Positions 1 to 64,000 of a stretch of 64,000 nucleotides of DNA are shown here, one piece after another (the first letter of the stretch is position 1; every line of letters begins with the position of its first letter). Source of the stretch: Candidatus Nitrosopumilus sp. SW (GTDB lineage Archaea > Thermoproteota > Nitrososphaeria > Nitrososphaerales > Nitrosopumilaceae); assembly GCF_006740685.1 (NCBI RefSeq), contig NZ_CP035425.1:1217687-1281686 (forward strand), read 5' to 3'. Under the pieces are notes generated by a model, which saw nothing but the letters and a program-made list of their open reading frames with translations, was not told the origin of the DNA and did not search any database. The translations under genes and the position numbers were made by a program.

Positions 1-94
1 TGGTGGAAATTGAGTTTAGAATATCGATTTACAACACTTGATATCTTGATTGGAATTTCAAGTTTTTTTAGTGGTTTAAAGGGGAATAATTTTA

Positions 95-1741
95 ATGAAA
101 AATAACATTGGAATAATTGCAAATAGACTTGTTTATGGATTTGTTTTTGCGTTTTTATATCAAATAATTATTGGCATAGCTACATCTTTACTCTCAATCC
201 CTTTAACTGGAAATATTCAAGATCTTATTTCTGGAGTTGAACAAATTGATTCTACACAAGGTCCATTACTTGTAGTTTGGTGGATTCTTTCTACTGTTAT
301 CATCACTGCCATTGCACTTTTGATTATACGCTACAAAAAATTCATGTCTCCCTATAAAGGCGAAGCAAATATTGAGATTCCACCTAGAATCACTGCAATT
401 ACTGCAATAATTATTGGTGCATCTATATCCTTCTTGTTTTTCTTATTGGATTCGGTTATAGGATTAGTTGTTCAACCAGGTTCTCAGACTGATGTATCTG
501 CAATATATCAAGCTGCATTAATAGGCGATTTTACTCCTTTAACTGTAAGTATTATCTTTTCAATAATTGCGGGCTTTATCATAATTGGTGTTGCAAGTAA
601 AACTTCAACTGTCAAACAAATAACTCGAGATATTGGTTTACAGGATATTGCAGGATTCAAACTGATGAAAAATGTAACTAAAACTCAAAAAACTACAATA
701 TCTGACACCATCGGTCAACGCCCTGGAGCTTTAATTCATGTTGGTGAGAAAAAAGTCGACAAAGTTACAATTGATCTAATAGAATATGATGATACTGATA
801 TTAACGAAATCCATGATGCAACTTCTGAACAATGTCTAGACTCAAAAAACAAACCAAATGTTTCATGGGTTAACATAGTTGGTATACATGATCCAGAAAT
901 AATCAAAACTTTTGGTAACAACTTTGGGATTCATTCACTTCATCAAGCAAATATTATGAATACCGAACTGCGTCCATCTGTAGAGATTTCTGATGATTAT
1001 GTTATGATGATGTTCAAGATGCCTCACTATGATCCAAAAACAGGAAAACTAGAACTAGAACAAGTATCAATAATACTATCTGAACACTATCTCTTGACTT
1101 TCCAAGAGACCGCAGATGATTTTTTTGATGAAATTCGGAAAAGATTACGTAACAATTCTGGCTCTATTCGCAAAGTTCAAAGTGATTACTTGGCATATTC
1201 TCTAATTGATGCTATTGTGGATAGTTACTTTTTGGTATTAGAAAAAATTGGAGATATTACTGAGAATCTTGAAGAAGAATTAATGCAGAATCCTACTGCT
1301 GAGACTATGCAGACCATTCAAACACTCAAGCGTAGAATGATTTCATTAAGAAAAGCAATTTGGCCTGGACGAGAGATTATCAACTCTTTAGAACGTGATT
1401 CTACAATTTTGATTTCAGAAAGAACAAGACCTTATCTTCGTGATGTATATAATCACACCATTCAAGTTACTGATTCTATTGAGGGGTTAAGAGATGTAAT
1501 TGGCGGAATGCTTGATACCTATCTTTCTAGTGTAAGCAACAAAATGAATGAAGTCATGAAGACTCTTACAATTATTGCATCTATATTCATCCCAATAACA
1601 TTCATAGCTGGAATATATGGTACCAATTTCTCATATGTTCCTGAATTAGCTTGGGAGGGAAGTTATTTTGTGATGCTTGGTGTGATGGGTGTTATTTCAC
1701 TATGTATGATAGGCTATTTCAAAAAGAAACGGTGGATGTAG
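95..1741 (+). CDS. CorA-like divalent metal ion transporter with extra N-terminal membrane domain
   Basis: This 548-residue protein ends in a CorA-type cytoplasmic domain and two C-terminal membrane helices (about residues 488-511 and 522-541). CorA proteins form pentameric channels for Mg2+ or related metals. The family signature GMN before the last loop reads YGTNF here, followed by VPEL, so Met is replaced by Thr. About 170 N-terminal residues hold roughly four more membrane segments (about 13-35, 58-78, 96-120, 146-166), which ordinary CorA lacks. The next gene, a K+ channel, starts 9 nt after the stop, so both are probably co-transcribed. The family call is firm; the transported metal is unknown. 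Confidence 0.8.
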   Translation: MKNNIGIIANRLVYGFVFAFLYQIIIGIATSLLSIPLTGNIQDLISGVEQIDSTQGPLLVVWWILSTVIITAIALLIIRYKKFMSPYKGEANIEIPPRITAITAIIIGASISFLFFLLDSVIGLVVQPGSQTDVSAIYQAALIGDFTPLTVSIIFSIIAGFIIIGVASKTSTVKQITRDIGLQDIAGFKLMKNVTKTQKTTISDTIGQRPGALIHVGEKKVDKVTIDLIEYDDTDINEIHDATSEQCLDSKNKPNVSWVNIVGIHDPEIIKTFGNNFGIHSLHQANIMNTELRPSVEISDDYVMMMFKMPHYDPKTGKLELEQVSIILSEHYLLTFQETADDFFDEIRKRLRNNSGSIRKVQSDYLAYSLIDAIVDSYFLVLEKIGDITENLEEELMQNPTAETMQTIQTLKRRMISLRKAIWPGREIINSLERDSTILISERTRPYLRDVYNHTIQVTDSIEGLRDVIGGMLDTYLSSVSNKMNEVMKTLTIIASIFIPITFIAGIYGTNFSYVPELAWEGSYFVMLGVMGVISLCMIGYFKKKRWM

Positions 1742-1750
1742 CAAGTTCTC

Positions 1751-2554
1751 ATGACTAATGTTGTACTGCAAAGAACATATGAGATTCTAGAAGGCACCAC
1801 AAATGACAAAATTGCAAGAGGCTTTCAATTTTTCATTATATCGTTAATTGCAGTAAATGTTCTTGTTGTAATTGTCGAAACAGAAGAATCTGTATTGGAT
1901 GAGTATGGATATTTGTTTACTCCTTTTGAAATATTTTCAGTATTAGTTTTCACAGGAGAATATGCTGCAAGATTAATTGTTTGTAAACTAAATCCAAAAT
2001 ATCAAAATAAAAAATTTGGTCTGTTGAGATTTGCTTTTTCTCCAATGATGCTAATTGATTTAGCTGCAATATTGCCATTCTTCTTGCCATTTGTAGTCGC
2101 AGATGTGCGATTTATCAGAATCATAAGATTGTTGAGACTCTTTAGAATGTTCAAACTTGCAAGATATTCTGAACCTATGCAGACACTTGGAGAAGTTTTC
2201 AAATCAAAAGCAGGAGATTTGGCAGTAGCATTCTTTATCCTTTTCATTGTCTTGATTTTTGCATCTAGTTTGATGTATCATGCAGAGCATGAAGCACAAC
2301 CAGAAGCATTTTCTAGTATACCTACATCTATGTGGTGGGGAATTGTTACACTTACAACAATAGGATATGGTGACGTATATCCTGTAACTGTTGCAGGTAA
2401 ATTCATTGCAGCAGGTGTTGCTATTTTAGGAATTGCAGTATATGCAATTCCTACAGGTATCATGGCATCTGCTTTTACTGAAGAATTAAGAAAAAGAAAA
2501 GAACAGAAAAACAATACATGCCCTCATTGTGGAAAGGATATAACACATAGTTAG
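1751..2554 (+). CDS. Voltage-gated potassium channel (six-helix type)
   Basis: This 267-residue protein has the six-helix plan of Kv/KvAP channels. The S4-like segment carries regularly spaced arginines (RIIRLLRLFRMFKLAR, about residues 120-135). The pore loop holds the K+ selectivity filter TTIGYGD. The last residues, CPHCGKDI, look like half of a zinc ribbon, which is not usual for prokaryotic Kv channels. It would pass K+ through the cytoplasmic membrane in response to voltage. It follows the CorA-like gene closely and precedes ggt by 13 nt. Confidence 0.88.
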   Translation: MTNVVLQRTYEILEGTTNDKIARGFQFFIISLIAVNVLVVIVETEESVLDEYGYLFTPFEIFSVLVFTGEYAARLIVCKLNPKYQNKKFGLLRFAFSPMMLIDLAAILPFFLPFVVADVRFIRIIRLLRLFRMFKLARYSEPMQTLGEVFKSKAGDLAVAFFILFIVLIFASSLMYHAEHEAQPEAFSSIPTSMWWGIVTLTTIGYGDVYPVTVAGKFIAAGVAILGIAVYAIPTGIMASAFTEELRKRKEQKNNTCPHCGKDITHS

Positions 2555-2567
2555 GAGAAAAAATAGT

Positions 2568-4199
2568 TTGGATGTAAATCATATAGAAAAATCATTTGTT
2601 CCTACTGCAGATAAAAAATGCTCTGTTGCCAAAAAGGGAATGGTTGCATCTGCATTCCCTGATGCTACAAAAGCAGGAGTTGAGATGCTCAAAAAAGGAG
2701 GAAATGCAATTGATGCTGCGTGTGCAACTGCTTTGGCATTAGGCGTATGTGAGCCTCAAGCATCAGGAATTGGAGGTCAATCCATGGGAATTGTGCATTT
2801 TAATGGAAAATCTTTTGCAATTGATGGTTCAAGTCGTGCCCCCTCATTAGCACATTCATCCGTATACAAATCTAAAAGACGTCGTAAAATAGGTTACAAG
2901 GCAACTACTATCCCAAGTACTTTGGCAACAATAGGATTTTTACATGAAAGATATGGTCGATTGGATTGGCAAAAAATTGTTGCACCTTCCATACGAATTG
3001 CAAAACGTGGTTATAAAATTACAAAACTTCAACATGATCTACAAGAAAGGGAATTAGAAAACTTTCTTTCATTAAAATCAAAATCTGGTGCAAAATACTT
3101 TCTAAAAGATGGTGAGGTAGCATATGATGTTGGAGATAGATTTGTTCAAGATGATTTAGCTGAAACTCTAAAGATAATTTCTGAATATGGTTACACTGTT
3201 TTTTATCATGGATCTATTGCAAAAACTATCTCTGAAGATATGAAAAAAAATGGAGGTCTAATTAGAGATGAAGACTTGGCATTTATGCCTGAACCTCTTA
3301 TCAAAAAACCACTTAGCAGAAAATACCGCCATCTAGATATTGTGACTTTGCCTCCTCCTGCAGCAGGACGCACATTATTGCTTACACTAATGATGTTGAA
3401 TCACTTACCTTCAAAATTTCTTAGAAGTTCAAAACCCAGTTCGTATCATTTTGTTGCTGAAACGTTTCGAAAGGCATTTGTACATAGACTTCAACGACCA
3501 TTTCATCGTCACACCTATGAACAAGCAAAAGACAAACTTCATCTGCAAAGATCATTTGCAAAACAGATGGCTGACTCTATTCATAATTCCATGGATGCAA
3601 CATTGCCTATGATAGATCCTGAATTTGGTGGGGAGGATACAACACATCTTTCAACCATGGATAATGACGGTAATGCAGTTGGAATAACTCAATCTGTCGA
3701 ATTAGCATATGGCTCAAAGGCAGCAGCAGATGGGTTGGGGTTTTTGTATAATAATTACATGTCTGCTTTTGAATTTACAAATCCAAACCACCCATTCTAC
3801 ATAAGACCAAATGCGATTCCTTGGACTTCGGTATCCCCTGCATTGGTTTTCAATGATTCAAAAGTATGGATGGTGGTTGGAAGTCCTGGAAGTCAAAGAA
3901 TTTTTTCAACAGTAACCCAATTTCTTTCTAGAATTATTGATGGAAATCTTCCAATGAGTGATGCAATTAGACGTCCTAGATTTCATTGTTCAATAGGTGG
4001 CACAGTAAGTATAGAAGAAGGTGGATTTCGTAATGAAATTGTTAATTATCTACGAGATATGGGTTATCAAATTTCTGTAAAAGAAAGATATTCGTTTTAT
4101 CATGGTGCAATTCATGCCACAATGAAATTGCAATCTCAAACAGGATTTCATGGAGTAGCTGAAGTTAGACGTGATGGCACAGCAGAAGGATTAGATTGA
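2568..4199 (+). CDS. ggt: Gamma-glutamyltransferase
   Basis: A 543-residue gamma-glutamyltranspeptidase family protein, which cleaves or transfers gamma-glutamyl groups from glutathione-like compounds. Family members self-cleave ahead of a catalytic threonine in a TTH motif; here it is DTTHLSTMD with Thr358 as the likely nucleophile. The GNAVGITQSVELAYGS stretch that follows is typical of the small subunit. The start is TTG, with GGAG just upstream. No signal peptide is evident, so it may act in the cytoplasm, unlike most bacterial enzymes. Its stop overlaps the start of the next gene by 4 nt. Confidence 0.85.
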   Translation: MDVNHIEKSFVPTADKKCSVAKKGMVASAFPDATKAGVEMLKKGGNAIDAACATALALGVCEPQASGIGGQSMGIVHFNGKSFAIDGSSRAPSLAHSSVYKSKRRRKIGYKATTIPSTLATIGFLHERYGRLDWQKIVAPSIRIAKRGYKITKLQHDLQERELENFLSLKSKSGAKYFLKDGEVAYDVGDRFVQDDLAETLKIISEYGYTVFYHGSIAKTISEDMKKNGGLIRDEDLAFMPEPLIKKPLSRKYRHLDIVTLPPPAAGRTLLLTLMMLNHLPSKFLRSSKPSSYHFVAETFRKAFVHRLQRPFHRHTYEQAKDKLHLQRSFAKQMADSIHNSMDATLPMIDPEFGGEDTTHLSTMDNDGNAVGITQSVELAYGSKAAADGLGFLYNNYMSAFEFTNPNHPFYIRPNAIPWTSVSPALVFNDSKVWMVVGSPGSQRIFSTVTQFLSRIIDGNLPMSDAIRRPRFHCSIGGTVSIEEGGFRNEIVNYLRDMGYQISVKERYSFYHGAIHATMKLQSQTGFHGVAEVRRDGTAEGLD

Positions 4200-4969
4200 A
4201 TAAACTACCCGTATTACTTTCAATTCCTCATGGTGGGTTAAAAAAACCTGTAGAACTTGATGGTCATTTAACAATTACAAACAAGGATTTGTTTGATGAC
4301 TCTGATCCTTTTGTTATAGAAATGTATGATTTAGGAGACAAGGTACAACGTGTGATTAAAACAGAAATTGCAAGAGCTTTTGTTGATCTTAATCGTTCAT
4401 TACAAGATATGCCTCCAGACAATCCTGATGGTTTGATCAAAAGCATGACCTGTTATGAAAAACCAATTTACATTAAAGGAAAAGAACCAGACGGCTCTTT
4501 ACGAGATTTGCTGATTGAATTGTATTACCTGCCGTATCACAGTGCAATTCAAAAAAGTTTTTCAGAATTGGATTTACATTTATGCCTTGATTGCCATTCT
4601 ATGGCCTCTGTTGCTCCTGGAATTTCTCCTGACGGTGCCAACAAAAAAAGACCCTTGTTTTGTCTTTCAAATCAAGATGGCAAAACATGTTCAAATGAAA
4701 TGATTGAACTTTTAGCTGACTGTATTTCTGAGTCCTATTCCATTGACAGGCACGAAATCTCTCTAAATGATCCATTTCATGGTGGCCACATAACTAAAAC
4801 ATATGGTAATAATCCATTACCTTGGATACAAGTAGAGATGAATCGTTCATTGTATTTGTCTTCACCCTGGTTTGATAAAGACACTCTTTCTGTAGAAACC
4901 GCACAACTTCAAAAACTAAACAAACAATTTGAAAACTCCTTGGAACTTTTCTTCTCAAAAATAAAATGA
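4196..4969 (+). CDS. N-formylglutamate amidohydrolase family protein
   Basis: A 257-residue protein of the N-formylglutamate deformylase (HutG/FGase) superfamily, zinc-type amidohydrolases that release formate or cleave related N-acyl amino acids. Recognisable blocks are SIPHGG near the N-terminus, FVDLNRS, LDCHSM and VEMNRSLYL. The TTG start overlaps the ggt stop by 4 nt, so translation is probably coupled. The pairing suggests joint handling of glutamyl or formyl-glutamyl compounds; the actual substrate is an inference. No histidine-degradation genes are nearby. Confidence 0.75.
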   Translation: MNKLPVLLSIPHGGLKKPVELDGHLTITNKDLFDDSDPFVIEMYDLGDKVQRVIKTEIARAFVDLNRSLQDMPPDNPDGLIKSMTCYEKPIYIKGKEPDGSLRDLLIELYYLPYHSAIQKSFSELDLHLCLDCHSMASVAPGISPDGANKKRPLFCLSNQDGKTCSNEMIELLADCISESYSIDRHEISLNDPFHGGHITKTYGNNPLPWIQVEMNRSLYLSSPWFDKDTLSVETAQLQKLNKQFENSLELFFSKIK

Positions 4970-5111
4970 TTTTAAAATAGATTTGAAGGTTTTTCATTCC
5001 GTATGGAATTACACCAACTAGGTTTTACCTACAAACCTTATGACGGCAAATGAAGCACTGAACTCATAAATTTAAACAATGCGAATAAGTCATTTTGAAT
5101 TAACCAAAAAA

Positions 5112-5243
5112 TTATTTTAGATCTTTTCTATTGTAAAATTTCTTTTTTGTAACTGATGCAATAAATTCACACTGATATGAACAATACAATGAATTGTTTT
5201 CCTTGGTTATTCTCCCACAACATGGGCATGCACTGCTTTCCAT
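5112..5243 (-). CDS. Small zinc-finger-type protein (CX2CX11CX3C), second of a tandem pair
   Basis: A 43-residue reading frame with Cys6-X2-Cys9-X11-Cys21-X3-Cys25 (ACPCCG, then YCSYQC) and a Lys-rich tail. This spacing is typical of small treble-clef or zinc-ribbon modules. It lies in the same frame as the ORF at 5247-5381, separated only by a TAA stop and one AAA codon. The two carry identical Cys spacing, so they are either a two-gene pair or one two-finger protein split by a nonsense change. No function is known; nucleic-acid or protein binding is a guess. Confidence 0.55.
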   Translation of the reverse strand: MESSACPCCGRITKENNSLYCSYQCEFIASVTKKKFYNRKDLK

Positions 5244-5246
5244 TTT

Positions 5247-5381
5247 TTACACCATGCTTTTATTTGCACATTCTGATGAGCAATACTCACTTGCACGGTT
5301 TGAGAATTTTTTTTCACACAACTTGCAGACTTTTTCAATACTTTCTTCTTCTGAAAATAATTTTTTACGTATTGTTTTCAT
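5247..5381 (-). CDS. Small zinc-finger-type protein (CX2CX11CX3C), first of a tandem pair
   Basis: A 44-residue frame with a charged N-terminus (MKTIRKKLFSEEES) and Cys19-X2-Cys22-X11-Cys34-X3-Cys38 (VCKLCEKKF, then YCSSEC). The CxxC-aromatic-YCSxxC layout resembles many small zinc-binding domains. A decayed relative of this gene, with about 100 bp of similar upstream DNA, lies at 6111-6197. The repeated spacing in the next ORF and the decayed relative support this being real coding sequence. The role is unknown. Confidence 0.58.
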   Translation of the reverse strand: MKTIRKKLFSEEESIEKVCKLCEKKFSNRASEYCSSECANKSMV

Positions 5382-5503
5382 CGAATTTGTTAATTATTAT
5401 TTTTATTTTAGGAATGATTTACTTGATTTGTGTCAGTCTAAAGTAAACTAGTTGATTTCGTCTTGTAAATAGATAACTCGTTATTTTTTCAAATATTGGA
5501 AAT
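5313..5503. repeat. Imperfect direct repeat, copy 1 (gene 5' part plus upstream region)
   Basis: This segment resembles 6136-6322 in the same orientation. Shared blocks include ACTTGCA/CCTTGCA in the finger coding part, ACGTAT before the start codon, TTATTTTTATTTT, TTGATTTC, TAGATAACT and CAAATATTGGAAAT. It covers the N-terminal coding part of the small zinc-finger gene at 5247-5381 and its promoter side. The copies are about 820 bp apart and flank the micro-ORF pair at 5834-6090. Confidence 0.6.
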
Positions 5504-5625
5504 TAGAATTAATTTTTGAATGAATAATTTAGAATAAAAATGAGAAAAATCTTCAAAAATCTGTTTTAGTTAATTTAAATCAAAAATTTCGATTTAGGGT
5601 TGAATTTTAGGCTTGGAATACAGTC

Positions 5626-5709
5626 TTAATTTTTTGGTTTTATAGAATCTGGATGTTCTATAGCGTAATGAAACATGCACAACATACCATTAGAGCACTG
5701 ACATTTCAT
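5626..5709 (-). CDS. Cys-rich micro-ORF (27 residues)
   Basis: A 27-residue frame beginning MKCQCSNGMLCMFH, with three Cys and two His in a compact pattern. A TATA-like TCTTAAATA lies about 22-30 nt upstream of the ATG on this strand (5731-5739), the right distance for a leaderless archaeal transcript. There is no recognised family. It is short enough to be chance, but the promoter spacing and Cys content match its neighbours. Confidence 0.42.
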   Translation of the reverse strand: MKCQCSNGMLCMFHYAIEHPDSIKPKN

Positions 5710-5730
5710 ACACGTGCAATATAATAACGA

Positions 5731-5739
5731 TATTTAAGA
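5731..5739 (-). promoter_or_regulatory. TATA-like box for the micro-ORF at 5626-5709
   Basis: On the minus strand this reads TCTTAAATA and lies 22-30 nt before the ATG at 5709, as expected for a leaderless transcript. Assigned from spacing and composition only. Confidence 0.4.
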
Positions 5740-5833
5740 TATTTACTAGTTGACTTTATTTTGTATAAAATCAACTTTTTAATTATTTATTTTGAGAAAT
5801 CCTGCAAGACATCTAATTAACAACGAGTTTGAA

Positions 5834-5929
5834 ATGGATGACACACCAAGTAAACGATGTGATGATTGTAAGAGGATGAGATGCTCTGAAGGATGTATGT
5901 GTGACTGCCATCCAAAACAGGCATGGTAG
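5834..5929 (+). CDS. CX2CX4CX3CXCXCH micro-protein, copy A
   Basis: A 31-residue ORF whose core reads CDDCKRMRCSEGCMCDCH, followed by PKQAW. Three other ORFs in the window share the same six Cys and one His spacing plus the invariant residues D-C, R, G-C and C-D-C-H (7918-8028, 8295-8390, 49538-49648). Conservation across separate loci is strong evidence for real coding. An in-frame TTG at 5792 could add 14 residues. The last codons overlap the ATG of the next ORF (ATGGTAG). The spacing implies metal binding (Zn or Fe-S); no function is known. Confidence 0.72.
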   Translation: MDDTPSKRCDDCKRMRCSEGCMCDCHPKQAW

Positions 5930-6090
5930 GAATAACATTGAACAGTGACTCTAGATCTGAAAATACAGTAGATGAGAAAAATATTGAAGAAGAATTTGAA
6001 CATCTGTTCCCAGAATACGACTATTCTGTAAAATCCTCTTTTCATGAAAAAGACTTGCGAAAGAAAAAGCGTATGAAAACAGTGTACTAG
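5923..6090 (+). CDS. FxHLFPxYD small basic protein, copy 1
   Basis: A 55-residue ORF overlapping the stop of the Cys-rich peptide gene by 7 nt. The middle reads EEFEHLFPEYDYS and the tail is strongly basic (DLRKKKRMKT). A second ORF ending at 8706 shares the F-x-HLFP-x-YD core and the KKR basic tail, and it too lies downstream of a copy of the Cys-rich peptide. The repeated gene order argues for a functional pair. There is no recognised family; the basic tail would suit nucleic-acid contact, which is inference. Confidence 0.62.
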   Translation: MVGITLNSDSRSENTVDEKNIEEEFEHLFPEYDYSVKSSFHEKDLRKKKRMKTVY

Positions 6091-6110
6091 TATATTTTAA
6101 AGAACAGTAT

Positions 6111-6197
6111 ACGTTTGGATGTTTGTGGAATTTTTTATTACAAACCTTGCAAATTCTTTCAAAATGTTTCTCTGTAAATAACCCACGTATCTTTCAT
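6111..6197 (-). pseudogene. Decayed copy of the small zinc-finger gene
   Basis: On the minus strand, one frame gives IRGLFTEKHFERICKVCNKK followed by a YCS block, which lines up with the intact gene at 5247-5381 (IRKKLFSEEESIEKVCKLCEKK, then YCS). The ATG at 6197 is out of frame with this homology, and the last Cys pair is replaced before the frame runs antisense into the FxHLFP gene. It therefore looks like a frameshifted and truncated duplicate. The upstream DNA is also similar (copy 2 of the direct repeat). Confidence 0.5.
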
Positions 6198-6322
6198 GGA
6201 CTTTAACACAATATTATTTTTATTTTGGGAATGAAATTTCTTGATTTGATTCTAGTGGGAAGTTAACCTGTTGATTTCATTCAGATGGTAGATAACTATT
6301 CTATGTCTCAAATATTGGAAAT
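6136..6322. repeat. Imperfect direct repeat, copy 2
   Basis: This is the counterpart of 5313-5503, covering the 5' part of the decayed zinc-finger copy and its upstream region up to CAAATATTGGAAAT. The rest of 6091-6491 is AT-rich, and I see no convincing gene in it besides this copy. Confidence 0.55.
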
Positions 6323-6491
6323 CATGTACATGGTTTTGGAGGTCCAAACATTGGTAAAAAGAAAACGAAAATCCAGTACTGATGAGGAATAACCATAATA
6401 CAGAAACATGTCTCTCTTTTTTGGTCAATGCTTTTCTCTTGAGACGTGTTTCTTTTCTCATTCCTTCTTACCTTTATAGTGAAAATGAGAC

Positions 6492-7034
6492 ATGAAAAAA
6501 ATTCTAACTCTAGTGTTGATTGTACTACTTTTTTCAAATTATCCTATTCAGGAATCATTTGCCAAAATTTCAATAAAAAAAGTCGATGAAAAACGATGCA
6601 TTCACATGTATTCAAAATTTCTGAAAATGGGAGAAGAGAGATTTCTAAAGCGATACCCTGCATACCCAATCATGGATAAATGCATGATGTTGTTCAAAGA
6701 TTCTGTCTTTATTTCAAAATATTCTCCAATCTACACCTTGAAGACAGCCAGTCCGAACAATTTTTCATATGAAACAAAAATCATTACATCAAAAGTAATT
6801 GGTTCAAACAAGATCTTGACAAACTTTAGTATTTGCTATGAGGAAAACAAGAGAACTAATTATGTTCTAATTAATTCTGATTCAGAAAAGATTTTTGGCA
6901 AAGCTCAAAGATTACCTGATAAAGAATGTCCTTCATTTTGGATAGTAATCAAGGCAACCACCATTCAAAATACTCAATTTTCATGGGATTATGAACATAA
7001 ACCAAATCCACAAATTGAACGAAAGATGTTTTGA
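6492..7034 (+). CDS. Secreted hypothetical protein
   Basis: A 180-residue protein with a clear signal peptide (MKKILTLVLIVLLF, probable cleavage after SFA, about residue 24). The mature part has four Cys (about residues 36, 58, 114 and 145), which may form disulfides outside the cell. I recognise no domain. It stands alone between the micro-ORF clusters. Confidence 0.65.
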   Translation: MKKILTLVLIVLLFSNYPIQESFAKISIKKVDEKRCIHMYSKFLKMGEERFLKRYPAYPIMDKCMMLFKDSVFISKYSPIYTLKTASPNNFSYETKIITSKVIGSNKILTNFSICYEENKRTNYVLINSDSEKIFGKAQRLPDKECPSFWIVIKATTIQNTQFSWDYEHKPNPQIERKMF

Positions 7035-7058
7035 ATGATTTCTCAAAATATATGATCT

Positions 7059-7132
7059 TTAAGTGAATTCAAATGAAGGCAGACTTGTCATGGAACGGGA
7101 GAAGACAACTGTCTTATCACGAATTCACTTAA
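7059..7132. repeat. 12-bp perfect inverted repeat enclosing a GC-richer loop
   Basis: TTAAGTGAATTC at 7059-7070 is mirrored by GAATTCACTTAA at 7121-7132 around a 50-nt loop. The loop is visibly richer in G and C than the flanks and contains a further partial complement (ACTTGTC against GACAACTGTC). It could be a structured RNA, a regulatory site or a terminator for the gene ending at 7034. It also holds a 19-residue frame (7073-7132) that I do not call as a gene. Confidence 0.5.
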
Positions 7133-7263
7133 TGTGTATACGACATTCAAACTTTTAAGATACTGAGTGGTTGATTAAATTCTGAACTTGCTCAACTAAC
7201 ACTTGGTTCAATAACATAATCCATAATTCTTGCTCTGGTGAAAAATCAAATGATCCCAAACAG

Positions 7264-7467
7264 CTGTATTTTATAGCCCTTGTAGTATTGATTCTTGCAT
7301 ATCACATGCATACTTCTCATGCAATCCATGATGATTTGTTGCATCATAAGAGTCAGATTCTAAAGGTTGTTGATGTATCCTGTGAAAGTGGTGCTTGTGA
7401 TGAAAAAAATGACCACAAACATGACCATAAAAAGAAGCGTAAGGTTATGTCAATTCACAGATACTAG
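7264..7467 (+). CDS. Possible small secreted His/Lys-rich metal-binding peptide (start uncertain)
   Basis: The frame encodes a hydrophobic stretch (YFIALVVLILAYHMHTSHA) resembling a signal peptide, then a mature part with a CESGAC motif followed by EKNDHKHDHKKKRK, a His/Asp/Lys cluster that suits metal binding. The frame has no ATG before the hydrophobic part. Possible starts are CTG 7264, TTG 7288 or ATG 7306, and the last would lose the signal. A GTG at 7238 lies in another frame and soon stops. It may be a gene with a rare start, or a frameshifted one. Confidence 0.38.
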   Translation: MYFIALVVLILAYHMHTSHAIHDDLLHHKSQILKVVDVSCESGACDEKNDHKHDHKKKRKVMSIHRY

Positions 7468-7498
7468 TTTTTTTCCAACTATTTGTTTTTACAATATT

Positions 7499-7672
7499 CT
7501 ATTTTATACAATACTTACAAGAAACAAATTTTTGAGATAATGCATTTTCTAGCGAATCTGGAGTAAAATACACTCTGTCATCTTTTTCTATAGAATGTAA
7601 TTGACATTCTGGTTTTACTGTGCCTAAATGATGTACTATTCCATCTGATTTTTTTGCAAAATAGCCTGGCAT
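7499..7672 (-). CDS. Small metal-binding-type protein resembling the Ada N-terminal zinc fold
   Basis: A 57-residue ORF with an early Cys (KPECQLHS), a central RVYFTPDSLENAL block and a C-terminal SCKYCIK. The order Cys, His, vYF-acidic, then CxxC resembles the small metal-binding module of Ada-type proteins, but I cannot confirm homology. Its ATG follows directly on the TAA of the upstream ORF in the same frame, so the two are probably translated from one message. Confidence 0.52.
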   Translation of the reverse strand: MPGYFAKKSDGIVHHLGTVKPECQLHSIEKDDRVYFTPDSLENALSQKFVSCKYCIK

Positions 7673-7801
7673 TTATTTATCTGATCCTTGTTCATCAAAA
7701 ATTTTATGACACATCATACATTCTCGTTTGTTTTTCAACCCTGGCATCTTTAGTGATATGGAATGAGTACATTTTTCGGGATTAATTACTCTATATGCCA
7801 A
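7673..7801 (-). CDS. Small Cys/His protein with CMMCH motif
   Basis: A 42-residue ORF, assuming a TTG start, with Cys11-Thr-His13 near the N-terminus and ECMMCHK at residues 27-33. A CxH plus CxxCH pattern suggests a small metal site. CxxCH is also the c-type haem motif, but there is no export signal, so haem is unlikely. It lies 4 nt after the preceding C2H2-like ORF and is followed without a gap by the ORF at 7672. The start is uncertain because the frame is open upstream. Confidence 0.45.
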   Translation of the reverse strand: MAYRVINPEKCTHSISLKMPGLKNKRECMMCHKIFDEQGSDK

Positions 7802-7805
7802 ACTC

Positions 7806-7916
7806 TTATTCCGATGGTTTTTGTGATTTATGAGTTCTTTCGTGCTCTAATACTTTAGAAAATGTGTCTGGGTTCCCTTCCCACTTGAATTTGCATTCAC
7901 GACAACTATAATTCAT
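7806..7916 (-). CDS. Single C2H2-type zinc-finger micro-protein
   Basis: A 36-residue ORF made almost entirely of one finger: Cys5-X2-Cys8 (SCRECKFKW), a 16-residue linker, then His25-X3-His29 (LEHERTHK). This is the classical Cys2His2 layout and resembles the finger at the end of the membrane protein at 10975-11343. The start lies 1 nt past the stop of the upstream Cys-rich peptide. DNA or RNA binding is plausible from the fold only. Confidence 0.6.
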   Translation of the reverse strand: MNYSCRECKFKWEGNPDTFSKVLEHERTHKSQKPSE

Positions 7917-7917
7917 T

Positions 7918-8028
7918 TCATCCCCAATACCTTGAATGACAGTCACAAACACATCCATCTAAACAATGCATTCTAGTACAGTCTTCACATTTTCTTTGAA
8001 CTGTATACCTTCTCTTTTCTTGCGTCAT
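7918..8028 (-). CDS. CX2CX4CX3CXCXCH micro-protein, copy D
   Basis: A 36-residue ORF with core CEDCTRMHCLDGCVCDCH and a short aromatic end (SRYWG), preceded by a basic N-terminus (TQEKRRYTVQRK). The core aligns without gaps with the copies at 5834, 8295 and 49538. It is the first gene of a run of four tiny Cys/His ORFs on this strand, each starting within a few nt of the previous stop. Confidence 0.7.
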   Translation of the reverse strand: MTQEKRRYTVQRKCEDCTRMHCLDGCVCDCHSRYWG

Positions 8029-8134
8029 TTTATTTTATGTTGTAAATTCTGAAAATAAACAAAAAGATAATTGAGTTGGTTCAGAATGAAGTCAACTGGT
8101 TACTCTGATATTGATTTTTTACAATTTTCAGGCA

Positions 8135-8143
8135 GTTAAATAG
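8135..8143 (+). promoter_or_regulatory. TATA-like box for the micro-ORF operon starting at 8166
   Basis: GTTAAATAG lies 23-31 nt before the ATG at 8166, the spacing expected for a leaderless archaeal transcript. Assigned from position and composition. Confidence 0.45.
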
Positions 8144-8165
8144 AAACTTTTGAGTTTCTTCTTTC

Positions 8166-8291
8166 ATGCAACAAAACATGTTACATACTGAAACCCGACC
8201 ATTACTCCCGGTTGGAAGTGATGCCAAAAACGCTCTTCCAACTGCTATGGATATTGCAGGACTATCATGGATTTTAAAGGATGATGACTAG
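8166..8291 (+). CDS. Hypothetical 41-residue protein, first gene of micro-ORF operon
   Basis: This ORF encodes a 41-residue peptide beginning MQQNMLHTETRPLLPVG and ending WILKDDD. No cysteines and no recognised domain. It is called because its start sits at the right distance from a TATA-like box and its stop is 3 nt before the next ORF, making it the head of a chain of tightly spaced small genes that runs to 9393. Confidence 0.42.
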   Translation: MQQNMLHTETRPLLPVGSDAKNALPTAMDIAGLSWILKDDD

Positions 8292-8294
8292 TTT

Positions 8295-8390
8295 ATGCAA
8301 TATTTACTAAACAAAAGATGCCAAGATTGTATGAGAATCAAATGTACTAAGGGATGTATTTGTGATTGTCATCCTAGGCAATGGTGGTAA
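8295..8390 (+). CDS. CX2CX4CX3CXCXCH micro-protein, copy B
   Basis: A 31-residue ORF with core CQDCMRIKCTKGCICDCH followed by PRQWW, the same length and layout as the copy at 5834 (KRC start of the core, HP after it, aromatic end). All six Cys and the His are kept while the intervening residues vary, as expected for selection on the protein. It lies second in the 8166-9393 gene chain. Confidence 0.73.
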   Translation: MQYLLNKRCQDCMRIKCTKGCICDCHPRQWW

Positions 8391-8393
8391 AAA

Positions 8394-8567
8394 ATGAAAG
8401 TCGAAATTGTTCAATCTGATAGTATTTCAGAACTTGATAAATTAATCAATGCCTGTATTCAAAATCGTAAAGTCAATGACATCAAATTATCTACTGTTAC
8501 AAAAGATGAGAGTATTCTGTACACTTCATTAATCATGTTAGATGAGGAGGTGAAATCTGATATCTAG
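8394..8567 (+). CDS. Small protein, possibly Cse60-like
   Basis: A 57-residue ORF starting 3 nt after the Cys-rich peptide. The sequence (MKVEIVQSDSISELDKLINA, later ESILYTSLIMLDE) predicts a compact alpha/beta fold and resembles, from memory, small Cse60-type proteins of unknown role; I hold that weakly. It sits between the Cys-rich peptide and the FxHLFPxYD peptide, where module 1 has no equivalent gene. Its end overlaps the next frame by about 11 nt. Confidence 0.48.
   Translation: MKVEIVQSDSISELDKLINACIQNRKVNDIKLSTVTKDESILYTSLIMLDEEVKSDI
8546..8553 (+). promoter_or_regulatory. Strong Shine-Dalgarno sequence (GGAGGTGA) inside a gene
   Basis: GGAGGTGA is the exact complement expected for the archaeal 16S 3' end. 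It lies just before the FxHLFPxYD frame, but no ATG, GTG or TTG follows at usable distance in that frame; CTG at 8557 or ATA at 8560 are the only nearby options. It marks where initiation probably happens. Confidence 0.5.
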
Positions 8568-8706
8568 TACAAATTATTTTTCTGAGCAAAATATAACGGA
8601 AAAGTTTGATCATCTTTTCCCACAATATGATAATTTCAACACAAAGGTATTTCAGAAAAAAGACCATAAAAACAAGAAACGATTAAGGACTTCAGGTGAA
8701 ATTTAG
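8557..8706 (+). CDS. FxHLFPxYD small basic protein, copy 2 (non-standard start)
   Basis: The frame gives about 49 residues with EKFDHLFPQYDNF in the middle and a basic tail (KKDHKNKKRLRT). It matches the ORF at 5923-6090 in the core and tail, and both follow a Cys-rich micro-protein. There is no ordinary start codon, but GGAGGTGA lies directly upstream, so CTG at 8557 (or ATA at 8560) may be used. The stop is 2 nt before the Lrp-like gene. Confidence 0.55.
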   Translation: MISSTNYFSEQNITEKFDHLFPQYDNFNTKVFQKKDHKNKKRLRTSGEI

Positions 8707-8708
8707 GT

Positions 8709-8960
8709 ATGCAAGCATATGTCCTTCTCTCCTGTACTGGTGGAAGTGAAATTAATCTTATTTCTGAACTTAAAGAAATTCCTGAAATAGTTGAGATAAA
8801 CGGAGTGTGGGGAAAATACGATATTTTTCTCAAACTATCTACCTCTGATACAGGTAAGATAGACAAAATTGTTCAAAAAATAAGGAGTTATCCTGACGTA
8901 ACCGATACCTATACCATGCATGTATTGTATGGTCAAGGAGGTAGCATTGATGATGACTAA
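8709..8960 (+). CDS. Stand-alone Lrp/AsnC ligand-binding (RAM) domain protein
   Basis: An 83-residue protein corresponding to the C-terminal effector-binding half of Lrp/AsnC regulators, with the typical WGKYDIFLKLS strand and TDTYTMHVLYG end. The DNA-binding helix-turn-helix is absent. Such single-domain proteins bind amino acids or pair with full-length regulators. It sits in the middle of a gene chain with the micro-ORFs upstream, so it may sense a ligand for that operon; this is inference. Confidence 0.78.
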   Translation: MQAYVLLSCTGGSEINLISELKEIPEIVEINGVWGKYDIFLKLSTSDTGKIDKIVQKIRSYPDVTDTYTMHVLYGQGGSIDDD

Positions 8961-9000
8961 AACAAAAACTGTATTTACCCAAATTACTGGATGTGATTAG

Positions 9001-9393
9001 ATGGGACTTTTGTCAGTTGAGGAAATACGAAATCTCGATAAAGCTTGTCAGGAACTCTTACAAGAAAATAAGATAAGGCACGTGGGAGTGATAAATGAGC
9101 TTGGAAGGCTTGTCGCAGGCGGATTCAAAAAAGGAGTAAATCCGTTATTGTCTGATGATAAAGTAAGAATGGTGTATATGCAAATGCAGCTTGATTTTAA
9201 CATGAGACAAGAACTTGATGATTCACTAGGCCCTATTGATTATATTGCATCAAGGAGAACAAAACAACTTATCATGAGCGTTCCTATTGGAGAGAATTTA
9301 GTATTGATTACTGCAGAACCTGATGCAGACGACAAAGAAATTATCAAAAAAGCAGAAGAATTGTTTGATGGTATCTCAATCTCTACTGTGTAA
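9001..9393 (+). CDS. Hypothetical protein, DUF6659-like (thaumarchaeal)
   Basis: A 130-residue soluble protein with HVGVINELGRLVAGGF near residue 30 and LGPIDYIASRRTK near residue 80. This matches, from memory, a family common in ammonia-oxidising archaea (DUF6659) with a roadblock/profilin-like look. A 15-residue frame (8953-9000) links it to the Lrp-like gene by stop-start contacts, so it probably belongs to the same operon. The function is unknown. Confidence 0.65.
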   Translation: MGLLSVEEIRNLDKACQELLQENKIRHVGVINELGRLVAGGFKKGVNPLLSDDKVRMVYMQMQLDFNMRQELDDSLGPIDYIASRRTKQLIMSVPIGENLVLITAEPDADDKEIIKKAEELFDGISISTV

Positions 9394-9423
9394 TCTGGTG
9401 TTATTTTCTATTTTTTAGAAACC

Positions 9424-10749
9424 TTATGATTCTACTTTAGGCGGCTCTTCTATCTTTGCTCTTTTATCAAAGAACATACAGGCAGTAAGGTCTCCTGTAA
9501 CATTAACCATGGTTCTAGTCATATCTAATATTCTATCCACACCTAAAAGTAAAACAACTCCAACTGCTGGAACTCCTGCCGCAATCAGAATTGTTGAAAG
9601 TATTACAATTCCAGTTCCTGGTGCAGATGGGGCACCAATTGATGCTGCAAGAGACGTCAGCGCAATTAAAATTATTGTTGTAAAGCTTAGATTGACATCA
9701 AATAACTGTGCCAAGAAAAATACTGCAATTATTTGATACATGGCAGTACCGTCCATGTTAATTGTGGCTCCTAACGGAATAATGAATTGGGAAACTTTGG
9801 GTTTGACCTTTAGTTTTTCTTCTGCTGTTTTGATAGATACTGGCATTGTTGCTGCAGAACTCGATGTTGAAAATGCTAGAAGCTGAGGCTCCTTTATGAT
9901 TGCCAGAGTAGATGCCAAAGGTCTTTTTGCAAAAAATTTGATAATTATTACGTATACTATCATCATTACAAAAAGTCCTGCAACTACTGTTGCCATATAT
10001 GCTCCAAGTCCTGTTAACGCAGAAAGTCCAATTTTTGAAACTATTCCTGCCATCAGTCCAAATGCTGCAAACGGGGCAAGACGCATTGCCCATGACACTA
10101 CCTTCATTGTAAAATCTTGAATGGATTCTAACAAATCAAGAATTGGTTTTGAACTTTTATGTGGTAGTGTGATCATTGCAACGCCCACAATTAATGCAAA
10201 AATGATTATGCTTAACATCTCTCCGGACATGAATGAAGAAAGTGGATTGCTTGGAACCAAACCTACTATGCTTTGAGGAATATCGTGAATTGAAAGTTCA
10301 TAACTTTCAACTGGGTCTAAATCCTCAATTCCAAAACTTTCTCTAATCAAATCGCTATCAATGAAATTACCTGGTTCTATTGTAGTAGCAATAGCAATAC
10401 CAATTGTAAGTGCTATTGCAGTAGTTATTACAAAATACACTGCAGCCCCCAATCCAAGTTTTTGTAACTGTTCAATACTTCCTGAAGATGTCAAACCTCT
10501 GATGATTGATGCAAAGATTAATGGAACTATGATCATTTGAATGATTTTTAGAAACAGATTGGCAGGAATTGATAGCCAGTCTGTTATCACTTCGGAAGTT
10601 TCTTTTTCAACCCATCCTGTTTCAGGTCCTAATGCAAGGCCTACCAACAATCCCACAAACAATGCAACTAACACCTGTGCCCAAAGCTTATTTTTTACAA
10701 GATATTTTATCTGGGGGATGGGCTGTGTGAAAGACCTTGTTTCCATCAT
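9424..10749 (-). CDS. Dicarboxylate/amino acid:cation symporter
   Basis: A 441-residue membrane protein of the DAACS family (GltP/DctA type), which imports glutamate, aspartate or C4-dicarboxylates with H+ or Na+. The serine-rich re-entrant loop (FSTSSSAATMPVS) and the INMDGTAMYQ motif in the substrate-binding region are both present. It starts with two consecutive ATG codons inside a short palindrome. In an autotroph this suggests uptake of small organic acids or amino acids. Confidence 0.88.
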   Translation of the reverse strand: MMETRSFTQPIPQIKYLVKNKLWAQVLVALFVGLLVGLALGPETGWVEKETSEVITDWLSIPANLFLKIIQMIIVPLIFASIIRGLTSSGSIEQLQKLGLGAAVYFVITTAIALTIGIAIATTIEPGNFIDSDLIRESFGIEDLDPVESYELSIHDIPQSIVGLVPSNPLSSFMSGEMLSIIIFALIVGVAMITLPHKSSKPILDLLESIQDFTMKVVSWAMRLAPFAAFGLMAGIVSKIGLSALTGLGAYMATVVAGLFVMMIVYVIIIKFFAKRPLASTLAIIKEPQLLAFSTSSSAATMPVSIKTAEEKLKVKPKVSQFIIPLGATINMDGTAMYQIIAVFFLAQLFDVNLSFTTIILIALTSLAASIGAPSAPGTGIVILSTILIAAGVPAVGVVLLLGVDRILDMTRTMVNVTGDLTACMFFDKRAKIEEPPKVES

Positions 10750-10974
10750 TTATGATGATTTTCATAGGATAAAAAAGTAGGTATGTTCTCTGAACTGAAA
10801 ATCAAAAATTCTTTTTAGCAAATCCCAAAAATTCAATTTTCAAAAATGATATTTGGAAATATCCTTTTACTGTTAAAAAACCCACTCAATGTTGGAATGT
10901 TTATAGAAAAAGTCTTACAGATGAATACGAATAGCCTAGAATCATTTTTATTTCATTTTTAATGATTTTATTTA

Positions 10975-11343
10975 ATGGCAGATGATTCTGAACCAACTTC
11001 AATCAAACATGAAATTTTAGATAAAATTGCAGCTTTGATTGCAGCAGCTTTTGGTTTAGTTGCTGCTCTAGCCTGGAATGAGGCCATTAAAGCACTGTTT
11101 CGTGAATATTTTGGCCCTACTGATCAAGTGGGTCCCATGATAGTTTATGCAATCATCGTAACCATAATTGCTGTGATTTTAACGATCATTGTTGCACGAG
11201 CTGCATCAAAAGCAAAGGGTCTTCTTGGAAAACGTGACTACAAATGCGCTTTATGTAAATACAAAACATACGTAGAATCTGAATTTATGGAGCATCTTTC
11301 CAAAGAGCACTCTGCTAGTGATGACAAGTTTATCTCCAAATAA
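10975..11343 (+). CDS. Two-helix membrane protein with C-terminal C2H2 zinc finger
   Basis: A 122-residue protein with two predicted membrane helices (about residues 20-40 and 55-80), resembling the small DUF5654 family, then a single zinc finger at the end (Cys-X2-Cys in CALCKYK, then His-X4-His in MEHLSKEHS). The fusion would place a zinc finger on the cytoplasmic membrane face. The 225-bp gap upstream holds AT-rich DNA and no gene. The function is unknown. Confidence 0.65.
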   Translation: MADDSEPTSIKHEILDKIAALIAAAFGLVAALAWNEAIKALFREYFGPTDQVGPMIVYAIIVTIIAVILTIIVARAASKAKGLLGKRDYKCALCKYKTYVESEFMEHLSKEHSASDDKFISK

Positions 11344-11367
11344 CAACAAAATTTTTTTGATTCTGAT

Positions 11368-12468
11368 TTAATTTCTAACTTTAAGTGATACTGCAAACGC
11401 ACACACAATAATTACAATTGCAAAATACATCACTGCAACATAGTCAAACAAAAATGCAATTGTTCCTGCAATTACAGGACCTACAACTGTTGCAATTGAC
11501 AATGTTGAACTAAAAATCCCAGTCGAAGTTGAACGTGGATTGTTTTCCATTAGATGAAAGTTTCCTCCAATAAACAAGAATGCCCAAGTTGCGCCAACTA
11601 ATGACATGAATGGCATTGCCATCCACCATTCACTTACAAATGATAATCCTATAAAGACAAATGTTGTACAACCAATTCCTATCTTGAATTTGGTAACATT
11701 TGAAAGATGAATTTTGCTTGCCATTACATTCATCAAGATAAAAGCAGTCATGGTATTTGCTGTGTATACAATTGATATGTGATAAAGTTCTCCGCCCCAT
11801 TTATCTACAATCATTATTGGGAGAATTACCCAAACTGCTGCTGCTCCAATATGTCGTAGTAATAATGACAAGAAAAGAAATTTGTTTTTTGAAATAACTC
11901 TTTTTGTAGTACCAGGCTCTACTTCTTTTTCTTGTTCTGGATTTGGAAGTTTAATTGTAAATAATAATCCCACTACAAATGATGCTGCACTAATCAAGAA
12001 AATTAATTGCAAATCATTTGCAAGTCCAGCTGCTGCAATTCCTGCCATCCATCCTAATGCATGAAATGAGATTACTGTTGCAGCCCTTTTTTTGTCATGA
12101 TTTGCCTCATATGTGTATGCAATCATTGCGGGAATCATTATTCCACTTGCAATTCCCGCTGCAATTCTTACAAGAAAGAACATGGAAAGATCTGTTGCAA
12201 AATAATGCATTCCAAACGCAATTGCACAGCCAATGAACCCAATTCTAATGAACTTGAGCCTTGTTCCTTTTTTGTCAGAGTGCCTGCCAAAATAAATCTC
12301 AGATAAAATTTGGGCAAAACTAAACGAGGCTACCAAAAGCCCTATCTCAAAGACTGATTCTGTGACGCCTTGGGCAATAATGGGCATGAATACAAAGATA
12401 ATGGAGATTCCAGCGTGCTGAAAAAATGTGGCACTACGTACTAGATTGTTTACTTGAACTTTTTGCAT
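11368..12468 (-). CDS. Major facilitator superfamily transporter
   Basis: A 366-residue, roughly 12-helix membrane protein. The motif between helices 2 and 3 (YFGRHSDKKGTRLKF) matches the MFS signature GxxxDRxGRR in loose form. The substrate cannot be told from sequence; drug or metabolite export is typical for this length. It is convergent with the zinc-finger membrane protein. Confidence 0.8.
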   Translation of the reverse strand: MQKVQVNNLVRSATFFQHAGISIIFVFMPIIAQGVTESVFEIGLLVASFSFAQILSEIYFGRHSDKKGTRLKFIRIGFIGCAIAFGMHYFATDLSMFFLVRIAAGIASGIMIPAMIAYTYEANHDKKRAATVISFHALGWMAGIAAAGLANDLQLIFLISAASFVVGLLFTIKLPNPEQEKEVEPGTTKRVISKNKFLFLSLLLRHIGAAAVWVILPIMIVDKWGGELYHISIVYTANTMTAFILMNVMASKIHLSNVTKFKIGIGCTTFVFIGLSFVSEWWMAMPFMSLVGATWAFLFIGGNFHLMENNPRSTSTGIFSSTLSIATVVGPVIAGTIAFLFDYVAVMYFAIVIIVCAFAVSLKVRN

Positions 12469-12577
12469 AAATGTACTAGAAATCTCCTCTGACCTAATTT
12501 CAACATACGTATCAATACTTTGTCTAGTGGTTTTTTCTGAAAAGAGTTAAACTGTACAAACTCATTTTGAAATTAAA

Positions 12578-13540
12578 TTGACTGAAAAAGAATCTTTTCT
12601 AAATGCATTACAAAACAGAGTTTTACTTTTTGATGGCGCAATGGGAACTGAAATTCAAAAATTCAATCCAAAACCAGAAGACTTTCCAAACAATCAAGAT
12701 GGATTCAATGATGGCTTGGTGATAACTCATCCTGATTGGATTAAACAAATTCACAGACGTTATCTGGATGCCGGAGCTGATTGTATTGAAACAAATTCTT
12801 TTGGCTCAAACAAAATTAAACTAGATGAATACGGTTTTGGTGATCAAACAATTGAATTTAATAAAAAAATTGCACAACTCGCATTTGAAGTATGTCAAGA
12901 ATATTCTGACCGACCACGATATGTGATTGGTTCTATGGGTCCTTCTGGATTTCTTCCAAGCTCAAATGATCCTGATTTGGGACAAAAACCCCTTGATGAA
13001 ATCCGAGAAGCATTCAAACTTCAAGCAGAAGGGCTGATTCTTGGCGGTGTTGATGCATTACTAATTGAAACAAGTCAAGATATTTTGGAAGTAAAATTGG
13101 TAATTGAAGCATGCCATGAGGCCATGGAAAAAACTGGAAAAAAAGTTCCAATAATTGCAAACACCACTCTGGATCAATATGGAAAGATGTTGCTTGGAAC
13201 AAACATCCAAGCTGCATACACCACTGTTTCTGATATGGGAATTGACATTTTTGGAATGAATTGTTCTACTGGTCCAATTGAGATGACGCCAAGTGTAAGG
13301 TGGCTTGATGAGCAAAATGAACATAATATTTTGGTGGTTCCAAATGCCGGCATGCCTGAAAATGAAGGTGGTCAGGCAGTATACAAGATGACTCCTGAGA
13401 AGATGGGTGAAGCATTGGGTGATTTTCTTAATCAATACAAAAAAGTTCGAATAATTGGAGGATGCTGCGGAACAAATCCTGAACACATCAAAGTTCTAAG
13501 AAAAGTAATTGACGAAAAAGCCAACTCTATAGAGGGTTAA
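12578..13540 (+). CDS. Homocysteine S-methyltransferase domain protein (MetH N-terminal module)
   Basis: A 320-residue protein matching the homocysteine-binding module of cobalamin-dependent methionine synthase: GAMGTEIQ at the start and the zinc-binding GGCCGT near the end (Cys296-Cys297, with an upstream Cys in MNCST as third ligand). It activates homocysteine for methylation. The start is TTG. The remaining MetH modules are encoded by the next gene, 32 nt downstream, so the enzyme is split into two polypeptides. Confidence 0.87.
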   Translation: MTEKESFLNALQNRVLLFDGAMGTEIQKFNPKPEDFPNNQDGFNDGLVITHPDWIKQIHRRYLDAGADCIETNSFGSNKIKLDEYGFGDQTIEFNKKIAQLAFEVCQEYSDRPRYVIGSMGPSGFLPSSNDPDLGQKPLDEIREAFKLQAEGLILGGVDALLIETSQDILEVKLVIEACHEAMEKTGKKVPIIANTTLDQYGKMLLGTNIQAAYTTVSDMGIDIFGMNCSTGPIEMTPSVRWLDEQNEHNILVVPNAGMPENEGGQAVYKMTPEKMGEALGDFLNQYKKVRIIGGCCGTNPEHIKVLRKVIDEKANSIEG

Positions 13541-13572
13541 GTATTTAGAAAAACCGAGATGATTTTACACTA

Positions 13573-16071
13573 TTGACCATTCCTAGAGTAAGTTCTGCAT
13601 TAAAGGCAGTTGACCTGAAACAAGTTCCAGCACCACTCATTATTGGTGAGAGAATCAACACTCAGGGTTCTCGTAAAGCAAAACAACTAGTTCTTGCTGA
13701 TGATTATGATGGACTAGTTGATTTGGGTAGAACTCAAGTTGAAGATGGTGCACACTGTCTTGATGTATGTGTTGCAACAACTGAACGTTCTGATGAAAAA
13801 GAATTCATGTTAAATCTGGTCAAACGTTTAAGCTTAGAAGTAGATGCCCCTCTTGTAATTGATTCAACTGATCCAGATGTAATTGATGCATCTGTAAAAC
13901 AAATTCCAGGAAGACCGATAATTAATTCAATTAATCTTGAAGGTGATGGAAGTAGATTTGAAAAACTTGCACCAATAATGGCAAAGTATGGTTTGCCTGC
14001 AATTGCATTGTGTATTGGACCTAATGGAATGGCAAAAACTCCTCAGCAAAAATTAGAAACTGCTGAATTACTTTATGAGACTGGAAAAAAATATGGATTA
14101 AAAATTGAGCAGTTTATCTTTGATGTGCTTACATTTACCCTTGCAACAGGTGAGGACGAATTTCTAGATGCAGGAAAAAACACTCTTGAAGGAATCCGTC
14201 TTGTAAAAGAAAAATTTCCTGACTCTTTTACCACATTGGGTCTAAGTAACATTAGTTTTGGATTAGTACCTTATGCTAGAAAAATTCTAAATTCTGTGTT
14301 CTTACATCATGCGATAAAAGCTGGTCTTGATACTGCAATTGTAAATGCAAAGGAGATAATTCCATATGGCGAAATTGATGAAAAAGAAAGAAAACTTGCT
14401 GAAGATCTAATTTTTAACACTCATCCAAACGCATTGTCTGAGTTAATCACATACTTTGAGAATGCAGGACCTCAAGCAAGCACCGTATCTAAGAAAGTAG
14501 ATGTTGATCCATCTTGGTCTGCAGGAAAGAAGGCTAACTTTAGAATTGTAAACAGGCTCAAAGACGGAATTGAAAATGATGTTGTTTCTGCTATTGCAGA
14601 TAAAGTTGGAAAAAATGATATTCTAAAAGACAATGATGGTAAACTTTTCCTTGATGCTCCTCCTGAGACAACTCATGATGGTGCAATCCGAACTCTCAAT
14701 GAAGATTTACTTCCTGCAATGAAAGAGGTAGGCGATAAATTTGGTGCAGGAGAATTAATTCTTCCATTTGTTTTGAAATCTGCTGAATGTATGAAGGCAG
14801 CTGTCGGTGAACTAGAAAAGTATCTAGTCAAAGAAGAAGGATCTAGCAAAGGAAAACTGGTTTTAGGAACTGTGTATGGTGATGTTCATGATATTGGAAA
14901 GAACTTGGTAAAGACAATCTTTCAAAATAACGGTTATTCTGTTTATGATCTTGGAAAACAAGTTCCTTTACAAAAATTCCTTGAGAAAATTGATGAGGTA
15001 AAACCTGATGCAGTTGGACTTTCTGCATTACTTGTTTCTACGTCAAAACAAATGCAGTTCTTTGTAGAACATGCAAGAAAAAACAAAATGAATATTCCAA
15101 TTCTTTGTGGTGGTGCTGCAATTAACAGTAACTACATTAATCGAATTGCAAAAGAGGACGGAATCTATGAGCCTGGTGTCTTTTATTGTAATACAATGTT
15201 TGAAGGACTAAAAACAATGGATACTTTGATTTCAGATGAAAAGCCAAAACTTTTGGCGCAATGGAAAGAAAAATTGGAGAACTGGAAAGAGAAATCCTCT
15301 GCAACAATTGATCCTACTAATCTTCCAAAAAGTGACATTAAACCTGTGCAGGCACCTGCCCCAAAAACTATTGGCGAACCAATACGCCTAAAACTAGATC
15401 AGATTAACATGGACGAAGTATGGCAACTCATTGATAAAAAATCACTCTTCAAACTTTCTTGGGGGTTGAGAGGTAAAGCAGGATCTGAATCAGAATCTGA
15501 TCATGAACAACTGCTTAGTCAATGGAAGATTAGAATAATTCGAGAAAAACTGTTTGAACCTGAAGTAGTTTATGGATATTTCAAATGCCACAACAAAGAT
15601 GGAAAATTATCTGTAGACAATCCTCATGGTGATGACGTAACATTTGATTTTCCTCGTTCAACAAGACTTGAACATCTATGTTTGACTGATTATTTTGGCG
15701 ATGATGATATTGTCGCATTTCAGGCTGTAACTGTGGGAAACAAAGTTGCAGACATTATTGAAAAATGGAATCAAGAAGACAAGTACACTGATGCATATTA
15801 TCTTCATGGATTGGCAGTTGAAGTTGCCGAAGCTTTAGCTGAATGGATTAACCGAAAAATAAAATCTGAATTGAATTTAGAAGCAGGTGGTTTGAGATAC
15901 TCTTGGGGTTTTCCTAGTTGCCCTGATGTATTACAACACCGATTGGTATGGAAACTATTGGAACCTGAAAAATCTGGAATGGAATTAACTGAATCAGGAC
16001 AAATCATCCCAGAGCAATCTACTGCAGCAATAGTAGTACATCATCCTAAAGCATCATACTTTGTACTTTAG
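13573..16071 (+). CDS. metH: Cobalamin-dependent methionine synthase, folate/B12/activation part
   Basis: An 832-residue protein holding the other MetH modules in order: pterin-binding domain (about 1-300), B12 cap and Rossmann domain (about 335-590) with the cobalt-ligand motif Asp437-x-His439-x-x-Gly442 (GDVHDIGKN), and a C-terminal reactivation domain that binds S-adenosylmethionine (RYSWGFPSCPD). It methylates homocysteine from methyl-tetrahydropterin through B12, with the module upstream. The start is TTG. The end overlaps the convergent MTHFR-like gene by 4 nt. Confidence 0.88.
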   Translation: MTIPRVSSALKAVDLKQVPAPLIIGERINTQGSRKAKQLVLADDYDGLVDLGRTQVEDGAHCLDVCVATTERSDEKEFMLNLVKRLSLEVDAPLVIDSTDPDVIDASVKQIPGRPIINSINLEGDGSRFEKLAPIMAKYGLPAIALCIGPNGMAKTPQQKLETAELLYETGKKYGLKIEQFIFDVLTFTLATGEDEFLDAGKNTLEGIRLVKEKFPDSFTTLGLSNISFGLVPYARKILNSVFLHHAIKAGLDTAIVNAKEIIPYGEIDEKERKLAEDLIFNTHPNALSELITYFENAGPQASTVSKKVDVDPSWSAGKKANFRIVNRLKDGIENDVVSAIADKVGKNDILKDNDGKLFLDAPPETTHDGAIRTLNEDLLPAMKEVGDKFGAGELILPFVLKSAECMKAAVGELEKYLVKEEGSSKGKLVLGTVYGDVHDIGKNLVKTIFQNNGYSVYDLGKQVPLQKFLEKIDEVKPDAVGLSALLVSTSKQMQFFVEHARKNKMNIPILCGGAAINSNYINRIAKEDGIYEPGVFYCNTMFEGLKTMDTLISDEKPKLLAQWKEKLENWKEKSSATIDPTNLPKSDIKPVQAPAPKTIGEPIRLKLDQINMDEVWQLIDKKSLFKLSWGLRGKAGSESESDHEQLLSQWKIRIIREKLFEPEVVYGYFKCHNKDGKLSVDNPHGDDVTFDFPRSTRLEHLCLTDYFGDDDIVAFQAVTVGNKVADIIEKWNQEDKYTDAYYLHGLAVEVAEALAEWINRKIKSELNLEAGGLRYSWGFPSCPDVLQHRLVWKLLEPEKSGMELTESGQIIPEQSTAAIVVHHPKASYFVL

Positions 16072-16805
16072 ATGGTTGTTTTATCCAAAAATTCGTTTAA
16101 TCCTGTAAAATCATTTGGAGATGTGAGTAAAACATCACCTGTGATTTTGTGTGTTTGTTTTAACAACTCTTCAAATTCTTTACTGTATGATTCTAAATCT
16201 AAATCCAAAAACTTTGCAGATTTTTCATTTTTTTGTGAGGGAAATAGTATGATTGGGATAACTGAAAATTTACTGAGATTTTCTGATAATGCTTGAACCT
16301 GTTGTATGTTTTGAATGACTTGAGTCATGAATCCTTTTGGTTTTGCATCAATTTTTTTTCCAAGTTTAGAGAAATTTGGATTGTTTGATACTGATAGGTA
16401 CAAATCAATTTTTGAATCTATACTTTTCTCTCTTAATTTTTTTACAGTCAAACTTGGTATTTGTCCAGAGTCTGCCTTTCCTGTTTGTGAAGGGTCTCCC
16501 ATCAAAATTAGGATTCCTGCAAAGCCAATCTCAATACATTTTTCTGCAAATTCAAAAATCTCTGCTTCTGATTTGTCTCTGACTCTAAGACTAACTGTAA
16601 TTGGCAAATCTGGAATTTCATTTTTAATTATTTTTCCTACATCTAATGGTGAAACCCTTTGATACCCTAACACATTTTCTGTAAGGTGAATTGCATCACA
16701 TTTTTTTGAAATAATTTTTATCCTTTCAATGAATTTCTTTATTGATTCATTTGTATCTACATCAGGTAAAATTTTAGGTGGATTAGCTTCATACCTGATT
16801 GTCAT
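16068..16805 (-). CDS. Methylenetetrahydrofolate reductase-like protein
   Basis: A 245-residue TIM-barrel-type protein with YEANPP at the start (compare the E-x-P-P of MTHFR), HLTENVLG, GILILMGDPSQTG (matching the L-x-G-D-P motif) and a sparse C-terminal half. MTHFR makes methyl-tetrahydrofolate for MetH, and its position next to metH supports the call. It is shorter than the usual 290 residues and divergent, so cofactor use is uncertain. Confidence 0.65.
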   Translation of the reverse strand: MTIRYEANPPKILPDVDTNESIKKFIERIKIISKKCDAIHLTENVLGYQRVSPLDVGKIIKNEIPDLPITVSLRVRDKSEAEIFEFAEKCIEIGFAGILILMGDPSQTGKADSGQIPSLTVKKLREKSIDSKIDLYLSVSNNPNFSKLGKKIDAKPKGFMTQVIQNIQQVQALSENLSKFSVIPIILFPSQKNEKSAKFLDLDLESYSKEFEELLKQTHKITGDVLLTSPNDFTGLNEFLDKTTI

Positions 16806-16879
16806 ATTATCATTTTTTGTATCCTTGGTTAAAACCTTTGAATACTAAAACCCATATGGAAAAGTAGGAAAGAAGAAAA

Positions 16880-17428
16880 ATGATTCTTGAAGATATCCAA
16901 TCTATTCTTACAAGTAAAATTCATCCTACTATTGAAAATTCCGGAAAGTACCGCTTAGCATCAGTGCTTGTTGTAATTTATGGAAATGAACCAATTATTG
17001 TAATGACTGAAAAACCCAAACACATGAAATTTCATGCTGGTGAAATTTCATTTCCTGGGGGAAAGTTGGATTCAAATGATTCTGATCTTTTAGATACTGC
17101 ATTACGTGAAACCTGTGAAGAAATCGGATTGGCTATTTCTAAAGAACAAGTAATTGGTCAACTAGAACCTGTGGTGACTTTGAATTCTGGATTCTTGATA
17201 TTGCCATTTGTTGCTGTTCTAAATGAGATTCCACCGCTTTCTCCCAATCGAGAAGTCGAAACGATTTTTCACATGCCTCTTGATTCTTTATTGGACACCA
17301 TTGCACACGATCCTGATCCCTCGCATAACATAATTCAGGAGATGTTCACCTTTGAATACCAAAACAAAATCGTATGGGGTGCCTCTGCTAGAATCCTAAA
17401 ACAGATTCATGATGGCCTAAAATCCTGA
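16880..17428 (+). CDS. Nudix hydrolase, CoA pyrophosphatase type
   Basis: A 182-residue Nudix protein. The Nudix box appears as GGKLDSNDSD then ALRETCEEIGL, preceded by FHAGEISFPGG, which resembles the extra motif of CoA/acyl-CoA pyrophosphatases (NudL type). It would hydrolyse CoA or related nucleotides to phosphopantetheine and 3',5'-ADP. It lies just upstream of the ribosomal L39e-L31e pair. Confidence 0.78.
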   Translation: MILEDIQSILTSKIHPTIENSGKYRLASVLVVIYGNEPIIVMTEKPKHMKFHAGEISFPGGKLDSNDSDLLDTALRETCEEIGLAISKEQVIGQLEPVVTLNSGFLILPFVAVLNEIPPLSPNREVETIFHMPLDSLLDTIAHDPDPSHNIIQEMFTFEYQNKIVWGASARILKQIHDGLKS

Positions 17429-17433
17429 GATTC

Positions 17434-17443
17434 ATTTAAAAAG
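17434..17443 (+). promoter_or_regulatory. TATA-like box for rpl39e-rpl31e
   Basis: ATTTAAAAAG lies 23-32 nt before the ATG of rpl39e, the expected distance for a short-leader transcript. Confidence 0.5.
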
Positions 17444-17465
17444 AGCTCCACGTGCCTGAAAATCT

Positions 17466-17624
17466 ATGGCTGCACGTAAGTCCTCTCCAAGGAAGATTCG
17501 TCTGTTGAAAAAAACAAAACAGGCATCACCAGTACCTGCATGGATTATTCTCAAAACAAAGAGAAGTGTTAGAACAAATCCAAAACGTAGAGCTTGGAGA
17601 TCAACTGATGTGGAGGTAGGATAG
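17466..17624 (+). CDS. rpl39e: Large ribosomal subunit protein eL39 (L39e)
   Basis: A 52-residue, very basic protein (MAARKSSPRKIRLLKKTKQ, later PAWIILKT and NPKRRAWRSTDV), the usual length and pattern of archaeal L39e, which lines the ribosomal exit tunnel. The stop is immediately followed by the ATG of rpl31e (TAGATG), so the two are co-translated. Confidence 0.93.
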   Translation: MAARKSSPRKIRLLKKTKQASPVPAWIILKTKRSVRTNPKRRAWRSTDVEVG

Positions 17625-18182
17625 ATGTCTCAAGAATTAGAACGTGTTTACACAATTCCACTTGGTAAAGTATTACTCTCTCAATCACAACACCGAGCAG
17701 TTAGAGCAATCAATATGATCAAAGAATTTGCTCGTCATCACATGAAGGTTGAAGATATTAAAATTGAAGAAGATTTAGCTCATCAAATTTGGGCAAAAGG
17801 AATCAGAAGTCCTCCAAGAAAGATTAGAGTTAGAATGAGTAAGACCGATGAAGGTTATGTTCTTGTTTCACCTTATGAAGAAGAAATTGAATCTAAAGTA
17901 ACTCCTGAAAAAGAAACTCCAAAAGTTGAAGACAAAGTAGAAGAAGCACCAAAGAAAGAAGAACCAGCTAAAGAAGCACCAAAGAAAGAAGAACCAGCTA
18001 AAGAAGCACCAAAGAAAGAAGAACCAGCTAAAGAAGCACCAAAGAAAGAAGAACCAGCTAAAGAAGCACCAAAGAAAGAAGAACCAGCTAAAGAAGCACC
18101 AAAGAAAGAAGAACCAGCTAAAGAAGCACCAAAGAAAGAAGAACCAGCTAAAGAAGCACCAAAGAAAGAAGATAAAGAATAA
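17625..18182 (+). CDS. rpl31e: Large ribosomal subunit protein eL31 (L31e) with long repetitive charged tail
   Basis: The first 85 or so residues are a normal L31e (VYTIPLGKVL, ARHHMKVEDIKIEEDL, PPRKIRVRMSK), a protein at the tunnel exit. After that follows a tail of about 100 residues made of a ten-residue repeat, EAPKKEEPAK, encoded by perfect 30-bp DNA repeats. Archaeal L31e usually ends near residue 90. The tail is probably disordered and highly charged and would project from the ribosome near the exit site. Confidence 0.9.
   Translation: MSQELERVYTIPLGKVLLSQSQHRAVRAINMIKEFARHHMKVEDIKIEEDLAHQIWAKGIRSPPRKIRVRMSKTDEGYVLVSPYEEEIESKVTPEKETPKVEDKVEEAPKKEEPAKEAPKKEEPAKEAPKKEEPAKEAPKKEEPAKEAPKKEEPAKEAPKKEEPAKEAPKKEEPAKEAPKKEDKE
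17941..18171 (+). repeat. 30-bp perfect tandem repeat inside rpl31e
   Basis: Seven identical 30-bp units run from 17941 to 18150 and a partial eighth follows. Each unit is in frame and encodes EAPKKEEPAK. The units are identical even at silent positions, which points to recent expansion or ongoing gene conversion. Confidence 0.95.
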
Positions 18183-18217
18183 TCTTTTTCAAAAAATTAT
18201 ACTTTTAAAAAATTATT
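18183..18217. terminator. T/A-rich convergent terminator region
   Basis: The 35 bp between the convergent rpl31e and FtsZ-like genes hold T runs in one direction (TCTTTTTC) and A runs in the other (AAAAAATTA), suited to archaeal oligo-T termination for both. Confidence 0.35.
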
Positions 18218-19165
18218 TTATTCTAATTGGTATAAGTCCAATTTGCAATCAATACTACAATCTGGTGCGGACCAGTCAAGTGTGTCTTCTTGTGGAATCA
18301 TTCCGAGTGGATCATAGTTGTCAAATTTAGTCATTCCTTGTATTGATGACAATATCACTACTTTGGATTCAGATTCTGAAGTCATGTCAATTTGTGAATT
18401 GCTTTCATTAAGAATTCCACTTGTGAGATTGGTTATTGAGTTTAGTACTCCTACTGGAATATTACTACCTCCAACGACGTACAGCATTGAACGTTTTACA
18501 GCGTTAGGTGGAGCATTTTCATATAACATTTTGAGTGAGTCTCTAAGTGAATCTTCAATATCTTGTCCTTCTTTGCTTGTAGTGAGAATATTTGTATCTG
18601 AAGACATTTCTGAGGTTCCAAGTGATTCTACAACGTGCATAATTGCAGAGTTTGCAATGTCATAGCATGCTTTAGGAGTCAAGTCTGGGTTGCTCTCTAA
18701 TAGTGAATCATTATCAAGCACAACAGTACATTCCGAGTTTTCTCTAACTCTCTTTAGTGATACGCCTGAATTGAAAATTCTATCTTTCTCGTATTTGAAA
18801 GGCATAATTGCAAATGAAACTAATCCTACATCTGCTTCTTTACACATTTCTGATACTACTGGTGCTATGGCTGAGCCTGCTTTTCCTGCTAAATTACTCA
18901 TCATAACAATAGTGGAATAACCAGAAATTTTTGATTTGATTTCTTCTGAAACATTGTAAGTTGAGCCTCTGATTAACTGCATTGATGGATTTACTACTGA
19001 ATCTGTTGAAACATGTACAGATGGTACTTCTTCTGTGAAATCTTTTGAATCATTACTGATCAAGAGACAATCTGAATCTAGTGAATCTTTGGCTTTGAGT
19101 GCTAATTTTGAGCCTGCGCCACCCAAACCTATTACTAAAATTGGTTCTTTTACTTGAAAACTCAT
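18218..19165 (-). CDS. FtsZ/tubulin-like protein lacking canonical GTPase motifs
   Basis: A 315-residue protein with the FtsZ N-terminal nucleotide loop (VIGLGGAGSKLA), but the tubulin signature GGGTGSG is replaced by NLAGKAGSA (about residues 92-100). The catalytic T7 motif NxDxxD is not recognisable; the matching area reads NSQIDMTSESE. The following VGLVSFAIMPFKYEKDR still matches FtsZ. In this phylum cell division is carried out by Cdv proteins, so this FtsZ relative probably has another role. It should bind nucleotide weakly or not hydrolyse it; this is inferred. Confidence 0.72.
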   Translation of the reverse strand: MSFQVKEPILVIGLGGAGSKLALKAKDSLDSDCLLISNDSKDFTEEVPSVHVSTDSVVNPSMQLIRGSTYNVSEEIKSKISGYSTIVMMSNLAGKAGSAIAPVVSEMCKEADVGLVSFAIMPFKYEKDRIFNSGVSLKRVRENSECTVVLDNDSLLESNPDLTPKACYDIANSAIMHVVESLGTSEMSSDTNILTTSKEGQDIEDSLRDSLKMLYENAPPNAVKRSMLYVVGGSNIPVGVLNSITNLTSGILNESNSQIDMTSESESKVVILSSIQGMTKFDNYDPLGMIPQEDTLDWSAPDCSIDCKLDLYQLE

Positions 19166-19238
19166 TTCAGATCCTATTCTCTGAATTCCATAAAAAACCT
19201 TCTTACGTTTTTTTAATCAAATTTTAGATCTAAAAAAT

Positions 19239-20507
19239 TTAGCTTGCGATCTTCCCAAGAAGGCTATTCTGTGTAGCCTCAATGATCTCAACTGCTTGCA
19301 ATTGCCCAATGTCCACTTGTTCAGGGACAAACACCGGCTTGTATGCAAAGTTTCTTCCTTTGATTCCCTCGTCTGTCCTTTCATCAAAGAGAACATTGCC
19401 TTTCCAACCGATCCACTTTTTGTTGTTCTCTAACGATATTTTGTTGATCTGTTCAAAAATTTTCTTACTTCTTGATTTTACTTCTGCAACATCAATTTGT
19501 TCCCATTCAGCAGCTTCAGTTCCTGGTCTGGCACTGTATTTTGAAAGATTTACCACATCTGGTCTTGTCTCATCAAGCAATTCTACTGTTTTCTCAAAGT
19601 CTTCTTTTGTCTCTGAAGGAAATCCTACTATGATGTCTGTTGAAATGGTAAAGTTTGGGAATCTCTCTCTTGCCTTTTTTACTATCTCTCTGAATGTTCC
19701 AGCAGTATGACCCCTTTTCATGTCGTGCAAAACCTTGTCACTTCCACTTTGTACTGGGATGTGGAGAAACTTGAAGACTTTGTCATTATCATATGATTCA
19801 ATTAATTTCTCTTTAATTCGTGGCATGTACATTGGATTCATCATTCCTACTCTGATCATAAACTCTTCAGGGATTTCTGAGACTGCATTAATTAAAGAAG
19901 GTAAATCTGTTCCAATATCAAATCCATAACATCCATTATCAGTTGATGTTAACCACACTTCTTTACATCCTTCATTGATCTCTGTTTTTACTTGTCTTAC
20001 AATGTCTCCTAGTCTGTAACTTTGAAGATCTCCTTTTGAAATTTTAGTCTGACAAAATGTACATTCACTCATACATCCACTTGCAATCTCAACTATTCCT
20101 ACTGCTGGATTCAACCTAACTTTTGGCAATCCCACTTTTGATAAATCAGAGTCTTCTAATGCAATCTCTTTTCTTCCTTTAAGTGTAGAATCAATGACTT
20201 GGAGAGTTTTACCTAAAGAATTTGGACCAAGTAGACTGGCACTTTGAGAAAACTTTTCGACAGTTTCTTTTTCAGCTTTTGGTAGACAACCAGCTACGAC
20301 TAGAGGCTTTGTCTTTAGTGATTTTATCCTATGAATCATCTTGTTTGCTGTTGCATCTTTTACAGAACATGTTACAACAATGTTAAGATCTGATTCTGAC
20401 GAATCCTCAACTAACGTATGGCCTCCATTTAGAATTAATCCTGAAATCATTTCAGAGTCTGCAAAACTTGCAGAACATCCGTAAGATTCTACAAATATTT
20501 TTGCCAT
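19239..20507 (-). CDS. tRNA methylthiotransferase, MiaB/CDKAL1 (e-MtaB) type
   Basis: A 422-residue radical SAM enzyme that adds a methylthio group to t6A37 in tRNA. It shows the N-terminal UPF0004 domain (SYGCSASFADSEM, TCSVKDATANK), the radical SAM cluster motif CMSECTFC and a C-terminal TRAM-like region. It starts 3 nt after the stop of the fumarase-family gene, so the two share a transcript. Confidence 0.87.
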   Translation of the reverse strand: MAKIFVESYGCSASFADSEMISGLILNGGHTLVEDSSESDLNIVVTCSVKDATANKMIHRIKSLKTKPLVVAGCLPKAEKETVEKFSQSASLLGPNSLGKTLQVIDSTLKGRKEIALEDSDLSKVGLPKVRLNPAVGIVEIASGCMSECTFCQTKISKGDLQSYRLGDIVRQVKTEINEGCKEVWLTSTDNGCYGFDIGTDLPSLINAVSEIPEEFMIRVGMMNPMYMPRIKEKLIESYDNDKVFKFLHIPVQSGSDKVLHDMKRGHTAGTFREIVKKARERFPNFTISTDIIVGFPSETKEDFEKTVELLDETRPDVVNLSKYSARPGTEAAEWEQIDVAEVKSRSKKIFEQINKISLENNKKWIGWKGNVLFDERTDEGIKGRNFAYKPVFVPEQVDIGQLQAVEIIEATQNSLLGKIAS

Positions 20508-20510
20508 ACT

Positions 20511-21872
20511 TTATCCAAACAGAGAATCAATTTCTTTGTTAGTCATTAGTTTCTTTGAAACAACTAGTTCTCTGATAGTTTTTCCAGTTTTTAATGACTC
20601 TTTGAAAAGTTCTGCAGATTTGAGATATCCAATTTTTGGAGTTAGTAATGTAACGATTACTGGACTGTTTTCAATATCTGCACGTAATTTATCCTTGTTT
20701 GCAGTAAGTCCATCAATTAGATTGGCAGAAAATATTGGCAAGAAATTCTTTAACATATCTGTTGACTCTAACATGCACTTTAGCATTCCCGGCAACATTA
20801 CATTAAGCTCAAACTGACCACTTTGTGCTGCATAGGATACTGCAGTATCGTTTCCAATTACATTAAAGCAAATCATATTCATACATTCAGCTAATGATGG
20901 GTTTACTTTACCTGGCATGATTGATGAACCTGCATGAACTGCAGGAATTCCAAGTTCTGCTAAACCTGCAATTGGACCTGATGCCATTAATCTAATGTCA
21001 TTTGCAAGTTTACCAATCTCTAATGCCAAATTACGTAATGCTCCTGAACAATTTGCAACAGCATACTTGCTTTGCAGTCCATGTTGCATATCCTTTTCAG
21101 GCTTTAATGATAATTTTGAAATTTTTGCAAGCTCTGATATTGCAATTTTTCTGTAACCTTTTGGTGTGTTAGCCCCAGAACCAACAGCAGTTCCACCAAG
21201 TGCAACATTTTGTAGTTCTTTTTGTGATGCAGCAATTTCGTTTCTTGCTTTAGTGATAGATGTGACATAAGCTGCAAACTCACTACCTAAAGTTACTGGT
21301 AGTGCGTCCATGAGGTGAGTTCTTCCAATTTTCTTAAATGATGAAAATTGTTTTGCTTTCTTTGATAATGATTTTATCAAAATATCAATAGCTGGAATTG
21401 TTTCTTTGAGATTCATCAAAATTGCAACATGCATTGCAGTGGGATATGTATCGTTACTTGACTGTGACATGTTGACATGATCATTTGGATGTAAGAATTC
21501 ATACTGTCCTTTCTTTTTACGCAAAGTCTCTAATGCAACATTTGCTATAACTTCATTTGAATTCATATTAAACGCGGTTCCTGCTCCAGAATTTATCATA
21601 TCTACAACAAATTGATCAACATGCTTTCCTGCCAAAATTTTATCACACGCAGAAACTATTGCTTTTCCACGTTTACTGTCAATAGCCTTTGTTTTCATAT
21701 TGGCTACTGCAGCTGATCTTTTGATCATTACAAACGACTTTACCAAATTCTCATGAGACTTGTTTCCTGTAACGTGATACTGTTTGATTGCTCTGCCCGT
21801 AAATGCTCCATAATATGCGTCTGCAGGAATTTTGACTTTGCCTAGTGAGTCTTGATCTAATCGAAACTTCAT
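20511..21872 (-). CDS. fumC: Fumarase class II / aspartase superfamily lyase
   Basis: A 453-residue protein of the fumarase/aspartase superfamily, with the signature loop GSSIMPGKVNP and the blocks MSQSSNDTYPTA, FNMNSNEVIANVA and THLMDALPVTLG. Fumarase hydrates fumarate to malate and aspartase releases ammonia from aspartate; sequence motifs alone do not separate them firmly. Fumarase is favoured because this lineage needs it in central carbon flow. It is upstream of the methylthiotransferase in one operon. Confidence 0.8.
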   Translation of the reverse strand: MKFRLDQDSLGKVKIPADAYYGAFTGRAIKQYHVTGNKSHENLVKSFVMIKRSAAVANMKTKAIDSKRGKAIVSACDKILAGKHVDQFVVDMINSGAGTAFNMNSNEVIANVALETLRKKKGQYEFLHPNDHVNMSQSSNDTYPTAMHVAILMNLKETIPAIDILIKSLSKKAKQFSSFKKIGRTHLMDALPVTLGSEFAAYVTSITKARNEIAASQKELQNVALGGTAVGSGANTPKGYRKIAISELAKISKLSLKPEKDMQHGLQSKYAVANCSGALRNLALEIGKLANDIRLMASGPIAGLAELGIPAVHAGSSIMPGKVNPSLAECMNMICFNVIGNDTAVSYAAQSGQFELNVMLPGMLKCMLESTDMLKNFLPIFSANLIDGLTANKDKLRADIENSPVIVTLLTPKIGYLKSAELFKESLKTGKTIRELVVSKKLMTNKEIDSLFG

Positions 21873-21950
21873 TCTATACTCGGTTGTTTTAACCCATTAT
21901 TCATTCTTTTTCAGAGATCTTCATATTTTCATATACCAATAATGGGAATT

Positions 21951-21959
21951 ATTATATAG
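21951..21959 (+). promoter_or_regulatory. TATA box of nirK
   Basis: ATTATATAG lies 23-31 nt before the nirK ATG, and GGGGG lies within the short leader. The spacing suggests a very short 5' leader. Confidence 0.55.
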
Positions 21960-21981
21960 GATTCAGGGGGCACCGTGCTTA

Positions 21982-23394
21982 ATGAATAAGCGTGTTAGTA
22001 TGCTCTTTACAATTGCAGCAGTAGCTGTAATGGGCGCAACCTTATTCGGAAGCACATACACACAAACCCAGATTACTGGTCAATCCCTTGACATGTCCCA
22101 AATGGACGTCGATGTCATGGATAAAATCAGAAATATGGGAGGTTTACAGCTTGTAATGCCTGAAGCATTCGCAGAAACTGATTGTGGTGTTCTAGAAAAT
22201 TCTGGTAGAAAAGTAGTCGAGTTCAACTTGACTGGTGAAAGTGTTGAACTTCCAATTATGGGAGGAAAAACTTACAACGCCATGACTTTCAGTGGAACAG
22301 TCCCAGGACCAACCCTTAGAGTCACACAAGGTGATGTTGTAAAAATGACACTTGTAATTCCAGATGATGAAGTTACTGGACACGGTAACGACATGCACGC
22401 ATCACAAATGTCAGCAGGAAACTTTGAATCAGTTAATCCTGGTGAAACAAGTCAGTACTGTTACATCGCTGAATCCGCTGGTATTTTCAAATACCATTGT
22501 TCTGGTGTTAAACTCATTGGTATGGACCAACACGTACTTTCCGGCATGTACGGAATTGCAATCGTTGATCCAGCAAATGGTTACAAGAAACTAATGGTTG
22601 AAAAAACAAGTGGCAGTGGTGAACTTGACAGAAAATTCTATGATGCAGATGCATTAGAGTTCCAACTCCAATATAATCAGTTGTACCTTACACCTGAAGG
22701 CAACTATGATGCAGGAGCAATGTTCCAACATCATAACACTGCAACAGTTGTTAACGGAATGCAATTTGGTTATGTACCAAACATGGCTCATAACTTACTC
22801 GTCAATGGCGATGTAAACAAGAACATCTTTGTTGCACAACCATGGAACGGACTTGAACACAAGCAATACCAATCACAACTCTTATTTGTTGAAAATGATC
22901 AACACGTAAGATTATTCGTTGAAAACCAAGGTAACGAACCAGTATTCTTCCACATTGTTGGTGAAATATTGGATAGAGTTGTCCAAGGTAACAGAGTACA
23001 ATCCGCAGCAACTGAAACATGGTTACTCGGTGGCTCACAAGGAATGATTGTTGACTTGGTATTTGATGAACCAGGTGCATATGCAGCAGTAAACCATGAT
23101 TATGCAGCAATTTACACTGGCGCAGCTACAGTCTTTGTAGCAGGTGACCCATTCGGCTTGAACCCAGTTCTAGTTGAGAAAGGAGTTATCCCAGCACCAG
23201 TAGCATCTTATGCATATGCTTTAGGCAACCCAAGTGATGCTGTCCCACCAATGGGAATGAACAGTATTGCTCATCCTGCACTAAACATTCACGGTTTATA
23301 CACTGATGAAGTAGCTTCTGAAATGCAAGCAAGTGGCGATTATGTCGCATTATGGGAAGTAATTCCTGTAGTAGCAGAAATCCTAACTTCTTGA
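21982..23394 (+). CDS. nirK: Copper-containing nitrite reductase-like multicopper protein (NirK, AOA type)
   Basis: A 470-residue secreted cupredoxin-domain protein. It has an N-terminal signal/anchor segment (about residues 5-25), a first cupredoxin domain starting PGPTLRVTQGD, type 2 copper histidine region GHGNDMHASQ, and the type 1 copper site FKYHCSG, then MDQHVLSGM. A second domain gives VFFHIVGEILDRV. This matches NirK of ammonia-oxidising archaea, proposed to reduce nitrite to NO or supply NO to ammonia oxidation. Its reading frame is less AT-rich than its neighbours, as in strongly expressed genes. Confidence 0.88.
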   Translation: MNKRVSMLFTIAAVAVMGATLFGSTYTQTQITGQSLDMSQMDVDVMDKIRNMGGLQLVMPEAFAETDCGVLENSGRKVVEFNLTGESVELPIMGGKTYNAMTFSGTVPGPTLRVTQGDVVKMTLVIPDDEVTGHGNDMHASQMSAGNFESVNPGETSQYCYIAESAGIFKYHCSGVKLIGMDQHVLSGMYGIAIVDPANGYKKLMVEKTSGSGELDRKFYDADALEFQLQYNQLYLTPEGNYDAGAMFQHHNTATVVNGMQFGYVPNMAHNLLVNGDVNKNIFVAQPWNGLEHKQYQSQLLFVENDQHVRLFVENQGNEPVFFHIVGEILDRVVQGNRVQSAATETWLLGGSQGMIVDLVFDEPGAYAAVNHDYAAIYTGAATVFVAGDPFGLNPVLVEKGVIPAPVASYAYALGNPSDAVPPMGMNSIAHPALNIHGLYTDEVASEMQASGDYVALWEVIPVVAEILTS

Positions 23395-23461
23395 TCATTT
23401 AACATCTTTTTCTTTTTATTATTTTGAATGAATTATATTCCGTAGCTCCGTTTTGAATTTC

Positions 23462-24394
23462 ATGGGATTTGATGATTCTGTACTAATCTGTGATGAAGTA
23501 GATCCAATTTTGAATAAAATTTTACAAGATAATGGATTGAAGGTGTCTTATGAACCAGAGATCACTCCTGAACAAATATTAGAAAAAATTTCTGATTACA
23601 ATATTGTAATTGTTAGAAGCAGAACTACTATTACTAAAGAAATGATCGATAAGGCAGATAACTGTAAAATCATTGCACGTGTTGGAGTTGGACTTGATAA
23701 TGTTGATCAAGAAGCTGCCAAAGCAAAGAACATCCGAGTAATCAATGCTGTAGAAGGTGCAATGAACGCCGTTGCTGAATTAGTATTGGGTTTGATGTTA
23801 GCCCTTGCAAGACAAACCGCCAGAGGTGATAGAGGAATTAGAAATGAACAGTGGCTCAAAAAAGAATTGAAAGGAACCGAACTTGCAGGAAAATATCTTG
23901 GAATTATTGGATTAGGAAATATTGGAAAAAGATTGGGAAGGCTTGCACGTGCACTTAACATGAATATTATTGGTTATGATGTTGTTCCAATCGATGAAGA
24001 ATTTTCAAAAGAAGTTGGTTTGATGAAAGCTGATTTGAATACTTTGTTACAAAGTTCTGATTATATCTCAATTCACGTTCCACTATTAGATTCGACTTAT
24101 CATCTCTTAGATGCACAAAAAATGTCTACTATGAAAAAGACTGCCAAAATCATCAACACTTCTAGAGGTGGAGTAGTTGATGAAGATGCACTTTATGACG
24201 CACTCAAAAATGGAACTTTGGGTGGGGCAGCTTTAGATGTATTTGAAAAAGAACCTGCTATTGGAACAAAGTTGGCAGAACTTGATAATGTTATTTTAAC
24301 TCCTCATATTGGAGCTCAAACAAAAGAAGCACAATCTTTGGCTGCAAATGTAATTGCTGAGAAAATCGTCCAAATTTTAAGAGGCGTCATCTAA
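23462..24394 (+). CDS. serA: D-3-phosphoglycerate dehydrogenase
   Basis: A roughly 310-residue D-2-hydroxyacid dehydrogenase that fits the short form of SerA (no ACT domain), the first step of serine synthesis. It shows the NAD-binding GIIGLGNIGKRLGR, the Arg site NTSRGGVVDEDAL, and the catalytic His in LTPHIGAQT. An in-frame TTG nine nt upstream of the chosen ATG is an alternative start. A T-rich stretch (23404-23424) before it may end the nirK message. Confidence 0.85.
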   Translation: MGFDDSVLICDEVDPILNKILQDNGLKVSYEPEITPEQILEKISDYNIVIVRSRTTITKEMIDKADNCKIIARVGVGLDNVDQEAAKAKNIRVINAVEGAMNAVAELVLGLMLALARQTARGDRGIRNEQWLKKELKGTELAGKYLGIIGLGNIGKRLGRLARALNMNIIGYDVVPIDEEFSKEVGLMKADLNTLLQSSDYISIHVPLLDSTYHLLDAQKMSTMKKTAKIINTSRGGVVDEDALYDALKNGTLGGAALDVFEKEPAIGTKLAELDNVILTPHIGAQTKEAQSLAANVIAEKIVQILRGVI

Positions 24395-24496
24395 TCATTC
24401 CTGCGTGATTCTTAAAAATACGCAAAAAAGTTGACTTTTACGTGATTAATTATCGTCTCTTTGTTTTTAACACCAATTTGGAGGAAGTCAATCGTA

Positions 24497-25486
24497 TTGA
24501 ACAATCATAGTATCACTCAATTACAATCTGAGAGATTGAGAAATCTGACCAATGGGAATACTTTGCTAAAAATCTCACTAGGACTGATCTTCTTCACTTT
24601 GCTTTCTTCAGCTTTTGTATATGCTGAAACAATTTCAGTTAATGTGGATGGAACTAGTTACAATGTTGATTATACTGCAACTGGACTGTCCGTATCTGGT
24701 ATCGAATCAGACCCTGATTTCATTTCACTAATTATTACTGTTGATGTGACTGACTCTCCCGGAGTTTTAGATATTACATTTGATAGAACCTTCTTTGATT
24801 CTATCTATGAAGGCGTAGATGATGACTTTATTATTTTGGCTGATGGTGATGAGCCAAACTTTTCAGAAACTGAAACTAATTCTCAAAGCAGAACTTTGAG
24901 CATTGAATTACCTACTGGAACTGAAGAGGTAGAAATCATTGGTTCTGTATTTGGTAGAACCATAGAAGAAACCCCTTCTGGAACTGAGGAAACTCCTGAA
25001 GAAACTGTTTCTGAAAAACAAATTCCTGCAGCATTTGTAGATCCTTCAAAAGATCCAAAGTTCTATGTTGAACGTTATGTTACTGAATCATCCTACAAGG
25101 ATTGGTTTGAAGACAATTATTCTGATTACACTTTCCATGAGGCTTTAGATATCTCAAAATCTGAATTAGACAAACTAATTGCTGAAATTGAAAAAGAAAA
25201 ATCTGAACCTACACCTGTAGAAACTCCAAAAGAACCTACTAAAACAACAGAATGTGGTCCTGGAACAATTCTCAAAAATGGTGTATGTGTTTTAGATGAA
25301 AGATGTGGTCCTGGAACAATTCTCAAAGATGGAATGTGTGTTGCTGAACCTCAAAAATCTTCCCCTGCAAGTACTACTGGACTTGGTAAGGAATTGGGTT
25401 ATGGATTAATTGCAGCATTTATTGTAACTGGAGCAATTGCAATCATCTTGGCATTAATGTCAAAGGCTAGTAAAAGCCGAGATTAA
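24497..25486 (+). CDS. Secreted membrane-anchored protein with repeated CGPGT motif
   Basis: The start is taken at TTG 24497, after a GGAGG box; the frame is open to 24461. The protein has an N-terminal export segment ending near VYAETIS, an Ig-like beta domain (about residues 40-160), an acidic Thr/Glu linker, and a duplicated short Cys motif (CGPGTILKNGVCV and CGPGTILKDGMCV). A C-terminal membrane helix follows (GLIAAFIVTGAIAIILALM). It is likely anchored at the cell surface. There is no known function; the CGPGT repeat is common in thaumarchaeal surface proteins by my recollection. Confidence 0.7.
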   Translation: MNNHSITQLQSERLRNLTNGNTLLKISLGLIFFTLLSSAFVYAETISVNVDGTSYNVDYTATGLSVSGIESDPDFISLIITVDVTDSPGVLDITFDRTFFDSIYEGVDDDFIILADGDEPNFSETETNSQSRTLSIELPTGTEEVEIIGSVFGRTIEETPSGTEETPEETVSEKQIPAAFVDPSKDPKFYVERYVTESSYKDWFEDNYSDYTFHEALDISKSELDKLIAEIEKEKSEPTPVETPKEPTKTTECGPGTILKNGVCVLDERCGPGTILKDGMCVAEPQKSSPASTTGLGKELGYGLIAAFIVTGAIAIILALMSKASKSRD

Positions 25487-25998
25487 TCACAAGTCAAATC
25501 TTCAGCATTCATAATTTCATCAAATTCAAATCCTGAAATTTGTGTAGTTGATGAATATGGAATTATGCCTAGAATTGGCGTTTCAGTTTGAATTACTACC
25601 ACAAACTTGTTGGCATCCATTCTCATTTCCCCTGAGTCAAATGAAAAATCAAAATTCATGAAAATATGTTGTGCTTCTTCAAAATCTTCAGATGAAAAAA
25701 CTCCCTCTTGAATTCCTGACGATGATGGATTAAGTGTTAGAGGTTGAACTACATATGATCCAAGATATCGTTCCATGTAAAATACCGAAACTTCAAATTT
25801 TTCAAATGTCACCCAAAATGGCAGTGTATTGCAAAACTCTGTTTCACCATGATTTAACATTGTAAAAAATGAAAAGATTCCAGGAGAATTCCATCTGTAT
25901 TCTAATTGTTGACTGCCAACAATATTCATTACAGAAAATACAAACGGAGTAACTATTACTATAATTGCAATTATGGTTATGACAGAATATTTGTTCAT
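25483..25998 (-). CDS. Membrane-anchored hypothetical protein
   Basis: A 171-residue protein with one N-terminal hydrophobic helix (SVITIIAIIVIVTPFVFSVM), acting as signal anchor, and a beta-rich outer part with two Cys (about residues 57 and 170). No domain is recognised. It overlaps the upstream gene on the same strand by 4 nt (translation coupling) and the convergent CGPGT gene by 4 nt. Confidence 0.62.
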   Translation of the reverse strand: MNKYSVITIIAIIVIVTPFVFSVMNIVGSQQLEYRWNSPGIFSFFTMLNHGETEFCNTLPFWVTFEKFEVSVFYMERYLGSYVVQPLTLNPSSSGIQEGVFSSEDFEEAQHIFMNFDFSFDSGEMRMDANKFVVVIQTETPILGIIPYSSTTQISGFEFDEIMNAEDLTCD

Positions 25999-26654
25999 AT
26001 CTCATTTCCTGTTTCTTGATTAAGTGATATTATGTTTCTCTCGATGAGATTGTTTACTGCATTAACTAAGTCCTCATCTGAAATCAATTCTTCAAGCCAC
26101 CAGTATCCAACATTTTTCACCCATTCAGGAATTCTTACATCATAAACAGTTGTTTCGTTTATCTCAAAAGGAATTTTGAAAATACCTTGCTCCTCTGTGA
26201 ATTTTTGGAATGCATCAATTAAAAACCCATCTGATATGTTTCCTGAAAGCCAATTTGCCATAATTGGTTTTACTACTTCTGGAATGCATACTTTGTTTTC
26301 ATCAATTAATGTAAATTCTGCTGTTGTTTGTACTCCTTCATATTCAACATCAATGAAATATTTCCCTAATGGAAAAATTTCCTTTTCAAAAGCAACTCTT
26401 GATGGTACTGGATTTTCTAATTCAGTTATTGGAAATGGAATTGCACTACTTCCTTTACCTACTTCATCTCTGATGTGAATTATTGCAGGATTTCCTGTAA
26501 TTTCTGAAACCTTGATTGTATAGAATAATTTCTCACAGTAACTGTATGTTGTTTTTTCCATAATAATCTCTACTGTAGACTCTGCATATGCAGATGGCAA
26601 AACTGTCAAACTAAGTGCCAAAACTGTGGCTATGACTACAGTTGTGACTTTCAT
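25995..26654 (-). CDS. Secreted protein with thaumarchaeal IPEWV-WW C-terminal repeat domain
   Basis: A 219-residue protein with a signal peptide (cleavage after AYA, about residue 24), an Ig-like beta domain, and a C-terminal helical motif IPEWVKNVGYWW followed by LISDEDLVNAVNNLIER. This IPxWVKN-WW unit recurs in many secreted proteins of ammonia-oxidising archaea, often beside cupredoxins. It is coupled to the next gene by a 4-nt overlap. The function is unknown. Confidence 0.68.
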   Translation of the reverse strand: MKVTTVVIATVLALSLTVLPSAYAESTVEIIMEKTTYSYCEKLFYTIKVSEITGNPAIIHIRDEVGKGSSAIPFPITELENPVPSRVAFEKEIFPLGKYFIDVEYEGVQTTAEFTLIDENKVCIPEVVKPIMANWLSGNISDGFLIDAFQKFTEEQGIFKIPFEINETTVYDVRIPEWVKNVGYWWLEELISDEDLVNAVNNLIERNIISLNQETGNEI

Positions 26655-26728
26655 CTTTTTTCTTGTTCCATCTGTTCAATAAAAATCTCAAATCAATTCT
26701 CAGGAATCCTTTTTAACAACTCTGGCGT

Positions 26729-26738
26729 GATTAAATTA
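26729..26738 (+). promoter_or_regulatory. TATA-like element with a motif shared with 24443-24457
   Basis: GCGTGATTAAATTATCG around this point nearly repeats ACGTGATTAATTATCG upstream of the gene at 24497. The TTAAATTA core lies about 25 nt before the hairpin at 26760-26797. It could drive a small RNA or the L15e gene. Confidence 0.35.
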
Positions 26739-26759
26739 TCGAGTTTTCTGCGGAAGCAA

Positions 26760-26797
26760 CTCTTAGAGTGCGTGGAATGTGATGCCCCACTCAAGAG
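26760..26797 (+). ncRNA. Candidate small RNA or hairpin upstream of rpl15e
   Basis: CTCTTAGAGTG (26760-26770) pairs with CACTCAAGAG (26788-26797) with one bulge and a 17-nt loop; the segment is richer in G and C than its surroundings. A TATA-like element lies at the right distance upstream and a TTTTAATT run follows. It may be a small RNA, a terminator for an upstream transcript or a regulatory hairpin. No known RNA family is recognised. Confidence 0.35.
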
Positions 26798-26860
26798 AAT
26801 TTTAATTACTTAGCCGTGCTCAGATTTGTTCGATTTACAGTTATTAAAGGGAGTTTTACT

Positions 26861-27325
26861 ATGCCCGATATGCCTAGTCGTCAAGACCAAGTATGGATCA
26901 GACTCTGGAAGGAAAATGCTCCAGAACTACGTGAACGTATAGTTGGCTGGCGTAAACAAAATGCTATTACTCGTATCGACAAGCCTAGCAGAATACAAAG
27001 AGCAAGAAGATTGGGATACAAAGCAAAACAAGGCATTATTGTTGTTAGAATGAGAGTTGGAACTGGTGGTATGAGAAAACAAAGACCTACTGGTGGTAGA
27101 AGACCAAAACATCTGGGCGTTACCAGAATCAAAGCAGATGACAATATGAAAACTGTTGCTGAACGAAGAGTTAGTGAAAGATATCCAAACATGAAACTTT
27201 TGGGTTCCTACTTTATCTATAAAGATGGAAAACACTATTGGTTTGAAGTCATCTTGGCAGATCCAGATCATCCAAGAGTTGCACAAGATAAAGAATTAAC
27301 TAAACGTATTTCTCAAACAGCATAA
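26861..27325 (+). CDS. rpl15e: Large ribosomal subunit protein eL15 (L15e)
   Basis: A 154-residue protein with the L15e core RARRLGYKAKQGIIVVRMRV, GGRRPKHLGV, AERRVSERYPN and YWFEVILADPDHP. The ATG at 26861 is chosen because GGGAG precedes it by a normal distance; the frame extends upstream to 26816 through residues that do not match the family. It binds 23S rRNA in the large subunit. The next gene begins 1 nt after its stop. Confidence 0.92.
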   Translation: MPDMPSRQDQVWIRLWKENAPELRERIVGWRKQNAITRIDKPSRIQRARRLGYKAKQGIIVVRMRVGTGGMRKQRPTGGRRPKHLGVTRIKADDNMKTVAERRVSERYPNMKLLGSYFIYKDGKHYWFEVILADPDHPRVAQDKELTKRISQTA

Positions 27326-27326
27326 A

Positions 27327-28169
27327 TTGAAAATAATATTCTTCATTCCGTTACTTTTACTTTTGATAGTATCTCCTGTGTTTGGTCAAATATCTGATAA
27401 AACGGGATTACTAACTCGTCTTGATGTAGATACAAGCGGTCATAATTTTGAAGTTGTCACTGTTTCAAATTTTGAGATTTTAGAACATGAGTTTGAAAAA
27501 AATGAAAAGCGCTTAACTCTTTTCATTAAAAGTGGGTTGGAAAATAATCTTGGTGAAGTAACAATCCCAATTAATTTACTTAGTGGTAATTTCACTTTTT
27601 ACATTAATGAAATTGAATCCATTCAAAAATTCAAATCAAATGAAAGAATTTCATTCATAACATTAAATTTTACTGGAATTGGTAATAACAAAATCGATAT
27701 CATTGGAACAGATGCACTTGTTGGCGTAAAAGAAATTGTAGAATCTGTTTCTGATGATGAAGAGACTTATGAAGAGCCTGGTGGTGGATGCTTAATTGCA
27801 ACTGCAACGTTTGGTTCTGAACTGGCACCTCAAGTCCAACAATTAAGAGAGTTAAGAGATAACAAATTGTTAGCAACAGAATCAGGAAAGTCGTTTATCA
27901 CTTTATTCAACACGTTTTACTATTCATTTAGTCCTCAAGTAGCAGATTATCAAAGGGAGCATCCAATCTTCAATGAAATAATCAAAACTGGACTTACTCC
28001 TATGATTACAACTTTGTCTCTAATGAATTACGCAGAAACAGAATCTGAAATTCTATCTATCGGAGTATCGTTAATTCTTCTAAATATTGGAATGTATGTA
28101 GGATTACCCACAATTGTGATTTTAAGAATTAAAAGAATCTCAAATCTATTTTTTGAACATAATCCATAA
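27327..28169 (+). CDS. Secreted protein with CFI-box domain
   Basis: A 280-residue protein with a signal peptide (FIPLLLLLIVSPVFGQ), a beta-rich domain of about 130 residues, and then a CFI-box-like block (GGGCLIATATFGSELAPQVQ followed by LRELRDNKLL), a module of unknown role found in secreted archaeal and bacterial proteins. C-terminal hydrophobic stretches suggest membrane anchoring. It starts with TTG directly after rpl15e, so it may share its message. Confidence 0.72.
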   Translation: MKIIFFIPLLLLLIVSPVFGQISDKTGLLTRLDVDTSGHNFEVVTVSNFEILEHEFEKNEKRLTLFIKSGLENNLGEVTIPINLLSGNFTFYINEIESIQKFKSNERISFITLNFTGIGNNKIDIIGTDALVGVKEIVESVSDDEETYEEPGGGCLIATATFGSELAPQVQQLRELRDNKLLATESGKSFITLFNTFYYSFSPQVADYQREHPIFNEIIKTGLTPMITTLSLMNYAETESEILSIGVSLILLNIGMYVGLPTIVILRIKRISNLFFEHNP

Positions 28170-28238
28170 TCTTGTCCCAACAAAAATCCCAACTGCTGCT
28201 GCAATTAACAATGGAACAATAATTTGTCCTTCTTCCAT
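28146..28238 (-). CDS. Single-helix membrane micro-protein (30 residues)
   Basis: A 30-residue ORF: MEEGQIIVPLLIAAAVGIFV forms one membrane helix and the end is basic (WIMFKK). Such peptides often are small subunits of membrane complexes, but nothing nearby identifies a partner. It overlaps the 3' end of the convergent CFI-box gene by 24 nt, and this overlap lowers confidence. Confidence 0.42.
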   Translation of the reverse strand: MEEGQIIVPLLIAAAVGIFVGTRLWIMFKK

Positions 28239-28310
28239 ATTTTGATTTGTTTTAATTTGAATTAATGTTTTTTACAAATCCTTAAAATTTAGACATCAAA
28301 ATCGAATCTT

Positions 28311-28391
28311 GTGGATAACTCAAAAATCGCTATTATTGGAGGATTTATCACAGCTGTAGCGCTATCTGTTGCTGTTATTCTAATAAGGTAA
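28311..28391 (+). CDS. Single-helix membrane micro-protein (26 residues)
   Basis: A GTG-started 26-residue ORF: DNSKIAIIGGFITAVALSVA followed by VILIR. It is almost entirely one membrane helix. It faces the thioredoxin-fold gene and ends 1 nt from its stop. Called on composition alone; it may be chance. Confidence 0.35.
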   Translation: MDNSKIAIIGGFITAVALSVAVILIR

Positions 28392-28392
28392 C

Positions 28393-29058
28393 CTAGTCTT
28401 CGTTGAGTAGTTTTTGAATCATTGATTCTGCTTGTCCAACTTGCCCAAATGAAACATCTCTTAGAATTCCTTTTCTGTCTACTAGAATGGTTGATGGAGT
28501 TCCTTGTAGTGCAAACTTTTCAAACGTTTCAGCAGAATACTCTTTTGATTTCATATAATCTTTGACTCTTTGTATGATTTGATTTCTGTATTCTTCAGGT
28601 TGTGAGTCAAATTCTGGGATTTGTGGATAGATAAATTGCATTATTTTTTCTTGGCTGATTTCTCCTGTAGTTTTTACCAAATTGTCCATTGCTAAAGGAA
28701 ATGGAATTTTGTATGGCAGTTTGTTTCCTTCTTGTAATTGTCCGCTCATTTGAAATGCACTTTTAGTTTCTCCTATTACCTCTCCTGTTTCTGCAAGCAT
28801 TTTCAAATTATCTAGTGTGTTTTTATCAAAATCCTCAAAAGCAGTTGCAATTCCAATTACTCTTACACCTTCATCTTTGTACTTGTTGTAAATCTCAATT
28901 GCTTCAGGTAATGCATGCATAAAACACCCTGGACAGTTTACTTGGAAGACCTCCACTAGAACAATATGGTCTTTTTCCTGATCAAAATTTGTTGGTGCCC
29001 CTTGAACCCACTCTGAGACCCCAAAATTTGGTACTTTTTCGCCAATTACTGCGCTCAT
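28393..29058 (-). CDS. Thioredoxin-fold peroxiredoxin/TlpA-like protein
   Basis: A 221-residue redoxin: GEKVPNFGVSEWVQG at the start, a CxxC active site in VNCPGCFMHALP, and GTPSTILVDRKGILRDVSFG near the end. No signal peptide is seen, so it acts in the cytoplasm, reducing disulfides or peroxides. A 60-residue insertion after the active-site helix resembles TlpA/ResA-type proteins. Confidence 0.77.
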   Translation of the reverse strand: MSAVIGEKVPNFGVSEWVQGAPTNFDQEKDHIVLVEVFQVNCPGCFMHALPEAIEIYNKYKDEGVRVIGIATAFEDFDKNTLDNLKMLAETGEVIGETKSAFQMSGQLQEGNKLPYKIPFPLAMDNLVKTTGEISQEKIMQFIYPQIPEFDSQPEEYRNQIIQRVKDYMKSKEYSAETFEKFALQGTPSTILVDRKGILRDVSFGQVGQAESMIQKLLNED

Positions 29059-29155
29059 GAGAAATTATCGTATTTTTTCCATTAAATACATACCTCAAAA
29101 ATTTTAGAATTTCTTCTGATTAACTAAATATAGGACACAAAAATCTCAAAAAACG

Positions 29156-29644
29156 TTGCAAGTAGTTACTGATGATCGATTGACACTTTTTGCTGAAATG
29201 GAAAAAAAGTATGAGCAAAAGGATACCGAATACTTTGTAAAACTTTTAGATCATCCGGATTATGTAGTTAGAACAAGAGCCACTTGTATCTTAGTTGATT
29301 TTGGTGGGGAAGATAAAGTCCCCTATATTGCCAAAGTTTTGAAAGATGATGAAAATGAATTGGTAAGACACGAAGCTGCATTTTCTCTAGGGCAAATGTG
29401 CTATTCTAGTTCAGTTCCTCCACTAACTGATGCAACACTCAATGATCCAAGCATGTTTGTTAGACACGAAGCTGCAATTGCATTAGGTGTTGTTGGAAAT
29501 AAAGATGCAAAAGATGCCTTGGAAAAGGCATTAGATGATCCTGATAAACCCGTTGTAGAATCTGCAATTGTTGCACTATCTAATATCGAATTTATGGAAA
29601 AGTTAAGTAAGAATGAGAAGTTTGCAAAGTTAACAGGTGGATGA
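29156..29644 (+). CDS. HEAT-repeat protein (PBS-lyase type)
   Basis: A 162-residue all-helical protein with about four HEAT-like repeats; repeated units read [41 protein letters not shown] and [12 protein letters not shown]. These form a protein-binding scaffold. It starts with TTG. The stop lies 2 nt before the ATG chosen for the cupredoxin gene, which suggests coupled translation and perhaps a role in maturing a copper protein. Confidence 0.75.
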
Positions 29645-29645
29645 G

Positions 29646-31025
29646 ATGAATTTTTCTTATGGAATTATAGGTGTAGTTGGAGTACTTGTTGCAATATCTA
29701 TTGGATTCATTGCAATGTCTCCTGATGAAATTATTGAACCTAGAGTAGTTGAAGAAAAACCCACTGTTTGTACTATGGAGTGGGATCCCGTATGTGGTAT
29801 TGATGGTGAAACTTATGGTAATTTGTGTATGTTAGAAGCAGCTGATGTAAAATTTGTTCATGATGGTGAATGCAGTATTGATGATCCTATAGTTAAACCG
29901 AAAGTTGAGACTGTGATGCAAGAGATTTCTGTTACTCCTATGCCTTTGCCTCTTTTAGCAACTGAAGGAAGTATATTGGAAATTGAATCTGAGTTTATTG
30001 GTGATGATGGTAAAATAGTCAATCATGTATTTTACACAATTACTGCAACACAAGATGGAAATGAAATCTTGTATGAAGAATCTCATAGACACACAACTGT
30101 TGATGATGCTGGAAATCTAGTTGAAGTATACCCTGTTCATCAAACAACTCCCTTAAGTAATTCTGATGTAGTGATCAAAATTCTAGTTACCGGTCTTGGA
30201 CATGGTGATAATGTTGCAACACCAATTACCACTGAGTATGAAATGATTGTCACTCCAGAATCAAAGGTTGCTGAAGAACTTGACACACAAGTTTTGGGTG
30301 AAGTTACATCTGCAGTTCCTGCTCCTCCACAAACACATGTAGTTGAAACTGCAGAAGGCTCTGGTGGTCCAGGATGTGAGGAAACAAACGAATGTTACTT
30401 GCCATACACAATCACAATATTTGTTGGCGATACTGTTCAATGGAACAATGTTGATACAGCTGCACATACTGTAACTAGTGGTTCAATGCAAGATGGTACT
30501 ACTGGGGTATTTGACTCTAGTTTGTTTATGGCTGGAGAAACTTTTGAATTTACATTTGATAAAACAGGAACTTATGATTACTTTTGTATGGTTCATCCTT
30601 GGATGACTGGTAAAGTAATTGTCAATGAAGTGACTGAAATGGTTGTAATTGAAGAACCAACAGAAGAACCAGTATCAATGGAACCAGAAGCACTTCCTGA
30701 ACCAGAATCTAAATCCAATTTGCCAATGTCATTAACCGTCTCTTCACCTGAAGGTTCAGGTGTTCCTGGATGTGAAGAAACTAACGAATGTTACTTGCCA
30801 TATGAGGCAACTGTGGCAGTTGGTGCAACAGTAACTTGGAGTAATGATGATACTGCAGCTCACACTGTAACAAGTGGAAATATCAATGCGGGTACTACTG
30901 GAGTATTTGATTCAGGATTATTCATGTCTGGCGCAACTTTTGAATTTACATTTGATAAAGCAGGAACTTATGATTACTTTTGTATGGTTCATCCTTGGAT
31001 GACTGGAATTATTCACGTAGAATAA
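29646..31025 (+). CDS. Membrane-anchored Kazal plus two-cupredoxin protein
   Basis: About 459 residues: an N-terminal anchor helix ([18 protein letters not shown]), a Kazal-like disulfide domain ([18 protein letters not shown]), a beta domain, then two similar plastocyanin-type domains. Each cupredoxin keeps type 1 copper ligands: His in AAHTVTSG, and Cys, His and Met in YFCMVHPWM. The domains probably arose by duplication. It should sit outside the membrane and pass electrons between copper enzymes. An in-frame GTG at 29637 is an alternative start. Confidence 0.83.
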
Positions 31026-31039
31026 TCACAAAAATTTTC

Positions 31040-33115
31040 TTAGTTTAGTAATACAACTTTACTACCTTGCTCAGATGATTCAAATTTGTAAATCTGTTCT
31101 ACTGTAGAATCCTCAAAAATCTCTGCATCATGTGTAATTATGATAAATTGCATTGGTGTTTCAGAATTTGAAATGTTTGATAACTGAGAAAGTACACCTA
31201 CCAGTGATTTTTTTCTCTCTGCATCAAGATGGGTAGTAGGCTCATCTAGAATCATTAGATTAAGATTTGATGCGCCAAGAAGATTTGCCATTCCTAATCT
31301 CAAGGATAATGCTACGCTGACCTTCTCTCCTCCACTAAGTGATTCTAAATCCAATTCATCACTTTTAGAATTACAAATTATTGAAATGTCTCTTGCTTTC
31401 TCAGTGAGTTGAATTCTTTGTATTTTTGTATTAAGTAATGCAAGATATTCTGATGCCTTTGCTGAAATTGCATTTAGTGCCCATGATCTTAAACTTGTAG
31501 CAACCGGACCGTCTCTACTAAACACATTATTTTGAATCTCATCAAGATTTCTAACATATTCTTTTACAATGCTTAGTTCTGAAATTGCATTTTCAAAAAT
31601 TCTAGTTTGCTCAACTCCTTTTGCAATTTTTTCTAAAATTGCCCCTATTTGCTGATCTATGCCTGATAATTCCATCTGTTTTTCATTAACATTCTTCTTA
31701 AGATTCAAAAATTCATGTTCGTCAAAACCACTTGTTTCTAATTCTAGTTTTGAAATGCTCTCAAAAATCGTTCTTGCATGTGAATCAATTTGTGATATTT
31801 CAACTAGATTTGTATTGGAAGGAATTTTTTGTATGTTTTCTTTTTTTATTTGTATTTCTTCTTGAATTCTGTCTAATTGTTCTTTAGAAGAAATTGAATG
31901 CGCTCTTAGTGTTGCTTCTGCATCTCTTGAAAATTGTAGTTTCTCTGAGAATTCTTTTCTTTTTTGGTTATACATTTGATGCTCTTTTTCTTTTAAAATT
32001 ATTTGTTCTTGTAGTGACTTTAATTCTTGTTTTAGATGTTCTTCTTGGAATAACGGATTTAATTTTTCTACATCTGAATCACAAACAGGACATTTGTTAT
32101 CTTTTAGTTGAAGCTTTTCTGCAAGTAATTGTTTTTCTCTAAGAGATGCTTCTTGACTTTTCATTTCTTGCATCTTCTTTAATGTGTCTTCTACGGCTTG
32201 TTCTACTTTTTCAATTTTTGATTCTAGATCCTCTTTTAGACTTACATGTTCAAAACACCCTTCACAATCACGTATTTTACGCTCATTTTCACTAATTTCT
32301 TGTTGGATTTCATGAATTGCCTCTTTTGCATATGCCACCAGTTCTTTTTTTCTTGATTCTAGTTGATTGAGTTTATCGATTTTTGGTGAATCTGTTTCTA
32401 CTTTTTTCCTTAATTCATCAACTTCATTTTGTAATTGCTTTTGTTTATTTTCTAATTGTATTTTTTGAGGTTCTGATTCTTTAATTTCCTTTTGATATCT
32501 TTCTAATTCTCTTGATAAAATTTCAATATGTGTGTCATCATATCCAATTTTACTTCGAATATTCTCACGAAATTCTTTGTTGACTACTTTCATTGATTCA
32601 GAAGCTACATCAAGCTTGTCAATTCCTATGATTGCATTTAGTAACTCTTTGAATTCTTTTGGCTTTGCATTAATTATTGCATTTAATTCACCTTGTTGTA
32701 CAATTGATGCTACTTTTAGTTTCTCAAAATCAAGACCTATTGCTTTTTCAACTTCTTCTGTCATTGACTCTCCAAACTGCTTTCTTTCACCTGCAGCAAT
32801 CTCTACTCTTTCATCTCCAACAATCTCTGTGAACTTTGCTGATAGTGTACCTTTACTGTCAATCTTTCTTACTGCCTCAAAGGATTTCCCATTTACAGAA
32901 AAATTAACTTTGGAATATCCTTGAGTTGAACCACGTTTGATAAGACCCTTGTTAGATTTTCTTGTATGCTGCCCAAATAATGCAAATGTAATTGCATCAA
33001 TAATACTTGATTTTCCTGCACCGTTATGCCCTACAAACACAGTTACTCCATTATCAAACTCTAGTTTTGTATCTGAATGTGCTAAAAAATCTCCCAATTC
33101 AATTGATGTGATCAT
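31040..33115 (-). CDS. rad50: DNA double-strand break repair ATPase Rad50
   Basis: A 691-residue SMC-like ATPase. Walker A is GHNGAGKS (29-36), the zinc hook CPVC is at 342-345 in the coiled coil, the ABC signature is LSGGEKVSVALSLRLGMA, and Walker B is LMILDEPTTHLD. It is somewhat short for Rad50 because of a shorter coiled coil. It partners Mre11 in DNA end resection. It is the last gene of the NurA-HerA-Mre11-Rad50 operon, with a 4-nt overlap with mre11. Confidence 0.93.
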   Translation of the reverse strand: MITSIELGDFLAHSDTKLEFDNGVTVFVGHNGAGKSSIIDAITFALFGQHTRKSNKGLIKRGSTQGYSKVNFSVNGKSFEAVRKIDSKGTLSAKFTEIVGDERVEIAAGERKQFGESMTEEVEKAIGLDFEKLKVASIVQQGELNAIINAKPKEFKELLNAIIGIDKLDVASESMKVVNKEFRENIRSKIGYDDTHIEILSRELERYQKEIKESEPQKIQLENKQKQLQNEVDELRKKVETDSPKIDKLNQLESRKKELVAYAKEAIHEIQQEISENERKIRDCEGCFEHVSLKEDLESKIEKVEQAVEDTLKKMQEMKSQEASLREKQLLAEKLQLKDNKCPVCDSDVEKLNPLFQEEHLKQELKSLQEQIILKEKEHQMYNQKRKEFSEKLQFSRDAEATLRAHSISSKEQLDRIQEEIQIKKENIQKIPSNTNLVEISQIDSHARTIFESISKLELETSGFDEHEFLNLKKNVNEKQMELSGIDQQIGAILEKIAKGVEQTRIFENAISELSIVKEYVRNLDEIQNNVFSRDGPVATSLRSWALNAISAKASEYLALLNTKIQRIQLTEKARDISIICNSKSDELDLESLSGGEKVSVALSLRLGMANLLGASNLNLMILDEPTTHLDAERKKSLVGVLSQLSNISNSETPMQFIIITHDAEIFEDSTVEQIYKFESSEQGSKVVLLN

Positions 33116-34254
33116 TGTTTTCTCTCCTTTTTGAACTTCTCAAAATTTTCAATGATTATCTGTGATGCCTCCTGAATTTGCCCTGACGCTAGAACTGGGA
33201 GAAGTTCCTTGATTGCAAGATTGGCAGCATGTTCTGAGCCTAATGCATCAACTGAGAGTCTGTACATTTCATCATCTATGATGTTTGGTCTGTCTAGAAA
33301 AACTGAAGAATCAGAAACTTGCTTTGTGCTGATTCTCCAAAAACATCTCAAGACCATTGAATTTAGTCTTGCGATTTGTGCCTGAATGTGATCTGTTTCT
33401 ATATTTTCTCCATGAATATTTACTTCTACTATGGGTTTTTTTACAAAATCTGTAATTTTCTCAGAAATCTCATCAACGGTCTTTGCTAATTCTTGATAAT
33501 CTGTTTTGAATGAGAATTGTGGTCTTGTATCTAATTCAATCCAGTTTGGTTTTGCTTCTTGTCCTGAAATGTCTACTTCAAAAAATCCTTTTTTAGTTTC
33601 TTTAATTCCTTCACTTGTTGTTAGTTCAATTGAACCTGGATATGCAATTGGTCCGTTTAGATGATTGAATTTTTTAACATCCATGTCGTGAAGATGTCCC
33701 ATTGCATAATATGTGAAGTTTTTTGGAAGATCCGTTGACTGTAACTCTCCTGCAAATTTGTTAAATTCTGTTATTCCTTGATGTAAAACTAAAATTTTGT
33801 GTCCTGTAAAGTTTTTTGCAACTTTGTCTACCTCTGCAAATTTTTCTTCATACTGTGGAATCTCTGTTTTTCTTATCTTGTCAAATCCTGCAAGAAGAAT
33901 TCCTTTGTATTCAATTGGTTTACCTTGACCAATATATTTTGAGAATTCTAAATTATGATATACATAAGGAATTGGTGTTGTTCTAATTCTACTAATATCA
34001 TGTTCTCCTAAAATGAAAAATGAATCAATATTATTTTGCTTTAACCTCTTTAACCCATTTGCCATTTGTACAATTGCAGTGCCGTTTGGATTTGGCACAT
34101 GAAAAATATCTCCTGCAAAAATTACAAAATCGACATGATCTTTAATTGATGTGTCAATTGCTTGATTAAATACATCATAGACGTCCTGCGCACGTTCCTC
34201 TGACCCATATTGCACTAATCCTAAATGAGTATCTGAAATATGTGAAAATTGCAT
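33112..34254 (-). CDS. mre11: DNA repair exonuclease Mre11
   Basis: A 380-residue calcineurin-type nuclease with manganese-binding motifs HISDTHLG, FAGDIFH, LGEHD, and YYAMGHLH. It trims DNA ends together with Rad50. It overlaps both operon neighbours (4 nt with rad50, 1 nt with herA). Confidence 0.93.
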   Translation of the reverse strand: MQFSHISDTHLGLVQYGSEERAQDVYDVFNQAIDTSIKDHVDFVIFAGDIFHVPNPNGTAIVQMANGLKRLKQNNIDSFFILGEHDISRIRTTPIPYVYHNLEFSKYIGQGKPIEYKGILLAGFDKIRKTEIPQYEEKFAEVDKVAKNFTGHKILVLHQGITEFNKFAGELQSTDLPKNFTYYAMGHLHDMDVKKFNHLNGPIAYPGSIELTTSEGIKETKKGFFEVDISGQEAKPNWIELDTRPQFSFKTDYQELAKTVDEISEKITDFVKKPIVEVNIHGENIETDHIQAQIARLNSMVLRCFWRISTKQVSDSSVFLDRPNIIDDEMYRLSVDALGSEHAANLAIKELLPVLASGQIQEASQIIIENFEKFKKERKQ

Positions 34255-35786
34255 TAGTCTAACAACAAATCTTTTTGAACTAGTCCTTGTGTTGATTCTA
34301 CTGCCACTCCATTCATCTTCTCTGCATTAGCCCATGCATTTACTGCACTTTGGTCTGCTCCCATAATCTTCTCTTTTACTTCTTCAACATGTACTAGTGA
34401 TGGCAAGTTTGTCCATTGTCCAACAAGGACTGCATCACCTACATTCAATGAGGTCAATTGGGCAATCAATTCACGGCTAGTTGACTCTGTTGCTGAGGCT
34501 ATTTGGCGTTGATCATCTTCTTGAATTATCTTCATAATTGCAAACGAACCCATTTGACTGAGAACATTAAGGTCTACACTTCGGGGTCTTTGAGATACAA
34601 CTCCTAACCCTAATCCAAATTTTCTTCCTTCTCTGGCAATTTTTGCTGCCCAATATTTTGCACTTGTGTCATGATCTTTTGGGATGAAGACATGTGCTTC
34701 TTCAATAATTACAAAAATTGGAGAATTGAATCTATAGTTTCTTTCTCTTTTGCTTTTCCCGTGTCTTGCAATACTTGCATCTTTTCTATCTTTGAGTAGT
34801 TGTTGCAAATAAAATGCAACTGCAACATTTGCTTGTTTCTCAGACAACTCTGAAATATTGAGAATGTTGGTGCGTCCCTCTTTGATGAAACCAATTGGGT
34901 CTCCCATGTCTGGATCCAAAATGTCTTCAAATCTCTTCTGTGCTTCTTCTATAATGTCTTGAACTCTGTATGCTGATGTTCTGATTTCTTTTAGTTTTTT
35001 ATCCTCTGAATTTACAATAAAATCAATTTCATTTTCTAGCTTACTCCAAAATTCTTTTGATTCCTTAACGTGTTTTGTAAATGCCATCCTCAAAACTCTT
35101 TGCTGAACGTTTGCACCATCTCTAATCTCTAAAACTTCTGAAAGTTGATCTGCATCTAACAATCTTGGATTAATTTTTGCGTCAACTACATTAATTCTAG
35201 GAATGTTTAGTGTTGTATAGTCATTGTGATAATCAAAAATTATTACTGTTCCTTTTAATTTTGAAATTTGTTTTGTAACTAGTGATACAAGATTACTTTT
35301 ACCCATACCAGTCATTGCCAAAATTCCTAAATGTCTTGAGACAATTTTATCTAAATTCACTTTTGCATCAATTGTTTTGTTTCTCAAAAGATTTCCAATC
35401 TTTACCCATCCATTATTTTTAGGACTGAAAATTTCCTCAAGATCTTGTTTGCTTGGCTGAGTGATTTCTGTGCCTGGAATTGGTGGGATTGCAGGAATGA
35501 TTGACTGTCCTTTTCTCAAATTCTCTAAAAATCCTAAAATTCCAATGTGTGCAGTAAACGTCTTATCTCTTTTGTTTAATTCTGCAATCTCTGTACTTTC
35601 TACAGCTTCATCAAAATTTCTAACATCTGCAAATGCTGCACTTGTTACTGCTGATTTTTCTACTAATCCTAAAATTTCACCTTCATCAGAACCAATCTTG
35701 ATGTATTCTCCAACAGACAAAGCTCTCGATGTAATTGCAGTCACAAATGTTGGTTTTGATTCACCGATTACGAATCCTAAACTCAA
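34254..35786 (-). CDS. herA: DNA double-strand break repair helicase HerA
   Basis: A 510-residue FtsK/HerA ATPase: N-terminal HAS-barrel, Walker A GMTGMGKSNL near residue 165, and Walker B FVIIEEAHVFIP, then the arginine-finger region GVVSQRPRSVDLN. The hexamer pumps DNA to the nuclease NurA during resection. The start overlaps nurA by 4 nt. Confidence 0.92.
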   Translation of the reverse strand: MSLGFVIGESKPTFVTAITSRALSVGEYIKIGSDEGEILGLVEKSAVTSAAFADVRNFDEAVESTEIAELNKRDKTFTAHIGILGFLENLRKGQSIIPAIPPIPGTEITQPSKQDLEEIFSPKNNGWVKIGNLLRNKTIDAKVNLDKIVSRHLGILAMTGMGKSNLVSLVTKQISKLKGTVIIFDYHNDYTTLNIPRINVVDAKINPRLLDADQLSEVLEIRDGANVQQRVLRMAFTKHVKESKEFWSKLENEIDFIVNSEDKKLKEIRTSAYRVQDIIEEAQKRFEDILDPDMGDPIGFIKEGRTNILNISELSEKQANVAVAFYLQQLLKDRKDASIARHGKSKRERNYRFNSPIFVIIEEAHVFIPKDHDTSAKYWAAKIAREGRKFGLGLGVVSQRPRSVDLNVLSQMGSFAIMKIIQEDDQRQIASATESTSRELIAQLTSLNVGDAVLVGQWTNLPSLVHVEEVKEKIMGADQSAVNAWANAEKMNGVAVESTQGLVQKDLLLD

Positions 35787-36619
35787 CCTAATACCTCACG
35801 TGATCCAATCTCATTACTTAGACCTAACAAACTAACCATTTTTGCAAGTTCTTTATCAGATATTTTACAGTTATTATGTGCAAGTTTCAATGCGTATGGA
35901 TATCCGCCGACACTTGTTTTGTATAATTTGTTCAAAACTGATTTTATGTCATTTTCATCATGTTGTTCTCCTAGAAATTCCAATTTTATTATCGGTGTAG
36001 AGTCACTAAGTCTAACAAATGTAGATGATATCACTTTGTCCGAACCATACTTTTTTTCTACAAACAATTTACTAAATCCTGGTCTGTTTGTAACATGATT
36101 ATAGTAAAAAATATCTCCTGCGAGGGAACCCAATTTTTCAAATTGTTTTTTTGTATTTGATGTTTTTGCAATGAAAATCACATTGTCTCTTTTTTTCATT
36201 GTTCTAACTACCTGTGCATCCAATGCTGATTGTCTTGTCATAAATTGAGAATGCAAAGAACCATCCATTAAAACTAAATCTACTTGATCTACTGTCTTCT
36301 CACACGCATCAATCTCCATCTTACTTGCGATTCGTGAAAGATCAGTATCTGAACCTAATCCTGACTCATGTAAATCTACTAGTACTTCTCCGTCTGCTTT
36401 GATGGATACTGCTGTAGTTGCCCAAAGCTCAATTCCTTGGAATTTTGTATTGTTAAAACTTGAATCTATACCTGCAGTAACTACTTCTTCTTTTACAGGA
36501 GTAAATTCTATCCAATTCTCTCTTGCTTTTTGTATGATCTGCTCAAATTTTGGACCTTTTAGAATAGATAACATCTTGTCCCTATTGATGATGGCATCCT
36601 TGTATACGGTATTGAGCAC
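35783..36619 (-). CDS. nurA: DNA repair nuclease NurA
   Basis: A 278-residue protein of the NurA family, with the metal-binding aspartates in TAGIDSSFNN and VLMDGSL. NurA is the 5'-3' nuclease that works inside the HerA hexamer. It is the first gene of the repair operon. Sequence conservation in this family is low, but the position confirms it. Confidence 0.88.
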   Translation of the reverse strand: MLNTVYKDAIINRDKMLSILKGPKFEQIIQKARENWIEFTPVKEEVVTAGIDSSFNNTKFQGIELWATTAVSIKADGEVLVDLHESGLGSDTDLSRIASKMEIDACEKTVDQVDLVLMDGSLHSQFMTRQSALDAQVVRTMKKRDNVIFIAKTSNTKKQFEKLGSLAGDIFYYNHVTNRPGFSKLFVEKKYGSDKVISSTFVRLSDSTPIIKLEFLGEQHDENDIKSVLNKLYKTSVGGYPYALKLAHNNCKISDKELAKMVSLLGLSNEIGSREVLG

Positions 36620-36684
36620 AACAATAGTTCGTTGGTTTGAATAAAATCTTTAGGTTATACTGAACCTTGACAAAACTGATCCAT

Positions 36685-37638
36685 TTATCCAATTTTTCCT
36701 TTGAAAATTACTTTTTCTTCAGTTCCTGATGGTGTACTTTTGTCAATGTATCTAATTTCATACTCGTCTCCGATGTGAATTGTTTTACCATCTATTTCTC
36801 TTGGAATTTTGATCTTTACTTCAAATGTGTTTGTGTTTGGTCCAGTTTCAATTAATGCCCAAGAGTTTGCATCAAATCTTGGGTTGGCTAAAGTGGTTCT
36901 GATTCCTCCGTCTCCTCTATATTCAAATGAACTAAGCGGAATTTTGTCCTCATCTTTTGAATCTTTGTTTGCATCTGGTTCGTAGATTCTCAATGTAAAT
37001 TCATGGCCTATTCTAGAACCACCTCCTGATGTTTCGACTTTTGCAAATGTTTTGGTTAAGGTGATTGATTTTGTCAAAACTCTTTTTTCTCCAGAAGGAT
37101 CTGTTTGATCTAAATATCTGATCAAAACAACATCATCTTGTTTGCTTGTATCTGGCAACTCTAATTTCAAATAAAATTTACCTGTATCTACCCCTGTCTC
37201 AATCATTGTATCTGGTCCTTGTATTGGGACACCATTGATTGTAAATTCAAAAAGTCCTTCTGTACTAATTACATCCACTCCACTATGACTTGTATTTAGA
37301 TCATCATCTAAAATGTAATAATTCACTATGGAATTTTGAGATGCAGGTATAGTTTCAATTTCTCTCTCTGCTTTCTCAAATTTCTGGATAATTTGTATCC
37401 AGCCTCTCTCTTCTAGCCTTTCTGCAGTTGTTGGTTTAACACAAACAGGCATACCTGATATTTTTAGCATTAAAACTAGTCCTTCATCACAAGTAATTTT
37501 TTCAGGCATAACCCCTAATTTCATCTGTTTTCTCGGTGATTCGATATCTGCGAATGATGGTTGAATTATGATTAAGAGAAATATTGTAAAGACTATTCCA
37601 ATTTGAAAATACATGATTTTTTCCAAATATCTTTGCAT
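36685..37638 (-). CDS. Secreted beta-rich surface protein
   Basis: A 317-residue protein with a signal peptide (YFQIGIVFTIFLLIIIQPSF, cleavage near residue 30). A short Cys pair module follows (KITCDEGLVLMLKISGMPVC), then two Ig-like beta domains that both contain a RYLDQTDPSGEK / RYIDKSTPSGTEEK block, so the second half is an internal duplication. Such proteins occur around the S-layer. The function is unknown. Confidence 0.68.
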   Translation of the reverse strand: MQRYLEKIMYFQIGIVFTIFLLIIIQPSFADIESPRKQMKLGVMPEKITCDEGLVLMLKISGMPVCVKPTTAERLEERGWIQIIQKFEKAEREIETIPASQNSIVNYYILDDDLNTSHSGVDVISTEGLFEFTINGVPIQGPDTMIETGVDTGKFYLKLELPDTSKQDDVVLIRYLDQTDPSGEKRVLTKSITLTKTFAKVETSGGGSRIGHEFTLRIYEPDANKDSKDEDKIPLSSFEYRGDGGIRTTLANPRFDANSWALIETGPNTNTFEVKIKIPREIDGKTIHIGDEYEIRYIDKSTPSGTEEKVIFKGKIG

Positions 37639-37737
37639 AAATAACTTGATGATGATTTATTCTCTTTAATTTCAATACTGAAAATCAATGGAGAAAATAC
37701 GAAAACTGATTATATTTGATACTTTTTTACATTAAAC

Positions 37738-38325
37738 ATGCAAGGCATGTATTTTATGTTAATTGGGGTTTTGCTAACTGCTATGATTCTTCCAACAACT
37801 GTCTACGCAGAACATGTTTTAGATATTGAAGCATTTGGACAATACCTTGACATTTCACAATTAGAATCTGAAAAAGTCACGTTTGTCTTTGATGAAAAAT
37901 CATATGATGTCTACTATGGATTCCGTGGCAGTCTTGATGATATGAGCTCTCATACCTCATACCCTATATTATCTTCCATGGATATCAACGAGGAAAACAA
38001 ATCCATTGACATTGTTATGGAATCTGTTCCAGGGAAAACTGATTTTTGGGTTAGAATGCCTGATGATGTAATTTATGCAGAAAATGAAAAATTCACAGTA
38101 ATAGTTGATGGAGTTGATACTAGATATGATCTAATGAAATTTCCAACAGATCATGTAATTGGATTCATTATTGATGAGGATACCAAAAATATTCAAATCA
38201 TTGGAACTCGAGTCATACCTGAATTTGGAGCCTATGCCACTCTAATTTTGGCAATTTCTATTATGGGATTGGCATTCTTTGCTAGGAAATTCCCCTTTGC
38301 AAATAGTTTACCTAGAATTAATTAA
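37738..38325 (+). CDS. Secreted protein with PEFG-CTERM sorting signal
   Basis: A 195-residue protein with a signal peptide (cleavage after VYA), a beta-rich core and a C-terminal VIPEFGAYA motif followed by a membrane helix (TLILAISIMGLAFF) and a basic end. PEFG-CTERM is an archaeal protein-sorting tail expected to be processed by an archaeosortase. The role of the core is unknown. Confidence 0.78.
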   Translation: MQGMYFMLIGVLLTAMILPTTVYAEHVLDIEAFGQYLDISQLESEKVTFVFDEKSYDVYYGFRGSLDDMSSHTSYPILSSMDINEENKSIDIVMESVPGKTDFWVRMPDDVIYAENEKFTVIVDGVDTRYDLMKFPTDHVIGFIIDEDTKNIQIIGTRVIPEFGAYATLILAISIMGLAFFARKFPFANSLPRIN

Positions 38326-38348
38326 GTGATGTTTTCTAGATATTCTGT

Positions 38349-39167
38349 TTGAAACGAGTAGCACTTTTAGGATGTGGTTCGATGGGAACACAAATTGCAT
38401 TGGCAATTGATTCTGAAAATTTTCCCGCAACTCTCACTCACGTTTATGATGCCTCAAAGGATGCCTCTTCTTCTCTTGTTGAAAAACTAAAAAACAAACC
38501 AGAAATCGTTGAAAACTCTCACTTGTTGTCTTCTCAACCTATAGACATTGTTGTAGAGGCAGCATCGCAAGACGCTGTAAAGGATGTCGCACTAAGTGTT
38601 CTGCAAAACAAAAAAGATTTGATGATAATGAGTGTTGGTGCATTGCTTGATGAATCAATCTATGATATTTTATCTGACGCATGCAAAGATTTCAAAAAAA
38701 CAATCTATCTTCCCTCAGGTGCTATTGCAGGGCTAGATGGAATAAAATCAATCAAAGGAGAGCTAGAATCTCTCTCTATCACTACAACAAAACATCCGCA
38801 CTCATTAAAGGGAGCAAAGTTTTTTGAAACTTCTGAAATTAATCTTGATGAAATTACCTCCTCAACTGTTGTATACAGAGGAACTGCAAAAGAAGCAGTT
38901 ACACTTTTTCCTGCAAACATCAATGTTGCAGCACTTTTGTCTCTAACTGGAATTGGTAGTGAAAAAACCAGTGTAACAATTGTTGCAGATCCTAACACTG
39001 ACAAAAACACTCACCACATTGAAGCTACAGGAAAGTTTGGAAAGATGACCTTTATCATAGAAAACATTCCTGATGCAAATAATCCTAAAACAAGCCGGTT
39101 GGCAATCTTGTCTGCCATTGAAACTCTGAAAAAATATTGCTCAGATGATATCCAAATTGGCACATAA
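38349..39167 (+). CDS. nadX: L-aspartate dehydrogenase
   Basis: A 272-residue protein with the nucleotide-binding start KRVALLGCGSMGTQIA, the substrate region PSGAIAGLDGIKS, and TGKFGKMTF at the end. It converts aspartate to iminoaspartate, the first step to NAD in organisms without L-aspartate oxidase. It starts with TTG. The following genes nadA and nadC complete the pathway. Confidence 0.87.
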   Translation: MKRVALLGCGSMGTQIALAIDSENFPATLTHVYDASKDASSSLVEKLKNKPEIVENSHLLSSQPIDIVVEAASQDAVKDVALSVLQNKKDLMIMSVGALLDESIYDILSDACKDFKKTIYLPSGAIAGLDGIKSIKGELESLSITTTKHPHSLKGAKFFETSEINLDEITSSTVVYRGTAKEAVTLFPANINVAALLSLTGIGSEKTSVTIVADPNTDKNTHHIEATGKFGKMTFIIENIPDANNPKTSRLAILSAIETLKKYCSDDIQIGT

Positions 39168-39170
39168 CAT

Positions 39171-39183
39171 GGCAATAATTGCC
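39171..39183. terminator. 13-bp dyad after nadX
   Basis: GGCAATAATTGCC is an inverted repeat with a 3-nt centre, lying just after the nadX stop. It may act in termination or as an operator ahead of nadA. Confidence 0.35.
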
Positions 39184-39190
39184 ACTATTA

Positions 39191-39204
39191 TTCACATATG
39201 TGAA
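39191..39204. promoter_or_regulatory. 14-bp perfect palindrome upstream of nadA
   Basis: TTCACATATGTGAA is perfectly symmetrical and lies about 22 bp upstream of the TATA-like TTTAAAT at 39227. The position and symmetry suit a binding site for a dimeric regulator of NAD synthesis. I see no regulator gene beside it. Confidence 0.42.
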
Positions 39205-39260
39205 AATTCTAGGCGCGATCCCATTCTTTAAATCCCCACAACCCAAATTTTCAATGGTTT

Positions 39261-40217
39261 ATGCTCGTACAACAAACCCCTAAACTCAAAGAAGAGATTG
39301 AACGTCTCAAAAAAGAGAAAGATGTAGTCATTCTTGCTCATAATTATCAAATTCCAGAGGTTCAAGATATTGCAGATTTTACAGGCGATTCTTTAGGATT
39401 ATCAAGGCAAGCCGCAAAAGTTCCACAAAAGACAATTCTTTTTTGTGGTGTGAATTTTATGGCTGAAACTGCAGCAATTATCAGTCCTCAAAAAAAGGTA
39501 ATTTTACCTGATTTGGAAGCAGGATGCTCTTTATCTGATTCAATTACTGTTGATGAATTGCGAAATTGGAAGAAACAACATCCTGGTGCAATTGCAGTTG
39601 GATATGTTAACACTACTGCAGAAATCAAAGCAGAACTTGATTATTGTTGTACATCCTCAAATGCAGTAAATGTAGTTAAAGCAATTCCAGAAGATAAGGA
39701 AATTTTGTTTTTACCTGATATGTTTTTGGGCTCTTATGTTGCAAAAATGACTGGCAGGAAAAATATTCACATATGGGCAGGTGAATGTCATGTCCATGCA
39801 GGAATCACTCCTGAAGATGTTACAAAAAAACTAGATTCGATGAAAGATGCAGAATTTGTTATTCATCCAGAATGTAGTTGTACAACTCCAATGATGTATG
39901 ATGTTGCTGATGGAAGCTTTGACAATCAAAAAGTTTCAATTCTTTCAACTGAAGGAATGTTAAACCATGTAAAAGAATCAAAAGCTAAAAACTTTGTTGT
40001 TGCAACTGAGACTGGAATTCTATATAGAATGAGACAACAAAACCCTGAAAAGAGATTCATTCCGGCTTCAGAAAAAGCTGAATGTCAATACATGAAGATG
40101 ATCACACTTGAAAAAGTCTATGATGCCCTCTTAAATGAAAAAAATATTGTAACTGTTCCAAAAGAAATTGCAGACAAGGCACGTTTGGCAATTGACAGAA
40201 TGCTTGCAATAAGCTAA
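39261..40217 (+). CDS. nadA: Quinolinate synthase
   Basis: A 318-residue NadA, which condenses iminoaspartate with dihydroxyacetone phosphate to quinolinate. Motifs: AHNYQIPEVQDIADFTGDS, GVNFMAETAA, and cysteines for the 4Fe-4S cluster in AGCSLSD, WAGECHVH and HPECSCT. It lies between nadX and nadC. Confidence 0.93.
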   Translation: MLVQQTPKLKEEIERLKKEKDVVILAHNYQIPEVQDIADFTGDSLGLSRQAAKVPQKTILFCGVNFMAETAAIISPQKKVILPDLEAGCSLSDSITVDELRNWKKQHPGAIAVGYVNTTAEIKAELDYCCTSSNAVNVVKAIPEDKEILFLPDMFLGSYVAKMTGRKNIHIWAGECHVHAGITPEDVTKKLDSMKDAEFVIHPECSCTTPMMYDVADGSFDNQKVSILSTEGMLNHVKESKAKNFVVATETGILYRMRQQNPEKRFIPASEKAECQYMKMITLEKVYDALLNEKNIVTVPKEIADKARLAIDRMLAIS

Positions 40218-40221
40218 TTGT

Positions 40222-40623
40222 GTGACTGTTTTGGTTGGATTATTTAATAGAACTCCTAAGGATCCTAACCAAAAAAGAAATCAAGAAAAATTTAAAGAAT
40301 TCAAAAAACTTGCAAAGCAAAAAAAGTATGATGAGGCACTAAAGTCAGGCACCGAATATCTCCGAATGGTGCCGAACAATCACGATGCTTTGTTTACTGT
40401 GGGTGGAATTTATTATTTGAAAAAAAAATACAAGACTGCAATTTCTCATTTTGATAAAGCTCTTGAAATTGGCTCATATGATGTTGATGTGTTGCTTTTG
40501 AAAGCATACTCTCACCAGAAATTAGGTGAAAACAAAAGGGCACTTCAATGCTGTGAAAAAATTCAAGAAGTTGATCCAAAAAACAAGGCAGTTACTGAAT
40601 TGCTATCTCAATTAAATCTCTAA
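40222..40623 (+). CDS. Tetratricopeptide-repeat protein
   Basis: A 133-residue helical protein with about three TPR units (YDEALKSGTEYLRMVPNNHD, YKTAISHFDKALEIG, KRALQCCEKIQEVDP). TPRs bind other proteins. It begins 4 nt after nadA and may be co-transcribed. Its 3' end overlaps convergent nadC by 12 nt. Confidence 0.77.
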   Translation: MTVLVGLFNRTPKDPNQKRNQEKFKEFKKLAKQKKYDEALKSGTEYLRMVPNNHDALFTVGGIYYLKKKYKTAISHFDKALEIGSYDVDVLLLKAYSHQKLGENKRALQCCEKIQEVDPKNKAVTELLSQLNL

Positions 40624-41430
40624 ACTCATGTCAATTCCTTTAACAGAATTTGTAATGCTTCCAACAGAAATTATGTCCACTCCTGTTTGTCCATATTTGG
40701 AAATGTTTTTGGAATTAATCCCTCCTGACGCTTCAAGTAAAACTTTATTTCGCAATTTTTGATTTTTTAGAACTGTGATTGTTTTTCTGATCTGATTTGG
40801 AGTAAAATTATCTAACATGATTATTGTTGCACCTTCTTTTGCAGCAAGAACTGCATCTGCAGTATTTTCTACTTCAACTTCAAATTTTTTGTACTTTCTC
40901 TTTGCTTTCTTGATTAATGATTCTAGTGAATTTCCTACTGCAATGTGATTGTCTTTTATCATGACCATTTCATCTAGTCGTAATCTGTGCTTTTTACCTC
41001 CTCCAATCTCCACTGCTTCTTTGTCAAAATATCGTAGTCCTGGAGCAGTCTTTCTTGTTGCATAGATTTTTGTTTTCTTTGGAATTTTTTTTACAAGTTC
41101 GTTTGTTTGAGTTGCAATTCCACTCATTCTTGTCAAAAGATTAAGTGCTGTTCTCTCACACGTTAGAATTTTTCCTGCATCTCCTGAAATGATCATTATT
41201 GTTTGATTTGGTCTCACTTTTGAGCCATCTTTTCTCAAAATTCTTGCATTACATCCTTTGATTTTAAAAATCTGCTTTGCATGTACAACTCCTCCAACAA
41301 TTGCTGGTTCCCTTGAAATTATTCTAACTGTGATTCTTTTTTTTGGTAGTAATGCACTTGTGATGTCTCCCTTACCAATATCTTCAGCTAGAAATTGTGA
41401 TAACTGCTTTTTGGAATTAAATGACAACAT
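40612..41430 (-). CDS. nadC: Nicotinate-nucleotide pyrophosphorylase (quinolinate phosphoribosyltransferase)
   Basis: A 272-residue NadC: EDIGKGDITS at the start, TRKTAPGLRYFDKEAVEIGG, HRLRLDEMVMIKDNH in the active site, and EASGGINSKNISKYGQTG near the end. It turns quinolinate into nicotinate mononucleotide, completing the route begun by NadX and NadA on the other strand. Confidence 0.93.
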   Translation of the reverse strand: MLSFNSKKQLSQFLAEDIGKGDITSALLPKKRITVRIISREPAIVGGVVHAKQIFKIKGCNARILRKDGSKVRPNQTIMIISGDAGKILTCERTALNLLTRMSGIATQTNELVKKIPKKTKIYATRKTAPGLRYFDKEAVEIGGGKKHRLRLDEMVMIKDNHIAVGNSLESLIKKAKRKYKKFEVEVENTADAVLAAKEGATIIMLDNFTPNQIRKTITVLKNQKLRNKVLLEASGGINSKNISKYGQTGVDIISVGSITNSVKGIDMSLEI

Positions 41431-41470
41431 TATGATAAAACGTAAGTTTGATTTTAAAGATTTAGAAATT

Positions 41471-41659
41471 TTATGTTACTTTGATTGCATACTTGCCTTT
41501 CTGAGTAATGCCAAGTGTTTTTGAAATCTCAGAGTTTGTTGGATCTACTACTAGTACTACTCCGCTCCAATCTGGTGTTAAATCTGATGATTTGCATACT
41601 GGACAAACTTTTCCAACAGTTACATACTTGCATTTTCTGCATGCCATTTCTCGTGCCAT
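41471..41659 (-). CDS. spt4: Transcription elongation factor Spt4 (RpoE'')
   Basis: A 62-residue zinc-binding protein: CRKCKYVTVGKVCPVCKS gives the four Cys, then DWSGVVLVVDP, as in archaeal Spt4, the partner of Spt5 on RNA polymerase. It follows rpo7 by 1 nt, the usual archaeal order. Confidence 0.93.
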   Translation of the reverse strand: MAREMACRKCKYVTVGKVCPVCKSSDLTPDWSGVVLVVDPTNSEISKTLGITQKGKYAIKVT

Positions 41660-41660
41660 C

Positions 41661-42257
41661 TTAACTTGCCTCTACTTTAGCTTCTTTTGCTGGTTCTTCT
41701 GCACCGCCAGAAGATTTCTTAATCTCTTCTTCAATCCACTCGTCTGCACCAAGGAATGGTTGTCTGCATGTGATTCCGATTTTACCCATTGCAGCTGCTT
41801 TGCCTAATGATACTGCAGTGATTCTTGCACGAAGTGTAGAACCAACTTTTAGTGTTCTTCCACTTTGATTGGCCAAAATCATTCCAGACTTTACATCACT
41901 CTTTAGATAATCATCCATAACTTGTGACAAGTGAAGTAATGCATCGGTTGGACCAATTCTTACAAATGCTCCAAAGTCTGTAATGTCTACGATTTCACCT
42001 TGTACAATTTCTTGTAATTTTGGATAAAATGTCAATGCTTCAAATTGCACTCTATGGAATGTTCCACCGTCTCCGGCAATCATCTTTCCCATTTCGTCTA
42101 CTTTAGCATCTAAAATCATAATGATGTAACCTAAATCTGCATTAATCATACTCTCGTACTTTTCTTTGAGGATGTTTACTGCTGCCTTTTTGAGTGTGGT
42201 TCCAAACAAGCTTGGAGGAATCCTGACAACGTCAACTAGGGTAGATATAGAAAACAA
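41661..42257 (-). CDS. rpo7: DNA-directed RNA polymerase subunit Rpo7 (RpoE')
   Basis: A 198-residue stalk subunit: N-terminal SHS2-like part (VRIPPSLFGT, LKEKYESMINADLGY), then an S1 RNA-binding domain (GEIVDITDFGAFVRIGPTDA). It binds the emerging transcript and interacts with Rpo4. The start is TTG. An acidic, Ala-rich tail ends the protein. Confidence 0.92.
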   Translation of the reverse strand: MFSISTLVDVVRIPPSLFGTTLKKAAVNILKEKYESMINADLGYIIMILDAKVDEMGKMIAGDGGTFHRVQFEALTFYPKLQEIVQGEIVDITDFGAFVRIGPTDALLHLSQVMDDYLKSDVKSGMILANQSGRTLKVGSTLRARITAVSLGKAAAMGKIGITCRQPFLGADEWIEEEIKKSSGGAEEPAKEAKVEAS

Positions 42258-42374
42258 CTGTGCTGTTTTTCTTGAATTTCAATTTATGAATCTTTGGGTA
42301 ATTTGAGCGCATTTTTCCAAAGATTTTGCTAATTTTGCAAAATTATGACAATTTCTTTTTGTCTCCGACTTATG

Positions 42375-42383
42375 TTTAAATAA
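42375..42383 (+). promoter_or_regulatory. TATA-like box for the Mrp/NBP35 gene
   Basis: TTTAAATAA lies 23-31 nt before the ATG at 42406. The 148-bp gap also carries the divergent rpo7 promoter. Confidence 0.5.
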
Positions 42384-42405
42384 TGTAAACGGGTTTTTTG
42401 ACGCA

Positions 42406-43518
42406 ATGGTTGGCATAGATCAAGTTCTTGAAAAACTCAGTACTGTAATTGATCCTGACTTGAAAAAAGACATTGTATCGATGGGAATGATCAAAGACTT
42501 GGAACTCAATGATGGCAATTTGAAATTTACATTAGAATTAACTACTCCTGCATGTCCTTTCAACGTCGAAATTGAAGATGATGTAAGAAAAGCAATTGGC
42601 GAACTTACTGAATTGAAAAATTTTGACATGAATGTAACTGCAAAAGTTATGGAAGGACGTTCACTTGATGCAGACACTGGAATGGCTACTGTCAAAAACA
42701 TTATCGGTGTTGCAAGTGGAAAAGGTGGTGTAGGAAAATCAACAGTGTCTTTGAATTTAGCTTTAGCACTACAACAAACAGGTGCAAAAGTTGGATTACT
42801 AGATGCTGATATCTACGGGCCAAGTATTCCTTTGATGCTTGGAATGAAAGATGGATTCATGGAAGTTGAAGACAACAAACTTCAACCAGCAGAATCAAAT
42901 GGACTCAAAGTTGTTTCATTTGGTTTTTTTGCTGAACAGGCACATCAAGCAGCAATTTATCGTGGTCCAATTATTTCTGGTATCCTTAAACAATTTCTAG
43001 TTGATACAAATTGGTCTGACTTGGATTATCTTATTGTTGATCTTCCTCCAGGAACTGGTGATATACCATTAACTCTTGCACAAACAATTCCTATTACTGG
43101 AATTCTGGTTGTTACTACTCCTCAAGATGTTGCAAGTAATGTTGCAGTAAAAGCAATTGGGATGTTTGAAAAACTAAATGTCCCAATCATAGGTGTTGTT
43201 GAAAACATGAGTCACTTTATTTGTCCTAATTGTGATGAAAGACATTACATATTTGGTGACGGTGGTGCAAAGAAAATTAGTGAACAGTTTAACATGCCTT
43301 TCTTAGGTGAAATCCCATTAAACTCTGGAATCATGTCTGGCTCTGATGTAGGAAAACCAATCATGATTACAACTCCCGATTCTCCAAGTGCTGAAGCATT
43401 TAGAATTGCTGCTAAGAACATTGCAGCACAATGTAGTATTCTTGCAGCAAAACTTCAAGAAGAGATGGAGTCTGAAGGCTCTAATGAAGAATCAGCTCCA
43501 GAGGCAAGTACCAACTAG
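42406..43518 (+). CDS. Mrp/NBP35-family Fe-S cluster carrier ATPase
   Basis: A 370-residue protein with an N-terminal MIP18 (DUF59) domain (VIDPDLKKDIVSMGMI, TTPACPFN) followed by a P-loop ATPase (SGKGGVGKSTVSLN, deviant Walker A). CPNC lies in HFICPNCDERHY and is the expected cluster-binding pair. It loads Fe-S clusters onto apo-proteins, important in a cell rich in Fe-S enzymes such as NadA and the radical SAM protein here. Confidence 0.9.
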   Translation: MVGIDQVLEKLSTVIDPDLKKDIVSMGMIKDLELNDGNLKFTLELTTPACPFNVEIEDDVRKAIGELTELKNFDMNVTAKVMEGRSLDADTGMATVKNIIGVASGKGGVGKSTVSLNLALALQQTGAKVGLLDADIYGPSIPLMLGMKDGFMEVEDNKLQPAESNGLKVVSFGFFAEQAHQAAIYRGPIISGILKQFLVDTNWSDLDYLIVDLPPGTGDIPLTLAQTIPITGILVVTTPQDVASNVAVKAIGMFEKLNVPIIGVVENMSHFICPNCDERHYIFGDGGAKKISEQFNMPFLGEIPLNSGIMSGSDVGKPIMITTPDSPSAEAFRIAAKNIAAQCSILAAKLQEEMESEGSNEESAPEASTN

Positions 43519-43529
43519 AATCGATTTTT

Positions 43530-44024
43530 GTGAAGTTACCTGATTCTCTAAGAGAGCAAATGAAAATTCCTTTAGGTATTCTTTTACCTGAAAGTCAAGC
43601 TGATAAGGAAAATATTCTCAAACACATTGAACAAAATTCCTACATAATTACAGTTGGTGATAGAACCACTGAAAAGATGATTAGTTTTGATTTAATCCCC
43701 TCATTGCAAATTGTAGATGGTATAGAAAAAAGAGAAAAAAGAGAACCCCCAAAACTTGCAAATGCTACTGAGATAACTGTTGAAAATCCTCCTGCAGAAA
43801 TTACCTCTCAAAGTATTGATGTAATCAAAAAGGCATTTTTGATGGAATCTCCAATACGGATTCTTGTTACTGGCGAAGAAGACCTTTTGGTCTTGCCAGT
43901 TTGTATTCATGCTCCTGAGAATTCTGTTGTATTGTATGGTCAACCAAATGAAGGACTTGTGATAGTCAAAATTACCTCCGAAATTAGAAATAAAGCACAA
44001 AGTCTACTTGACTTAATGGAATAA
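43530..44024 (+). CDS. GTP-dependent dephospho-CoA kinase (DUF359)
   Basis: A 164-residue protein matching the archaeal DUF359 family, the GTP-using enzyme for the last step of coenzyme A synthesis. Matching parts are LREQMKIPLGILLP, ITVGDRTTEKMI, NPPAEITSQSIDVIKKAF and VTGEEDLLVLPV. The start is GTG, 11 nt after the ATPase gene. Confidence 0.85.
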   Translation: MKLPDSLREQMKIPLGILLPESQADKENILKHIEQNSYIITVGDRTTEKMISFDLIPSLQIVDGIEKREKREPPKLANATEITVENPPAEITSQSIDVIKKAFLMESPIRILVTGEEDLLVLPVCIHAPENSVVLYGQPNEGLVIVKITSEIRNKAQSLLDLME

Positions 44025-44025
44025 C

Positions 44026-44085
44026 GGGGTATGATGAGACGGTGGCTGTATGATTCGTGATTACACTACTAAAACCTCTGACCCT
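44026..44085 (+). ncRNA. Candidate C/D box guide RNA
   Basis: A C box ATGATGA (44031-44037) and a D box CTGA (44078-44081) are flanked by GGG and CCC that can pair as a terminal stem. Internal boxes are weaker (CTGT 44046-44049 as D', GTGATTA 44057-44063 as C'). The 14-nt spacer before the D box is a normal guide length. The size, about 60 nt, and the intergenic position fit archaeal C/D sRNAs that direct 2'-O-methylation. The target is not identified. Confidence 0.45.
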
Positions 44086-44167
44086 ATTAATTCCTAATTT
44101 TGAAGAATGAAAATCAACCAAATTTCTTACAACAATTGACATTCCAAGATAAACACAGATTGCATGA

Positions 44168-44554
44168 TTGGATTATGTGAAACTTGATCCTGAACTGAAA
44201 TTGCAAATTTTAGAAAAAGTTGGAATTTACTCTAACCGATTTTCCATTCCTGAACCTACAATTCTATTAACTACAAAAGAAGTTCTTGATGCTCCAAAGG
44301 CGATGACAGAAGGAAGACGTACATCTGCTTACAAGTATTATGGAGTATCATATCTTCAACACAATCTAGTTTTCATAAATGTAAGAAAAATACCTGATGA
44401 GAAGACTCTCGAAAATACAATTGTTCATGAATTGATCCATATGCGATTTCCATATCTTGCACATGGTAAAAGATTCAACAAGCTTGTAAGACAAGGATTA
44501 CGTGGCAAATCATTTTTGCCATATAGGAAAAGAAGCATAGTCTCCGCTATTTGA
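44168..44554 (+). CDS. SprT-like zinc metalloprotease-type protein
   Basis: A 128-residue protein with HELIH in NTIVHELIHMRFPYLAHG, a zinc-protease motif, and a following GKRFNKLV helix as in SprT/WSS1-like proteins. It lacks the zinc ribbon of bacterial SprT. It may act on DNA-protein crosslinks; this is inferred from the family. The start is TTG. Confidence 0.68.
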   Translation: MDYVKLDPELKLQILEKVGIYSNRFSIPEPTILLTTKEVLDAPKAMTEGRRTSAYKYYGVSYLQHNLVFINVRKIPDEKTLENTIVHELIHMRFPYLAHGKRFNKLVRQGLRGKSFLPYRKRSIVSAI

Positions 44555-44563
44555 TTTATATTT
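44555..44563 (+). promoter_or_regulatory. TATA box of hppA
   Basis: TTTATATTT lies 28-36 nt before the hppA ATG, immediately after the stop of the SprT-like gene. Confidence 0.5.
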
Positions 44564-44590
44564 CCCAGAAATGGGCAAGCGAGTATTAAC

Positions 44591-46630
44591 ATGGAAATCG
44601 CTGAGATTCTGCCATTTATCGCAGGAATTGCATCATTTTTAGTTGCTGGTGGATTAGTTGCCTGGATTTCAAAGCAACCTTCTGGAACAAAAGAAATGAT
44701 GGATATCTCAAATGCAGTCAAAGTTGGTGCTGCAGCATTTCTAAAAAGAGAGATGAAAATTATCATACCTGTTGCAATTGCATTAACTGTGATTATTGGG
44801 GCATTTCTTACTCCCTCAAATGGTCTTGCATTTGCAGTTGGCGCAGCATTATCTGCTGTTGCAGGAATTATTTCATTAAAAATTACAGTAAAAGCAGCAG
44901 TAAGGGCTGCACATCTTAGTAGTGATGGACTTGGAAAGACATTTGCTATGGCCTTTAGAGGTGGAGCAACTGTTGGTCTTGCAGTACCTGCAATGGCATT
45001 AATGGCAATTGCTGGTTTGTATGTTATATTTCCAGACCCAATCACAATTGCAGGCGTAGGAATTGGTGCAAGTCTAATTGCATTATTCATCAGAATTGGT
45101 GGTGGAATATTCACAAAGGCTGCTGATATGGGTGCAGACTTGGTAGGAAAGGTTGAGGCAAACATTCCTGAAGACGATCCTAGAAATCCTGCAACTATTG
45201 CAGACAACGTAGGAGATAACGTTGGAGATGCAGCAGGAATGGGTTCTGATGTTTACGAATCCTATATTGTTACAATTTTAGCAGCATTACTTATTGCAGC
45301 ATTAATTGGTGCACCAAACTATTTCCTTTACCCAATACTTATTGGCTCATCTGGAATGATTGCATCAATCATTGGTGTTGTCATTGTTGGCTCTAAAGGA
45401 GTAACTGATGTCATGAAACCGCTTAATCGTTCGTTCTATGTTTCAGCTGCAATTGCAATTGCATTAAACTATGTATTTATCACACAATTCATTGAACAAT
45501 CAACTGCAGGAATTGCATTGTTTGGAACAACTGTAATTGGTGTTATTTTAGTACCTGTTATTCAAAAAATCACAGACCAATATACTAGTTACAAACATGG
45601 CCCTGTAAATGAAATTGCAGATTCTGCAAAGTGGGGATATGCATCATTAACATTAATGGGAATTATCAAAGGAATGCAATCAACAGGACCCTTCATGATT
45701 GCACTAGTTATTGCAATTATCATCTCATACAGTATTGCTGCCGCTGCAGCTCCTGAAGGTGCAGACCCAGTACTCTATGGAATCTTTGGAACTGCCCTAA
45801 CTGCAATGGCCATGCTAAGTCTTGCAGGAATTGTTCTAAGTATAGATGCATTTGGTCCAATTGCAGATAATGCCGGTGGTATTGTTGAGATGACCGGAAT
45901 GGGTGAAGAAAATCGTAAAGTCACAGATGAAATTGATGCTGTAGGAAATACTACTAAAGCAGTTACAAAGGGATTTGCAATTGCAAGTGCCGCATTAGCT
46001 GCATTGGCTATGATGCAAGCATTCCAGTTTGAGGCTGCTCACATCTTTGAAGGTGTTTTAGATTTAGATTATAGTTTAACAAATCCAGCAATTATTGTTG
46101 GTCTTTTGATTGGTGGATTGATTCCATTTATCATCACAGGTCAACTAATCAATGGTGTATCTCGTGCTGCTGGAAAGATGGTCGATGAGGTAAGAAGACA
46201 ATTCAAATCCAATCCAGAAATTCTTACGGGTAAATCTAAACCCGATTATGCTAAATGTGTAGATATTGCAACTGTTGCTTCAATTAGAGAACTTTGGAAA
46301 CCTGCACTTGTTGCAATTATTGCCCCAATAATTTTAGGTGTTTTGCTAGGTCCAACTGCAGTAGCTGGATTACTGATGGGTGCTGTAGTTACAGGAATTC
46401 TACTTGCATATCACTTGGCAAACACTGGTGGCGCATGGGATAATGCAAAGAAACTAGTTGAAATGAAAGGTGAAAAAGGTTCTGAAGTTCACAAAGTAGC
46501 AGTTGTCGGTGATATTATTGGTGACCCTTACAAAGATACAGCAGGCCCTGCACTTAACACTGTAATCAAACTCTTAAACACAATTGCAATTGTGTTCGTA
46601 TCTGCATTTGTTGCAATTATTGCACTTTAA
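44591..46630 (+). CDS. hppA: Membrane-bound proton-translocating pyrophosphatase, K+-independent type
   Basis: A 679-residue, about 16-helix membrane pyrophosphatase that couples PPi hydrolysis to H+ export. The substrate loops are KAADMGADLVGKVE, IPEDDPRNPA and DNVGDNVGDAAGMGSDVYES. At the ion-dependence site the sequence is GNTTKAVTKG with Lys456, the residue that marks K+-independent enzymes; Ala there marks K+-dependent ones. Pyrophosphate from biosynthesis would thus help maintain proton-motive force. Confidence 0.94.
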   Translation: MEIAEILPFIAGIASFLVAGGLVAWISKQPSGTKEMMDISNAVKVGAAAFLKREMKIIIPVAIALTVIIGAFLTPSNGLAFAVGAALSAVAGIISLKITVKAAVRAAHLSSDGLGKTFAMAFRGGATVGLAVPAMALMAIAGLYVIFPDPITIAGVGIGASLIALFIRIGGGIFTKAADMGADLVGKVEANIPEDDPRNPATIADNVGDNVGDAAGMGSDVYESYIVTILAALLIAALIGAPNYFLYPILIGSSGMIASIIGVVIVGSKGVTDVMKPLNRSFYVSAAIAIALNYVFITQFIEQSTAGIALFGTTVIGVILVPVIQKITDQYTSYKHGPVNEIADSAKWGYASLTLMGIIKGMQSTGPFMIALVIAIIISYSIAAAAAPEGADPVLYGIFGTALTAMAMLSLAGIVLSIDAFGPIADNAGGIVEMTGMGEENRKVTDEIDAVGNTTKAVTKGFAIASAALAALAMMQAFQFEAAHIFEGVLDLDYSLTNPAIIVGLLIGGLIPFIITGQLINGVSRAAGKMVDEVRRQFKSNPEILTGKSKPDYAKCVDIATVASIRELWKPALVAIIAPIILGVLLGPTAVAGLLMGAVVTGILLAYHLANTGGAWDNAKKLVEMKGEKGSEVHKVAVVGDIIGDPYKDTAGPALNTVIKLLNTIAIVFVSAFVAIIAL

Positions 46631-46812
46631 TTTTCATCAACAATCAGAGTCATATCCAATTCGTCAATCTGAGCTTGAATTGCTTTTTTCAAAGTTTCAT
46701 TGTGTGCATCACAGAATTTGAAGTAATTGTCTGCAGTTTGAAAACAACCGCAAATCCACCTTGTTTTCTTTTCTCCTTCCACTGTCCACTTTGAATATTT
46801 TTGTTCATCCAT
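46627..46812 (-). CDS. Small hypothetical protein with CGC and CDAH motifs
   Basis: A 61-residue ORF whose middle holds WICGCFQTADNYFKFCDAH, three Cys and one His that could bind a metal, followed by a helix and an acidic end. Its 3' end overlaps that of hppA by 4 nt. No family is recognised. Confidence 0.6.
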   Translation of the reverse strand: MDEQKYSKWTVEGEKKTRWICGCFQTADNYFKFCDAHNETLKKAIQAQIDELDMTLIVDEN

Positions 46813-46869
46813 GAAACGAAATATGTTGTTGATCTAAAAAATGTGTCTTGTAGAAAAAGGAAAAAGTGT

Positions 46870-47127
46870 TTAAGGACAGCCTTCCATTTTTTGGATAAAG
46901 TAGCCGTTTTCCTTAATTGCCTGTTCAACAGGCTCTGGTGCACCTTGGGAGTGACAGAACTGACATTCATTTTGAGTCATTACTGCATTTTCTTCCCCAA
47001 TTGATTTTAACCACTCTTTACCATATGTGATGGCCTTTTCGTGATCTTTTTCACCAGTAATTACATCAAAGTGCATGGTATGACCGTCTGCTGCTTTGAC
47101 ATAAGTGTCGTATACGTGAATTTCCAT
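46870..47127 (-). CDS. DUF2024 family protein
   Basis: An 85-residue protein, starting at the ATG of MEIHVYDTYVKAADGHTMHF, which matches the start of DUF2024 proteins. The C-terminal half has ECQFCHSQG. The frame extends four codons further to a TTG. The function of this family is unknown; a structure of a relative shows a small alpha/beta fold. Confidence 0.75.
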   Translation of the reverse strand: MEIHVYDTYVKAADGHTMHFDVITGEKDHEKAITYGKEWLKSIGEENAVMTQNECQFCHSQGAPEPVEQAIKENGYFIQKMEGCP

Positions 47128-47177
47128 AAATTTAATCAAAAAAAGGCATATTTAATTCAAAAAGAAAGTCTGCGTTC

Positions 47178-47558
47178 CTAACTAATTTTTATGGAACGCC
47201 CTGTTGATTTTTTTGGGATTTTGATTTCAAGCCTACCTTTTTGAAATTTGGCAGATATCCCTTTTGTATCTGCCATGTTTGGCAGTGATACTGATTTTTT
47301 GAAATACTCAAACTTTGAGACTTTTCCTAGTTTTTCTTCAGAGTAGTTTTCCTTTAGTTTTGCTTCCACATTTATCATATTTCCATCAAAAGTTACTTTG
47401 ATGTCTTTTTTGTTTACCATTGGCAAGTCTAATTCTAATGCCCAATGATTGTCAAATTCTTTTAGATATGACAATGGAGACAAAATTCTATGTTCTATAT
47501 CATCAATCAATGAACTGATGGATGGTAAGATTGTTCTTATCTCAAAATCTTCTTTCAT
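47178..47558 (-). CDS. Small heat-shock protein (Hsp20/alpha-crystallin)
   Basis: A 126-residue protein whose alpha-crystallin domain covers most of its length: HWALELDLPMVNKKDIKVTF, FKKSVSLPNM, and AKFQKGRLEIKIPK, with the GxLxI-type motif. It holds unfolded proteins in large oligomers. It lies 4 nt downstream of the PAC2 gene. Confidence 0.85.
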   Translation of the reverse strand: MKEDFEIRTILPSISSLIDDIEHRILSPLSYLKEFDNHWALELDLPMVNKKDIKVTFDGNMINVEAKLKENYSEEKLGKVSKFEYFKKSVSLPNMADTKGISAKFQKGRLEIKIPKKSTGRSIKIS

Positions 47559-47562
47559 TTAA

Positions 47563-48276
47563 TCACCTGTATATTTGAGGTGTACTTCCCTGTTTTTCTT
47601 GTTGTTGTAATGTACGAATTGTCTCTTCCATTAAATTTCGATGTTGAATTCGTAGTTTGTCTATCTTATTTTTAATATCTTGAATGTCTACTTTAACATC
47701 TAAAATTCCTGCAACTGTTTCTATTGCAACAATTGACGCTTCAGGATCTGGAAAAAATGGATGGCATTCTGCATATAATACAAGTGCTGGGATCTTTGTT
47801 TTTCTGAAAACGGAAATAATTGCAGCATCTGTTCCAAAAATTGAACCGTCTAAGAACTTTGAAATCTGATTGTTGTATAATGTGTTTTCTAAAATTGAAT
47901 GTGTGACTAGACCAAAAATCTTTGGTGAATCTTTTTCTTTATTTACCGTTTCCATGCCACTGACAATGATTATTTTCTTTACACTGTTTCTCTTACAAAA
48001 TTCATGTATTGCATGTGCAAAACCTTCTGCCAAGTATTGATTAAATGGAACATCTGAAATTATAACAAAAATATTTTTTTTGTTATAGACTCTGATTGGA
48101 GCAAGAATTTCACCATTCTCTACAAACAAAGTAGATGGCAAGTCTGGTACTTCAATTTCTCCGATTTGCCTCATCTTTAACGAATGAATTAGATATGAAA
48201 TTGCAAATGTCCCAACAAGCCCATTACTTGGGAATCCCACAAGCAATGTGTTTTCTTGAGTATCTGTTTTCACCAT
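47563..48276 (-). CDS. PAC2-family proteasome assembly chaperone-like protein
   Basis: About 237 residues, PAC2 fold: LLVGFPSNGLVGTFAISYLI at the start, VISDVPFNQYLAEGFAHAIH, IVSGMETVNK and a C-terminal coiled helix. Archaeal relatives bind proteasome components. The ATG at 48276 is preferred; a TTG lies 21 nt upstream. The neighbours are a small heat-shock protein and a universal stress protein, which suggests a protein quality-control cluster. Confidence 0.8.
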   Translation of the reverse strand: MVKTDTQENTLLVGFPSNGLVGTFAISYLIHSLKMRQIGEIEVPDLPSTLFVENGEILAPIRVYNKKNIFVIISDVPFNQYLAEGFAHAIHEFCKRNSVKKIIIVSGMETVNKEKDSPKIFGLVTHSILENTLYNNQISKFLDGSIFGTDAAIISVFRKTKIPALVLYAECHPFFPDPEASIVAIETVAGILDVKVDIQDIKNKIDKLRIQHRNLMEETIRTLQQQEKQGSTPQIYR

Positions 48277-48305
48277 TTTCAAATTATCATCCCTCAAAAA
48301 TTCAA

Positions 48306-48731
48306 TTACTTTGCAATCAGAACTGGTATTTTTGATTTATGCAACACGTAATTTGATGTACTTCCAAAGAACATTTCTTTTGCAGCTCCCATCCCTCTAG
48401 ACCCAATAACTATCATGTCAAAATTATTTTTTGCAGCAACCTCTACGATTCTTTTTCCTTCATCACCATATGATACTCTGTCAAAAAACATTATCCCTTT
48501 CTTTGCTGCCTTTAGTTTTGCTTTTTTCATAATTTTTTGAGCATGCTCTAATAGAATTTTTTCTACAGGTGTGATTGGGTCATTAGATCTAGGTTTTGTG
48601 ATTCCAAGTATGTATATGCCTGTTATTGTGGCATGACATTCTCTTGCCATGTGGATTGCCATGTCTAAACCTCTAAAAGAGTTTGAAGACCCATCCAGTG
48701 GAACGAGAATCTTTGAAATCTTACCTACCAT
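48306..48731 (-). CDS. Universal stress protein (UspA family)
   Basis: A 141-residue Usp: ILVPLDGSSNSFRGLDMAIH at the start and the ATP-binding GSRGMGAAKEMFFGSTSN near the end, followed by HKSKIPVLIAK. It binds ATP or similar and responds to stress. It is upstream of the PAC2 and Hsp20 genes on the same strand. Confidence 0.9.
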   Translation of the reverse strand: MVGKISKILVPLDGSSNSFRGLDMAIHMARECHATITGIYILGITKPRSNDPITPVEKILLEHAQKIMKKAKLKAAKKGIMFFDRVSYGDEGKRIVEVAAKNNFDMIVIGSRGMGAAKEMFFGSTSNYVLHKSKIPVLIAK

Positions 48732-48846
48732 GATGTTATTACTGAGAATTTTTGATTTAAAAACAATTATGATTCTCTTTAATGATTTTCATCCTTGATA
48801 TTCTGGAAGAGTATAAAATAACGAATTATTGTAATTAATATGTAAA

Positions 48847-49308
48847 ATGGCTGATGCAAAAACCCTGACTATTGGTGATATAATGACAAAATCTGTCATA
48901 TCTGTCGATTCCTCTATGAATGTAAATGAGGCAGCAAAAATGATGGAAGATGCAAAGGTTGGGGCAATTATTGTGATGGAAGATAATACTCCTGTTGGAA
49001 TTGTTACTGATAGAGATTTTTCGGCAAAAATTGTTGCACATGCTTATCCTATAACAACTCCTGTAAAACAAATTATGTCCTCTCCAATGTTCTCAGTTGG
49101 TTCTGATGATTCTATTAGAACAGCTGCTGATTTGATGCATGAAAGAGGAATTAGAAAACTACCTGTTATTGATAATGACACTGTAGTTGGAATTATTACT
49201 GCATCTGATATTGTTAATCTTTTAGCAGTTTCTACTGAGGATGACATTCGAGACATCTACTTTCATTCTGTTGCAAAGATTTTTACAAATTACAGTCCAT
49301 ATAATTAG
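48847..49308 (+). CDS. Tandem CBS-domain protein
   Basis: A 153-residue protein of two CBS domains: TIGDIMTKSVISVDSSMNV, then GIVTDRDFSAKI, and IMSSPMFSVGSDDSI, then GIITASDIVNLL. CBS pairs bind adenine nucleotides and regulate partner proteins. It is first in a run of four plus-strand genes. Confidence 0.87.
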   Translation: MADAKTLTIGDIMTKSVISVDSSMNVNEAAKMMEDAKVGAIIVMEDNTPVGIVTDRDFSAKIVAHAYPITTPVKQIMSSPMFSVGSDDSIRTAADLMHERGIRKLPVIDNDTVVGIITASDIVNLLAVSTEDDIRDIYFHSVAKIFTNYSPYN

Positions 49309-49314
49309 ATAGAA

Positions 49315-49536
49315 ATGGTACTGCCAATTGTTGTATTGATTGTTATTCCTATTTTTCTTGGAATCACTTATGTTGCTCCTTTTGATCAACCTGGGGAAAT
49401 TCAAGAACCACCAATTCCTGAAAATTCTGGTGCTATGATTCTTTATGTCCTATTGATGGGAATATGGGTTGTCTTTTTACTAAGAATTGTAATCTTGATG
49501 AAGAGGGGTTCTTATAAGATCACTCAGAAATACTGA
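49315..49536 (+). CDS. Two-helix membrane hypothetical protein
   Basis: A 73-residue protein with two membrane helices (LPIVVLIVIPIFLGITYV; MILYVLLMGIWVVFLLRIVI) joined by a Pro/Glu-rich loop (PGEIQEPPIPEN). It starts 6 nt after the CBS gene and its stop is 1 nt before the Cys-rich micro-gene. No function is recognised. Confidence 0.65.
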   Translation: MVLPIVVLIVIPIFLGITYVAPFDQPGEIQEPPIPENSGAMILYVLLMGIWVVFLLRIVILMKRGSYKITQKY

Positions 49537-49537
49537 T

Positions 49538-49648
49538 ATGAACACGGCACCTTATTGGAACAAAAACATCTGTTCTGATTGTAAAAGAATCAAATGTCAA
49601 AAAGGATGTATTTGTGATTGCCATCAATTGCGAGACAGAATAAACTAA
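49538..49648 (+). CDS. CX2CX4CX3CXCXCH micro-protein, copy C
   Basis: A 36-residue ORF with core CSDCKRIKCQKGCICDCH, matching the three copies at 5834, 8295 and 7918-8028, more than 40 kb away. The ends differ (N-terminal NTAPYWNKN, C-terminal QLRDRIN). It starts 1 nt after the stop of the membrane protein gene. It has no FxHLFPxYD partner here, so the Cys-rich peptide can occur alone. Confidence 0.72.
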   Translation: MNTAPYWNKNICSDCKRIKCQKGCICDCHQLRDRIN

Positions 49649-49682
49649 GTATTCTTATGTATGTCAAATCTTTTAGGAAATT

Positions 49683-50066
49683 ATGAAACATACTGTGCAT
49701 GTTGATGTTGATTCGACAAAAATAATTTTAGAATTAGATGATTCTCATTCTCCAAAAACTGTGAATGAGTTTATTGAAAAATTACCCTTTACAGTAGATC
49801 TTAATGTTTGGGGCGATGAAATCTATTCTTCAAAATCTCCAATTAGCCAACCTGAAGAAAATGCAAAGTCTCCTGTAGAACTAAATGATGTTGCATATTG
49901 GCCAACAGGCAAAGCCATCTGTCTGTTTTATGGACCTACTCCTATAGGCAAACCTGGAGAAATAACCCCTGCATCTCCTGTAAACATTCTTGGTAAAGTG
50001 GTTTCTCCTGACAAATCTATACTTGGTATGGCTGATGGAACAAAGGCTACCTTTAGCAAGGCCTGA
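49683..50066 (+). CDS. Cyclophilin-like (TM1367-type) protein
   Basis: A 127-residue beta-barrel protein of the small cyclophilin-like family: VNEFIEKLPFTVDLNVWGDE, then VAYWPTGKAICLFYGPTP and SPVNILGKV. Prolyl isomerase activity is not established in this family. It converges on the JAMM protease gene with no gap. Confidence 0.75.
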   Translation: MKHTVHVDVDSTKIILELDDSHSPKTVNEFIEKLPFTVDLNVWGDEIYSSKSPISQPEENAKSPVELNDVAYWPTGKAICLFYGPTPIGKPGEITPASPVNILGKVVSPDKSILGMADGTKATFSKA

Positions 50067-50459
50067 TTATTTTTCTACAATTGGAATTTCTTTAATTTCT
50101 GATTCTAAAACATATGCTCTAAAATTTTTGTTTGCTCCTGAGTAAATTATCCATGCAACTGGATTGCTTTGCATAAATTTTTTATCTGTATTTGATGGGT
50201 ATGCCTCAGAATTTGGATGTGAGTGGAAAATTCCTATTACACTCACTTTTTTCTCTTCTGCAATCTTGTATCCTTCTATAAGTTGCTCATTTGAAATGGT
50301 AAAGTTCACTGGTGACTCTTCAATGTTTTTTGTTAGAAATACATCTGAGACTGTATTGTCATTACCAAATAATATTGCACATGACTCATTTGGTTTTTCA
50401 TTTTCAGCATGCTCTGTTAGAATTTTTTTATCTGAACTTGATAAGATGATTTTCTGCAA
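50067..50459 (-). CDS. JAMM/MPN-type metalloprotease
   Basis: A 130-residue protein with the JAMM zinc site: Glu in NESCAILFG, then GIFHSHPNSEAYPSNTD with HxH, Ser and Asp in the right places. Archaeal relatives remove SAMP or ubiquitin-like modifiers, or work in sulfur transfer; which applies is unknown. It ends next to the cyclophilin-like gene and lies downstream of the membrane cupredoxin gene. Confidence 0.8.
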   Translation of the reverse strand: MQKIILSSSDKKILTEHAENEKPNESCAILFGNDNTVSDVFLTKNIEESPVNFTISNEQLIEGYKIAEEKKVSVIGIFHSHPNSEAYPSNTDKKFMQSNPVAWIIYSGANKNFRAYVLESEIKEIPIVEK

Positions 50460-50461
50460 AT

Positions 50462-51556
50462 CTATTCTACGTTAACAGTTCCTATCATCCATGGATGGAA
50501 TGTACAGTAATAATCGTAACTTCCTGCTTCAGTAAATGTAAATTCAAAATTATCTCCTGCCATCATCATTTCTGAATCAAACACTCCTGTTGCATCTGCA
50601 GGTGGCATACCTGATGTTACAGTGTGTACTGTGCTATCTGTATTGTCCCATAGAACTGTATCTCCTACAGACACTGTGACTACTTCCGGATCGTAATAGA
50701 TTTGACCATCTTCTGGAATTGCTGCACCTTCTGGCATTACTACTTTGATTGGCTCTTTTGCGCCTTCAATAGTTAGTGTTGCAACCATCCAAGGATGTAC
50801 AATACAGAAGTATTCGTATTCACCAATTTCTAAATTAGTTGTATCAAGTGTAAATGATTCTCCTGATCCTAGCAGTCCTGTATCAAATGTCTCTCCAAAG
50901 TCTACAGAACTAGTTGCAGTATGTGCAACAGAATCTACATTTGTCCATTCTACAACGTGCCCTTGTTGAACAACTGCTGCATCTGGTGCATAATCTGGAT
51001 TTCCTTCCTGGGCTGAACCTTCAAGAATTTCAATAGCAAATATTGGTCCTGTTGGTGCAACATCTTCAACACTTGGTTCTTCGACTGCAACTTCATCGGG
51101 AATCAAGTATGTGTCAGGACTAACAAATCCAAATGCCACCCATGCAATAATTCCTGCAGCTGATGCCATTCCCACTATGGAACCTACTGGTTTCAAGTAT
51201 TGCGGGTGCTTCATTGCAAGATATGCTATGATGATTGCTGGAAATGCTATTGCCATCAAAATTCCAGCTATTGTAACCGTATAAGCCGAAGTATTCATTG
51301 TAAATGCAAACATTCCAAATCCTAAGGAAATGGATGCAACTACCAAAACTGTTGCCTTTGCTCTATTACTAGTTGAAACCCCTCCATCTAAGATGCCTGT
51401 TGCTAAGAAGATTAATCCTACAAACATGGTAAGACCCGTCAAGGCATGCATTCCATCAATGAATGTGTGTGCAATCTCAGCATATGATATGACAACTCCT
51501 GCCAATCCTATGGCTGTGAGTCCCATTCCTGGCATCATGAGGTCCCAATTACTCAT
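50462..51556 (-). CDS. Membrane protein with two C-terminal cupredoxin domains
   Basis: A 364-residue protein: about five membrane helices (residues 10-150), a linker, then two blue-copper domains. Both keep type 1 copper ligands: first HTATSS and YFCIVHPWM, second HTVTSG and YYCTFHPWM. It is divergent from haem O synthase 93 bp away, which ties it to the terminal oxidase. It probably carries electrons on the outer face, replacing cytochrome c; this is inference supported by the known copper bias of ammonia-oxidising archaea. Confidence 0.82.
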   Translation of the reverse strand: MSNWDLMMPGMGLTAIGLAGVVISYAEIAHTFIDGMHALTGLTMFVGLIFLATGILDGGVSTSNRAKATVLVVASISLGFGMFAFTMNTSAYTVTIAGILMAIAFPAIIIAYLAMKHPQYLKPVGSIVGMASAAGIIAWVAFGFVSPDTYLIPDEVAVEEPSVEDVAPTGPIFAIEILEGSAQEGNPDYAPDAAVVQQGHVVEWTNVDSVAHTATSSVDFGETFDTGLLGSGESFTLDTTNLEIGEYEYFCIVHPWMVATLTIEGAKEPIKVVMPEGAAIPEDGQIYYDPEVVTVSVGDTVLWDNTDSTVHTVTSGMPPADATGVFDSEMMMAGDNFEFTFTEAGSYDYYCTFHPWMIGTVNVE

Positions 51557-51610
51557 TTAACGTAGCTGGTAGGGCTGAGATACTTATTCCTTTTGAAATG
51601 GTACGGATCA

Positions 51611-51652
51611 ATGGACGAAGAAATTAAATGGCTTTGGACTAGGATAGAGTGA
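51611..51652 (+). CDS. 13-residue leader-type ORF before ctaB
   Basis: MDEEIKWLWTRIE with its TGA overlapping the GTG start of ctaB (GTGA). The stop-start overlap suggests translational coupling. It may be chance; called only as a possible leader peptide. Confidence 0.25.
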   Translation: MDEEIKWLWTRIE

Positions 51653-52542
51653 GATTGGGATTTAATGAAATAATGGAGATATCCAAACCAAGGATAGTAG
51701 TTCTTCTGGTAATTACTGCAGTTACTTCGATGTATGCTGCAAGTAAGCTTGTTCCAGGTACTCCTGAACTAGATTATTGGTCATACCTGCATATCATTAT
51801 AGCTGGCGCATTGGCATCAGCTGGTTCTAGTGCTTTGAATCACTATTATGACCGAGACATTGATCCGAAAATGGAGAGAACCAGCAAAAGACCAATTCCA
51901 TCTGGACGGATGGCGGCATCTAATGTTTTGATTTATGGTTTAGCTGTTAGTTGTATCTCTGTAATTTACGGATTTTTTGCATTAAATGCAGTTTCTGCAT
52001 TCTTTATTGCAGTTGGAATTTTCTCGTATGTTATTATTTACACGGCTTGGCTTAAACGCCTAAACACATCAAACATTGTAATTGGTGGTATTGCAGGTAG
52101 TGCAGCTGCATGGGCTGGTTGGTCTGCAGCTACAGGAAGCATGGATCTTTTGGGATTCTTGGTAGGTTTCCTGGTTTTCGTTTGGACTCCTTCACACTTT
52201 TGGTGTCTTGCAATGAAAATTAAAGACGAATATGCACAAGCTGAAGTACCAATGTTGCCTGTTGTAATTGGAATGCAAAAAACTTCAAAGTACATTCTAG
52301 GAAACACAATAATCTTACTTCCTTACTCTTTGATACTTTCCTTTATTCCCGACGGAATGGGAGTTGTATACACTGTAATTGCAGCTGTGTCTGGCGGATT
52401 AATGTTGGCGTATCATTACAAACTTACAAAAACTCCTACATCTGAGTTTGCTTGGAAAGCATACAAAGTAACTGCACCTTATCTTACAATAATTTTCGTA
52501 GCAGTTGCATTGGATGCGGCATTCCACATTCCTTTGTTTTAA
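51649..52542 (+). CDS. ctaB: Protohaem IX farnesyltransferase (haem O synthase)
   Basis: A 297-residue UbiA-family membrane enzyme. The two Asp-rich motifs are NHYYDRDIDPKMERTSKRP and, more weakly, the WLKRLNTSN region; the SHFWCLAMKIKDEYAQAEVP loop is typical of CtaB. It attaches farnesyl to haem b for a haem-copper oxidase. The start is GTG, with an in-frame ATG four residues before IMEISKP as alternative. Confidence 0.9.
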   Translation: MRLGFNEIMEISKPRIVVLLVITAVTSMYAASKLVPGTPELDYWSYLHIIIAGALASAGSSALNHYYDRDIDPKMERTSKRPIPSGRMAASNVLIYGLAVSCISVIYGFFALNAVSAFFIAVGIFSYVIIYTAWLKRLNTSNIVIGGIAGSAAAWAGWSAATGSMDLLGFLVGFLVFVWTPSHFWCLAMKIKDEYAQAEVPMLPVVIGMQKTSKYILGNTIILLPYSLILSFIPDGMGVVYTVIAAVSGGLMLAYHYKLTKTPTSEFAWKAYKVTAPYLTIIFVAVALDAAFHIPLF

Positions 52543-52545
52543 GAA

Positions 52546-52842
52546 TTATTTTTCAAAACCTGGAAAACTTGCTTCATAGTCTTTTTCCATCATTTCCTTG
52601 TTTTGCTCATCTATTTCATCTACTTCTTCTTTAACTACGAAAACCTCAATTCTGCGCTCATCTTTTGTAATCCAAGACACTTTGATGAGTCCAAGAATTT
52701 CTAAATCTAATAAAATTTTGTTAAATTTGGCTTCTGCCATAGTAAATCCATCTTTTGTTAAGACTTTGTAAAGCTCAACATCTGTTAGTGATCCTGCATC
52801 TTTAATTTTGTCAAATACTGTATTTCTGATTGGAATTGCCAT
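52546..52842 (-). CDS. Winged-helix-like small protein
   Basis: A 98-residue protein: helices then a beta wing (LTDVELYKVLTKDGFTMAEA, LLDLEILGLIKVSWITKDER), with an acidic end. It resembles a winged-helix domain. It starts 2 nt after the stop of cdc48 on the same strand, so it may be an adapter or a regulator; unproven. Confidence 0.65.
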   Translation of the reverse strand: MAIPIRNTVFDKIKDAGSLTDVELYKVLTKDGFTMAEAKFNKILLDLEILGLIKVSWITKDERRIEVFVVKEEVDEIDEQNKEMMEKDYEASFPGFEK

Positions 52843-52844
52843 TT

Positions 52845-55013
52845 TTATCCGTAGAATGTTTTATCTCCTGTCTTTGGTACTACGTTAGATATACTTTCCT
52901 TCACTGATTTGTACCATTGATCAACTTCTTTTGTAATTGAAGGTCTGACCTGTTTCAAACTGTTTGCAAAGTCTTGACTTGATATCTTTGATGCATTATT
53001 TTGCATGGCTTGAACTGCAGCTTCTCTACATAATGCAGCTAAATCTGCACCTGTATAGTTTTGAGTTGCAACTGCAATCTCTTGTAATTTTACATCACTA
53101 GTTAATGGCATCTTCTTTGTTAAAATTTTGATAATCTCTAATCGTCCTTTCTCATCAGGTGGCTCAACATACAAGACTAAATCTAGTCTTCCTGTTCTTA
53201 ACAATGAGTTATCTACCACATCTGGTCTATTTGTAATTCCTATTACTACAACACGTGAAGAAGTTCCCTCTTCAATTTCTGTAAGTAACTGGCTTAGTAT
53301 ATTTTCACCAACTCCGCCTTCGCCTGATTTACTACGTGCTAGTGAATCTAACTCATCAAAAATAACCACACATGGGGATGATGCTTTTGCTTTTCTGAAA
53401 ATTTCTCTAACAGCTTTTTCAGATTCTCCAACCCATTTAGAAAGAATTTCAGGACCTCTAACTAAAATCATATTTGCGCCCGTCTCTGTTGCAAGTGCTC
53501 TTCCAAGCAAAGTCTTTCCACATCCTGGTGGTCCGTAAATCAATGCACCCTTTGGCGGTTTAATTCCCATTTTTGTAAATTTACTTGGTTCATTCATTGC
53601 TAAAATTAGATTATCTGTCAATGCTTTTTTGATTTCATCTAATCCTCCTACATCTTGCCACCAAACTTTAGGTCGCTCAACATAGACTTCTCTCATTGCA
53701 GTAGGTACCACCTCATGCATTGCATCGTAAAAGTCGATTAATTTGATCTTCATTGATTGCAATACTTCAGAAGGAATTTTTTCTGTTTCAAGATCTATTT
53801 CTGGTAGATATCTTCTGATTGATTTCATTGCAGCTTCTCTACATAGTGATTTGATATCTGCACCTGTGTATCCGTGTAATTCTGATGCTAAATCTTTTAG
53901 ATCAATGTCATCATCAATTGGCATTCCTCTTGTATGGATCTGAAGAATCTCTATTCTTCCATCTTCATTTGGAACCGAAATCTCAAATTCTCTGTCAAAC
54001 CTACCTGGTCTTCTAAGTGCGGGATCAACACTATCTGGTCTATTTGTTGCTCCAAGGACAATTACGTTTCCTCTATCATTTAGTCCATCCATTAAGGCCA
54101 AAAGTTGTGCAACTACTCTTTTTTCTACATCTCCGTATGCCTCTTCTCTTTTTGGTGCAATTGCATCAATCTCATCAATGAAAATTATGCTTGGAGAATT
54201 GTCTTTTGCTTCTTTGAAAATGTCTCTTAACTTTGCTTCTGTTTCGCCGTAATACTTGTTCATAATTTCTGGACCGTTAATTGGGAACATGTTAGCTTCT
54301 GATTCACTTGCCATGACTTTGGCAAGCAAAGTCTTTCCACATCCTGGTGGTCCATAAAGTAAAATTCCACTATGTGGCTCTATTCCTAATCTGGAGAATA
54401 ATTCTGGATGTCTTAATGGGAGTTCTACAATCTCTCTCATTGCTTTTACTTTTTCACCCAATCCTCCTACTTCTTCATATGTCACTCTAACTTTTCTATC
54501 CACTGCAGTTTCAGTTGAAATGTTTAATGTGGTGGAGCGGTCAATCTTTACTACTCCCTTTGGTGTAGTTTTTGTAATTTTAAAGTCCATTGAATTTCCT
54601 AAAATCATCACTGAAATTTCATCACCATGTGTAATTGGTAATCCTTTTAGTCTATTTTTTACAAAATCTGTGAATTCTTTATCTACTGTAACTGAATCAT
54701 TAACTGGAGTTAAAGAAACAGCTTTTGCAATCTTTGATGTAACTTTTCTAATTTTTACAATGTCGTTTAATGATGCGCCAACATTTTTTCTTGTTTGTCC
54801 ATCAACTCTTATGATGTCTGGGAATTTTTCATCTTCGTCTACTGGCCAAATCACAGCACAACTTGTTCTTGAACCCATAACCTCAACAATGTCTCCTGGA
54901 GTTACTTTGAGAAAGTCCATTGCTTCAGGACCGATTCGAGCTCGTTTTTTACCTACGTCTCGTTGTTTTGCTTCTCCAATTCGCATTTGCAAAGGTTCTT
55001 CTTTGCGTACCAA
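52845..55013 (-). CDS. cdc48: AAA ATPase Cdc48/p97 (VAT)
   Basis: A 722-residue protein with an N-domain (double-psi barrel, about 1-180) and two AAA domains, each with Walker A GPPGCGKT and Walker B ([14 protein letters not shown] in D1; [14 protein letters not shown] in D2). It unfolds proteins, feeding the proteasome. It is followed by the winged-helix gene and preceded by aEF-1beta. Confidence 0.94.
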
Positions 55014-55021
55014 AAAATCAC

Positions 55022-55306
<285 letters not shown>

Positions 55307-55513
55307 CTAAGGTCCCTGTGTGTTACATGATGAACAAGTGTAATTTCTTGCTGACTCTCTGCAACTTTGACATCTCCAAATTAAATCTGCACCACAATCT
55401 GGGCAATTGAATTTTACACATTTATCATTAGGCATAATATGTCTGTGGCAACAACTACATGTTGGCAATGATATTGTTGATGATGACATACCACGATTTT
55501 CTGCAAACATCAT
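55307..55513 (-). CDS. Zinc-ribbon RNA-binding protein (translation-associated)
   Basis: A 68-residue protein with eight Cys in four pairs (CSCC, CPDC, CQSC, CSSC), the pattern of a small archaeal double zinc ribbon often found beside aEF-1beta. A shorter start at the Met of MSSSTISLP is possible. It likely binds RNA. Confidence 0.85.
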   Translation of the reverse strand: MMFAENRGMSSSTISLPTCSCCHRHIMPNDKCVKFNCPDCGADLIWRCQSCRESARNYTCSSCNTQGP

Positions 55514-55541
55514 TTATACCTTCCTTAGCATTTGGGCGTGT

Positions 55542-56678
55542 TTATCGAAGTAGTTTTTTGAATTCTCCGCCAATTAGAGTTTGAGCTGTTTTAATTGATC
55601 CCTTCAACCCCAACAGTTTCACAATAGAACTTGTGTGAAAATCAAAATCATCTTTTTCTGATATGTCTTTTAGAATTTCTGGTGTGATTGATTCAAATAA
55701 TTTATTGATAGTATTGTTGTCTAGTCTTTCTAAAATTTTTCTTGCAAAAATTTGTTTTTCAAATTCTTTTCCAAATCTATCTGTCCATTTTGTTTGATAT
55801 TCTTCTAGTTTTGATCTGTCTCCTGTTTTTAGAAATTCTACTATTGCTTGTCCTGCATAAACTCCTCCCATACCACTAGTGAAAATACCTCCTGCTGTAG
55901 TTGGTTTTGCTTGTCCTGCTGCATCCCCTACAATCACTATGTTATTTTCTACAAATTTTTCAATTGGTCCTTTTATCCAAATTGGCGCAAAAATCTTTCT
56001 TATTGTGGAATATTCTCCTTTTTCTTCAAGAATTTTTTCTATTGTTTCAGCAACATTGATTCCCCTTCCTGCAACGCCAATTTTTCCTTTTCCCTCACTA
56101 GATGGAATTATCCATGCAAAGAACCCTGGATACTTTTCCTGATCAAAAATTACTTCTACTTTTCCTTTTTTTATCCAGTCTGCATAGATTTCATATTGTG
56201 CAGATGATAAAATACCTGTTCTGTCTTTATGGATTAGAGATGACACTCCTCTTGCATCAACAAAAATCTTACAATCAATATTTTCTTCATTTGTTCTAAT
56301 TCCTGTTTCTGTCATTTCCTGAAACCTGGTTCTAACTTTGATTATAGCTCCATTCTTTTGGGCCTGAAAAGCAATTTGTTTATCTAATTCCCTTCTGCTG
56401 ATTTCTATTACCTTTTGATTTTTTGAGTTTATCGAAAAAATTTTTCCATTCGGAGCCGTAATCTCTGCTGATTCTATCATATGATCAAATGTTTTTCTAA
56501 ATGGAATTATTCCCAGTTCTTCTAATCCTGAAATACTGACTAATCCTCCGCAATGCTCTGGTGTGCCTATCTCGTAATCTTCTTCAACAACTAAAACTGA
56601 AAAACCCTTTGCAGCAATCTCTCTTGCACAAAGTAATCCTGCAACACTGCCGCCTGCAACCACTGCATCAAAGTACAC
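55542..56678 (-). CDS. Geranylgeranyl reductase family FAD enzyme
   Basis: A 378-residue flavoprotein: FAD-binding VVAGGSVAGLLCAREIAAKG, substrate-site EHCGGLVS, and the second FAD motif IVIVGDAAGQAKPTTAGGI. Family members saturate the isoprenoid chains of archaeal membrane lipids. The exact double bond or substrate is not known. Confidence 0.87.
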   Translation of the reverse strand: MYFDAVVAGGSVAGLLCAREIAAKGFSVLVVEEDYEIGTPEHCGGLVSISGLEELGIIPFRKTFDHMIESAEITAPNGKIFSINSKNQKVIEISRRELDKQIAFQAQKNGAIIKVRTRFQEMTETGIRTNEENIDCKIFVDARGVSSLIHKDRTGILSSAQYEIYADWIKKGKVEVIFDQEKYPGFFAWIIPSSEGKGKIGVAGRGINVAETIEKILEEKGEYSTIRKIFAPIWIKGPIEKFVENNIVIVGDAAGQAKPTTAGGIFTSGMGGVYAGQAIVEFLKTGDRSKLEEYQTKWTDRFGKEFEKQIFARKILERLDNNTINKLFESITPEILKDISEKDDFDFHTSSIVKLLGLKGSIKTAQTLIGGEFKKLLR

Positions 56679-56723
56679 AGTTTTTGTTTCTTTGTCAATT
56701 ATTTAATTCAAAAGTTTTTCATT

Positions 56724-57098
56724 ATGCCTGTTTTTGATATTAGTATGGGGGATATCAAACAGGTTATTGTTGTTAGAACTGACCTTGAAATGGGAAAAGG
56801 AAAAATCGCTGCACAAGTAGGACATGCTTGTGTTCTTGGTGCAGAACATGTGAGAAAATCTCACCCAGAGTGGTATGAACAATGGTGGGGAGGACAAGAA
56901 AAGGTAGTAGTCAAAGTTTCTGGTATCAAGGATTTACAAGAAATAAAAAAACATGCAATTGATTTGAATTTACCTTGGTCTGAAGTTACTGATGCAGGCC
57001 ATACTCAGATTGCCCCTGGAACCACAACATGCATTTCAATTGGTCCAGCTCCTGAAAATCTTATTGATAAAGTGACTGGAGATTTGAAGTTACTCTAG
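56724..57098 (+). CDS. pth2: Peptidyl-tRNA hydrolase, archaeal type (Pth2)
   Basis: A 124-residue Pth2: VRTDLEMGKGKIAAQVGHAC, LKxx-type lysines, SEVTDAGHTQIAPGTTTCIS with catalytic Asp-Ala-Gly, and IGPAPENLIDKVTG. It releases tRNA from peptidyl-tRNA that dropped off ribosomes. Confidence 0.93.
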   Translation: MPVFDISMGDIKQVIVVRTDLEMGKGKIAAQVGHACVLGAEHVRKSHPEWYEQWWGGQEKVVVKVSGIKDLQEIKKHAIDLNLPWSEVTDAGHTQIAPGTTTCISIGPAPENLIDKVTGDLKLL

Positions 57099-57142
57099 AT
57101 ATTTGGAATAAGATATAACAAGGAAAGTTTGCTTTTTTATTT

Positions 57143-58750
57143 GTGAAAAAACAGACCAAAGGGATTTTGGCTTTTGCATTTTTAGGTGGAATTATGGTGA
57201 CTTCTGGAGTTGTAATTGCAATTCCTGGACTCACTCCTGAAGATGATAATCCTGAACTTACAATCACTGGAACTCCTGCAGATAATTTCCCTGATGAGGA
57301 TCGTCCTAGGTTTTGCGGTTCTGGAAATGCAAAGTCTACTGATTTTGTAACAGAGTATTCTATTCCAACTGAATGTACAAATCCTTTGGCAATTGTTACT
57401 GACTATGATGGCAATGTTTGGTTTGCCCAAACAAATACTGGAAAATTAGCAAAATTTGATCCTAACACTGAAACATTTACTGAATATGACAATCCTACAT
57501 GGCCAAAAAATGGACGTTCCATGATGTGGGGAATAGATTATGCACCTGATGGCTCTGTATGGTTTACTGATGAGACATTTGATTCTGTCTGGAAATTCTC
57601 AACGATTGATGAAAAATATGATAGACTTGGTTATCCCTCTGAAACTGATTCTTTGCCTCAAAGACTTCACATTGATGGGTCTCAAATAATTATTAATGAT
57701 TTTACTGGAAACAAACTCACATTCTTTGATATAGGTCAATCCACAGGTGATGTTGAATACATTAGCCTTCCTTCTCCTGTTGATAATTCTGTAACTGCTG
57801 ATTTTACATTGGATGGAGATGGCAATGTATGGTATACAAATTGGCTATTTCAACAAGGTGGTGTTTTAGTAAAATTTGATCAAAACGGATATCGAAACGC
57901 AGTTCAAGAATCTGGAAAAGAATTCTTTGCAGGAGAAATGTTTACTGAAATTTACCAATTGCCTGTAGAATTACTAACTCCGAATGGGGCTGTTGTATCT
58001 GATGATGGAAAAATCTGGTTAGCTGATACTACGTCTTCTTCTTTCTTTAGTTTTGATCCGATATCTGAAGAGTTTACTCAATATGTGACAGCAGACCCAT
58101 TACTTAGCACATATGGAAATCAAACTGGCGTGATCAAAACTCCTATCTCTAGACCTTATTGGATTGACTCTGATGAGCAAGGCAGAATTATCTTCAATGA
58201 ACAAAACGCAAACAATATTTCTGTATTTGATCCAAAATCTAATTCTCTAGTTGAATATCATGTCCCTTCTAAGAATCCTTTTTGGGGTGACTGTGATCCT
58301 GGAACTGGTTTAATGGTTGCAGATTGTGGATTGGCACAAATTTTTGATTTTGCAGTTGATGGGAAAAAAATATGGTTTACTGAATGGGTTGAAAACAATA
58401 TTGGTGTAGTTGATACTTCTGTTCAATTACCGCTTGAAATTCAATTAGAATCTGAAATAATCTCTCTTAATCCTGGCATTTCTCAAAATATTGACTTTGT
58501 AGTTTTGCCGAATTCAAACGGTGAAACATTAGGTGGTTCTCTAATACTTGGAACTACCCATGACTTTTTGAATGTAGAACTTAATCCTGACAATTCCCAG
58601 TCTTTCCAATTGCTTTCTGGTACTCCGCAATCAATTAATGCAAAAATTTCTGCATCCAATGATGCACTCCCTGGAGAATACAAAGTTCTAGTTGGAATAC
58701 AATCTTCTGATATTGCAATTAGCAAATATGTTACAGTGACAATAGAGTGA
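57143..58750 (+). CDS. Secreted beta-propeller protein, Vgb/streptogramin-lyase-like
   Basis: A 535-residue protein with a signal/anchor helix (ILAFAFLGGIMVTSGVVIAI) and a propeller of repeated blades with the pattern GNVWFAQTNTGKLAKFDPNT, GSVWFTDETFDSVWKF, GKIWLADTTSSSFFSFDP, GKKIWFTEWVENNIGV. A C-terminal Ig-like domain follows. Blades of this type occur in virginiamycin B lyase, but here a surface-binding role is more likely. The start is GTG; the end overlaps truD by 4 nt. Confidence 0.8.
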   Translation: MKKQTKGILAFAFLGGIMVTSGVVIAIPGLTPEDDNPELTITGTPADNFPDEDRPRFCGSGNAKSTDFVTEYSIPTECTNPLAIVTDYDGNVWFAQTNTGKLAKFDPNTETFTEYDNPTWPKNGRSMMWGIDYAPDGSVWFTDETFDSVWKFSTIDEKYDRLGYPSETDSLPQRLHIDGSQIIINDFTGNKLTFFDIGQSTGDVEYISLPSPVDNSVTADFTLDGDGNVWYTNWLFQQGGVLVKFDQNGYRNAVQESGKEFFAGEMFTEIYQLPVELLTPNGAVVSDDGKIWLADTTSSSFFSFDPISEEFTQYVTADPLLSTYGNQTGVIKTPISRPYWIDSDEQGRIIFNEQNANNISVFDPKSNSLVEYHVPSKNPFWGDCDPGTGLMVADCGLAQIFDFAVDGKKIWFTEWVENNIGVVDTSVQLPLEIQLESEIISLNPGISQNIDFVVLPNSNGETLGGSLILGTTHDFLNVELNPDNSQSFQLLSGTPQSINAKISASNDALPGEYKVLVGIQSSDIAISKYVTVTIE

Positions 58751-59943
58751 TACCCACTTTAGATTCTCAAATTGGAATTTCTGTTTATAGTACAAAATTT
58801 GATGGTATTGGTGGAAAAATACGTGTAACTCCAGAAGATTTTGAAGTATCTGAAAAGATTTTAGAAAAAACACAGAACTCTATTAATCAAGAAGAAGGTT
58901 ATACTGTTTACAAATTAAAAAAGAAAAAAATTGATACAAACCATGCATTATCTGATGTTTTTAAAAAGAAAGGAATTAGATTAAAGTCTCTAGGCCTAAA
59001 AGATGCATCTGCAATCACTGAGCAATTTGTTTGTTCTGGGAATAAAGGTAAAACAATAGAAGATTATTCTACAGAAAAATATTCTTTGAAAAAAGTTGGT
59101 TTTGTAAAAAAACCCCTTTCAAAGAAAGATATGATTGGTAATCATTTCAAAATTAAAATCTCTGAGTGTTCTCATGGATTGTCTTCTTTTACAGAATTTG
59201 AAAATGTTCTAAATTTTTATGGTTATCAGAGATTTGGTTCAAAAAGACCTGTGACTCATTTGATAGGAAAAGCAATACTTCAAAGAAACTTTGATGAAGC
59301 GGTTAAACTAATTTTGTCCTTTACTTCTGACTATGATTCAAAAGAAAATAATGAAATTCGAGGTAAACTTGCTGATAAACAGAATTACAAGCAATATTTT
59401 GAAAAAATTCCAAAGCAAATGGATATTGAAAGAATTGTTTTAAAAGAACTGATTGATCATGATGACCCTTTCCGTGCAGTACGTGCAATCCCACTATCTT
59501 TGAGGCGATTTTATATCCAGGCATATCAATCCTTCATCTTCAATAACTCTCTAAGTGCTGCATTTACTGATGGTGAAAATCTGTTTGAGGCCAAATCTGG
59601 TGATGTGTGTTTTGATCATAAAGGGATAATTGGGAAATTCATCCAAGGGTTAGATCAAAATCTTGCATTGCCTTTTGTTGGATATTCCTATTACAAAAAA
59701 ACAAGATTTGATAATCAAATCTCACAGATACTCAAACAAGAAGAAGTATCTCCAAAGGATTTCTTTATCAAAGAAATGCAAGAGGTAAGCAGTGAAGGTG
59801 GATTTAGACAGGCTGCAATTGATTGTTCTGATTATTCTTCACATGATAATGTCGTAGAATTTACATTATCAAGAGGTTCTTTTGCAACAATTCTGCTGAG
59901 AGAGATAATGAAACCATCTGATCCAATTTCTGCTGGTTTTTGA
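58747..59943 (+). CDS. truD: tRNA pseudouridine synthase D
   Basis: A 398-residue TruD: catalytic Asp in LGLKDASAITEQF, then LKKVGFVKKPLSKKDMIGNH, and QRFGSKRPVTHLIGKAIL. It makes pseudouridine 13 in tRNA. The GTG start overlaps the preceding gene by 4 nt. Confidence 0.92.
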   Translation: MIPTLDSQIGISVYSTKFDGIGGKIRVTPEDFEVSEKILEKTQNSINQEEGYTVYKLKKKKIDTNHALSDVFKKKGIRLKSLGLKDASAITEQFVCSGNKGKTIEDYSTEKYSLKKVGFVKKPLSKKDMIGNHFKIKISECSHGLSSFTEFENVLNFYGYQRFGSKRPVTHLIGKAILQRNFDEAVKLILSFTSDYDSKENNEIRGKLADKQNYKQYFEKIPKQMDIERIVLKELIDHDDPFRAVRAIPLSLRRFYIQAYQSFIFNNSLSAAFTDGENLFEAKSGDVCFDHKGIIGKFIQGLDQNLALPFVGYSYYKKTRFDNQISQILKQEEVSPKDFFIKEMQEVSSEGGFRQAAIDCSDYSSHDNVVEFTLSRGSFATILLREIMKPSDPISAGF

Positions 59944-60076
59944 GAACTGTTTTAAAATTTTTTTTCTTATGTGTTAAAGTTATGTCTTTGAAATATTTTA
60001 GATGTCAAGAAATACTGTATGTTAATTATCTGTGAAATTGGAGAGGAATAATTTTATTCTGAACTAGATGTTACTT

Positions 60077-60100
60077 AAGTCAAAAACTGTCTGGTGACTT
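60077..60100. terminator. Short inverted repeat between convergent genes
   Basis: AAGTCA and TGACTT form a 6-bp stem with a 12-nt loop. It lies between convergent truD and the secreted protein gene, in a 169-bp gap where I see nothing else. Confidence 0.3.
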
Positions 60101-60112
60101 TTGGCAATTATC

Positions 60113-61981
60113 CTACTGATTTGGTGCAATAATTTGCTTTAACCATGCTCTTTCTGCTTGTAAGATAATTTTGTTAACTCTCTCTTCTTCTAGAATTTCT
60201 GCTATTGGCCTGTCATCTTTTTCAATTCCAAAATATGCATTTCTTAGATCATATTTTGAATCCATCAGACGTTTCATGATTTCTTGAGCTTTTTGTTCTT
60301 CTACGGTCATCATCATTTGTATCTCAGGATTACTCAATTTACTAATTTTATTTCCATATTCCCAACTTGTTGAATCTTCAAAGTCACTATATTGTTCAAT
60401 ACATAATGGGCAAGTTTCTAATAGTTGGTTCAAAGCTTCATTTGATAGATTTTCTCTATATTCTGCAAAGTCTGAATGCATTCTATCAAATACTAGAGTC
60501 TCATCATCCTGAATTCTTTCTTGTTTAATGTAATCTTTCATCCATATTCCATACTGGAATGTCCATGAATCTCCAAACTCGTCAACAGCTGTGGTTTTAC
60601 TTGTTTCAGTTAAGTGGTAGATATGCCCTTGATTAATTCCCTCATGTTGTTTTGCTGGATTCATTGATGTTCCGATAATTTCAATTCCATGATTATAGTA
60701 ATTTTGCCATGCTTGTCTAGAATAATCCCAAACATCAGTAGATACAATGTTAAAATCTAATGGTTCTCTGAACATGTGATTTATAGTTATTTCAAGACAT
60801 TGGGTTGAACCTCCATTACATGAAACCTTGTCAGTTGTAACTGAAACGTTATCAAGTGCATTTTCTGGATCAGTTATGGTTACTGTTTGAGTTCTATCTC
60901 TTGCAAAATCAACTTCAATCATTGCCTGACTTTGGGAAATTATTTCACCTTTGCCTAAACCAAATGCAAATGTAAAGTGAGCAATATTATCTGGTCCTCT
61001 ATTTTCATAAATCTTGAATATTGCTGTGTTTTGTTTTCCTACTTGTGATGTAATTAGTGGATATGGTGTAAAGAATCTCTCAACATCAATAGAGTAACCG
61101 TTGTATGTGAATCCATCATCAACAACTCTTTGTCCGTTTGGAAGTACTCCTAATGTTGGTTCTTCACAATCTCCATCACATCCAGAACCTCCACTTTTTG
61201 ATTCAGTTTTTGCAATGTTGTTGGTAACTGATTGATTACTAAAAGTTGCTAAAGCATTTCCAGTCGGGGTAACTGTATCTTCAATATCATTTGCTCCTCC
61301 TGGGGCTGTATAATCTACATCCAATGTTTCTCCAAATAATAATCCGCTAACTGTTAATGTGATTTTGTTCCCTGAAATTGATACTGCAGTTGCAGTATGA
61401 GCTCCTGAAGTAGAACCATCTACATTCCATGCAGATGGTTGTGATGTTCCTTCGAATTCAACATTTTCAGACATTGTAACTACGACCGTTGTTGTTGATG
61501 TTGCTTCTGCAGATGAAAAAACTGGAGCAACTCCATCTGTGGTACTAGTAAAAGTCACATCTCCCAAATCGTCTCCGTTACCGTCAACTGTTCCATCTGA
61601 TGCTGCAATTATTGAACCTCCTGAACAGTTTGCAACAGCATAAACTACATTAGGAGTATCACCTGTCCCGAATGCTGTAGTTGTCAATGTAATTGTACTT
61701 GAACCACCACCTTCTGTAGTTCCAATGTCAGTTCCACTACTTACTGTGTTGCCTCCAATCCTAAAACAAGAAATGTAACTGGTACCGGTTCCACCTTCAT
61801 TGAAAACAGGTCCATTGTTAAAATTCACAGTGACTGTAGTTGTTGTTGCTGTTGCTGCAGTATTGATAGTCGGAGTAAGTGCATGTGCCTCTTGCATCAT
61901 AAAATTAGGAAAACCACTAGTAAGTAAAATACCGAAAAATAACATTAAAAATACTCTTGAAGATTGCCCTTTCACGTACAA
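60113..61981 (-). CDS. Large secreted surface protein with SwmB/Ig-like repeats
   Basis: A 622-residue protein with a signal peptide (FLMLFFGILLTSGFPNF, cleavage after AHA), a Thr/Ser/Gly-rich N-terminal half with beta domains (SSAEATSTTTVVVTMSENVE, the pattern of SwmB-like repeats), a CDGDCEEP linker, and a C-terminal domain seen in other thaumarchaeal surface proteins (VVDDGFTYNGYSIDVERFFT). It ends with helices. It is likely part of the outer cell surface; the function is unknown. Confidence 0.72.
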   Translation of the reverse strand: MYVKGQSSRVFLMLFFGILLTSGFPNFMMQEAHALTPTINTAATATTTTVTVNFNNGPVFNEGGTGTSYISCFRIGGNTVSSGTDIGTTEGGGSSTITLTTTAFGTGDTPNVVYAVANCSGGSIIAASDGTVDGNGDDLGDVTFTSTTDGVAPVFSSAEATSTTTVVVTMSENVEFEGTSQPSAWNVDGSTSGAHTATAVSISGNKITLTVSGLLFGETLDVDYTAPGGANDIEDTVTPTGNALATFSNQSVTNNIAKTESKSGGSGCDGDCEEPTLGVLPNGQRVVDDGFTYNGYSIDVERFFTPYPLITSQVGKQNTAIFKIYENRGPDNIAHFTFAFGLGKGEIISQSQAMIEVDFARDRTQTVTITDPENALDNVSVTTDKVSCNGGSTQCLEITINHMFREPLDFNIVSTDVWDYSRQAWQNYYNHGIEIIGTSMNPAKQHEGINQGHIYHLTETSKTTAVDEFGDSWTFQYGIWMKDYIKQERIQDDETLVFDRMHSDFAEYRENLSNEALNQLLETCPLCIEQYSDFEDSTSWEYGNKISKLSNPEIQMMMTVEEQKAQEIMKRLMDSKYDLRNAYFGIEKDDRPIAEILEEERVNKIILQAERAWLKQIIAPNQ

Positions 61982-62091
61982 ACTCGTATGCTTTCAAGTT
62001 ATAACTATTTCTCAAATAATTACAAAAAATTGATAACTTAACCAAGTTTTTTTTGATTTGGGCTTTAATGATTTTGTTATGACTTTGTAGA

Positions 62092-62778
62092 ATGTATAAT
62101 TGGACTGACTCGTATGAATCACACGATCACAAATACTTGGGATTAATTTTATTTGGTGCTTCTGCCTCTCTTGCAGTAATTCTATTTCTAATATTCCATC
62201 CTCAAATTGAAGAAATTAACAAACAATCTCCAATTCTCATCAATATTATGTTCATTCCTGCAATGGCAGTTGGTTTTCTATATGGAGTAAGGATTACAGA
62301 AAGAGCTGTAAAACCATCTGAAATTAGGAGTCCTCTAAAGCGATCAATTGTTAAAACCTTCTTGTTCTTTTTTGTTATAGGTGGTATGTTTAGCTCTGTA
62401 AACTTTGCAATAAATGGCGGAAGTATCATGCCTGATATGTCTATTCTTGAGGATGGATTGCTGCCTTGGGCAAATAATTTCATTACTGCAAATGGTGGTG
62501 CCACATTTCTGATTATTACTAGCATTACTCTGATGGCAGCAGCTACAAAAAGAATTGTTGGGATGAACTTTGGCTTTCTTAATAGATTGGTAACTTCAGT
62601 TGGAACCTTTGTATTTTTCACAATGTTGGCTCTGAGTTTTACAAAATCTGATCCTACATCTTCAGGTGTATTCTTGTATACGTTTTATCAGGCAGGAATT
62701 GTTGGTGGTGCATTCTTTGCAATGAACAGACTTACAAAGAATCAAAACATGCTTGAAGATTTCTCAAACGGATATTAG
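62092..62778 (+). CDS. Multi-helix membrane hypothetical protein
   Basis: A 228-residue protein with about six membrane helices (for example YLGLILFGASASLAVILFLI, FLFFFVIGGMFSSVNFAI and FLIITSITLMAAATKRI). No family is recognised. It converges on a small membrane protein gene 3 nt away. Confidence 0.65.
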   Translation: MYNWTDSYESHDHKYLGLILFGASASLAVILFLIFHPQIEEINKQSPILINIMFIPAMAVGFLYGVRITERAVKPSEIRSPLKRSIVKTFLFFFVIGGMFSSVNFAINGGSIMPDMSILEDGLLPWANNFITANGGATFLIITSITLMAAATKRIVGMNFGFLNRLVTSVGTFVFFTMLALSFTKSDPTSSGVFLYTFYQAGIVGGAFFAMNRLTKNQNMLEDFSNGY

Positions 62779-62781
62779 AAA

Positions 62782-63030
62782 TTATTCATCCAAGTCTACG
62801 TAAATTCCTGAGATTTGATTGTTGATTCTATCCCAGTATTTTTCACAACCTTCTGTTTTGAAATCATTTACTTTACATTCGTTAAAGTGCTTTGTGTGGT
62901 CTCTTTGTAAATTATCTGCATATAATACATCATCTGCCATAAACAATCCCATTATTCCAATAACTGCTAATGAAGCTGCTACTGCAATCATCCCGTATCC
63001 GACTTTTGCATGATTGTGAGGCTCTTTCAT
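62782..63030 (-). CDS. Small single-helix membrane protein
   Basis: An 82-residue protein with an N-terminal helix (GMIAVAASLAVIGIMGLFMA) and an outer part with two Cys (about residues 52 and 60) that could form a disulfide. No function is recognised. Confidence 0.62.
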   Translation of the reverse strand: MKEPHNHAKVGYGMIAVAASLAVIGIMGLFMADDVLYADNLQRDHTKHFNECKVNDFKTEGCEKYWDRINNQISGIYVDLDE

Positions 63031-63147
63031 TTAAAAAAAATCAATCACTCTTGAATTTAATCTTTTCAAGTTCATATACTGCGATCAATTTCATGGCACT
63101 AGGCAACTTTCTAAGAAAAGGAGAAAAGACAGTTATTCAAAATACTA

Positions 63148-63642
63148 TTGTTGAGTATTCAAATTTTACAATATGAGTTCCTTGGCCCTATTCCACTTGA
63201 TGAATGGGGTCCACCAATGGAAAAACTTGTGTTTCTAATCATGGCTAGGGATAAGGATAGATTCAATATTGTATATGCAGGCGATTGCGAAAAAACAGAT
63301 GATAAATCATTTTTTGTACAACATTCCGGTTTCAAGTGTTGGGTTGAAAAATCGGGCTCTGAAAAATCATTATACTTGGCAATATTGCCTTTATTTGATG
63401 CAAGTAAAGATCATCGAGAAAGTGTTCTAAATAAAATCAAAGTCCGATACAACCCACCATGTAATTCTCGTGATGTTACTCAACCCAAACCTGATTATGT
63501 TGTTAGGAAATCCCCCGAATCCTCTAAAAAATTTTCATGTCCTTGTTGTGGCTCTGAAATGAAGGCAGAACAATTTCTAGAAAAATCCACACTCTATAGA
63601 TGTAGTAGTTGTGGAATTAGTGACACAAAACTTAATTCTTGA
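63148..63642 (+). CDS. Hypothetical protein with C-terminal zinc ribbon
   Basis: A 164-residue protein: LGPIPLDEWGPPMEKLVFLI near the start, a mixed alpha/beta domain with Cys pairs, and a C-terminal zinc ribbon (CPCCGSEM and CSSCG). The start is uncertain; TTG 63148 is used. A 27-residue frame in another register (63093-63176) with an ATG overlaps the 5' end and may be a leader or mark a frameshift. Confidence 0.65.
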   Translation: MLSIQILQYEFLGPIPLDEWGPPMEKLVFLIMARDKDRFNIVYAGDCEKTDDKSFFVQHSGFKCWVEKSGSEKSLYLAILPLFDASKDHRESVLNKIKVRYNPPCNSRDVTQPKPDYVVRKSPESSKKFSCPCCGSEMKAEQFLEKSTLYRCSSCGISDTKLNS

Positions 63643-63865
63643 CTTTATTTTGAACATCAAATAGTTGCAATGTTAGTAAATCAATTGCTTTTTTCAAATG
63701 ACCAAATTCATTTATTGAATGAATTTGTCCTTCTACCAAGGCCCTCATGATTTTAATTGAATTTTTTTGAAAATCATCTGACGCAACAATTTCCATGGCG
63801 TTAATTTTTGACAATAAATTGTCTAATTCTTTTATCATCTCGTCTGATGGTTTGTGTTTTTCCAT
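63632..63865 (-). CDS. Small helical hypothetical protein
   Basis: A 77-residue, probably all-helical protein (KPSDEMIKELDNLLSKINAM; EFGHLKKAIDLLTLQLFDVQ). No family is recognised. It overlaps the convergent zinc-ribbon gene by 11 nt. Confidence 0.55.
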   Translation of the reverse strand: MEKHKPSDEMIKELDNLLSKINAMEIVASDDFQKNSIKIMRALVEGQIHSINEFGHLKKAIDLLTLQLFDVQNKVKN

Positions 63866-63897
63866 GAGTATTCAAAATGATTTTGATATATGAATTG

Positions 63898-63984
63898 TTA
63901 CAACAACTCTTCATCAATTTCTTGTATTGGATCCAAGTATTGTTGACATGTACATGTTGGAATTTGACATTTACCCATTTTCAT
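63898..63984 (-). CDS. Small CX4CXC peptide at window edge (possibly partial)
   Basis: A 28-residue ORF, MKMGKCQIPTCTCQQYLDP followed by an acidic end. The frame stays open to the window edge, so the true start may lie outside. Three Cys in a CX4CXC pattern suggest another member of the small Cys-peptide set, but not of the CX2CX4CX3CXCXCH family. Confidence 0.42.
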   Translation of the reverse strand: MKMGKCQIPTCTCQQYLDPIQEIDEELL

Positions 63985-64000
63985 TAATGAATTACTTTGT

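Follow-up and report, generated by a model that had tools for sequence, protein, structure and literature searches.

The minus strand of the genome analyzed here carries, at positions 5112 to 5381 of the window, two small adjacent ORFs that are likely separate genes of one short operon, encoding predicted one-zinc microproteins and probably coupled by termination-reinitiation. This reading is supported by the separate stop and start that each of the six orthologous pairs keeps, conservation of both ORFs as coding sequence, the lack of a common frame in two of the six pairs, and the occurrence of ORF2 without ORF1. The window, the whole stretch of DNA that was analyzed, spans 64 kb; its genome (G000) belongs to Nitrosopumilus and is a single contig of 1.5 Mb. 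Here, we describe the two ORFs and their relatives, weigh other explanations of the layout, and compare the pair with known small zinc-finger proteins and coupled genes.

On the minus strand, the interval reads MKTIRKKLFSEEESIEKVCKLCEKKFSNRASEYCSSECANKSMV, a stop, KMESSACPCCGRITKENNSLYCSYQCEFIASVTKKKFYNRKDLK, and a second stop. ORF1 and ORF2 each contain the motif CX2CX11CX3C once; they share one frame and lie head to tail, joined by TAA-AAA-ATG with three bases between the genes (Table 1). The first-pass annotation had reported two minus-strand ORFs with this same motif, in one frame and with this join, and translation confirms the description exactly. A six-frame count of exact, stop-free CX2CX11CX3C motifs gave three in the window: ORF1, ORF2, and a plus-strand frame at 12103 that is unrelated to either. 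In 60 dinucleotide shuffles of the window, the mean was 0.08 motifs and the maximum was 1, with no adjacent pair in any shuffle; thus, we take the tandem finger pair to be real. A scan with looser spacing added two frames, both resembling non-coding translations, and no tRNA genes were found in the 64-kb window. Separately, three tiny ORFs at 5792-5929 (plus strand), 7918-8028 (minus), and 8295-8390 (plus) have a common CxxCxRxxCxxGCxCDCHxRxxx-like pattern without a Pfam match, and constitute another local family of cysteine-rich microproteins.

Table 1. Features in and around the finger pair (positions are those of the window; strand left empty where none applies).
Feature	Position	Strand	Description
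ORF1	5381-5247	-	44 aa, one-finger microprotein CKLC-X11-CSSEC, basic N-terminal tail ending KKLF
ORF2	5243-5112	-	43 aa, one-finger microprotein CPCC-X11-CSYQC, conserved basic C-terminal helix EFIASVTKKKFYNRKDLK
Junction	5244-5253	-	GGTG 5253-5250, TAA 5249-5247, AAA spacer, ORF2 ATG 5243-5241
Palindrome	5441-5458		imperfect, 18 bp, AAATCAACTAGTTTACTT (read on -), ~60-75 bp upstream of ORF1 ATG
Decayed copy	6071-6345	-	tandem copy of promoter and ORF1, upstream of the live pair in G000
68-bp element	4983-5051	- (probable transcription)	non-coding, TATA-like TTTAAAT at 5076-5070

Both ORFs look coding and appear, from their substitution patterns, to be under purifying selection. Pairwise differences summed by codon position are 268/225/335 among ORF1 orthologues and 172/189/323 among ORF2 relatives, so that third positions change most in both. 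Of 15 pairs per ORF, dS was computable in 8 for ORF1 and 11 for ORF2 (the others are saturated), and dN is lower than dS in every one of these. ORF2 is the better conserved of the two.

We compared the pair across 95 Nitrosopumilus genomes. An ORF1 profile found near full-length matches (>74 bits) in six (G000, G002, G007, G064, G102, and G106), and ORF2 directly follows ORF1 in all six; ORF2 relatives at E <= 0.001 are present in 15 of the 95. On one flank, gene clusters 3, 4, 0, and 1 are common to G000 and G002, and on the other a cluster-5 gene is common to G000 and G064; relative to cluster 1, the pair is inverted in G000 versus G002. Each full pair keeps a separate stop and a separate start, while a common frame is kept in four: G000 (TAA, gap of 3 nt), G007 (TAA, gap of 9), G064 (TGA, gap of 9, with GTG as the ORF2 start), and G102 (TAA, gap of 9). 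The pairs of G002 (TGATG, overlap of 1) and G106 (TAA, gap of 14; locus L066 is the same contig and was counted once) are out of frame. Two other tandem finger pairs bring the in-frame total to 5/8: in G036 the genes overlap at ATGA and differ in frame, and in G088 TTG directly follows TAA and the frame is kept; the pairs of G013 and G107 look decayed and were left out of both the six and the eight.

The first gene is preceded by a palindrome in all six full pairs, starting 74-82 nt before the ORF1 start (measured at its TCA) among the orthologues. In an alignment of up to 180 bp before ORF1 from these pairs, its 18 columns are the best conserved, with a mean pairwise identity of 0.81 versus 0.48 for the other columns. 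This conservation suggests that it is a probable operator, and between the palindrome and the ORF1 start there is a putative TATA-like sequence rich in A and T. Further upstream, the decayed copy shares 71% identity with the live copy over 203 bp (E 6e-21) and includes a palindrome-like AAATCAACAGGTTAACTT at 6277-6260; its frame is broken right after the start, and in its finger (6181-6095, ERICKVCNKKFHKHPNVYCSLKY) the last zinc cysteine has become tyrosine. Palindromes resembling AAGTCAACTAGTTKACTT were also seen at 5741-5754 and 6260-6277. We dropped a genome-wide palindrome regulon because matches are close to a reversed control: no genome-wide enrichment was seen in G000 (5 matches versus 3 for the control), and in an unsummed table of counts many genomes are at or under the control.

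On the other side of the pair lies a non-coding element of 68 bp, present in 32 of the 95 genus genomes and often multicopy. Its 30 aligned copies (loci L145-L174) all have a CCGT/ACGG helix, one pair varies among G-C, T-A, and A-T, and in most copies TTTGCCGT is preceded at ~23 nt by a TTTA(A/T)AT-like box. With respect to the finger pair, the element of G000 has the opposite orientation to those of G002 and G007. No Rfam family reached its gathering score in the window, and the sub-threshold match near the element scored 15 bits versus 127. The element looks like an undescribed small RNA.

ORF2 also occurs by itself. Relatives of ORF2 without a full ORF1 are found in G016, G104, and G105, and the copies in G016 and one of those in G104 have their own palindrome upstream; in G088, ORF2 is preceded by a finger gene of another type. 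These occurrences indicate that ORF2 is an independent unit. Upstream of ORF2 in G016 and one G104 copy (L078 and L081) are the short frames MEKKKRRKKLFNKDEDD and MTGKKIHKKIFHTDDNDDD, which resemble only the KKLF-type N-terminal tail of ORF1 and lack a finger. An order-wide search matched ORF2 in 16 of 400 genomes; one match, at full score, is in another genus (G334), and no ORF1 was seen upstream of it in the stretch examined (L186). A viral origin of ORF2 was dropped, as the search used found no relative in viral contigs.

The first-pass annotation had suggested a duplicated finger gene kept as two proteins. Two proteins are what the relatives have, with stop and start in 6/6 pairs and constraint on both halves, but the duplication is less clear: BLASTP gives no alignment of ORF1 with ORF2, and their profiles match over 24 residues centered on the cysteines. 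Given the missing BLASTP alignment, a recent duplication that derived one finger from the other is not supported. The profile match covers the finger core only, so the two may still share an old ancestor. A widespread single-finger microprotein of Nitrosopumilus and its relatives, MRTIRECRHCGREFYSMKDEFCS... (L062, L056, L053, and others), likely belongs to the core of this finger class.

The junction offers a site for reinitiation. Scored against the canonical Shine-Dalgarno sequence, the GGTG inside the end of ORF1 is Shine-Dalgarno-like and lies 6 nt before the ORF2 ATG. Four of the six pairs have a 4-nt match 6-8 nt before the ORF2 start, compared with 19% of all ATG/GTG/TTG triplets in the window, while G102 has a match of only 3 nt and G007 has no recognizable motif; the contrast is modest, since ORF1 starts are themselves mixed (three of the six have a 4-nt match, and a fourth has one of 5 nt). 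The accessible portion of PMC10666635 takes gaps of -8 to +10 nt as predictive of termination-reinitiation. Five of our six pairs fall in this range (-1 to +9 nt), and G106 (14 nt) falls outside, so termination-reinitiation is the natural reading. According to the same portion of PMC10666635, such gene pairs are enriched for subunits of one complex, which suggests by analogy that the ORF1 and ORF2 microproteins may act together.

The layout could instead reflect two independent neighboring genes, each with its own start and with translation uncoupled. In G016 and G104, ORF2 does stand alone and has a palindrome of its own upstream, and the Shine-Dalgarno-like motif before it in four of the six pairs could work by itself. 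However, gaps of 3 and -1 nt are too small for a promoter, and strong coupling at such distances is described in the accessible part of PMC10666635 for Haloferax and E. coli, though not for this lineage; altogether, we regard uncoupled genes as unlikely.

In the coupled operon that we favor, a promoter with the conserved palindromic site upstream would give one mRNA. Ribosomes would translate ORF1 and stop at TAA, and GGUG in the last ORF1 codons would help them restart 3 nt on, at the ORF2 AUG. The outcome would be two treble-clef-like, one-zinc microproteins of 43-44 aa in linked amounts, which may serve as small regulators or adaptors binding nucleic acid or protein. A regulatory or adaptor role is plausible by analogy, because Brz is a microprotein of this kind that can regulate transcription (PMC2253796, accessible portion) and, in Haloferax, 12 of 16 deletion mutants had phenotypes (PMC6562870, accessible portion). 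A more specific version, which we consider quite improbable, is that the two unequal one-finger microproteins form a cotranslational heterodimer that binds the AAGTCAACTAGTTKACTT palindrome at its own promoter and autoregulates its own synthesis; if true, this would be a minimal two-gene autoregulated zinc-finger switch.

It was also proposed that a two-finger gene was recently split by a nonsense mutation, leaving a downstream half that is start-rescued or dying. The single frame, the 3-nt spacer, and the identical finger spacing in G000 are what such a split would leave, and an earlier suggestion was to check orthologues for the stop or for a fused two-finger protein. All six full pairs have a TAA or TGA stop, and the 77 finger ORFs of the loci retrieved include no two-finger protein (one artefact, the repetitive frame L177, was set aside; the tandem-spacing scan took frames up to 120 aa, whereas the 77-ORF search had no length limit). 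The first-pass annotation held that separate promoters or a lone finger in orthologues would argue against a split, and relatives provide such a case: in G016 and one G104 copy, ORF2 has no full ORF1 before it and a palindrome of its own upstream. Both halves still appear constrained, and the differing frames of G002 and G106 are explained neither by a recent split nor by conserved readthrough. The relatives thus have two separate genes and not one broken by a stop, which makes the arrangement ordinary, and we consider a split gene very improbable.

Readthrough of the stop was the third option of the first-pass annotation. Programmed readthrough of TAA, giving a minor two-finger fusion alongside the single-finger proteins, is just as improbable. 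The frame is kept in four of six orthologous pairs and also in G088, but these counts are near chance (binomial ~0.10 for 4/6 and ~0.09 for 5/8 against 1/3, in genomes that are related and not independent) and thus do not point to selection for a shared frame. In two pairs the genes differ in frame, neither spacer residues (K, KVR, GNV, and RDN in the four in-frame orthologues) nor stops (TAA, TAA, TGA, and TAA) are conserved, and the available reinitiation site already explains the layout.

A cheap comparison of orthologue frames and stops was thus enough to close the broken-gene and readthrough readings. Ammonia-oxidizing archaea gain a conserved pair of zinc-finger microproteins with a well-defined putative operator, and the pair is a compact place for testing translational coupling in these organisms; we found no such test from this archaeal lineage in the open-access literature searched. 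More useful leads than the operon itself are the conserved palindrome and the small-RNA-like element beside it.

Comparison with known families begins with the fold. Predicted models of ORF2 (43 residues) and ORF1 (44 residues) have mean pLDDT of 74.5 and 74.4, respectively; each shows a short hairpin together with a helix starting at the second cysteine pair (residues 23-37 in ORF2), and the predicted fold is treble-clef-like. Foldseek matches had E >= 0.86 throughout, the top rows being YacG (ORF2) and the LMBL2 FCS finger (ORF1); ribosomal chains among the ORF2 rows are presumably archaeal L24e-like. The ORF2-YacG match is weak (Foldseek E 0.86, TM 0.59/0.55; VIA-align Z 4.3, rmsd 3.7, 41 aligned), and with mean pLDDT at 74-75 the fold matches are a hint only. 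Pfam and NCBIfam gave only sub-threshold matches for ORF1 and ORF2: YacG NF002362 (ORF2 at 16 bits versus a curated cut-off of 79), PF04640 PLATZ (17.6 bits versus a gathering score of 25, with weak matches for all six ORF1 members), and PF09889 DUF2116, a probable treble clef (one of six ORF1 members, E 0.012, with the G000 ORF1 absent among the matches listed). A sequence search of the PDB gave only short or repeated-finger chance matches. The treble clefs of YacG, the FCS finger, DUF2116, and L24e resemble ORF1 and ORF2 in having CX2C ... CX3C and a helix that begins with the second pair, but every family and fold match is below cut-off.

The definition of CPxCG-related small zinc fingers in the accessible part of PMC2253796 includes a length of <100 aa and two Cys/His pairs 7-40 residues apart. 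ORF1 and ORF2 have this length and spacing (44 and 43 aa, with CX2C and CX3C 11 apart). ORF2 also has the CPxCG pattern (CPCCG), with CG kept in 13/13 aligned ORF2 relatives, while ORF1 (CKLCE) lacks a CPxCG-like pattern, which among the six orthologues only G007 (CSICG) has. Like the archaeal CPxCG proteins, Brz of Halobacterium and the zinc-finger u-proteins of Haloferax, ORF1 and ORF2 are <70 aa with one finger from two cysteine pairs; they differ in the pattern missing from ORF1 and in a second pair that is CX3C in both; the likeness is at the level of pattern. Both are predicted to bind zinc, although, according to the available portion of PMC11241148, the metal was not bound by five of the 14 C(P)XCG proteins purified there.

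As a gene pair, ORF1-ORF2 resembles the coupled pairs described in the accessible parts of PMC6728339 and PMC10666635 in having an overlap or very short gap and a Shine-Dalgarno-like motif within the upstream gene; it differs in its spacing of +3 instead of the common -4 or -1, in two unusually short genes, and in that coupling here is predicted. It also resembles the brz-brb operon of Halobacterium salinarum, in which a tiny zinc-finger gene shares one transcript with a second small gene downstream of it; the accessible portion of PMC3184054 also describes other zinc-finger/basic-protein gene pairs that overlap by 7 and 9 bp. As described there, the brz-brb partner is a small basic protein without a finger, whereas in the ORF1-ORF2 pair both proteins carry one.

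Follow-up and report, generated by a model that had tools for sequence, protein, structure and literature searches.

Do two small modules in the genome of a marine ammonia-oxidizing archaeon, Nitrosopumilus, each combining a small Cys-rich microprotein with a basic peptide, represent a functional unit? Ammonia-oxidizing archaea rank with the most abundant marine cells, yet few of their small proteins are annotated and their gene regulation is largely unmapped. The modules lie in a 64-kb stretch of DNA (the window), in which the initial annotation had described a Cys-rich microprotein gene followed by a gene for an FxHLFPxYD peptide, duplicated together. The frames of Cys1, LFP1, Cys2, the 57-residue ORF, and LFP2 are open and positioned as first described. 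Module 1 and the genes beside it are as follows:

5834..5929, plus strand: Cys1, the 31-residue CxDC..CDCH microprotein of module 1, overlapping LFP1 by 7 nt
5923..6090, plus strand: LFP1, the 55-residue basic HLFPEYD peptide of module 1, a member of the LYP family
5626..5709, minus strand: MKCQC, a 27-residue CxC..C..H microprotein, divergent from module 1
5112..5381, minus strand: the NRASEYC and CPCCGR mini finger genes, under operator O1, with homologous pairs in genomes G002 and G059

The 7-nt stop/start overlap of Cys1 and LFP1 reads ATGGTAG, with both reading frames open. The divergent MKCQC peptide, absent from the initial annotation, aligns with 18 other MKCQC peptides. Module 2, the genes 3' of it, and the cassette of a third Cys-rich microprotein are:

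8166..8291, plus strand: GLSWIF-family peptide, 41 residues, encoded at the start of the module 2 operon
8295..8390, plus strand: Cys2, the 31-residue CxDC..CDCH microprotein of module 2
8394..8567, plus strand: p57, a 57-residue ORF directly 3' of Cys2
8557..8706, plus strand: LFP2, the 49-residue HLFPQYD peptide of module 2, with a probable CTG start
8709..8960, plus strand: stand-alone Lrp/AsnC ligand-binding domain, 83 residues (PF01037, E = 8.9e-11)
9001..9393, plus strand: DUF6659 protein (PF20364, E = 5.9e-15)
7918..8028, minus strand: Cys3, a third CxDC..CDCH microprotein, without an LFP partner
7806..7958, minus strand: C2H2-type mini finger after Cys3; a 71% identical homolog follows Cys-LFP in G071
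7673..7801, minus strand: CMMCH mini protein; 64% identical homolog in the G071 cassette
7499..7672, minus strand: HHL..CKYC mini protein; 46% identical homolog in the G071 cassette

The LFP2 frame contains no ATG, GTG, or TTG start. A complete 9-nt Shine-Dalgarno sequence, AGGAGGTGA, is found at 8545-8553, the sole copy in the window, where 0.25 would be expected; it points to CTG 8557, which we therefore read as the probable start. The Lrp-type sensor domain reported 3' of LFP2 is confirmed by its Pfam match.

The likeness between the modules is real. A whole-genome search with LFP1 returned only LFP1 and LFP2 (E = 8.8e-8), and Cys1, Cys2, and Cys3 all carry CxDCxR..C..GCxCDCH. The single LFP1 sequence found no match in a collection of genome contigs, and a family profile was needed. 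The HLFPxYD peptide belongs to a Nitrosopumilaceae family of about 47 residues, designated LYP, with the consensus RFExLYPxYDYSLxSSxxEKDxRKRKRMKTMY; a profile search of 95 Nitrosopumilus genomes found it in 31 of them, with 36 copies in all. LFP1 (E = 1.4e-23) and LFP2 (E = 1.0e-18) were scored against a profile that itself includes both, and each has the F..[LIM][YF]PxYD core and the basic C-terminal tail of the family. The ratio pN/pS is about 0.36 for LYP and 0.15-0.36 for homologs of the peptides overall, with third-position bias, and by these measures the module peptides appear to be coding and conserved. The AlphaFold prediction for LYP, a weak model (pLDDT 70, pTM 0.25), places helices at residues 6-20 and 28-46. 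Searches of Pfam, NCBIfam, PADLOC, and PDB gave no match for the core peptides; a sub-threshold resemblance of the LYP basic tail to a Thermococcales PCNA inhibitor in a PDB profile search (E = 0.099) was treated as chance.

Module 2 is no simple copy of module 1, and the sequences do not show that the two genes were duplicated together, because module 2 corresponds to a Cys-p57 pair that stands in G071 without an LFP gene; the p57 homolog there is 66% identical and occurs in the same order. The p57 protein also weakly matches phrog_26938 (E = 1.9e-6). A Cys-LFP pairing does occur in another genome, again G071, with the same ATGGTAR stop/start overlap, and the pairing thereby passes the check set in the initial annotation, by which absence from every other genome would have made it local chance.

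Which gene, then, does a LYP gene normally follow? For 29 of the 36 copies, the gene directly 5' of LYP (gap below 60 nt) encodes a Cys-rich microprotein. It belongs to one of three families that are unrelated to each other: a treble-clef-like finger in 16 copies, the 27-residue MKCQC peptide in 11, and the CxDC..CDCH peptide in 2, a count that excludes module 2, where the 57-residue gene lies between Cys2 and LFP2. The treble-clef partner, HCxYCG..YCSxxCKxKDSVWH, is thus the commonest and has no copy in the genome of the window. The LYP tree splits by partner type, with an MKCQC clade (support 95/92) and the Cys-linked sequences on one side of a 97/96 branch. MKCQC occurs in 27 genomes, every one of them LYP-positive, and is unlinked to LYP in about 10; LYP can occur without MKCQC, never the reverse. 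A naive Fisher test of this co-occurrence gives p = 8e-20, a value inflated by the relatedness of the genomes. The CxDC..CDCH family yields about 100 matches in 60 of the 95 genomes, usually after a CBS-domain gene and a membrane-protein gene, and in 58 of the 60 no copy adjoins a LYP gene. The conserved element is therefore some Cys-rich microprotein followed by a LYP peptide, not the specific CxDC..CDCH peptide, a minority partner, and by co-occurrence MKCQC is the stronger one. The order claimed initially stands in this more general form.

These counts bear on whether the Cys-LFP adjacency is incidental, so that the operator described below and the co-occurrence of MKCQC with LYP would be real while the CxDC..CDCH peptide and LFP have no joint role. 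That peptide lies beside only three LFP copies, in two genomes, and is common elsewhere without LYP, as such an account would have it. However, the same order and ATGGTAR overlap recur in G071 and in the window, and most genomes have a Cys-rich microprotein of one kind or another in that slot. We consider incidental adjacency quite unlikely.

A second feature missing from the initial annotation is a 29-bp palindrome, AGTTGAYTT-N11-AARTCAACT, found at fixed distances 5' of these microprotein genes. The operons at 5.1-8.7 kb of the window have three copies between them:

5421..5449: operator O1, 2 mismatches, 39 nt before the NRASEYC finger gene (minus strand)
5748..5776: operator O2, perfect (0 mismatches), between MKCQC and Cys1-LFP1, 38 nt before the MKCQC ATG
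8069..8097: operator O3, 2 mismatches, 40 nt before Cys3 (minus strand) and 68 nt before the GLSWIF gene (plus strand)

Distances to the genes are fixed. In all ten MKCQC genes with an operator the distance is exactly 38 nt; among 14 treble-clef partners, 13 show the operator 93-94 nt ahead of HCxYC, and GLSWIF homologs in G071, G036, and G016 lie 67-68 nt from operator copies. A TTTAAATA-like box is found between operator and ATG. At one mismatch or fewer, the 11-nt spacer yields 24 distinct operator copies, versus 0-1 at any other spacer. The 31 LYP genomes hold 77 sites versus 10 in the 64 others (p = 2e-11, inflated since the genomes are related; control pattern, p = 0.07). The claim for an operator rests on spacing, position, and one-mismatch counts, because the two-mismatch count in G000 did not exceed its reversed control. 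Seven LYP genomes have no operator at one mismatch or fewer, MKCQC-LYP operons have none in front of MKCQC, and G079 has one copy. The same cluster of genes also encodes a His-rich peptide, whose G016 homolog is found close to a copy of the operator.

The regulon is well supported by what is observed: gene families, their order, overlap, and co-occurrence, and an operator fixed in position and spacing. We read the modules as operons of a Nitrosopumilus microprotein regulon in which one regulator co-controls the Cys-rich genes and LYP is a basic partner, with a probability of roughly 0.55. A putative dimeric DNA-binding regulator, presumptive in its identity, sign of action, and signal, would recognize the palindrome just 5' of the TATA box and so control several Cys-rich microprotein genes together. 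O2 would serve MKCQC in one direction and Cys1-LFP1 in the other, and O3 the Cys3 cassette and GLSWIF-Cys2-p57-LFP2. Each Cys peptide, in which about 18 residues hold six Cys and a single His and for which the AlphaFold model is weak (pLDDT 57, pTM 0.20), would most likely fold around zinc. Overlapping or closely spaced genes may yield Cys and LYP products in a set ratio, with LYP as a two-helix basic partner that may contact the Cys peptide directly; protein contact would probably involve its conserved F..L(Y/F)PxYD core, and the K/R-rich tail would probably engage nucleic acid or some other acidic surface. We put at even odds the broader proposition of an undescribed regulon of largely lineage-specific microproteins, where a single regulator and a single operator govern seven or more families of small proteins and LYP works with exchangeable Cys-rich partners, three unrelated zinc-type microproteins filling one operon slot.

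Gene order, translational coupling, the patterns of Cys ligands, and the common operator all agree with the initial suggestion of a functional unit concerned with regulation or metal; its choice of partner fares less well given the co-occurrence of MKCQC, and the interpretation as a whole is partly supported. An emphasis on metal would have the Cys peptides act as small metallothionein-like reservoirs of zinc or copper, controlled by a metal-responsive regulator, with LYP as an accessory such as a stabilizer or targeting factor. The density of ligands, the many different Cys-rich proteins under one operator, and the His-rich peptide are all compatible with a metal buffer. The operator, however, also serves targets that are not Cys-rich (the GLSWIF peptide, a hexapeptide-repeat protein, and a K-rich peptide), and the treble-clef partner has enough ligands for roughly a single zinc, as would suit a structural site; we regard buffering as unlikely.

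The small size and overlap of these genes, two or three to a unit, with 7 nt shared in module 1 and in G071, could also suggest a duplicated micro toxin-antitoxin-like unit in which LYP neutralizes MKCQC or the Cys peptide. Patchy distribution would fit, and a protective LYP would explain why MKCQC is never seen without it. Against this, the two are unlinked in those roughly ten genomes, sequence conservation is strong, no known toxin or antitoxin family in Pfam, NCBIfam, or PADLOC is matched, the Cys, LFP, and MKCQC peptides have no significant PHROG match, and no IMG/VR viral contig encodes LYP or MKCQC. Such a unit is highly improbable. A viral origin was rejected on the same IMG/VR result; the sole Cys-like viral match, a motif within a 598-residue ORF of a 4.3-kb viral contig, was taken as chance.

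The palindrome gives the regulon reading something definite to work with, since it is a fixed operator whose targets can be named in several species. LYP, for its part, is a conserved peptide that holds its place in the operon as its Cys-rich neighbor is exchanged for unrelated ones. Literature searches, confined to open-licence papers and so weak evidence of absence, found nothing on the palindrome or the peptides. The modules form part of a larger microprotein set, apparently undescribed, whose members related species seem to control together through one common DNA site. The closest comparison is with the one-domain zinc finger micro-proteins of Haloferax volcanii, which are shorter than 70 residues, with few Cys ligands and many paralogs; most are reported to bind zinc, and several to be important in adaptation to stress, in biofilm formation, and in swarming (PMC6562870, PMC11241148). 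The Cys peptides of the window are likewise archaeal and short (31-36 residues), and they too have few Cys ligands and many paralogs. Unlike the Haloferax proteins, Cys1-3 read CxDC..C..GCxCDCH, with no CxCG pair or paired C(P)XCG motifs, and the window's peptides are paired with a basic LYP peptide, have a palindromic operator in common, and are confined to Nitrosopumilaceae as far as searched. The treble-clef LYP partner weakly matches DUF2116 (PF09889, a probable treble clef) in 13 of 13 members tested (best E = 7.8e-6; one member scored 16.1 against a cut-off of 26.8). The 83-residue ORF 3' of LFP2 resembles archaeal Lrp/AsnC regulators and stand-alone RAM domains in its RAM domain, which scores above the PF01037 cut-off, and its homologs recur near LYP loci; it is a RAM domain only, with no N-terminal helix-turn-helix or other DNA-binding domain, and nothing links it to the palindrome.

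Both gene pairs proposed in the initial annotation were found in the window sequence (part of a complete genome of 1,499,620 bases) at the coordinates claimed, as were p57 between Cys2 and LFP2 and the Lrp-type domain after LFP2. The region also holds a divergently transcribed peptide absent from that annotation, MKCQC, and three copies of a palindrome.

Features of the microprotein region (window positions)
5421-5449: O1, palindrome copy, faces NRASEYC and CPCCGR finger genes
5626-5709, minus strand: MKCQC peptide, divergent from module 1
5748-5776: O2, perfect palindrome, faces MKCQC and Cys1-LFP1
5834-5929, plus strand: Cys1, CxDC..CDCH microprotein
5923-6090, plus strand: LFP1, basic HLFPxYD peptide
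7918-8028, minus strand: Cys3, CxDC..CDCH microprotein
8069-8097: O3, palindrome copy, Cys3 cassette at 40 nt, GLSWIF-Cys2-p57-LFP2 operon at 68 nt
8295-8390, plus strand: Cys2, CxDC..CDCH microprotein
8394-8567, plus strand: p57, 57-residue ORF
8557-8706, plus strand: LFP2, basic HLFPxYD peptide

Cys1 and LFP1 of module 1 overlap at ATGGTAG, which holds the stop of the former and the start of the latter. Module 2 continues past LFP2 into an 83-residue Lrp/AsnC ligand-binding domain (PF01037, E = 8.9e-11) and a DUF6659 protein. The LFP2 frame has no ATG, GTG or TTG start; it appears to begin at CTG 8557, well spaced behind the Shine-Dalgarno sequence AGGAGGTGA at 8545-8553, the sole complete copy in the window (0.25 expected). 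A degenerate duplicate of the end of the NRASEYC finger gene, along with its promoter region (repeats D2 and D4), occupies 6100-6330, just 3' of LFP1 on the opposite strand.

The HLFPxYD peptides belong, as divergent members, to a family of about 47 residues (LYP; consensus xxEQRFExLYPxYDYSLxSSxxEKDxRKRKRMKTMY) that was found 36 times across 31 of 95 Nitrosopumilus genomes; among 398 sampled genomes of the phylum, the sole match beyond that genus is G265. Substitutions fall mostly on the third base of codons, with a pN/pS of about 0.36, so the gene is translated. The predicted structure, of moderate confidence (pLDDT 70, pTM 0.25), has helices at 6-20 and 28-46 that meet near the conserved YPxYDYS. 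LYP and Cys profiles gave no convincing match in PDB, and Cys1, Cys2, LFP1, LFP2 and MKCQC none in Pfam (scanned without MKCQC), NCBIfam or PADLOC.

We tabulated the gene immediately 5' of each of the 36 LYP copies. A treble-clef-like finger, HCxYCGxKL..YCSxxCKxKDSVWH, weakly matching DUF2116, precedes 16, MKCQC precedes 11, and six have no recognised partner in this position. The CxDC..CDCH peptide precedes two, in module 1 and in genome G071, where the proposed Cys-LFP pairing thus recurs with an ATGGTAR overlap; it also lies 5' of LFP2, with p57 intervening. In the LYP tree, MKCQC-linked copies group into a single clade (95/92), and a branch with 97/96 support has all Cys-linked copies to one side, the placement of LFP2 being unsure because the rows are short and its branch very long.

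The CxDC..CDCH peptide itself is not tied to LFP, since about 100 matches occur in 60 of 95 genomes and, in the relatives' loci read, its usual form (MNTAPYWNKKVCSDCKRMKCQKGCLCDCHxLRDR) sits behind genes for a CBS-domain protein and a small membrane protein. This form is the most conserved (pN/pS 0.15), and those with a W tail (5834, 7918 and 8295) form a side branch of the family. The window has its own MNTAPYW-type copy near 49544-49633. A similar motif, CPKCAGKCGKGCECDCHK, in a 598-residue viral ORF (IMG/VR contig L145, 2400-2450) is probably convergent.

MKCQC is a 27-residue peptide, MKCQCxxxxLCxFHYIxxNPxSIKPKN. It occurs in 27 of 95 genomes, all 27 among the 31 with LYP (Fisher p = 8e-20, uncorrected for relatedness). 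This co-occurrence cannot be linkage only, because about ten of the 27 have MKCQC and LYP at distant positions or on separate contigs. The unlinked copies also count against a toxin-antitoxin unit, a reading further disfavoured by the lack of matches in PADLOC and of significant PHROG matches for the Cys, LFP and MKCQC peptides. In MKCQC-LYP operons such as that of locus L067, a small acidic ORF (MSYSQKVQEDYDGF..SEYDFED) ends 2 nt 5' of MKCQC; it is conserved, at 26-29 residues, in L067, L069 and L092.

Comparison of divergent promoters revealed a 29-bp palindrome, AGTTGAYTT-N11-AARTCAACT. Copies with at most one mismatch were counted for spacers of 5 to 18 in loci retrieved through protein matches, about 716 kb in all: spacer 11 gave 24 distinct copies and every other spacer none or one. 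The palindrome stands exactly 38 nt before MKCQC in 10 of the 10 MKCQC genes that have it, LYP-unlinked copies included, and 93-94 nt before the HCxYC motif in 13 of 14 treble-clef partners (two of the 13 with three mismatches); in shuffled upstream sequence, a site with at most two mismatches turns up at a rate of about 0.2% or below. The 31 LYP genomes hold 77 sites and the 64 others 10 (p = 2e-11); a reversed control pattern showed no significant difference (29 vs 43, p = 0.07). In the window's genome, the count at two mismatches does not exceed the reversed control, and weak sites should therefore not be accepted by score alone. Between the palindrome and MKCQC, at a constant position about 21-28 nt 5' of the ATG, there is a TTTAAATA-like box, as expected for leaderless archaeal transcripts.

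O1, O2 and O3 all lie in this gene cluster and together stand in front of its microprotein operons. Further families that the palindrome precedes in other genomes are MRCPNCGNQASWRD (mostly by 66-67 nt), GLSWIF peptides (mostly 67-68 nt), MPDESCR double fingers, K-rich peptides, hexapeptide-repeat proteins and a 435-residue protein with an N-terminal hydrophobic stretch. The best supported reading is that a single putative dimeric regulator co-controls these genes. The palindrome lies immediately next to the TATA/BRE region, a position compatible with activation as well as repression; we lean towards activation. From their ligand patterns the Cys peptides are likely zinc sites, with LYP/LFP their likely basic partner, coupled through overlapping genes; the main rival is that the Cys peptides serve as a metal store. 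Archaea are already known to have small zinc finger proteins (PMC6562870, PMC11241148), and the new part is the operator-defined regulon.

The cassettes have been rearranged. G071 has MKCQC divergent from Cys-LFP-C2H2-CMMCH-HHL; in the window the same parts are split between MKCQC with Cys1-LFP1 (5626-6090) and Cys3-C2H2-CMMCH-HHL on the other strand (8028-7499). Over 54 nt, the region upstream of Cys1 resembles the inverted region upstream of Cys3 (74% alike); this is consistent with an inverted duplication after which different parts were lost. A further Cys-p57 pair, at 1.33 Mb in G071, stands without LFP, and the simplest account derives module 2 from this Cys-p57 line, with LFP2 either kept or gained. 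Duplication of Cys and LFP together as a unit, as initially proposed, is no more than a possibility, since module 2 fits a line seen without LFP.

A His-rich peptide with an N-terminal hydrophobic stretch and an HDHKKKRK tail is encoded at 7240-7467; its homologue in G016 (L066), 62% identical, lies close to a copy of the operator. G079 (1,645,259 bp), which lacks LYP, has one operator copy 67 nt before a MRCPNCGNQASWRD microprotein (L151). G447, from another genus of the family, has four good operator copies; the regulon may extend beyond LYP.
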